Of a DNA stretch of 64,000 nt, positions 1 through 64,000 are shown piece after piece. This stretch comes from Crambe crambe. Lineage: Eukaryota; Porifera; Demospongiae; Poecilosclerida; Crambeidae. Every line of letters begins with the position of its first letter. Positions within the stretch are counted from its first letter, which is position 1. The stretch lies in assembly GCA_963924555.1 (NCBI GenBank), contig OZ004596.1:5032139-5096138 (forward strand). Direction: 5' to 3'. The translations under genes were made by a program, and so were the position numbers. The notes below the pieces were generated by a model. The model ran no database searches. It was not told the origin of the DNA and was given only the letters and a program-made list of their open reading frames with translations.

Positions 1-53
1 ATGAAATAGTTACTCAGGCTAAGGTCAAGGGTCTCTCTACTTTTTCACTGCAG

Positions 54-176
54 AAAGTGGTGGAGCTCACTCTGCTGGAAGAACTAGAGAAGGAGAAGCC
101 AGAGAGAAAGAGAAAGGGAGATGTCCAGCGAAGTATGTTCAACTTGTCAGGGACCCAGACATACAGGTTTGTAGCT
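54..176 (+). CDS. Possible N-terminal exon of DHX37-like helicase
   Basis: An open stretch follows a good acceptor (pyrimidine-rich tract ending cactgcag at 53) and can end at a GT donor at 177 (or at 133). It encodes a charged segment starting KVVELTLLEELEKEKPERKR. The basic, Leu/Glu-rich character and the position upstream of the DHX37 helicase core fit the low-complexity N-terminal region of DHX37/Dhr1, but similarity is weak and I could not find the exons linking it to 1601. It could belong to an upstream gene. Confidence 0.35.
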
Positions 177-1600
177 GCTGAAACTTCGAAAATTCCCAAT
201 GGGCTTCTGCTTCAAGTTCAAAGTGTGAAAGTACAGCTATTGTGTAGAGGTCAAACTATTTGACAAACAGCTCATGAAATACCTCTTCATTTTCAGCTTG
301 GACTGTAGCAATTAGTCACTCACCAATAGCTATTCATAATCTGTACACACATAAAGGTACAGACAAAGATGCCTTTTGTTTGCTGGAAAACTCCATTGTT
401 CGATTTTTCCCTATAATATTTGGGAACTAATGGGGACACCTGGAAGTTTACCTTTAGGATATTCAGATTGGAAGGTTTCCACAGTACAAATATGTGGTGT
501 TACCGTGTCATGGTTGGGCTGGAATGCGACCTATGACAACATGGGTGATTTCCTTGGTTTAATCAATAGGGATTGATGGAACTGTGTCTGCCTACAAGAT
601 GGCGTTTTTTGTTGTTTTTTTTGGGAACCCACATCAAAGGATGTAGAGGATGTGGAGGTACTACCTACAATGTCGGACTATGTCAGTGTTCTCTTTCAAG
701 GTTTGACTGGCAGAAAGGGCAATCCCTGAAATCATTTCATTTGAATGAGTTGATCTCATCTTAACTGTTGTACTGTAATTGGTGGAGTTGACCTTAATGA
801 GAGTTGATTCCTCTAATTTTAAGTGAAATCACGAAGAGCAGTATTGTTGAAGCATGACCACATTGCCACCTAGTCCCCCTTCTTACGCATCAGAGCTGAC
901 CCATCTGGTCACAGCAAGTGAAATCAGTAGACAAACAACAGGACATTATCTGCCTCATCTCCCCCCACTGATCCTAATTATTGCCAAGTCATTTCATTGG
1001 TCACGACAAGTGAAATCATAAGACATAATTTTACACATCCCTCTCGTTACTTCATCATTAGGTGGAGTAATAACATTGCTCATCCATAGTATCAGTTCCT
1101 CTGAGGTATACCCTATACAGTACCCTATACAGCATACCCTATACAGTACCCTATACAACATACCCTATACAGTACCCTATACAGCATACCCTATACAGTA
1201 CCCTATACAACATACCCTATACAGTACCCTATACAGCATACCCTATACAGTACCCTATACAACATACCCTGTATACCCTATACAGCATACCCTATACTAT
1301 GCTGTATAGGGTATACTGTTTAGAGTACTGTATTATGAAGGGTATACTGTATAGGGTATGCTGTATAGGGTATGCTGTATAGGTTATGCTGTATAGGGTA
1401 CCGTTTATTGTATAGGGTGTGCTGTATATAGAAGGGTATATTATATAAGATATGTATAAGTTATGCTCTATGGGATCCCATCAACACACTTGGATTTCTA
1501 GCTCTGTGAGAGCATTCAACCTGTTCAAGCTTAAGCATGACACCATTGATGTTTTTAATTCTTCCCTCCCTCCCTCCCTCTTCCCGTCCTCCATATGTAG
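177..1600. other. Intron or intergenic stretch before DHX37 core
   Basis: No convincing coding exon seen. The short open frames at 376-764 have no splice-flanked or family-like character. The stretch ends with a palindromic minisatellite (1106-1445) and a pyrimidine-rich tract (1560-1600) feeding the DHX37 acceptor. Confidence 0.5.
1106..1445. repeat. Palindromic minisatellite (TACCCTATACAG family)
   Basis: From 1106 to about 1300 units of about 12 bases, TACCCTATACAG or CATACCCTATACAG, repeat head-to-tail. From about 1297 to 1445 the same unit occurs in reverse complement (CTGTATAGGGTA). The two arms form one long imperfect inverted repeat. The open frame inside is a by-product of the periodicity. 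Confidence 0.9.
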
Positions 1601-11005
<9,405 letters not shown>

Positions 11006-11010
11006 TCATT

Positions 11011-11037
11011 CCCCCCCCCCCCCCCCCCCCCCCCCCC
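11011..11037. repeat. Poly(C) tract of 27
   Basis: A C homopolymer between the DHX37 stop (11005) and the stop of the convergent orphan gene (11073). It lies in the shared 3' region. Confidence 0.95.
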
Positions 11038-11072
11038 ATCTCAGCTATTATTCAAATACATCAGTTATACAC

Positions 11073-13326
11073 CTATTCTCCATATATATCAAAAGATTGC
11101 TGAAGCAGTTCTTCATCTTGTTCTAGATTACTTTTAGAGTTCATAAGAGGTTTCTTGGTTCCTTTCAAAAACACTCTGAATTTCTTGTTCTCGGTTGTTG
11201 CTGAGCAATTTTGACACTGATCTAAAACAGTTCTCTCCAGTCTGTGCTTTCTTCTTTTTTTTGATCTTGAGACACACCTGACCTGGTGATCATCCTGGAT
11301 CCCAAACACACCTTCAATCCTCTCCTCATTATGGTCCAGAAGTTGTCTCTGTTTGTCAATATCGACTGGTTCTCCACTTTTGCAAGCCATTGCTTCAACT
11401 TTTCCCTGTAGAGATCTTCGAGCTGACAACTTGTGCTTTGATGACTTATCCTTATTAACAGATTCAAGGTGAAACAATCGTTGTGGCTTTTTAAAAGAGA
11501 TGGAGAGTTTCTTTGGAGTGTAGTAGCAGTCCTGGTTGGATCTATTTGGTTTTCTTGGAGCAGCCATGTTACTGGCACTACCAGTCCTTTTTGCATCTGA
11601 TTCCAAGCAAATGGTGCTGTTTAGAAGAGTGTGGGGTGCTGTTAGTGGTGTCAGTTCTTGCATAAAAGTTTTGTCTTTTATTTCAAACTTGTTGAGACTG
11701 AGCTGTTCGTTGCTATTGGATGCGTTATTTTGTTTGACCGATGAGCAGTGTTGTGGAGAAGCATTCTTCGTTTCTTTTTGTCTCTCTGCTGGTCTGTGGG
11801 TTCTGTAGAAACCTTTTAGAGTATCGTCGATTTGAGAAACTAGAGTGAGGTTGGACAGCATTTTTTCAAATGGAGATTTCTGTATTCCTATTGAGAGATC
11901 TCGTAGATTCTCTGGTTGGATGGGTGTGGTGTTGGACTTGAACTTCCCTGTCAAGAGTTGCCCTGGACCATTGAAAGGTCTGTGTGAAGAATGACCTCTG
12001 TGTTGAGAGAAGGCAGGCAAAGGATTTGCAGAGGGGGTTGTGGACATGTTGCTACTGGAACTGTTTGATGGGTTGAAATCAAGGAGTGCTCTACATTGAA
12101 GGCAGCACAGCCTTTGCTGCAATTCAGCTTTTTGTTGAGTGCACGTCATACATTCAGTATCTGATTTCTTTGCTGGTGCTGCCCTTTCTCTTATAAGAAA
12201 TCCATCTTTCAGTTGCTTTCCAGTTGTATTCTCCAATGAAGGTAGATGCTCTTCTTGTTGGCTGGCTGAAGGATCACTGAATTGATGTTCATAATACCCC
12301 AAGGAGTGATGCATGTTCTCACTGGATGACCTCCTCTGATAGACAGCATTTAAAGGGACCCAGTGGTGATTACCAGAGAGTTCTAGGGATGGTAAAACGA
12401 GGACTATACTATCCCCACTTGGTAATAGACCTTTGCCATGAGCTCCAAGAGAAACATTGCAAGATGGACGAGACTGGTAGATGTATCTGTAGCAGTTGCG
12501 TTTTTGTGCAGTAACTTTGTGGAAGGTAAGTGGGTGGATTGACTTTGCAATGCATTGTTTGAAGGAGCAGAAAGAGCTACATAACATAATGGCATAGAAA
12601 TGAGTTATTTACTTATTTACAATTTTGCAATTTAGTGGTGTTAAAAAGGTGCAAATATTTTTCCTTATAGTTACCAATGCTATGTTTTCACTTTTAGCAC
12701 CTGGGGCTTACTCTCAACAGAAATCTTGTCCTGGATTAGAGAGGTGCATGGGTGAATCATTTAGTGAGAAGGAAATCTCCATTTAGTAATCAATTCACTT
12801 ACATTTGAGTGCCCTCTGGCTCTTGAACTATGCTCGAGAGATACACAGGTTCATAATCCAGCTTTGTGTTCTTCATGTGCTGATTTGAAAGGGAGTAAGC
12901 ATTATTCTCTCTGTAGAACTTTATGTGCTCTTCTGCGGTTTCAAAGTGATGAAATTTGTTTTCATCACTTTCTTGTTGCTCTGACTCGGTCTTCTCCTTT
13001 GGAAATCTGCACAAGTAACTGAGAGAAAGCATGTCATTCGCCTTGGGATATATCATAGAAGGCAGGGCCTTGCGATGGCTATGATAATGTGCTGTCGGTG
13101 CACGCCGTCGGATACAGTAATCCAGCAAATAGTGTCCACTGCAGACATGCATGCGATAATCGTGTTCCGGCGGGTCTAGCCCGTTTCTATCCCAAGCTCC
13201 GAAGCAGTTTATTAACTTTAGACCTCCTCGAAGGCAGTAACATTTCTTTTTCCTATTAGATTCCTTGTTTAGATCAGAGTACCGACTTTTAAAAGGCATG
13301 ATACCATGCATATGATACCACTTCAA
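11073..13326 (-). CDS. Orphan Cys-rich protein, 675 aa, two exons
   Basis: Exon 1 spans 13326-12803 and ends at a consensus donor (gtaagt). Exon 2 spans 12576-11073 after a tatgtag acceptor. The frames join in phase 2 and the total is 675 codons plus stop. ATG codons at 13326, 13311 and 13299 are all possible; the last (MPFKSRYSD) is a plausible start. The N-terminal 170 residues are Cys/His/Tyr-rich. The middle holds a pair of Cys knuckles (CMTC, then CCLQC 13 residues later) that could bind zinc, and CQNC lies near the C-terminus. The rest is Ser/Lys/Gln-rich and probably disordered, with basic patches. I recognise no family. Nuclear localisation is only a guess from the basic patches. It faces INO80B head-to-head with the Fanzor relic between them. 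Confidence 0.7.
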
Positions 13327-13401
13327 TTAACCCTAGAACTTAGAGCATGCGCACTTTGACTTGTAGTACCATAAGTGAAAGATAGACCGTGTGAAGTCTA
13401 A

Positions 13402-15155
13402 TGTGATTCAAAAATCCACAGTACTATAGCTGACATAAAAATTCATTATGAAGAGGAGCCTTTCAGAGAAGCACCTCGTGAAAAGAGGAAGAGAGAAGTA
13501 GAGAGCTTAGTCTTCTGTACCATCAAGAGCGAACTAACGACCTTGGCTCTGAGTGACAAGATCAGCAGGAAGTTATCTGAAGTGGTTCTGCTGGCTCACA
13601 ATGCCTTTAAGAGGGGAATGTTTGTTGTTTTTTGAAACTCTATTAGGGAACCCGCTTCCAGAGATGACAGTGTCAACCATGTGTCAGTACATAAACCAGG
13701 TATATATGCTCCAAGATGCCAGAGGAGTGAAGACGAAGGACAATGAATTGACAATGAAAATGTCATCTTTCTGGGAGGATTCCTTCCGCAATATATATCC
13801 TGATTGTTTGGATGGGAGGGGATTCTCGGTGACCAAACAGTTGCTGGCAGAGCAGATAATGACTTGCATCTAGTTTGATAGATACTTCAGATCTCGGTTT
13901 GTGAAACTGATAGTTCACCTGAAAAAAAGACCTGAGGACGAATAAACTACGACAAAAGCTTCCAGAGAGGAGTGGCAAGTGAAGCATTTGCGGGGAGATG
14001 GGAAAACATCCCAGGTCACCTGGCAGAAGTTATGAAGAAAGTTCTTCCATCAAATGTGGTCAAGAATGTGCAGTATGACTTGAAGAGGGACCCTGCCAGG
14101 TACGTGAGCAGCACGAAAAAGATCTGTGACATCATGGGAGACTCGTGCACCGTGTCCTTTCTTCCCACTCGCAGAAGCAACGTCCCTTGTCACTGCAAGT
14201 TGGACACTGAAGCGGTTGCTCAGATATTTGTACCTAACAAGCAGAGACTGGAGATGAGAAAAGTGGCTTGTGACAGAAAGAGAAAGATTTACAACACACT
14301 GGTGTGGAAGAGGATTCTGAAAATGCATATCGTGGACAAGAAGCTAAGGAATTCAGGTTTCAAGTTTCATCACGAGATGTCAACTGATGGTGTTTCTGCA
14401 TCCCTTCTGTACTCCAGGCCAACTTCCTTCTATGACATGAGATCTCCAACGAATCAGCAGAGAGGAGTTATGGAGGCCAACAAAATCTACTGGTCTGGAC
14501 CCAGGAAAGAAGACCATGATGGACGGCGACGGGATATCTTTGAGCAAGGAGAGGAAGAAGTTTGACATCAATGAGATAGAGTCTGAGTTGTTCTCGTGGA
14601 GAACGAATGACTCTGACAAATACTTGATGGCAAAAGCGCGAGTTGACAGACTGACAAGAGATTTTTACCATCTATGTTTTTACAGAGAGAGTAGATGGAG
14701 AAATTGGAAATTTAGGATGTTCTGCATTTAGGATGTTCTGCAATAGAAGAAGCAGTGAGGACAGATTGTTGAATAGAACATAAGATGGTCAAGGAATGAT
14801 CAGATGCCAGGTTGCCATCCATCTCTAAACAAGGGAATCAAGACTCTGCTGGCCAAGATATTTGAAATCGTTGAAGTGGATGAATTCAGAACATCTGTGG
14901 TGTAACACGTGCACAAACCGTCTTGAAAGATATCGCAACAGAAGGGGAAGATTGTCTCATTCCAGACTTTGCTGCACCACCTGCGGACCCTCACTTGGAA
15001 AAGAGAGAAAGAAGAGGTTCGTGGACAGGGACATAAATGCAGCCACTAACATCTTATGGGCTGGAATGTCTCATGAAAGGGCCCATCCATCTCAAGACAA
15101 AGAGCTAGAGTTTATCGCCGCCACATGCTCCATTGCGCTTGCGCAGCAGGGTTAG
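13402..15155 (+). pseudogene. Fanzor (TnpB-like RNA-guided nuclease) pseudogene
   Basis: About 1.75 kb, intron-less in appearance, readable as one Fanzor-like protein only by changing frame several times. Frame 1 (13402-13635) gives the helical N-terminus with VVLLAHNAFKRGM. Frame 2 (about 13636-13945) contains an internal TAG at 13871. Frame 1 resumes (about 13950-14490) with STDGVSASLLYSRP, the segment preceding RuvC-I. Frame 2 (14492 onward) starts GLDPGKKTMMDG, the RuvC-I motif with its Asp. A badly decayed part (14710-14800) should hold RuvC-II. Then VDEFRTS (frame 2) and, in frame 3 (14862-15155), a CNTC...CTTC zinc ribbon and DRDINAATNI, the RuvC-III signature shared by TnpB and Fanzor. 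Functional Fanzors use a guide RNA encoded near their 3' end; I cannot delimit one here. Clear element termini were not found. At least three frameshifts and several stops mean no functional protein. Confidence 0.85.
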
Positions 15156-15200
15156 GGGTGTGGCCTATGTATTGAACTTTGAACTATTGTCAGGTGCTGG

Positions 15201-17870
15201 ATGGGTAAAAGAAGAAAGAAAGGTAAATTTATTCTCTTTAAAATCGATGTGTGCATTAGGTAGTACTCTATCATAGTAGAGGAAGTTGAAACTTCAAAGA
15301 AGAAACACAAGAAGAATAAACGCAAGAAATATCATCTTACAGAAGATGAAATTGAATCTCCTTCGGTAGACGAGAGGGAGAGTGTTTCTACTAAGCGGTC
15401 CATCAGGTTGAAAATTAAACTAGGAGATCAGCTCATTTCAAGCAGTAACGCTACCATGTAGGTTTGGTACAGTATCTTCGTATCAAAAAGCACAGTTGTC
15501 ATAAAACCCGTTGCTTTTTCTATTAACAATGTTTACCCAGTGGGTCTCCAGATGACACCAGCAGTCTGTGTGAGAGTGAGCCCCGTTCATTAACAGGTGG
15601 AGCCAGTGGAAGTTCAACAGGAGGTGGAGCGGGGGAAAGTTTAGCAGAGGGGAGCTCTATAGGATTGCTAGATGAAGATTTGGTGCCCAGCGACATTTCT
15701 GTCGGAAAAGATGATTTAAGTAGTGAGTCTCACCAGCAAGAGAAAGCCTAAAGTAGGCTTGCTTATGAGATAAAGTATCTATTATTAATTTTAGAACCCT
15801 TACTAATCCAAATAGCTTGGGACGTCCACAGCCCGTTTGGATTAGTGAAAGATAATGTATACAGTTGGAATGGAGCAATTTCCATTTAATGCACCTCAAA
15901 ATAGCCATGAATATCATTAAAATGACATTCAGATTTGTGGCGGTTTGGATTAGTGAGGGTCGCACTGTATGTTCATTGAGAGGAAATCTCCATAATTAAT
16001 ACACAGATGGAGGTGATGATGATGTGGGGAGTGGTCTGGATGACGAAGATGAGGAGGTGATGGAAGAGGAAGATATAGAAGAGGAAGCTTGGCTACATGC
16101 CCTGGAGGCAGGCGAAGTCAATGAAAGGGGCTACCTCCCTCAGAAAAAGGACTATGGCACCCTTACAGCAAGACAGGTAAAAGGATACACCTTCAATGGC
16201 CACACACACACACGCACCCTTGTTTCCCTTCTCTTTAGCGAGCCATGCTAGGTGATGAAGGTGGAGGATCAGGAAGTCCTGAGGAGCTGTTGGAACTGCC
16301 AAACTGTCGCTCCACAGAGCACTTGACGGAAGAAATGCTCTTGAAGAAGACTGAGAAGAACAGGAAAAGACGACTGGCGGCTCAGAAGAGGAAAGAAAAA
16401 AGAAAGGTCTGTTGATACAGAGGTTTTCAGGTTGGAATTTGCACATGTGCAAGATGGCAAAATACAAATGCAATGGTCTTACTTAATTTTTAGCAAGCAC
16501 GAATTTAATTCTGCACTGTCGGCAAATTTTGTCAAAAAACCTCTGTAACCATAGAAGTTGTTTTCAACCACATTGGACAATCTTTATTACAAAAAGGATG
16601 TAGAGCAAATTCCCAAGTAATTAAAGGTCATCTCCACTTCAAGCATGTTGTATAGTACCATAGTAAATATCTATTAATCATTCCCTCAGGCTGAAACTAT
16701 TAATCATTCCCTCAGGCTGAAACTATTAATCATTCCCTCAGGCTGAAACTGTCCGCAAGCTTCTCGAGAAACAAAGCACAAAGAAAAAAGATGATGAAAA
16801 GGTATCATTGTTGTTTGCTGTTATTGCTAACATTAACTGGATGGTCTCCTCCAGGTAAGAGTGCCCAAGAAACCTGGTGTCCCTCATATCCGGTACATCA
16901 ACAGCAACAGGCCACGTGAAGAGGGGGGAAGTATCGGATCCACCCTGTCATTACCACCAGGAATCACACTCCCCATTCCTCCTGCCAAGTAAGCAGACAA
17001 GGAGTATTCAAGAGCAAAAATCGATGAGGAATTTGGCTGAGAAATGTCCTCAGGGTGCTGCAAGCATGTAAAGACTTGACATGTTGGACCTTAAGTTCTG
17101 GTATAATGTTGCTGTGCTGTGCTGTCTACTTGCTTTCAATGCTTCCAGCACTAGCAGAACTTTAGGGGTGATTTCACAGAAAAGGATGGGTGTGACTATG
17201 TGATAATGCTCTGTAGACTATAATTAATTTATATGGGAGACATCTCAACTGATACTCATCAACATTCCTGGAAGTGCAGTTTCGATCATAAATGTTATAG
17301 ATCAGGGCTTCATACAGGATTTTTTTGGTGCAAATGTACAGGGGGGGGGGGATTTTTCCCCCACTTTACCAGTAGAATCAAATTTTAGAGAAATAGCTAC
17401 AAAGAATAATAGCATTGTAATTATTAGCCAATGTGTACAGTAACTGTGGGGTTGGAGCTGGGGTGGGGAAATCCCCTACCTCTGTAAGTAGTCAGTTAAG
17501 GGAGACATTTTATTCTTTTGTCCATAACTCGATTGTACTACTACTTGGTACCAAATTGTAGCTCTTGAAATAAGTGGTTTTTTTTTCTAACATGCTTCCT
17601 CTATAGGTACTTGCTTTTGTTGTTATTACAAAATGCCTCCCTTAAGTTTCAACTCCTCAGTCAAGGGGGCAAATATCCATGTTATTACTTATTCACTTTT
17701 TCTTTTCCAGGTTATCCCCACCCCCTGAGCCTGTCCTGTGTGCAGTGGATGGCTGTGGTAATATGAAGAAGTACTCAGACTCGCTCACTAAACTGCCCGT
17801 GTGCAGTCTTCAGTGCTACAAGATGATACACAGAAACAGTACAAACAACTCCACATGCTTAAAAACTTGA
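15201..17870 (+). CDS. INO80B: INO80 complex subunit B (PAPA-1 / zf-HIT)
   Basis: Subunit of the INO80 chromatin remodeller (Ies2 relative). Exons: 15201-15222, 15277-15457, 15541-15722, 16007-16176, 16239-16406, 16742-16801, 16855-16988, 17711-17870; total 358 aa, very close to human INO80B. Order: Lys-rich N-terminus, acidic and Ser/Gly-rich middle, an Arg/Lys-rich coiled region (KKTEKNRKRRLAAQKRKEKR) continuing into ETVRKLLEKQ, the PAPA-1 type segment VRVPKKPGVPHIRYINS, and a C-terminal HIT-type zinc finger (CAVDGCG, then CSLQCYKMIH). The start ATG sits only 45 bases after the Fanzor relic. The acceptor of exon 6 is present in three tandem copies; only the last keeps the frame. Confidence 0.9.
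15793..15969. mobile_element. Pogo/Tigger-like MITE in INO80B intron 3
   Basis: The left end reads AGAACCCTTACTAATCCAAA. The right end reads GGTTTGGATTAGTGAGGGTC followed by GCACTGTA. These are inverted copies of one another, and the right terminus matches the CAGTGnnACC style of pogo/Tigger ends. The left terminal CAGT is missing or mutated. No coding capacity. Confidence 0.55.
16681..16750 (+). repeat. Triplicated 3' splice site of INO80B exon 6
   Basis: A 26-base unit (CATTCCCTCAGGCTGAAACT plus TATTAAT) occurs three times. AG dinucleotides end at 16689, 16715 and 16741, and each is followed by GCTGAAACT, the first nine bases of the exon. Use of either upstream copy adds 52 or 26 bases and shifts the frame; the first also runs into TGA. 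Confidence 0.92.
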
Positions 17871-19064
17871 CAGCAAATACATATTATTCATCACCACAGA
17901 AAAGATTCACCGTTTTTAGACATTCCTCACTCAGCACGTAGGTCCAAAGTTATTATTGGGAAGGGAGAATTTTTGCCCCCCCCCCCCCCCCCCCCCACCT
18001 CAAGGAAAAAATTTTGCTAGATTATGAAAGTGCACATGATCATGATACAGATTCTGCCGAAGGACATTTGACGTATTTTCCAGATTAAGGTCATTACATA
18101 ATGATGAATACCACAATTATGTCGCTGTGTGTATTATCATTCCATCATGTGGTGGAGTGGATGGCACACATTACAGGCGCCTTGTGTCTGCCGTTTGAAG
18201 TTGGGATGCTTCCCTCTATATATCCGTGATGAGGTTCCCAAGCAGGAAGATATTGGTTTCTGTGTACCGCCATTTCACATCTCCTTTTTTTGATGGTTAA
18301 GGGTACACAAGACCTTTGGTTAATGGGCGTATCAATTAGATCCTGCCACAAAATATTGATAACAACATGGTGGCTAAAAAAATAGACTTCACTTAATCAA
18401 AGCCATCTCCTGTCTGGTAGCTATATGCTGGCTGCTAGGAAAATGGGTACATAAAACTATTGTGATAGAGTGCTTCTAAGGGATATTATTTCTCTGACAG
18501 TTGGTGTAGCTATAATTTGAGCCAGCCAAGACACCTAAGCCACAGTTTGGGTAAGGCAAAGCGGGGCTATTCCGAACGGTGGGGCTATTCCGTAGGGTCA
18601 AATATTTTCAAAACTCCTCAAGCTTATGAGCTCTAATTTGAAAGGTGTATTCTACTATTATAGTAGATTATATCCTCCAACATTGAGTTCAGAAGCTTCA
18701 GTAGTTTCAGAAATATTTGAACAATACGGAATTACCCGCCATTCGAAATAGCCCCGCTTTACCTTATCAAAGAAAGACACTGAATCTTTGATTAGTCAAC
18801 TCTGTAGCTTCCTCGAGTAAAGAATAGCACAGCATAAAAAGTATAAGGGTGCAAGTGTAGAGTGGGTGGGGCAATTTCAGATGCATACATCATTATGTCT
18901 GACCTCCTCAGATATTCTTATAATCTTGGCATTTTAGAAATAGCTTATAAAAACATTCTCATTGGAGCAAGTTGAAGTGAAACAAATCACTATGCTGGAA
19001 CAATTCCTTGATATGTAGGATGAGTGAGTTTGATGTTAATTGCTTGGTGTCTCCCCTCTGTCAG
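17871..19064. other. Region after INO80B, no clear gene
   Basis: Holds the INO80B 3' region, a poly(C) tract (about 17979-17996) and a MITE (18551-18766). An upstream exon of the gene at 19065 may be hidden here, but I could not identify it. Confidence 0.5.
18551..18766. mobile_element. MITE with TAAGGYAAAGCGGGGCTATT ends
   Basis: The left end GTAAGGCAAAGCGGGGCTAT, then TCCGAACGGTGGG, mirrors the right end CCCGCCATTCGAAATAGCCC, then CGCTTTACCTTA. The inverted termini are about 33 bases with few mismatches, the total is 216 bases, and there is no coding sequence. The left end also carries a second partial GGGGCTATTCCG. Confidence 0.75.
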
Positions 19065-20557
19065 ATTTGTCAAAGTCCTTTGTGAGTGAACGCAGCTTCC
19101 TATCCTCTTCAGAATTGACCAACTGCATCACGTGAGTCTTGATGCACCATAACTATGATTGAAAACACATGACAACAATAATTATCATACAGGGTTACAT
19201 GGTTACAAGGACATGTAAGACACGTAATATAGACATTCTGTATTAGTATCAGGACATGTAATTTTCAGGACATTCGTTACTTTTGTGGATTGGCTTTCAT
19301 GCATTGCAGAGCTACTGATAATAGCAGGATACAGGACATTTTTATTGGATGTCCCATCATAATTTAGAATACAAAGTCAACTCGACACTTAAAAAGCAAA
19401 ATGTCAAAAATGTCAGGACATCATGTCTGGAGACTGCAGATTTCTTGTCAGAAGCACTTCATTGCAATACAAAATTTTAGCTTAGCCACATCAGGATAAA
19501 AACACTCAATGTTCATTCCGATTTCTGGTTAATTTGATCCTGCTTCCTGGAAATTTGGATCTTATCTTCTTGTAGACAATGGGGCAGACACTATGACCCT
19601 GCCTCATGTCTCACCCTGACCCTGCCAAAGCTAATAGAACCCTCTCAATACTCTATACTCTCAGAGTTTCACTTTGTCATGCCTGTCTTTGTGGTAAGCC
19701 ATAGAGAAGCCATCTTGCTGTGTACAGGATGCTGTGCCTCCTCCTCCTCCCCCCCCCCCCCCCCCAAATCCCTCTTACCTCATCCTGTTAGAGGGAAAGA
19801 ACAGCAGGTCAATGCAGCAGGTTAGAAATATAAAACAAAAACAAAAACAAACTCAACAAAACAAAGCAGATGAACGAACAAAAACAAGCAACACAGAAAT
19901 AATTATAGATTACAAAACATATGAAATGACAGCTATACTGTCTCTCTCAGTAACTGCATATTGTGTATTGTTCTCAACCAGCTGGACCACTGCTCATAAT
20001 TACACCCAGTTCTTTGTTTGTTTGTTTGTTTGTTTGTTTGTTTGTTTGTTTGCAGGATCACTTTGCCATATTAAACATTCTTGACGCAGGGAGTTATCTG
20101 GGTGGGGGCCTAGTGTGGAGTCGTGCAGCTGAGAAACAAACTTCAGTCAAGCCACAGTTTCCTGCATACTTTCACAGGAAGATAACCGCACTCCCAGACC
20201 TTGAGGGAATCAACCCCACCAAGTGAGGAAAATACTCCCCGACTCTTGCTAGCATGAGGATAAAGCTTCTTTGCATTTTTTGTGGACACATAACAGAAAT
20301 AGTACAATGAAATAGTACAATGAAATAGGGGAAACTCTTAGCAAGCTCATGCGCATTCCAAAAAGAGGGTATTCACTCACTCCGACAAGATACGTTTAAT
20401 ACACACACACAGCGTCTGTTTGGGGATAAGGAAACCCTGTGTGGAACACAAACTCCAATGGCAGTGCTGTTCAGCTCACTATGGTTGTGAATTCTATATG
20501 GCAGGATGCAATAAAAAATCTCCATTTTTTTTCAGGAAACCAAACCATACTGCTTGA
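19065..20557 (+). CDS. Unidentified gene, three or four 3' exons
   Basis: Three phase-compatible exons with good splice sites: 19065-19131 (LSKSFVSERSFLSSSELTN...), 19576-19693 (QWGRHYDPASCLTLTLPKLI...) and 20056-20222 (DHFAILNILDAGSYLGGGLV...). A possible short terminal exon at 20536-20557 ends KKPNHTA then TGA. The first exon starts in phase 1, so 5' exons must exist upstream but I did not find them. I do not recognise the family; no motif, signal peptide or membrane segment is evident. It is tail-to-tail with the PIS-like gene. The acceptor of the third exon is immediately preceded by a (TTTG)n repeat. Confidence 0.45.
20012..20052. repeat. (TTTG)n microsatellite abutting an acceptor
   Basis: About ten TTTG units run directly into the tgcag acceptor of the exon at 20056. 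Confidence 0.95.
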
Positions 20558-21725
20558 ACCTGAAGAATGGAAATCTCTCTCACAAAAATAGCAGGTCTAT
20601 CCACTATAATGTAGTTGTTTGTTTGTTTGTTGTTGTTGTTGTTACATATTAGCATACATACTACCATATATAATATCATTATTGTTGTTGTGGTTGTTAT
20701 TGTTGTTGTTAGGACATACATTAGCACACTCTACACATAACTAGGATATGCTGTATCCCAGGAACAAGCTCCAATAGCAAAGCATAACTTCCAGTGATGA
20801 CATAAACCATTAAAACTTTGATACCTTGGAGAGCTACACACAGTCACACAAGTGACCATAGCACACTTCCACACTCCATACTCAATGCATTGCTATGGAC
20901 TGTGGTTGCCATGGAAGCTATGTGTTTGAATTGTCCATTCTCCGACTTTAATACTTTTCTTGGAAACTCTGCAACCCCCAAATCATACAACTTCAGTCTC
21001 CAGAGTTTGTCACTGACTGGTATCTGATCAAAGCATTGAAACTGTTGCTTAGTAACCCAAAAGCACATGCACACAAAGTTGTATGGTTTGGGTAACTAGA
21101 CTTAGTTCTGATCGACGCACTTTTGGATATCATAGGTATTCATATTCATGCATACATAAGTACATCGGTATCCAAGGTAATTAAATATGCATTATTATGT
21201 TTGGTATTGTATATGTTTGGTGTTTGGGGTGTGTAACCAGGGGTAGGGGTATGGGTAAGGCGTGTGACCAGGGGTATGGATAAGGCGTGTGACCAGGGGT
21301 ATGGGTAAGGTGTGTGACCAGGGCATGCATGTGTGTGGTTTTTGAAAACTCGAGGGGGGGGGGGGTAAACTTGAGCCAGGGATCCTATGATGGCTAGCCA
21401 ATTAACACTCCTGCTTAATTACTCTCAGTCACAATTGTATTTAAAGTTATTATCTGAAAGATCCATAAAGTGATTAAACTGAAATACTAAACTGCAACTT
21501 GTACATGCTTTATGTCTACCTACTTAGGTAAGTAGGTATGCAATTTGCACTTTTCCCTTCTTAATTGCCCAAATAATTTCCAGAGGTCAGATGTGTACTC
21601 CTTCAATAACAATTAATGGTTGGCCATTTTTAAGGGTTTATTATGGTTTAATGTGCAGGATGAACTTTGTTAATTTACTATATGAACGATGGTTTCCTAG
21701 GACAAACACTTAAAGGACTGGTTGG
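20558..21725. other. Intergenic region between convergent genes
   Basis: No coding signal seen. Contains GTT-type simple repeats (20609-20715), short GGGGTATGG/GTAAGGCGTGTGACCAG direct repeats (21240-21325) and a short poly(G) tract near 21354. Confidence 0.5.
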
Positions 21726-39134
<17,409 letters not shown>

Positions 39135-39612
39135 TATAACTTAATTTTCTCGCCGGCCAAACATATGGAACAATGTTTATCGAATATTCACGACCTATAC
39201 AACGTCATTTACCATTGAAATTAAATATTCATAGCATAATATTACGTCACGCGCGCGCTGGTAATTGTATTCATAGCATCAAACCATTAACACCTTGAAC
39301 AGCTGAAACAACTGCAAATCGATCAGGAAGGATGGCCATAAAAGAGGGTTTAGTGCAAGTAGATTGCAGTGCATCTGGAGACAAAAAAAAACTTGTCTCC
39401 TGAAAGCGAGTGAGAATTTTCACAAGTACTGAAGGGTGAATATTATATATAAATACAGCTGAAGATATTGGATCCTAAACAAAATCGAGGTGAGTGCAGG
39501 ATAGGACAGTATTACTCTTGTTGCAAATGCGAGGGCTAGCTATCTCGTTGTGCATGAAAGGTGCAACTATGCTAAACTACAAGAATCAATGATATTTTCT
39601 CTTTTTATTCAG
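39135..39612. promoter_or_regulatory. Probable bidirectional promoter, PIS-like / T-box
   Basis: The two genes are head-to-head with start codons 478 bases apart. The interval contains a CRE-like TTACGTCA (39242-39249) next to a CpG-rich GCGCGCGCTGG. A probable untranslated first exon of the T-box gene ends at a GTGAGTG donor at 39490 and is joined to the acceptor at 39612 just before its ATG. Start sites are inferred. Confidence 0.5.
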
Positions 39613-42600
39613 ATGTCATCATCTAATGAAGAAAGAGATGCAGAAGTAACCATAATGAATGTCACATCTCCAATTTCTTCCACCATCAGCACTTCGTCTT
39701 CTGATTCAGAATTATCCGAAGCACCAGAAACTGCTGCAGATGTCTTCAATCCAGAAGAGGGAGAAAAAGAGCTCCCTTTAATTCCAGAACCGATTACTGC
39801 AAAGCAAAATAATCTTGTGCATTTCCAAAGAGACTTACAAGAAAGTCCACGCTCAACAAGTCCTCTTGAAATAGATGAAGAAGATGAGGAAGAAGAAGAG
39901 AAAGGCTCAGAGTTCGAGTATTCACTCTCCCAAAGGGTCTACTGCAGTCCTTCTTGCAAGATATCGGTAGGTCTGCAGCAGCAGTGCAGTCAACTGTGGG
40001 GGCAGTTTGATAGCATTGGAACAGAGATGATAGTCACCAGAAGAGGAAGGTAAGAAAATTGTGCTCTGTTTGGGCATAGCTAGCTAATGTAGCTGCAAGA
40101 AAAAAAGTTGCGATTTATTATGTGATATAATATAATATTATATATACCAATGAGAGGCCAAAAAACAGTTTAATTATAATGCGTGCAATTCATTGCATGC
40201 ATGCATACAGAGAGGAAAATGCTTCCATTACTAGCTAATAGGACCAACCAAGTGTTGTTGTTGTTTTTTCTGAACAATGATTACCAGTCCACCAGTATAT
40301 AATATGAATTACCTGTTTGTGATTCTTATTGCACCATTGTAATTCACACCTGTGTGTATTCAAAGAGCTTGCTATCAACCACAATTAGGTTAGATGATAG
40401 TAGCTAGTGTATATACTGTACCTCTGCATGCATGCATGACCATGCATGATTGCAAGAAATAAGTGAAACAAAAAGCAATGAAGTAGATAATAATTGGTAT
40501 TATTTTTGTGGGAAACATTACAGGTATGAATGACTGTTTAAGAAAATGTTGCCTCCTGATGTTTTAAAACCCTTTTGGGGTTATTATCCCCCACTTATGT
40601 ATTGTATTCTTAAGACTCCTGTAGTGGTTATGTGAAGCATTACATTGCAAGTACTGTAACTTATAGACAAATTGAAAGTTGTGAAAAGTTTATAAAAGCT
40701 ACCATGGTAATTCTTTCTAAGTGTATAATAACCCTTGCTAAGATGCCTGTGAATCTAGAAACACTTATGCACATGCCAAGTAGGAAAATGTGAATAGGGC
40801 AAGTGAAAAAGCTGATTGTTTTTTAAAGTTATAAGTGTTGATACAAATGTGTTTTGGGCACACCAGTCTACTTCCCTGATTTGACAGTGTATTTTATACT
40901 CAAAGGAATTGTTTCAAGATGTTGTCTTGGTGAGAAATAAAGCTGATAAATTGTTGCAAGGTTGAGGAAAAATAACAAAGAAGGATAGATGAAGTATAAT
41001 GGATAGTGTAGCTTGTCACTTTTTGCAGTTGTGTGTTATGCAAATAGGAAAAGGAGAACTGAAAGTTTGAGACCTTGGTCTTGTGACAAGTGTTAAATTT
41101 CCTGCTAACTTGCATGTACTAGTAGGCTAATATGCATAACAATGGGGAGCTCCTACTAATCATGGGCTTCAATCACTACTATCTGCCTGAATTGGTTGTT
41201 GTCATAACTAGCCAGAAAACAAGCCAGCATTTATAGCAGGTGCTAACCACTTATCATGAAAAATGTGTTATCTTGGAAAGAAGAAGCAACAAATACTACC
41301 ATGCTGTCTGGCTCTACCCTTCTGTACACTATGTCTCTTGTAGCAAGCAGACACTATGTGATATGTATGAGGAGTTCAAGTCTGCAGGAAAAAAATGCAT
41401 TTGAGTGTGAAGATATAATATATTGCTCACTCCAAATATTTGCTAACACACACCAAGTAACTGTCTGCCCAACTCTCTCTGCATGCCTTCTGGTATATTA
41501 GTTCCATGCCAACTCTATCAGACATCTTCATGCTCTCAGGTGTCACTATCCACGCCTTCTGTTCAAGTTTACTTTGGAGAATATTTGTACACTTGGCTGG
41601 ATTCTGTGACAAAGAATCTCCATGGTCATTATCTTAAGCTATCATTCTCCTTTGCGTAAACAGAGGGATTTCATTGAAGATGTGTACAGATCGTTAATTT
41701 GCAATGCCTCAGTAATATAGATTGGTTACTGAAGCTGATAATCATATGCAAGCATATTAAATGAATTCAGTTCATGTATCCTATAATATAATCTTGACAT
41801 TCTTCAGTAGAACACAATTTGTATCATTGTTTATTTTAATACAGAGAAATTGGAAGGCTTAGAATGCACAAGTTATGAGTAAGGTCTAGTGTCAGTTGTT
41901 CCATGGCCAATCTTCAGTTTGAGTTGGCAGCAGATGTCCCCCCCCATCTCACTGACTTCATAATGTATACCAAACTAACATAACATCTGCACTTGCCCTG
42001 TTCATATCCAAACAGTTATTTTGGAACTGTCAACACCATTTGCAAATCCACACTTGATAAGGGCCCCTTTTTTGTGCTATTCCTCCTTCTTTCCTAGTGA
42101 AAAATAACAGCATGCGTGAACAGTAGAGTTAGCATGCACATATTTTGCAATGCCCTACATTAAAGAGCAGTTTATATGAGTTGGTATAAAATAACTTTTC
42201 CTTCGGTCTCTTTGTGCATGGTGCCAGGGTGAGACAAGGAAAAAAAAGAGGAACCACTAAAGCATCCAAGCCACTCACACAGTGCCATCACCACTGAAAG
42301 TTATCATACACACTGTCAGCTGTTGCTGTTGCTTATTGGGTTATGTATGTCGCTTGGTTTTCCCTGCGTGCTCACAGTTTTTATTTGATTGTTTGGGTGC
42401 CTCTTTCCTTGATGCTTTGTGTCCTGATGCTACACAAACTCTCTATCTGTTTTCACTTGACACCTGCATAACATTGTACTCACTATTCTGTACTGAAGAG
42501 GTGGAATTCTGCCCCCCAAAATCTTATGTTACAAGTTATACTGAAATATGTAGTCACAAAATTTCTTGTAATGCTGTGATGTGTTCTTTTGGGGGTAAAC

Positions 42601-45600
42601 GTGTCTGTATACAAGCTAGCACTGCTAACTGAAATTCAGTGGTAAGGAAATACTCTTTATTGACTCAAACAAAGCCATTCCCATCTTCATTTGAACAATT
42701 CAGATCAAGCAAGGCATGAATTGACAAAGGGATTTGAGTGTTATTGTATTTGATTACAAGGTTAACTTGAAGATTAAGTACTGGCAGGAAACATACTATG
42801 CTGGATACTTCTTGAAACCATTCTCAGTGTGGGATGATGAAGAAGTACCCTGGATGGAAGCTAAACTATCACTTTCCCTTATTTTCCCCTAATGGAGTCT
42901 TGTGGCCTGTTTACAAATATTTCTGTCTCCTCCAATTGAGCTTTCTAGCTGGCCTACATAAGGGAAGCTATGGGATGATCTGGCTGAATAGCAGCCATAG
43001 ACCCCCACACAGAAAACAGCATAATTCATAATTTTGCGATGCAATAAGTGATATCACTCACATTTTGGTCAGGTGCAATGGAAGAAAAAATGTCCCTCCC
43101 ATGGTATAGGCCACTTTTATTATATATAACTTTTAAAACCTTTCACCGCTGTTGTATTCCTCTCATCCTGTTTTTCTGGTTTACCACTGTTGGATTCTTC
43201 TGTAGTCTGAATAGGTAGGTAGTTCCCTTCCAGGAAAAAATCCGGACTTCCTGTAATGCTAATTTTACACAGGGATGATTAATATGGTTTTACTTTGACC
43301 TCTAACTTTCATAAAGGAGAGAGGTAAGTGGGTCGGGAACAAGTGGTCTTATGTGGTCTGATTGCACACTACACTACGATAGTTATCTGATTTATAAACT
43401 ATTAGAGGATAATCCTTGTTCCCAGGAGGCCTTCCTCCTCTCCTTGAAAGCCTGGGAACAAGGCAGATTACCTAACATAAGTAGTAGTAGTAGTGCTGGT
43501 CAAATAATTTAATAGAAGTGTCATATTTTAGTGGGTTTGGAATTTTAATAACTGATTATCATGCGTCAAATTCCAGGAAATTGGACCTCAACCAATAATT
43601 ACGATAATCTGTAATAAAATAAATTCTAAGAAGCACATCAGATCAGTTACCTTTTTTGAAGGTTTCACACACACACACGCTCAAAAAAAAAAGTTGCGGC
43701 ATTGTGATATCCAGAAAACTCCAACTCCTTCCCCACCCGCCCATCCATCCGGTCCAAGGAGAGGGAGTTGTTTTGTTTTTGTTTTGTTTCTTTATTGGTG
43801 ACCTATCCCATTGAAAAGCTTGCTAATAGCTTTGGGATTATGAGAAAATTATCACTTTTTCATGATCGCTTTATAAATTCACTTACATAAATTGAGGAAA
43901 AGCTAAAGGGAGAAAAAAAAAGACACTTGGGAACTGAATCTGAGAATAAAATGGTTTTGTTATACAATGCTCACAATTATGAGTCATCTTTGCACTGTTG
44001 TCAAAAAGCAATCTATTGTCTCCATGGCTGGAAAGCGACAGCAAGACAGTCACACTTAAGCACTATAATGCTGTTTTCTACACCTTGCTATGGCTTCCCC
44101 ACCCCCACTCATTGTTACCAGTTATCTTGGAGTAGTAAATTCCTGGAAAATTGGACCAATGGTTTCCCTCAATCTTACAGTCAGCCTTAATTAAAGGGTT
44201 CTCCCTCTTACAGTCAGCCTTAATTAAAGGGTTCTCCCTACCACAACTGATATAATGCAAAAGATGTGCAGTTTGAGTAGTCAAATCATGCATCTCCCCT
44301 TATACCCCCAAAAACTGCAATGACGTTAATTCCCATATTAAAGGAAAGAGAAAAATTATTATTATTATTATCATTATTATTATTATAGGAGGATGTTCCC
44401 TCCACTCAAGGTCGAGCTATTTGACTTGGACCCTAATTCCACCTATATCCTGCTGATGGACATGGCTCCAGTGGACAAGTACCGTTACAAGTACCAAAAC
44501 TCAGCCTGGGTGAGGTGCTTTGAGGAAGAGTGTTCTCCAACGCGACTCTACGTCCATCCAGATTCTCCCAACCTTGGCTCTCACTGGATGAATACAGTCG
44601 TCAACTTCTACAAGCTAAAGCTCACCAATAACCAGCTGGACAAGCAAGGACATGTAAGTTAGTTGCAGTTGCAGAGGGTGTTAGTGTTAGTGTATATTCC
44701 GGTTTGGAATGAAAAGTGATTTCTGTTGAGCTAATGGTCTAGCTGATTGAGGAATGTTATAGTAGCATACTTAGCAACAATGCCCAGGAAGTTTGGTTTT
44801 TATTATTGGGAGAGTTGAGGAAACTTGATATCCTTATGAGGAAGTTACTGATGAAACCAATCACCTTTGATTTCTCTTTGTTTTGTAAGACTTCCTGATT
44901 GACGTCACAGCTTTTTTGAACTTCAAATTCTCATTAATTATCGAATTCCAGTTCGTAGCATGGTTACTCATTATCACATAACCCCATCAATATTGATTCG
45001 TGTTTTGATTACTCATTATCCCATCATTATTGATTCATGTTGGTATGCAGATCATTGTCAACAGCATGCACAAGTATCAGCCACGCCTCCATGTGGTGGA
45101 GTCAAACAACATCAATAATCTCGAATGGCACAACTTCAAGACCTTCATTTTTCCAGGGACTCAATTCACAACTGTTACTGCATACCAAAATGATAAGGTG
45201 AGTTGGTGATTCATAAGCTAATTATTCTACTACTGCTTGGGAGGTTCTCTACTCATCAGTTTCTCTTTTTCAGATCACTCAACTTAAAATAGAGAACAAT
45301 CCGTTTGCAAAGGGATTCCGTTCCCCCTTCTCCCGTTGTAGGACTCGGAATCAACCACGGTGAGTCATTCTCTACTCTGATGTAGTAGTAGTAGTTGTTG
45401 TTGTTGTTGTTGTTGTTGTTACTGTTGTTGTTGTTGTTGTTGTTATATACTCCTATTGATAGCTACTACTATGACATTGTTATCTCCAAATTATAGAATC
45501 TACCCGTTGCAATCGACTGGCAGCACTGACTCAGATGAGCAAGGGATTCTGAGTCCAGGTGCAACCATGCTGCCTACAGGCTACTATTTGACAAACCACA

Positions 45601-47168
45601 GCAAGTTCACACAGCTGCAACAGCAGCAGCAGGACAGTCAAGTCGTTACCATAAGTGAGTAGTAGCTATAGCACCAAAAAGATTGGTGAGCAGCAGCAGC
45701 CATGTTTGGGATAGCTGTAACCATGGGTACTTATAATAGGATGCAAGGAATTCCTCTATAAAGCAACGCTCCAATCTTGACTGGGTGGTGGCTTGTAAGA
45801 TTTAAAAATTCGTGCTGCCTATTTTTTGACACCAGTGTTAGGATAAATTCCTGTGGCTCTCCAATAAATAAATTTTTTTCTTTTGCTTGTATAGTTGGCC
45901 AAAAGCGCAGATCAGAAGGTGATGACGAGGAATCGAGTCCAAAACAGATCTGCTTGTCGCCACCTAGCACTAGTCCAGGAAATTTTATGCGATTCAAGCC
46001 AAAAATATATTCCCTTCCCACGCATTCCAGAGGAGGTTTACCCACTCTGCCGCAAGTCTCCCCAGCAATAACCACACCCACCACTATTTCTGATGTGGTC
46101 ACCACCTCCCAGCCAACTCTGCCAATGCAGCAGCCGATTTTCATCATTTATACCGGACAACAACCACCTAAAAGCGCTCCTAATATTGATGGGAAGATGC
46201 TGATTCAGGCTGCTAATGGACAGATCTTGAATGACGCTGCCATTGTCCAAGCAACTTCTGCCAGTGCATCTCTCGATCCAGGGAAACCCCTGTCAATTAT
46301 TAATGGCGGGAGCGAACTTCCCCCTCAGGCTCAGATTATCGTCCCAGCTTCACAGACCAATGGTATAACTCGAACAAGCGACGTCTCACATCACATCCCT
46401 AATGGTCATAATACTCGTCCTGCTATCATCAATGGTCAGGCGGTGATCCAGACTGCCCCTACACTAATTAACTTTAATAGGGCGGCCACGCTGGTCCAGC
46501 AATCGAACAGTCCACCAGCTGCAGTCCTTCCCCCACACTCTCTGCTGAGGACTTACACCACGGCACCACCTCAAATCATGACCACCACTACCACCACTAG
46601 TGACACAATCAGAACACTTCCTGCACTTCCTGCACTTCCTCCAGATCCCTCCAAGAGACACACCCTCCTCAAACAAACCACACCCATTTGCATCAGCCGA
46701 AGTTCAATATTGGACAGGAAGCGAACCCCTCCTCCACTTTTACAGGTTAATCAGGATACAAAGAACCCTGAAAATAACGGTACTACTTTCTCACCGTCTT
46801 CTCACACAACAACACAAACGTCTGCTACCAGCAGTAATTCTTCTTCACAGGTATCGCCTAAAATAGCTGTCTTACCATTTCCACTGATTTCAGAGGCTCC
46901 ACTGAATAAAACACCCACTCAGAATATCTTTGTTCAGGCACCAATGCCTACATCACCTCCCTATATAGTGCTGGATGAAAAGCTGAAGGGACGCGTTGCT
47001 GTAAGGCAACCTAATATTTCCAGTATGGCACATTATAATGGCAGTGGCATGCCAATTTATCGCTTCAACAACATTCACCCGGTACAGATCTTGACCCCTA
47101 TCCCTCCACACACTTCTAACATTCTTTTGCCTGATTTTATGAAGCAAGATCCACCCACAGCTCACTAA
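39613..47168 (+). CDS. T-box transcription factor
   Basis: Probable nuclear DNA-binding regulator, 788 aa. Exons: 39613-40049, 44389-44653, 45051-45197, 45274-45359, 45497-45654, 45895-47168; phases agree. The T-box spans about residues 128-311. It opens LWGQFDSIGTEMIVTRRGRR and contains RMFPPLKV, LYVHPDSPNLGSHWM, KLKLTNN, NSMHKYQPRLHVVE and VTAYQNDKITQLKI followed by NPFAKGFR. The N-terminus is Ser/Glu-rich and acidic; the long C-terminus (exon 6) is Pro/Thr/Ser/Gln-rich and probably disordered. The mixture of features resembles several classes (Tbx1/15/20, Tbx2-5, Eomes) without fitting one, so I assign no subfamily. The ATG follows directly after an acceptor, so a 5' UTR exon lies upstream. 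Intron 1 is 4.3 kb. Confidence 0.92.
40050..44388. other. T-box intron 1, no additional gene seen
   Basis: AT-rich sequence with no splice-flanked coding segment. Includes a 33-base direct duplication (TCTTACAGTCAGCCTTAATT plus AAAGGGTTCTCCC) near 44174-44238 and an ATT-type repeat just before the exon 2 acceptor (44357-44385). Open frames at 42282-42632 and 43927-44190 show no coding character. Confidence 0.55.
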
Positions 47169-47310
47169 CTGTTATCTAGGTATTTCCTATTCAATCATGA
47201 CCCCATTTTTAGATATATATTTTTATTAACAAAAAAATCATCATAATGTGCTGTTTATTTTACTTCATAAAAATATTTAATTTTAATATAAAAAAAAAGC
47301 GCCAATTTTA

Positions 47311-47322
47311 TACGCATGCGTA
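47311..47322. promoter_or_regulatory. TACGCATGCGTA palindrome upstream of CNTD1
   Basis: A perfect 12-base palindrome resembling an NRF-1-type GCGCATGCGC site. It lies 104 bases before the CNTD1 ATG and 143 bases after the T-box stop. Similar TGCGC strings flank the Fanzor insertion (near 13346 and 15136). The regulatory role is inference. Confidence 0.35.
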
Positions 47323-47425
47323 GTGAATTGAGCAACAGACGTGTTTTGGTGCCGTTGCGGCGTGTAATTATATGAAACTACATATTTGGCTAGCAGTGCA
47401 GTTAGCTAGTTGATGAGTTGCAAGA

Positions 47426-48533
47426 ATGGAACTCTCTAAATCCCTGAACACTGTCACACCGGAGAGTGCGTCCTCAAGTTTCTTTGGTTCACCTTCCGAG
47501 CCAATTTACACGGAGAATAAACACATTCTGAGTGCTGAGCTCCTCCAGGATGCACTAATGTTATTGGCCTCCAAGAATGAAACAGCTCTCTCTGCCATCC
47601 AAAAATCTACCATGGACAAGGCTAGAGAAAAATGCATGGAATTTAAGAGTGGCTACCCAATTCTCTTTCTCTTTGAGTTGTGTAAACATTTTAAGCTCTC
47701 TCCAGAAGTCCAGTACAGGGCCACTGAGCTGTTTCACCGTTTTATGACAAACCATATCATTGAGCTTCATCAGGTAGCCATAAGTGTCAGTGTAATAACG
47801 AGGTTGTTAGGGACCTTGCAGTTAATACTAGTCTTGTGGGCCAAACCCAATTGTTAGGTGTAATACTATTTTGTTCCATCTACAGCATGTAAGAGCAAGT
47901 GCCACTTCCAGCAGCCCCATACAGTGGAGTGATGTTGAAAAAAGACTGAAGCACCAGATAATTCTTAGAGCTGTATCCTGTGTACAATTGGCCAGCAAAC
48001 TGAGTTCCCACTACCACCTGGTCACCCTCAACCGAGCAAGATCATTTCTCACTTCTTGCGGTTTCCGTTATGCTTTGTCCAGTATCGTCCAATCAGAGAT
48101 AAGAGTTCTGAAGACTTTAGAATACCAAGTCCACCAACCAATCCCCCTTGAATACATTGAGGTTTTACTAGGATCTTTGGTCCATAATGACAAGGCCATA
48201 CCTGTCAAACAACTGCACGCTCTAGCCCTTAAGATTTTGGATGTATTTTACTTGCAGAGGAGGCAAATCCACGATAAACTTAAGCAAATGTTCAATTCTG
48301 TCCAAGGCATTGAAAGAAAAGGTTCTGATTCATTCATGATTGCTGTAGAGATGGATAAGATGCTCCTGGCATCTGCCATTATCACAGCCGCTGGTTTCAT
48401 TCTTGGGCAATCCCACACTAAACATATTTCAAGCCAGCTTTCTGAAATTACATGCATAGTCAGTGATGATATTATCAACTTTGCATCTATTTTACTGGAG
48501 CAAGTATTCACTGAGGATTCTTGTTTTGAATGA
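47426..48533 (+). CDS. CNTD1: Cyclin N-terminal domain-containing protein 1
   Basis: CNTD1/COSA-1 family, cyclin-like proteins that promote maturation of meiotic crossover sites. Two exons, 47426-47773 and 47886-48533, give 331 aa, against about 330 in human. The cyclin fold is supported by conserved blocks: ELLQDALMLLASKNE near the N-terminus, YPILFLFELCKHFKLSPEVQ, AVSCVQLASKLSSHY, SEIRVLKTLEYQVHQPIPLE (cyclin-box helix region) and a C-terminal helical repeat. Tail-to-tail with the TMEM116-like gene (193 bases between stops). Confidence 0.88.
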
Positions 48534-48726
48534 GCTTAGATGGAAGACTGCAGCTGGCTGCAAGTTGATTATTTTTGTATGATTTGTTGTCTGCACATGT
48601 AACTCACATTAATCATCAAATTATTGAGTCATGAATTTTTATTTATTCATACACATAATATATGTACAGTATTGGTTTCAAACAAAATCTTTTATTCACA
48701 CAAAAAAGTCAACTGTTTTTCTAAAT

Positions 48727-49929
48727 TTATGATTTGGGATACATGTTCCTACTTCCTGTATAGGAGGAGGAGCCGGTAGTGTTAGAGTTTAGGGACTCGT
48801 AGTCTCTGTTCCTGATACGGTAGTGGATTTTCTCTTTGGTGTTGTACACAGCTCTTCTGAATTCTCTACGTGACCAACCGTAGACTATAGCATTCAAGAA
48901 TCCCTGAAGAGGGATCAGTATGGCCTGCAATAACCACCATGCCATAATTATCACATGATGAGGAGGGGCAGTGGGGCATACAAGCTTACATGTATGTATA
49001 AAACCACTCTATCAAATGGCTCATCAAGATGTAGTCTTTCCTTCTCGCTCCAAACCAGAATGCTAGCCACTAAAGCTGCAAATAATTACAGACACTCACT
49101 CAAACTACAGTTTGTTCCCAAAGTTTTAAATTTTTAGCTCTCCATACTAACCAGGAAATCCACTGACAAAAAAGATGATCAAAAATAGAGAAAGTCGTAT
49201 TAAAATTGTCCTGGAAAGTTCTTTTCCTTTGCTGTTATTTTCTGAGTTGTCGGCTAGATGTATTGGGTAAGAAAGGAGGGGGTGAGGATATTATAGTATC
49301 ACATACTTAGAGAATTTTTATTTTACAAAGTTTATACTATACTTACTCTGCATCTTGATGATTTTTTTGGCATAGTTAAAAGTCAACCCATACAGCAGCT
49401 GTAGAGTTAAAAACACATACTCTATAATGTTAACAACAGAATCTCCATTGCTCACCGCAATATAGAGTGTGATGATGACAAACATAGAGCCCAATATGCT
49501 GGCATGAATTATTGCAAACTTGTCAAATATGGTTTTCTCATTCTGAAAATATTATATTGGTATAATAGTTCACAGATATCATTGTCATAACTCACTCCAT
49601 TATCTGGTCGAAGGTTGAAGAAGTCCAGCACACACCAACAGCCATGGTTGGTACTTTCAATTCCCACGAGCTTCTCAATTGGTGGTAGTACTATCAGAAG
49701 GGGGAAAACCCTGCAATCAAAGGGAGAATAAGATAATATTTATTCTAATACCACAATAAGAAATCACCAGCTGGCAATGTAGACAAGAACCGTCACCACA
49801 TGTCGAAACCTTTTTCTGGCATCCTTCTCAGGAAGGATGTCGCCTTGGTTGAAGTACACCTCCCTGATTCTGAGCAGAGCATTCTGTGCATACACTGCTG
49901 TCAGCAGAAAAGTCACCAACTCCATCATC

Positions 49930-50026
<97 letters not shown>

Positions 50027-50914
50027 TCAAAATAATGGATGGTATTATGAATACTCGGACTCACAGTAGTGGCAATGGCAAGCACATAACACATGCCTGT
50101 GTGGGGGTCTGACATATTAGTGGCCCACCCATCTACCCCTGGGTTCAGCCAGACGATGCCTCCTATCATCCAGAGAATGGATAGGATAAAGTCTGCCACC
50201 GATAGGATGAATAAAGGATGAACCTGAAAACAAAGATCCAAACTCCAGTATTATGCAAGCTACAGTTGACGTTTGATCACAAAAACCCACATTATTTTCT
50301 ACACTTACTTCTGCTGCACTAAGCTTTCCTGTCAATAATACACCAAGAATGATAGAGGCTGCTCCCAAGATGCTAAGAGAGATAGAAAGAGTACATACAT
50401 ACATATCTTGCCAATAATGCAGCAATACAAGATCTGCATTGCTACCTCATATTAAGGAGTTAACCACTATTGCTCACTCACCTGATGGTGGATGTGATGA
50501 TTCTAATGATAGCTATTGGAGGACTCTGAAAAAAAAAAAAGCCGCATATATATCAGTTTTGCCACACACCCACACCCGCACACTTTTATGGGCATAATAA
50601 TAGGATGTTGTCTATGATGATTCAAGGTCTTTAAATAAAACATGAATTGGCTACTGAACTCGTATCTTTCTCTAGCTACTTGTACCACCACGCCCACTTT
50701 GACCACGCACATTATTAAATTACTCGGTGTCACTCACATCAAGTGTATTTCTATGCCAACCTGCACAGTTACAAGACTCATTATAGATGGAAATCAGATT
50801 ATTCGCCACATTTGATTCCTTGACGGCGGAGAATGGAGTAAATAGGCTCTCGTTATCCGAACACACGCCAGGGCACAAGCTTTCATTGTTGCAGTTGATG
50901 CTATAATAAAGCAT
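48727..50914 (-). CDS. TMEM116: TMEM116-like seven-transmembrane protein
   Basis: Eleven exons on the minus strand: 50914-50738, 50525-50482, 50372-50309, 50223-50065, 49928-49768, 49710-49596, 49542-49456, 49398-49347, 49253-49152, 49075-48987, 48924-48727; 415 aa with all phases consistent. An N-terminal extracellular-type region has several Asn-glycosylation sequons (NES) and Cys residues. Seven hydrophobic helices follow. HPLFILSVADFILSILWMIG resembles TM2 of TMEM116, and GFLNAIVYGWSRREFRRA resembles its TM7-tail junction. TMEM116 is a poorly characterised GPCR-like protein; ligand and coupling are unknown. The C-terminal tail is Ser/Thr/Asn/Tyr-rich. The acceptor of exon 5 lies directly at the end of a CT tract. 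Confidence 0.78.
49930..50023. repeat. (GA)n microsatellite adjoining TMEM116-like acceptor
   Basis: About 94 bases of GA on the plus strand, CT on the transcript. The transcript reads CTCTCTCTAG immediately before exon 5 at 49928, so the repeat is itself the polypyrimidine tract. Confidence 0.97.
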
Positions 50915-51101
50915 GCCTTGAACGATGAAATTCGCCTCTGGAACACCTAGCTTTATATCCTATTCCTTCTTTTTGGTTGGAAACCTTGTGTGGGAGTGAA
51001 CTTCCAAGCCTACTTCACGAATTCAGTCGCTCGGTCAGGGCAGGTCAGATGACTTTTGTCTAAAAAAAATTAGGGGAAAACCCTTTCATTCTGGCGGTAA
51101 A
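50915..51101. promoter_or_regulatory. Divergent promoter, TMEM116-like / RFC5
   Basis: 187 bases separate the two start codons. No TATA box or other strong motif is evident. Divergent transcription from one short region is inferred from gene order. Confidence 0.45.
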
Positions 51102-53284
<2,183 letters not shown>

Positions 53285-53298
53285 TCAACAGCAGCTGC

Positions 53299-53304
53299 AA
53301 TAAA
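53299..53304 (+). terminator. RFC5 poly(A) signal candidate
   Basis: AATAAA 14 bases after the RFC5 TAG. Usable as a polyadenylation signal; the cleavage site is not shown. Confidence 0.4.
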
Positions 53305-53516
53305 AAAATAGTGCAGAACAGACCCAATTAACACCATTTGAACTCAATTTTTCTTCACTGTTGATTTGCAATTGCGTCCTGTTTACTCAAGCCTGCTCTG
53401 TGGTTTTCTGCCTGCTTGATTGTTGCCCCCAAAACACGCCCAGTAATATGCAGTAACAGTTGGTATTGTAGTCGACTCCATTTGGTACTTTGACTGCTTC
53501 GCACGAGTTTATAGTC

Positions 53517-54823
53517 ATGTCATCAAGCAAGACACTTACTGGAGAAAGAATTATCGACGACTACGTCAAAGTAAGTATTAAATGCTGCAAACAAGTTTGC
53601 ACGGAAAACCAAATTAATCTTTGCTGCTGTAATTATGGAGAGATCTCTTCTAGCTAGATCATATCATCCAGCTAGCTAGTTCATCCAGCTGAAATAAAAA
53701 CTCTAGTTACGTTACTTGTTTAATTGTTGCTATAAACCACTTTCTCTATTTGAATGGCTCAGTTACACCTCCATATATTTTTTTTCTTCAACTAATTATT
53801 ATTCTAACTGTGTACTGTACTTTAATATTCTGTTCAGTCCTCAGAACTGAGCTATGGAGCATGGGCTGAGCAGCTGGACTTCAAACCAGAGATCAGAGAA
53901 TTGTGTAAAACACATGCTGAGAGCTCCAAAAATCTGTAAGTACTGTAGATAATTCTAGATTCTCACTTAGCAGCCATAGATAGGTAATAATGGATGGACC
54001 ACCATGAACAATAGTTAGGGTTGAACTTGATACCAGGTAATGATATTATATGCTTGGCACATGTAATGAGATACTATTTTACAATGGTGTATCCATGGTG
54101 TTGGGTATTCGGCCAAGTAATTGTGCCATTCACATCTGAAAAAGGAAGGAGTTTCCAACTCCACCTCTTTCTCTAGTCACTACAATTAATCTTTATGGTA
54201 ACTCTCTCTCTTCTTTCTCAGAAACTATGAATTCTCGTCCACTTTTAGTCGTCGGTCAGCCAAAATAATCATCATTGGTGCTCCAGGGGTAGGAAAAACA
54301 TCACTCGTCCTCAGGTAAGTGCTGAATCCATCATACTCATTATCATGTTAGTGGAGACCATTCTTCATTGGTAATATGGATGCTGGTGCAATTCCCTTCA
54401 AGTTACCACAAGCCTTTGGCATAACAATAATAGGGCATGTCTGTTTGAGGTTACATATGGATTCCATCAGTGATGAATTTATACACTTTGAGCAGAGAAT
54501 AAAAAAAAAATACACCTTGATTTTGATATCTTGCTGTTTCCTCCATTGGCATGGAAACAAGCCATTGCTTTCTGGTGCTGTGATTACATTCATCACAGAA
54601 ACCCAGCAATCTATGCCTTGTTTTCATGGTATGCACTTGACCAGTGGGTGTGCCTGGACGCCAGTGAGAGGCAGTGGACTGAACCTGCATACTTCTGAAG
54701 TCTCTATGTAAACTTGTTTTTGTACCCCCCAATGCCTAATAGGTAGCACCAAAAAAACTATTAGATTCTAGCTACGCTGAGGTAGTAAGTCCAATGTTGA
54801 CTCCTATTGCCTGAAAAAAAGGA

Positions 54824-54891
<68 letters not shown>

Positions 54892-57800
54892 ATTTCTTTA
54901 TCTGCAAATGGACTTTAATGGATGTTCTATGCCAGAGATTGTTAAGTGGTTACCAGGCGTGATTAAAATGGAGCCAAAAAGATGATATGAAATAACACAC
55001 ACACACATCACATAATTATGGCACACCATCGCAAGTCTCAGAGGTATACCATCCACCTTGCATGGCGGGAGGAAATGTAAGGAAAACCAGATACTTTTTA
55101 AGTGACCTTTGGTCTGTTTTCTTTATGTCTGCCTCTAATCATCCTGTGTAATACTATCCCTCTCTGTGTGCTAGCTAGGGTACAGAGGATCAGAGAGCTG
55201 AAGCATCAACTTCCTACCAGCTGCCCAGGCTAGCTGGCTTACTTGTGCATTATCATACTTTAATAACTTGTAGTTTTCCCCACTATAAAACAAGAGACAT
55301 GATGATTTCACCACAGAATTTATGTTAAATCAAGCCTTAAAGATCATGTATCCAGCTAAATGTTTCAATAAATTGCCAAGAAAAAAAAATTAAAAAAGAA
55401 ATCTAGATCAATATAATTATTTGACAATCTTCAGCGAAGTCCCCCTCCTTTAGTAAACTCTCCATAATATCTGATATAGAGATTCGTACAGGGAGGGACA
55501 CTCTAGCTACAACAGAAAGTTGGCTCTCTACTATTATTCTGAACTTTGCACTCCAAGTTATTGCACTAAAGTGGATTGCAGCAACATGAAATTCAGAACA
55601 CCAAACCAAAATTTACATAGCCTCCTTTTAATTGTGGCTTTAGAGTTGGGCTGCTTAAAAAGGAAGCTATGTAAATTTTGGTTGGTGTTCTGAATTTCAT
55701 GTTGCAAGATCACTGCAATCCACTGTACATAGTTAAACTTGTCCTCCATTTGAAACTTAATACTGCACCTTGGTTAGAGGGTGAGTATAGTGAGTCCCCA
55801 CACTAAGGACCTAATGAACATATAGTTTATAAAACATTAGTTTTTCCCAGTGACAACCATTTGGTAAACTAAACCATGGCCTTTGGATTTTCTCTAATTG
55901 CTGATGATTCATAGAGAAGTGAGAAAATGACCTCAACTATGATTTTATTGCTTGCTCTGATGAGCTCTCAGTCCTCCCAGAGGAGTAAGTGTAGGAATGT
56001 CAACTATGTTGGTGAAATCTTGGGTACATCCCTCCTGGGAGTCGCTGCTTAAGTGTTTATTTCGCACCACTGAACTTTGGTGTCCATTCAAGCAAGGTTG
56101 AGTGCTCAGGTGGTACTTACTTCATTCAGAGATGGTTGTGTTGTAATAATATTATGTTATTAAAATGAGACTCACTTAAGAGCTGGAAATGAGTAAGGTT
56201 GACTGCTCATGCATTCACAATCCAGACATGAGTCAGTGGTTAGTAATATACTGCAGCCATAATACAGTGGTGATGAGCAGCTGCTCACTCTTTTATTTTG
56301 GATTTTACCCACAGGTACTGTCGAGATATCTTTGAGCGCAACTATAAAACTACGATTGGTGTGGACTTCGAGGTGGAGAAGTACAAGATTCTGGGGGTTC
56401 CCTTCCACATGCAAATGTAAGTCTGGGGGTTCCCTTCCATGTGCAAAAATGTAAGTCTGGGGGTTCCCTTCCACATGCAAATGTAAGTCTGGGGGTTCCC
56501 TTCCATGTGCAAAAATGTAAGTCTGGGGGTTCCCTTCCACATGCAAATGTAAGTCTGGGGGTTCCCTTCCACATGCAAATGTAAGTCTGGGGGTTCCTTT
56601 CCATGTGCAAAAATGTAAGTCTGGGGGTTCCCTTCCACATGCAAATGTAAGTCTGGGGGTTCCCTTCCATGCACTCCTTCAACATGCAAATTAAAAATTG
56701 AGATTTTGGCTGAGTATTTTGGTTATACATTTTCTCTACAGCTGCAGGCAGTTACTGTATCAATCAGCCATAGAGCTAAATAGTAATAACTAGCTCTTCT
56801 AATTCCAGCATTTCCACAGGATCAGATATACTGACACTTAAGAGCTAGTACAAAGAACATGATACCTCATAAGGCATCGATCAATAGGACGTTGTCCCTT
56901 TAAATGCCATCCTCTGGTGGCCAGAAGTACTGGCTTTAAATGCACACATTGGCACACACTCCCACTGCCCTAGGCCTAAGAGGGCATGACTAATTAGTCA
57001 GTGATGTCTACTCTAGAAAGTGTTACTTCCATACATGTACCACATACAGTAGAATGATGTGTGGTTAATTGAGTCAGAGATTGAAGGGCTGCCAAACTCC
57101 ACCCTAATTGAATTAGGGCCTGGGATTGAAGGGCTAAGGAGGGTGGTTCATCTACCAAACTCCACCCTTAGACACTCCCTTTAACTACTCCAGATTTTTT
57201 TTTTTTTTGAATACTGTCATTGGTGTTTTTTGTACTTTGTCAGATGGGACACTGCAGGTGCTGATCGATTTAAAGGTGTTACAACTGCTTACTTCCGAGG
57301 AGCACAGAGTCAGTTTGTTGATATTTTCTAGAACAATAATCACTGCCTCTCTACTTTAACTACATGACCCATCACCTTATTACCTTTCCTAACAAGCGGG
57401 TATAACTGGGTTCACGATCTAATCTTTGATAACCTTTTTCTCTCCCTAGTTGTTGTGGTTGCATTTGACTTGACCAGTATTGAGTCACTATACAAAACAG
57501 AGTAAGTTGAAGTGTTAATATAATTATAATTTTGTTATCTTAATCCAATGGTCCCAGAGAGTGGTTGCAAGAAGCCTATGCACATTGTAGCGTCTCAAAA
57601 TTTGAAGTCTTTCTAGTGGCCACCAAAAGAGATTTAGTGGTAGGTCAGACACTTGCATGGTGTTACATGGTGTTACATGGTGTTACATGCAGTCTGATTG
57701 GGACTACAAGGAGATGATGAAAAAGGCAGAGGATTTTGCTGATAAATATACAGCAGAATTCTGGTCCACCAGCTCAAGAACAGGTCAGCAAGCATTATAT

Positions 57801-58546
57801 ACCAAGTGATGATCCTTACCCACTAACCACTGCATGAGCACTAGTGATTAATGCATTCCATCAAAATTACCCTATACCTTGTAAACAACCATGTAGACAG
57901 CCAGCTAGCTGGTAGTATACCTTGCAAACAACCAGGTAGCTGGTTTTTCTCCCTCCAGGAGAAAACATAGAAGAACTATTCACAAGAATAGCAGTGGTAG
58001 CATTTGAAAACATTCTCACAAAGGAAGTAGAAGCTGCCTCCTCTCCTGAACCGAGCAACGGACAACTCAGCAACAATTCCACTCTGATCAGTAAGTCCAC
58101 CAGCACCAGCTGGTACATTGGGGGGAGGAGCTAGCTAAAAAAGGCAAGCTGAGGGCAGGGGCAGATCCAGGGATTTTGAAAGGAGAGATCCACGCGTAAG
58201 CCCGCTTTTAATTAGAAACGCCCACTTTAATAGAATGTGCTTTATTTGAAGTTCATAAACAAACCTGGCTGCAGCAAAGGTTAGCTACTCAACTTGCACC
58301 GTGCCTGGCTGCAGGAGCAAAGGTTAGCTAGTTAAGCTACCGCAACTTACAATAGCTAGCTATAAAGGGGGGGAGGGAGGCATCTGCCCTCAATGCCCCT
58401 CCCTTGGATCCGCCCTTGGAGGGGACACTTCCAAGTATTTCATACTGCTGAGACAATTAACAATAATTACTCTTATTCACCTGACAGAGTTGCATCCACC
58501 TGCATCTTCTTCATCCAAGAAGAAGAAAAATTGCTGTCACAGATGA
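53517..58546 (+). CDS. RAB34: RAB34/RAB36-like small GTPase
   Basis: Ten exons: 53517-53570, 53838-53935, 54222-54314, 56315-56416, 57244-57308, 57450-57501, 57558-57639, 57693-57783, 57959-58090, 58488-58546; 275 aa, phases agree. An N-terminal extension of about 60 residues, as in RAB34/36, precedes the G domain: G1 GAPGVGKTS (70-78), switch I YKTTIGVDFE, RAB34-like KILGVPFHMQ, G3 WDTAGADRF (117-125), G4 TKRD (177-180), G5-like STSSRTGEN, then a Lys-rich tail ending NCCHR with a CCxx geranylgeranylation site. The catalytic Gln of G3 is Ala122 and the usual Asn of NKxD is Thr. RAB34 family members act at Golgi/lysosome membranes and in ciliogenesis; the role here is inferred. The 5' splice site of exon 4 is tandemly multiplied. 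Confidence 0.88.
54826..54888. repeat. (CT)n microsatellite, RAB34-like intron 3
   Basis: About 63 bases of CT inside a 2 kb intron, not near a splice site. Confidence 0.96.
55572..55722. mobile_element. Foldback inverted repeat, RAB34-like intron 3
   Basis: The left arm (55572-55628) contains ATGAAATTCAGAACACCAA and AAAATTTACATAGC. The right arm (about 55661-55722) contains their reverse complements in mirrored order, with TGGATTGCA / TGCAATCCA at the tips. The spacer is about 30 bases. There is no coding sequence. Confidence 0.75.
56391..56692 (+). repeat. Tandem array of the RAB34-like exon 4 donor
   Basis: Nine units of 32 or 34 bases start at 56391, 56423, 56457, 56489, 56523, 56555, 56587, 56621 and 56653. 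The first eight each contain the last coding bases of exon 4 (CTGGGGGTTCCCTTCCACAT then GCAAAT, or a CCATGTGCAAAAAT variant) followed by GTAAGT. The ninth is degenerate. Two unit types partly alternate. Reading past the first donor meets an in-frame TAA at once. Confidence 0.95.
58153..58417. mobile_element. MITE with GGGGCAGATCCAGGG ends
   Basis: The left end is GGGGCAGATCCAGGG and the right end CCCTTGGATCCGCCC, which are inverted repeats. Inside is a partly duplicated GGCTGCAGnAGCAAAGGTTA block. Non-coding. It lies in the last intron of the RAB34-like gene. Confidence 0.65.
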
Positions 58547-59484
58547 ATCCCTGCACTTTTTTTTTTTTACTCCAGCCATCATAATTTATCAAAATTGTAC
58601 ATCTTTGGTTTCATGATCGACCAGTGTGCTCAGTAATGAACTAGCAGTTTGTCCAGTATGTAATGCACTTAACATCATTCACTTATCCCACACTGAGGTC
58701 TTATAGTCACTTCTCTTCTTTTTATATTTCGTTTCATTTTTTTTTTTTGTTGTTGTTTTTTTTTCACTTCAAAATATTTTCTCTCAATATACTGAGGTAT
58801 AATAATTATTGAATGGTTGACATAGTAACAACTTCAATACAACTACAGTTATGACAAGGAAGAAATGTTAGGAGCCGATAGGGACAGGGGAGGACATGAC
58901 AATACACAAACAGGTGAGGTTAATACTGCCAGCACATTAGACACAACAGGATGAAGGATATGATAATCATGTGACAATCATGTGACCACTGACCAGCTCG
59001 AATAGTGTATATGTATTACATACAAGAAAACACAAACCTAATGGTTGCTTGACTGAGGGTTTTATTAGCATCCATCAAAACATAATGGAGGTGGATATGA
59101 ACATGAGACAAACAAGGATGTACTACAGATAAGAGAGGTCGCAGGGGGAATGATGGACAGGCAAGAACATCCATTGTGCATAGAATTCAGTAGTCAACTT
59201 TTAATCCATCATATTTCTATTACATAAAGAGAGAGAAGCAGCTAATTATTAAATGTATTCTTGATATTGAGTATTACTTACCAAAGGTACACATGAAAAC
59301 CAAGATGGATTAGAACCAGCTTTCAGATACACCAGTCTGGATGGAGATAAATGGTAAAGTATCATCACAACTATGAAATCAGCTTGAGCTTGCTAGATAG
59401 ACACGACACAATGACTGGGAAAACAATTCTAATTCTGGTAGGGTCTTTGTCTATAGCATAAACTGAGATTTATCTTTCACAGAC
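58547..59484. other. 3' region between RAB34-like and ADO genes
   Basis: Tail-to-tail interval. It contains T-rich runs (58559-58568, 58738-58762) and otherwise AT-rich unique sequence; no coding signal. Confidence 0.55.
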
Positions 59485-59894
59485 TTACTCATCAGAACCA
59501 GTTTCTTTGGACTGTCTGTAGTAGTAATTACAATCTCGTCCCTTATTTGGGTTGTAAGGTGGTCCAAGAATATCCAGGAAGGCTACTGGCTCACTGCAAA
59601 CAAAATTACATACAACTACCATAATCTTACAAACACATTTACTAATCCGGTGACCGATATAAAACTTAATTAAGTACTGCTGTATTATTGCTTACTCTGA
59701 AGCACAGATTTCATGGATATTGCCATCAAAGGGATAAAGGCAACATGGTTTAGAGTCCTTTGTCAGTTTGACCATGGAGACACATTTGGCAAGAAAGTCG
59801 GGAGAAGGAGAAACTACCTCTCCATTCTCTGACTGTGGACTGTAGGACGTCACTGTCATTGAACCAAAAAGCAACTTCCTGTTACATAAAATGT

Positions 59895-59972
<78 letters not shown>

Positions 59973-60972
59973 CAGTCCACAGAACTACAATATTCATGGG
60001 GCAGGTGACAACAGTTTAATGACTACAATGTGTCATTGTCACCAGCCATTGATATGATACGTTATACTTTGACCTGGCAATGATTATAATTTATAAGCCA
60101 ATTGAAAACAAAGATTACATTATCATGACACTCCTTCGACCTGAAATGTACCTATTATGTATAGCATGGGGGGGGAGTCTGTTACAATGTGGTGGGAGGA
60201 GACTGAATGGTTTCCTTCTCACCTTGTGGCCATAGGGAGTGGAAAGGTCAGGGGGAGCACAGAAGGTGTTTTTTGTTGTTGTTTTTTGTTATTGTTGTTT
60301 TTGTGAAGGACTCACATGATTCCGTGCATCCCTGGATGGTCATGGAGTGGCATCCTTTTGTTGGGCTTGAGGAGAAAGATGCCAATGCTGAAGTCCTCAC
60401 ACTCGTACACCTCAATGCAAGCAGCTGGAGAGTCAGTCACATACGGATGGTAGTCCCATGGCTCTGACGCCAATGATGCACTCACATTGAAGTCCTCCGC
60501 TGTGATTGTGTGCACCTATTGGGTGGTGGGGAGAGGGTGGGAAGAGAGGGAAGTGGGAAGAGAGGGATAAGGAAATATCACTTGATCTTGTATCGCAGAA
60601 CTTTGCCCTGTGAACATAACAAAGGCAAGTGCATATAGTGCAGACTGCCTGCCAAATACTGGGAGGCAAACAGAAAACAACAACACTCGTGGGAGGGGGT
60701 CACATCCACAAAGAAGATGGGGAGAGAACCACTTGTCACTGGGAACATGCATACATGGTGTCAAGCTAGTCATCCCAAGGAATTAGATTGCACACATTGA
60801 GGCAAAGATAGCATTAAGTGTAACATACCAATCGCCTCAGTTTCTCCAGATCTCCAGCAAACCCTGGATCCTTGACGCTATGTTGTTGGCCTCCAGCTCC
60901 ATTCACGAATAGTGTTTTAGCATGCTGGATTATCTGATGTATCTTCGAACCAACAGCACCGGGAGCAGCCAT
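59485..60972 (-). CDS. ADO: 2-aminoethanethiol (cysteamine) dioxygenase
   Basis: Thiol dioxygenase of the PCO/ADO family. It oxidises cysteamine and N-terminal Cys of proteins using O2, acting as an oxygen sensor for the Cys/Arg N-degron route. Minus-strand exons: 60972-60829, 60515-60316, 59878-59696, 59593-59485; 211 aa, shorter than human ADO (270). The cupin iron ligands are visible: HDHPGMHG (His106, His108) and GNIHEI (His170). Family-typical FLDILGPPY and a Tyr-rich CNYYR near the C-terminus are also present. The start is the first ATG (MAAPGAVGSKI) in an open exon. The intron before exon 3 contains (CT)n and (CA)n repeats. Confidence 0.92.
59901..59970. repeat. Compound (TG)n(GA)n microsatellite in ADO intron
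   Basis: TG repeat (about 59901-59934) followed by GA repeat (59935-59970). It lies 23 bases or more upstream of the exon 3 acceptor on the transcript, where it reads CT then CA. Confidence 0.95.
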
Positions 60973-61299
60973 ATTTCCTGGTTAAACTTCAGTAATAGCT
61001 GGCTAACTACTTATGATGAGTGACTATTTCAATAACTTTAGCGTATATCTTCTTCAACTCCCTCTTATTTTTTTAAGCTAACCTAAACTACAGTACTTTC
61101 CGATACTTCATGATTCGTAATAATATATTGTTGGCCAGAAATACGCCTCAAGCGATAAAACTGAGCGCTTCACCATAGTCAGTCTGCCCGACTCCGGCTA
61201 TAAGGGGGTGGAGTCTGGACCCCGGGGGGGGGGGGGGGGGGGGTGGTGGTATAATTAATTATTTACATTCATGAGGTATGAAAAAATGATTTGTCACTG
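60973..61299. other. ADO promoter / NDH-2 3' interval
   Basis: The genes are in the same (minus) orientation, with the NDH-2 stop at 61300. A poly(G) tract at about 61225-61242 is the only notable feature. Confidence 0.5.
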
Positions 61300-62420
61300 T
61301 CAGAATCTTGAGGTATCTCTTCCAAAGAAGAATGTCTTTGCCCAGTCTACAGGGACTTGCATGCGAAGCCTCCAACTGCCAAGTTGAGTGGTATATGCCG
61401 AACGCCACAGAATCCACGAATGGAACCCTGCTTTTTTTAAAATCAACCTAACAAAAGATATCTGGCCAGTCTAGCGAATACACAGGGTTATGTCTAGACA
61501 AGGATACACACTACCAGGACACCACTGACCTTTGCACTGTCTGGTATATACTCAACAATGTGGTGTAGTCATATAAATAGCACACTAATAGTACCTTGTG
61601 GTAGCCATAGGAACCCAATATCCTTAATTGTGGAACCCAATACATTATTTGCATGTGACCTTTGCACTAATTGTGGACATCGATTGCATGTGATATGCAC
61701 ACCTTGCACTAATAGTACATCACTAACCTTTGCACTTCATTTAACAAATACACACTTTCCAAGAAAGGTCAATTAATGTTATAGAAGTAAACAGTCCGAT
61801 GTCAGGAAGCATAGTTGACATTCCCTGCTTTATTGGGGGCATGCATAGCTTTTCTGTACCTTTAATAGGACTAATTTTGGGGGCTGCTGACCTTGCGATT
61901 TGTCCACTGGTGTGTCGTGGATTGCTCTATAACCCCCCACATATGCCAGCATCCCCCATGGCTTGTGAGCAAAGCCATCCAGTTGGGGGTCACCAGGGTC
62001 ATGTTCGATGGCCTTGGCAAGATATCGGCCCTGTCGCTCAGCCACCTGAGCGGTACATGGGTAGGGCTGGTTGTGCACTTGAGCACAGTCCCCCAGGGCA
62101 TAGATGCACTTGTGAGGGTCTCCCATTGGACATAAATAACCATCGACTAAAATCTGTAGTATCATCATTATACTTATAGTGAGGCCACACCTATAACCAC
62201 ACCCACCTGTCCATGATTATTTTTATCCAGAGATAGAGATTTGGTGAACTCCCTACAGAACAAAACAGATATTTGATGATTTATGCTGACAGAGAGAGTC
62301 ACTTTCTTAATTCCTTATTGGATAAAATCATAATCATAATAACTAAAATTCTATTTTATTATGGAAATTTTCCACTACACAATTCTGCCTCCTAGCATAA
62401 CCAAGGGGTATAGCCCTAGC

Positions 62421-62451
<31 letters not shown>

Positions 62452-63962
62452 AAAAGCTCATATGCAGAGTTTCTCTGGCTGTACTTTAATAATGCCATAG
62501 ACCCAGCCCACTTACATTATCCAAACAGGGTGGCCCACCCCTATACTGGAGGATACACTTATTATGGATACATACCTAGGGGCGAGGCCTGTTGACCAGA
62601 CCACCATACCACAAGAGAGTCGAGACCCATCATCCAGTCTGACGTGGGTTCCAGTCACCTCTGTGACAGAGGCCTTGACTATCTCCATGGAGTGCCTCTT
62701 CTTAATGATGTTTGCAGTGTAGGAGCGTAGCCTCTCATCAAAAGCCGACAGGATCTCATTGGCTTCCACCAGAGTTATCCGAACATCTTTTGTTTCATTA
62801 GGGTATAATCTGTTGACATCCTGAAAGGAAATATCAGCCTCATGACTTGTACAGGATAGGAGGTCATGCATTTGGGTTGGAGAAACATATTTTTCCCTTC
62901 TCATAAGGTAAGCTAGACTGAATGGGGAGAACCCTTGTAATTAAGTACGGACACTTCTCCACAGTCTGTTGACCGAGTGTGACTAAAAAATATGTCTAAT
63001 GTCAAGTCACACTAAGGACAGATCCATGTGTCACATACCTCATCACCATGGCACCATACCTGTTTCAGGAAGTCATAAAACTCTGCTCCAAATTCCACAC
63101 CCGTAGGACCACCACCCACTATGACAAAGTGGAGCAAACGTTTCCTCTCCTCTACGGATGTCCCCACCTGAGTGGCCAGCTCAAAGTTCCTCAGAAGCTG
63201 GTTACGAATGAGTCTAGCATCTGCTATTTCCTGCAGAGATGGGAAAAGAAATCATGTTCACATTCATTTTGCTGAGTCAGCACAGTACTGGTGCACCACA
63301 TCCACCATAGTCATTTCTACAAGTCTTTAGGTTAACAAGAGTGGCTACCCATCTTATCATTCATACCAACAAACCTTTAGGAAGAAGGCATGCTCTTTCA
63401 CACCTGATACATTGAAATCATTGGACACAGCCCCCACCCCAATCACCAGCTTGTCATACGACACATTGTACACCTTATCAGGATCAAGCACACTGGCACA
63501 CTTCACAACCTTATCTTCCACGTTCAACTCAACAGCATGTGAAAGGTGAAAGTGATGCTCATCGCGAAATCCAGCATTCCTCACAGGCTCAATGATACTG
63601 CGGAACTCAAGGGTCCCAACTGTGGTGCTGGCCAAGAGGGGGGTGAAAAGAAAATGGTTGCGAGGGCTTATTACAATGATGTTGAAGAGATTGCTCAGGC
63701 GTTTATTCTTCTTGATGTTTCTGAGGACACTGTAACTGCCCCAACCCGTTCCTAAAATGACTAGGTTTTTTCTGCCTCCAGTGGATGGAGGGGAGGAAGA
63801 GATGCTGGAGGAGGAGAAATCTCTAGACCTTAAAAAGGCACAATGACTCTGACCATGGCGATGAGTTGTGCTGGGATTTTGCAAGAGTGGCGTAGAACTT
63901 TTTCTCTGTATTGTAGAACGGACTGCTCTGTATAAATCTCTTCCAAATTGTCTTCTTCCCAT
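61300..63962 (-). CDS. Alternative type II NADH dehydrogenase (NDH-2)
   Basis: Single-subunit, non-proton-pumping NADH:ubiquinone oxidoreductase that probably sits on the mitochondrial inner membrane. Minus-strand exons: 63962-63375, 63230-63060, 62820-62576, 62252-62207, 62153-61892, 61427-61300; 479 aa, phases agree. The N-terminal 60 residues are Arg/Ser-rich and poor in acids, like a mitochondrial targeting peptide. The first nucleotide-binding fold (FAD) has GTGWGS (71-76); the second (NADH) has VGGGPTGVEFGAE (about 234-246). ALGDCA (369-374) and AQVAERQG (385-392), the quinone-site motif, follow. The C-terminus ILWRSAYTTQ...FGRDTSRF matches the membrane-anchoring end of NDH-2 proteins. 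No EF-hand insert. Vertebrates lack this enzyme; several non-bilaterian animals, fungi, plants and bacteria have it. Confidence 0.93.
62421..62454. repeat. Poly(C)-poly(A) tract
   Basis: C homopolymer followed by A homopolymer inside the NDH-2 intron between 62252 and 62576. Confidence 0.9.
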
Positions 63963-64000
63963 ATTACTATACTTTGAGGGAATTAAAGGGTCGTCAAAGT

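Follow-up and report, generated by a model that had tools for sequence, protein, structure and literature searches.

A Decayed Fanzor1 Element and Its Relatives in the Genome of the Sponge Crambe crambe

Positions 13327–15155 of the window (the whole stretch of 64,000 nucleotides of Crambe crambe DNA that was analyzed) are occupied by a decayed Fanzor1-only element, a fossil copy that is now incapable of any of the activities proposed below. Very probably, the window once encoded a Fanzor1-type protein that is now broken and that belongs to a family with at least 19 copies in the genome, in which the reading frame of one copy is still uninterrupted and retains the catalytic motifs, the protein of four close copies bears marks of purifying selection, and the two-ended copies have inverted ends of the form TTAA-CCC...GGG-TTAA.

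Identification of the Window Copy

The initial annotation had read positions 13402–15155 as a broken Fanzor copy because of its motifs. All of the motifs that it named were found, in the right order and spread over three frames (Table 1), and the Fanzor reading is upheld and specified as type 1 by tblastn comparison of the window with an uninterrupted relative, L024, and by the matches of L024 to solved Fanzor1 proteins. A profile search, which had been proposed as a check, gave a divided answer: the window pieces by themselves match no relevant family in Pfam, NCBIfam or PDB, including Fanzor or TnpB, which speaks against the reading, while the genome-mates linked to the window do match, which speaks for it. 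The identification was therefore made through these genome-mates. Of the extent first given, the end fits a degenerate right end, AGGG-TTAG, that stops at 15155, and the start has to be moved, as the element begins 75 bases further to the left.

When the L024 frame was compared with the window by tblastn, five pieces matched, the first three of them, joined by BLAST, at an E value of 2.4e-51 and the other two at 8.1e-17 and 5.6e-16; together with the long span of the L024 protein that they cover, these values exclude chance. The 209-residue open piece gave 17 matches in the genome at 15 distinct places, its own locus counted. The closest sister copy, L025 (contig C20, 441 kb), is 91–95% identical in amino acids to this piece and 86% identical to the window DNA across 942 aligned bases, i.e. 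about 14% divergent, and is broken too.

Table 1. Features of the Fanzor1 element remnant in the window.
Feature	Position	Strand	Basis
Whole element remnant, about 1.83 kb, Fanzor-only	13327..15155	+	Left end TTAACCCTAGAACTT at 13327; degenerate right end AGGG-TTAG to 15155
Left terminal repeat TTAACCCTAGAACTTA, TTAA target tetramer included	13327..13342	+	14 of the first 15 bases equal to left ends of L024, L026 and L025
Fanzor1 coding remains, five frame-shifted pieces	13483..15086	+	tblastn with L024 frame, residues 30–596
The five pieces individually	13483–13629, 13625–13900, 13954–14505, 14462–14902, 14727–15086	+	tblastn
Longest open piece, 209 codons	13936..14562 (to 14565 with stop)	+	Open reading frame with 17 genome matches
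TDGVSASLL, TDG segment preceding RuvC-I	14383..14409	+	Motif read; L024 counterpart TDGVAVSIL
RuvC-I GLDPGK (DPG)	14492..14509	+	Motif read; VDPG in L024, L029 and L034
16-bp tandem duplication, frame-shifting	14710..14741	+	Repeat search
VDEFRTS, glutamate just ahead of zinc ribbon (Ealt position)	14876..14896	+	Motif read
Zinc ribbon CxxC...CxxC	14901..14984	+	First CxxC (CNTC) from 14901, second within 14970–14984
RuvC-III DRDINAATNI	15024..15053	+	Motif read
Putative degenerate right end, TTAG replacing TTAA	15145..15155	+	9 of 16 bases match left end; position agrees with L024

L024 (L004/L024) lies on the same contig as the window and is uninterrupted for 654 codons from stop to stop, with its first ATG at residue 10. 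A search of PDB with 632 codons of this frame found SpuFz1 of Spizellomyces punctatus (PDB 8gkh, 6e-24), which is the nearest solved relative, PpaFz1 (1.8e-19) and GtFz1 of Guillardia theta (PDB 9cer, 4.3e-18); the fourth and last match up to an E value of 1 was an antibody chain at 0.67. A profile built from nine open pieces, including two of the window's, found the same three proteins (SpuFz1 6.2e-30, GtFz1 2.2e-23, PpaFz1 6.3e-16) and nothing else up to an E value of 1. The NCBIfam TnpB models scored far under their cut-offs on L024, with 32.8 of 100 and 21.9 of 350 bits. As far as sequence can tell, the family thus appears to be related to the solved Fanzor1 proteins rather than to Fanzor2 or TnpB.

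The residues of L024 point in the same direction. The Fanzor fingerprint consists of a DPG in RuvC-I and a glutamate six residues ahead of the zinc finger (PMC10711439), and L024 has VDPG at residue 373 and E532 followed by C539. It also conforms to the published Fanzor1 pattern D-X(125,275)-[TS][TS]-X-X-C4-X(5,50)-RD (PMC3627910), with 160 residues from D to TS and 10 residues from C4 to RD. The TDG motif, which sits in the WED domain of Fanzor (PMC10711439), is found at residue 332 of L024 and has its counterpart in the window (Table 1). The zinc-ribbon region is matched by Pfam PF07282 in L024 and not in the window piece.

The ends of the window copy are of unequal quality. The pairing of its two ends is equalled by 187 of 20000 random pairs and is hence weak alone, so that the right end rests on its position: the L024 frame stops about 30 bases ahead of the L024 right end, and the right-end position in the window agrees with this. 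Within the window element no transposase was seen, and Rfam at gathering scores found nothing across the window.

Decay of the Window Copy

The copy had been taken for a fossil with at least three frameshifts and several stops, and an intact relative had been guessed to exist elsewhere in the genome. Both proposals stand. Comparison with the L024 frame shows four frame changes between the five pieces and stops in three of them (1, 4 and 2; two of these pieces overlap, so that some stops may be counted twice), and an uninterrupted frame is present at one of the 19 places, that of L024. The spacing between VDEFRTS and the zinc ribbon is disturbed by a frame shift. The dN/dS between the window and L025 is 0.84, an estimate that mixes frames and is a hint only.

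Three other readings of the broken frame were weighed. In general, unannotated introns look like broken frames in raw sequence, and the window could on this ground hold an intron-bearing host gene, or another, unrelated gene, whose introns cause the frame changes. This reading, now hardly tenable, is refuted by L024: since its single 654-codon frame passes through the corresponding positions, the breaks are mutations and not introns, and they are accounted for by the 16-bp tandem duplication and in-frame stops. Domestication or co-option of the copy would agree with the catalytic motifs still present in the window pieces, and is given almost no credence in view of the four frame changes and the stops, of the DNA divergence from L025 and of a dN/dS that, frame-affected as it is, resembles that of decaying copies. 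Large DNA viruses carry Fanzors (PMC3627910), and the window copy might accordingly be the relic of a giant-virus insertion carrying one; a family with many copies, shared ends and 19 dispersed places makes such an origin most unlikely. The searches for viral relatives argue likewise. An IMG/VR scan with the L024 protein, which detects close relatives only, gave one pattern match and none confirmed, phage records scanned with the 209-residue piece yielded no confirmed relative, and of the 14 window frames with at least 150 residues, the 12 searched in Pfam matched no viral gene. A scan of prokaryotic contigs with the L024 protein gave 64 pattern matches, none of them confirmed. The preferred reading remains that of a fossil Fanzor1 element.

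Several other features of the window were recorded. A stretch at 18551–18766 shares 212 bp at 90% identity with a second Fanzor neighborhood (L036, 3993–4203); it is about 76% self-complementary and looks like a small inverted-repeat element. Positions 27308–28110 are GC-rich with a strong skew and have overlapping open frames on both strands, two of which were tested and had no Pfam match, and positions 9720–10283 hold a diverged direct-repeat array of 83–86% identity. The frames at 39505–40053, 47832–48533 and 4602–5345 gave weak Pfam matches that stay under the cut-off, to T-box, cyclin and helicase C-terminal domains, and are possibly host exons.

The Family in the Genome

The genome searched has 119 contigs that total 143 Mb. 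It holds at least 19 Fanzor places, of which 15 came from the 209-residue piece, two more from PF07282 and two more from right-end DNA; tblastn was applied to every one of these 19, with L044 and L051 represented by loci of no more than about 3.1 kb. At six genome places the zinc-ribbon family PF07282 (TnpB/Cas12f) is above its cut-off, and the window copy is absent among them. According to DNA similarity, subfamily A consists of L024, L026, L028, L029, L030, L034, L038 and L039 with L044 and a rearranged copy on contig C12, subfamily B of the window and L025, subfamily C of L032 and L035, and subfamily D of L033 and L037, while L027, L031 and L036 are singletons. The dispersal over 19 places with shared ends, which in L024 and L026 are inverted repeats, bears out carriage by a transposable element.

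Selection can be read from the young copies. For all six pairs among L024, L026, L028 and L029, dN/dS is 0.21–0.30 at a dS of 0.054–0.085 (residues 1–597, 559–596 codons); these values exclude pairs with L030, L034, L038, L039 and L044 and all pairs over residues 598–654, which are short or frame-affected. They indicate that the protein stayed under purifying selection during the spread of subfamily A.

Direct repeats of 0.8–0.9 kb with 89% identity flank the Fanzor copies of L028 (2563–3443 with 7941–8832) and L038 (3322–4097 with 5288–6055) on either side and are perhaps duplicated genes. Contig C119 is a mitochondrial genome of 19,532 bp in which TGA encodes tryptophan (seven in-frame TGA codons in cox1); 22 tRNAs were found in it, together with a gene for ATP synthase subunit c (PF00137, 1.4e-13). 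Such a set of features is indicative of a demosponge.

Element Ends and Their Likeness to piggyBac

L024 and L026 extend from TTAACCCTAGAACTAC to GTAGTTTAAGGGTTAA, and 14 of 16 bases match between their inverted ends, a pairing that none of 20000 random pairs equalled. In L027 the inverted ends match at 12 of 16 bases; its left end was chosen by scanning about 1.9 kb for the best match, so that the figure of 0 in 20000 overstates this copy. TTAA stands at both ends of L024, L026 and L027, and the window has TTAA and TTAG. The right ends of subfamily A have GGGTTAAA in all nine aligned copies, and that of L032 is GTAGTTTAAAGGTTAA. The terminal 15 bases on the left are shared at 14 positions by subfamilies whose proteins are about 42–46% identical.

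Genome-wide, these motifs are little or not enriched. With one mismatch allowed, the left 15-mer is found at 20 places in 143 Mb vs. 14 for the reversed control, a slight excess, and four of the 20 are Fanzor copies, the window included. Four of the 16 non-Fanzor places were read (L056–L059): L057 is a fragment of subfamily A reduced to the left 46–80 bases, and in the other three the match is never longer than 18 bases. The right motif TTAACCCTTNAAC is found at 34 places vs. 52 for its reversed control and is not over-represented; 11 of the 34 are Fanzor right ends, the source of the motif, among them that of L031, which is not a member of subfamily A.

The moth piggyBac element targets TTAA and has ends starting CCCTAGAA, and the elements described here, with their TTAA borders and similar ends, may be alike in both respects. 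They differ from piggyBac in having no transposase: no DDD transposase of the PF13843 type was found within the elements, and although the genome has at least 62 PF13843 matches, those listed all start more than 195 kb away from any listed end motif or Fanzor copy. No autonomous piggyBac with TTAACCCTAGAAC ends was found in the 1403 bases beside two piggyBac copies (L055, L060, L061), which contain no TTAACCC end. The ends recall piggyBac, and from the ends only a carrier of this class may be proposed. A living element would then depend for its movement on a TTAA-type, piggyBac-like transposase acting in trans, a proposal for and against which the balance is about even and whose main rival is movement by a LINE.

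Insertion Scars and Rival Movers

The flanks of several young copies have duplications that are longer than a tetramer. In L026 an exact 14-bp sequence, TTAAAAGAGAGAAA, stands at the right end and again ending 27 bp short of the left end, and in L030 an exact 13-bp sequence, TTAAATCACACAA, stands at the right end and again ending 11 bp short of the truncated left end. In L029, 12 bp with one mismatch abut the truncated left end, or 13 bp if the reading is extended by one base into the element. In L024, 13 bp with one mismatch end 135 bp before the left end and came to light only in a wider 3-kb search. All four duplications begin at the right-end TTAA. In L032, 10 exact bp start five bases past TTAA, with a left boundary that was set after looking and is thus post hoc. 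Among 3000 random windows, 8 scored at least 10, as L026, L029 and L030 do. Three of 12 copies (L026, L030 and L032) have exact matches of 10 bp or more vs. 0.3% of 5000 random windows and one of 132 cross-copy pairs; in the remaining nine, including the window, L024 and L029, the exact matches measure 4 to 7 bp. A plain piggyBac insertion predicts TTAA only and leaves the duplications of 12–14 bp unexplained.

The left sides of these copies are irregular. L028, L029 and L030, at different places, share the start GGACCCGG, which lies beside a short hairpin, recognized by eye, in the left end of the intact copies. By eye, the flanks of L026, L029, L030 and L032 also have ragged left ends and filler that resembles nearby sequence. 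At 3143 and 5466 of L024, a 25-bp repeat with one mismatch abuts the left end and recurs about 134 bp beyond the right end; it was dropped as a target duplication, as the intervening stretch is not duplicated, and is taken as putative copied filler. The idea that the young subfamily loses its left ends preferentially was also set aside: the right end is kept at 10 places and the complete left end at three, and the strongly truncated copies alone, five to one, are too few.

Movement through RNA by a LINE acting in trans, at least for the young subfamily, is a tentative and rather doubtful explanation of these scars. A transcript ending in ...GGGTT(AAA) would be reverse-transcribed at a nicked TT/AAA, giving duplications of about 11–12 bp with AAA at their start, together with filler and left ends that are ragged or cut short. 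The four duplications that run from the right-end TTAA, together with the excess of exact matches, agree with this, as do the nine of nine aligned right ends that read TTAAA, beyond plain TTAA. Left truncation is common, with the start shared by L028, L029 and L030, the mismatch in L024 falls in the TT that would be element-derived, and L032 is accounted for. Against a LINE stand the left bases common to divergent subfamilies and the ends themselves, which are inverted repeats as DNA transposons have them and whose retention between subfamilies is left unexplained. Furthermore, L024 and L026 begin exactly at the terminal repeat, the right ends lack a long poly-A, the window and L027 show the tetramer alone, and no duplication is seen in L034, L038, L039 and L044, the most strongly truncated of the copies tested.

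Alternatively, Fanzor might cut a TTAA-bordered target about 9–10 bases off, after which the element would be copied in from its right end and the left side closed by error-prone joining. Such a process is judged improbable, and with the same low confidence it would mean that insertion in the young subfamily was not by cut-and-paste only and yielded new or restored copies. The TTAA-starting duplications, almost constant in length at 12–14 bp, the exactness of the right end and the raggedness and local filler on the left in L026, L029, L030 and perhaps L024 are in its favor. L032 fits it less well, and the published cut distances of GtFz1 (14–17) and SpuFz1 (16–21) exceed the 9–10 bases needed (PMC10432273); in MmeFz2, a Fanzor2, one strand is cut at 9–14 (PMC10432273). 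For the scars, LINE-type movement is ranked above copying into a Fanzor cut, and neither is taken as shown.

The Right End as a Possible Guide RNA

From what is known of Fanzor1 biochemistry, the protein of a living element would, on balance, bind an RNA of the right end that reads out into the flank and, next to TTAA, cut those copies of the flank in which the element is missing. Cutting of element-free sites would in turn favor the keeping or copying of the element. The predicted fold of the right end pairs the terminal GGGTTA with TGACCC upstream, in line with a report that target duplications form part of the RNA scaffold (PMC10711439). For the last 101 bases, the fold z scores against shuffles are -2.02 for L024, -2.68 for L034, -2.29 for L030, -1.39 for L031, -0.13 for L027 and +2.12 for the window, whose 3' end folds worse than shuffles. 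Covariation at this fold gave pair counts matched by 118 of 500 shuffles, with one pair changed on both sides. When L024 and L034 are compared in windows of 40 bases, identity in the final two is 0.80 and, with some flank, 0.72, against mostly 0.65–0.88 elsewhere, so that there is no excess. With neither covariation support nor a conservation peak, a conserved right-end RNA was dropped as evidence.

Comparison with Other Fanzor1 Elements

Spu-1, to which SpuFz1 belongs, is an element of about 2.1 kb with a single Fanzor frame, inverted ends, no transposase and end-only "ghost" copies (PMC10432273), all of which resembles the present family. It differs in its other ends and in its motif CATA, whereas the elements here are bordered by TTAA, and in the number of ghosts, with 134 loci for Spu-1 and here one (L057) among the four of 16 non-Fanzor left-motif places read. 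GtFz1 requires a TTAA motif (PMC11423790), given elsewhere as TTAAN (PMC10432273), and thus its target is the tetramer that borders the elements here; its locus is described as without inverted repeats (PMC10432273), in contrast to the inverted ends found here.

Other likenesses are drawn from description. The Fanzor1 elements of ascoviruses and baculoviruses (SFav-1 and others) have 4-bp TTAN duplications, 13-bp inverted ends and no known transposase (PMC3627910). They differ in residing in insect viruses, and their ends could not be assigned to a superfamily by the authors (PMC3627910). As described by Bao and Jurka, MCi-2, a Fanzor1 element of Mucor circinelloides, has duplications of 11–12 bp with the fixed start ATAATTNNNN(N) and a variable 5' region with a constant 3' region (PMC3627910), and its scar is the same kind of signature as that of the young subfamily. 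MCi-2 differs in having no recognizable inverted repeats and, in one subfamily, a partial Crypton recombinase (PMC3627910). If copying into a Fanzor cut were true, the fixed-start duplications and variable 5' ends of MCi-2 would reflect this process too, but at a different motif.

A survey of titles and abstract openings in the Fanzor literature found no sponge or piggyBac-type Fanzor family, and priority is not claimed.

Conclusions

The window copy itself is ordinary, a fossil of a known family. The wider family is moderately interesting for its single full-frame copy, its TTAA ends and its insertion scars. The role of Fanzors for their host elements is an open question in the field (PMC10432273), and one animal genome here offers a graded series that runs from a full-frame copy through near-identical copies with readable scars and older subfamilies to fossils. 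Since the scars begin with the target tetramer of GtFz1, the link between RNA-guided cutting and the spread of the element becomes directly testable.
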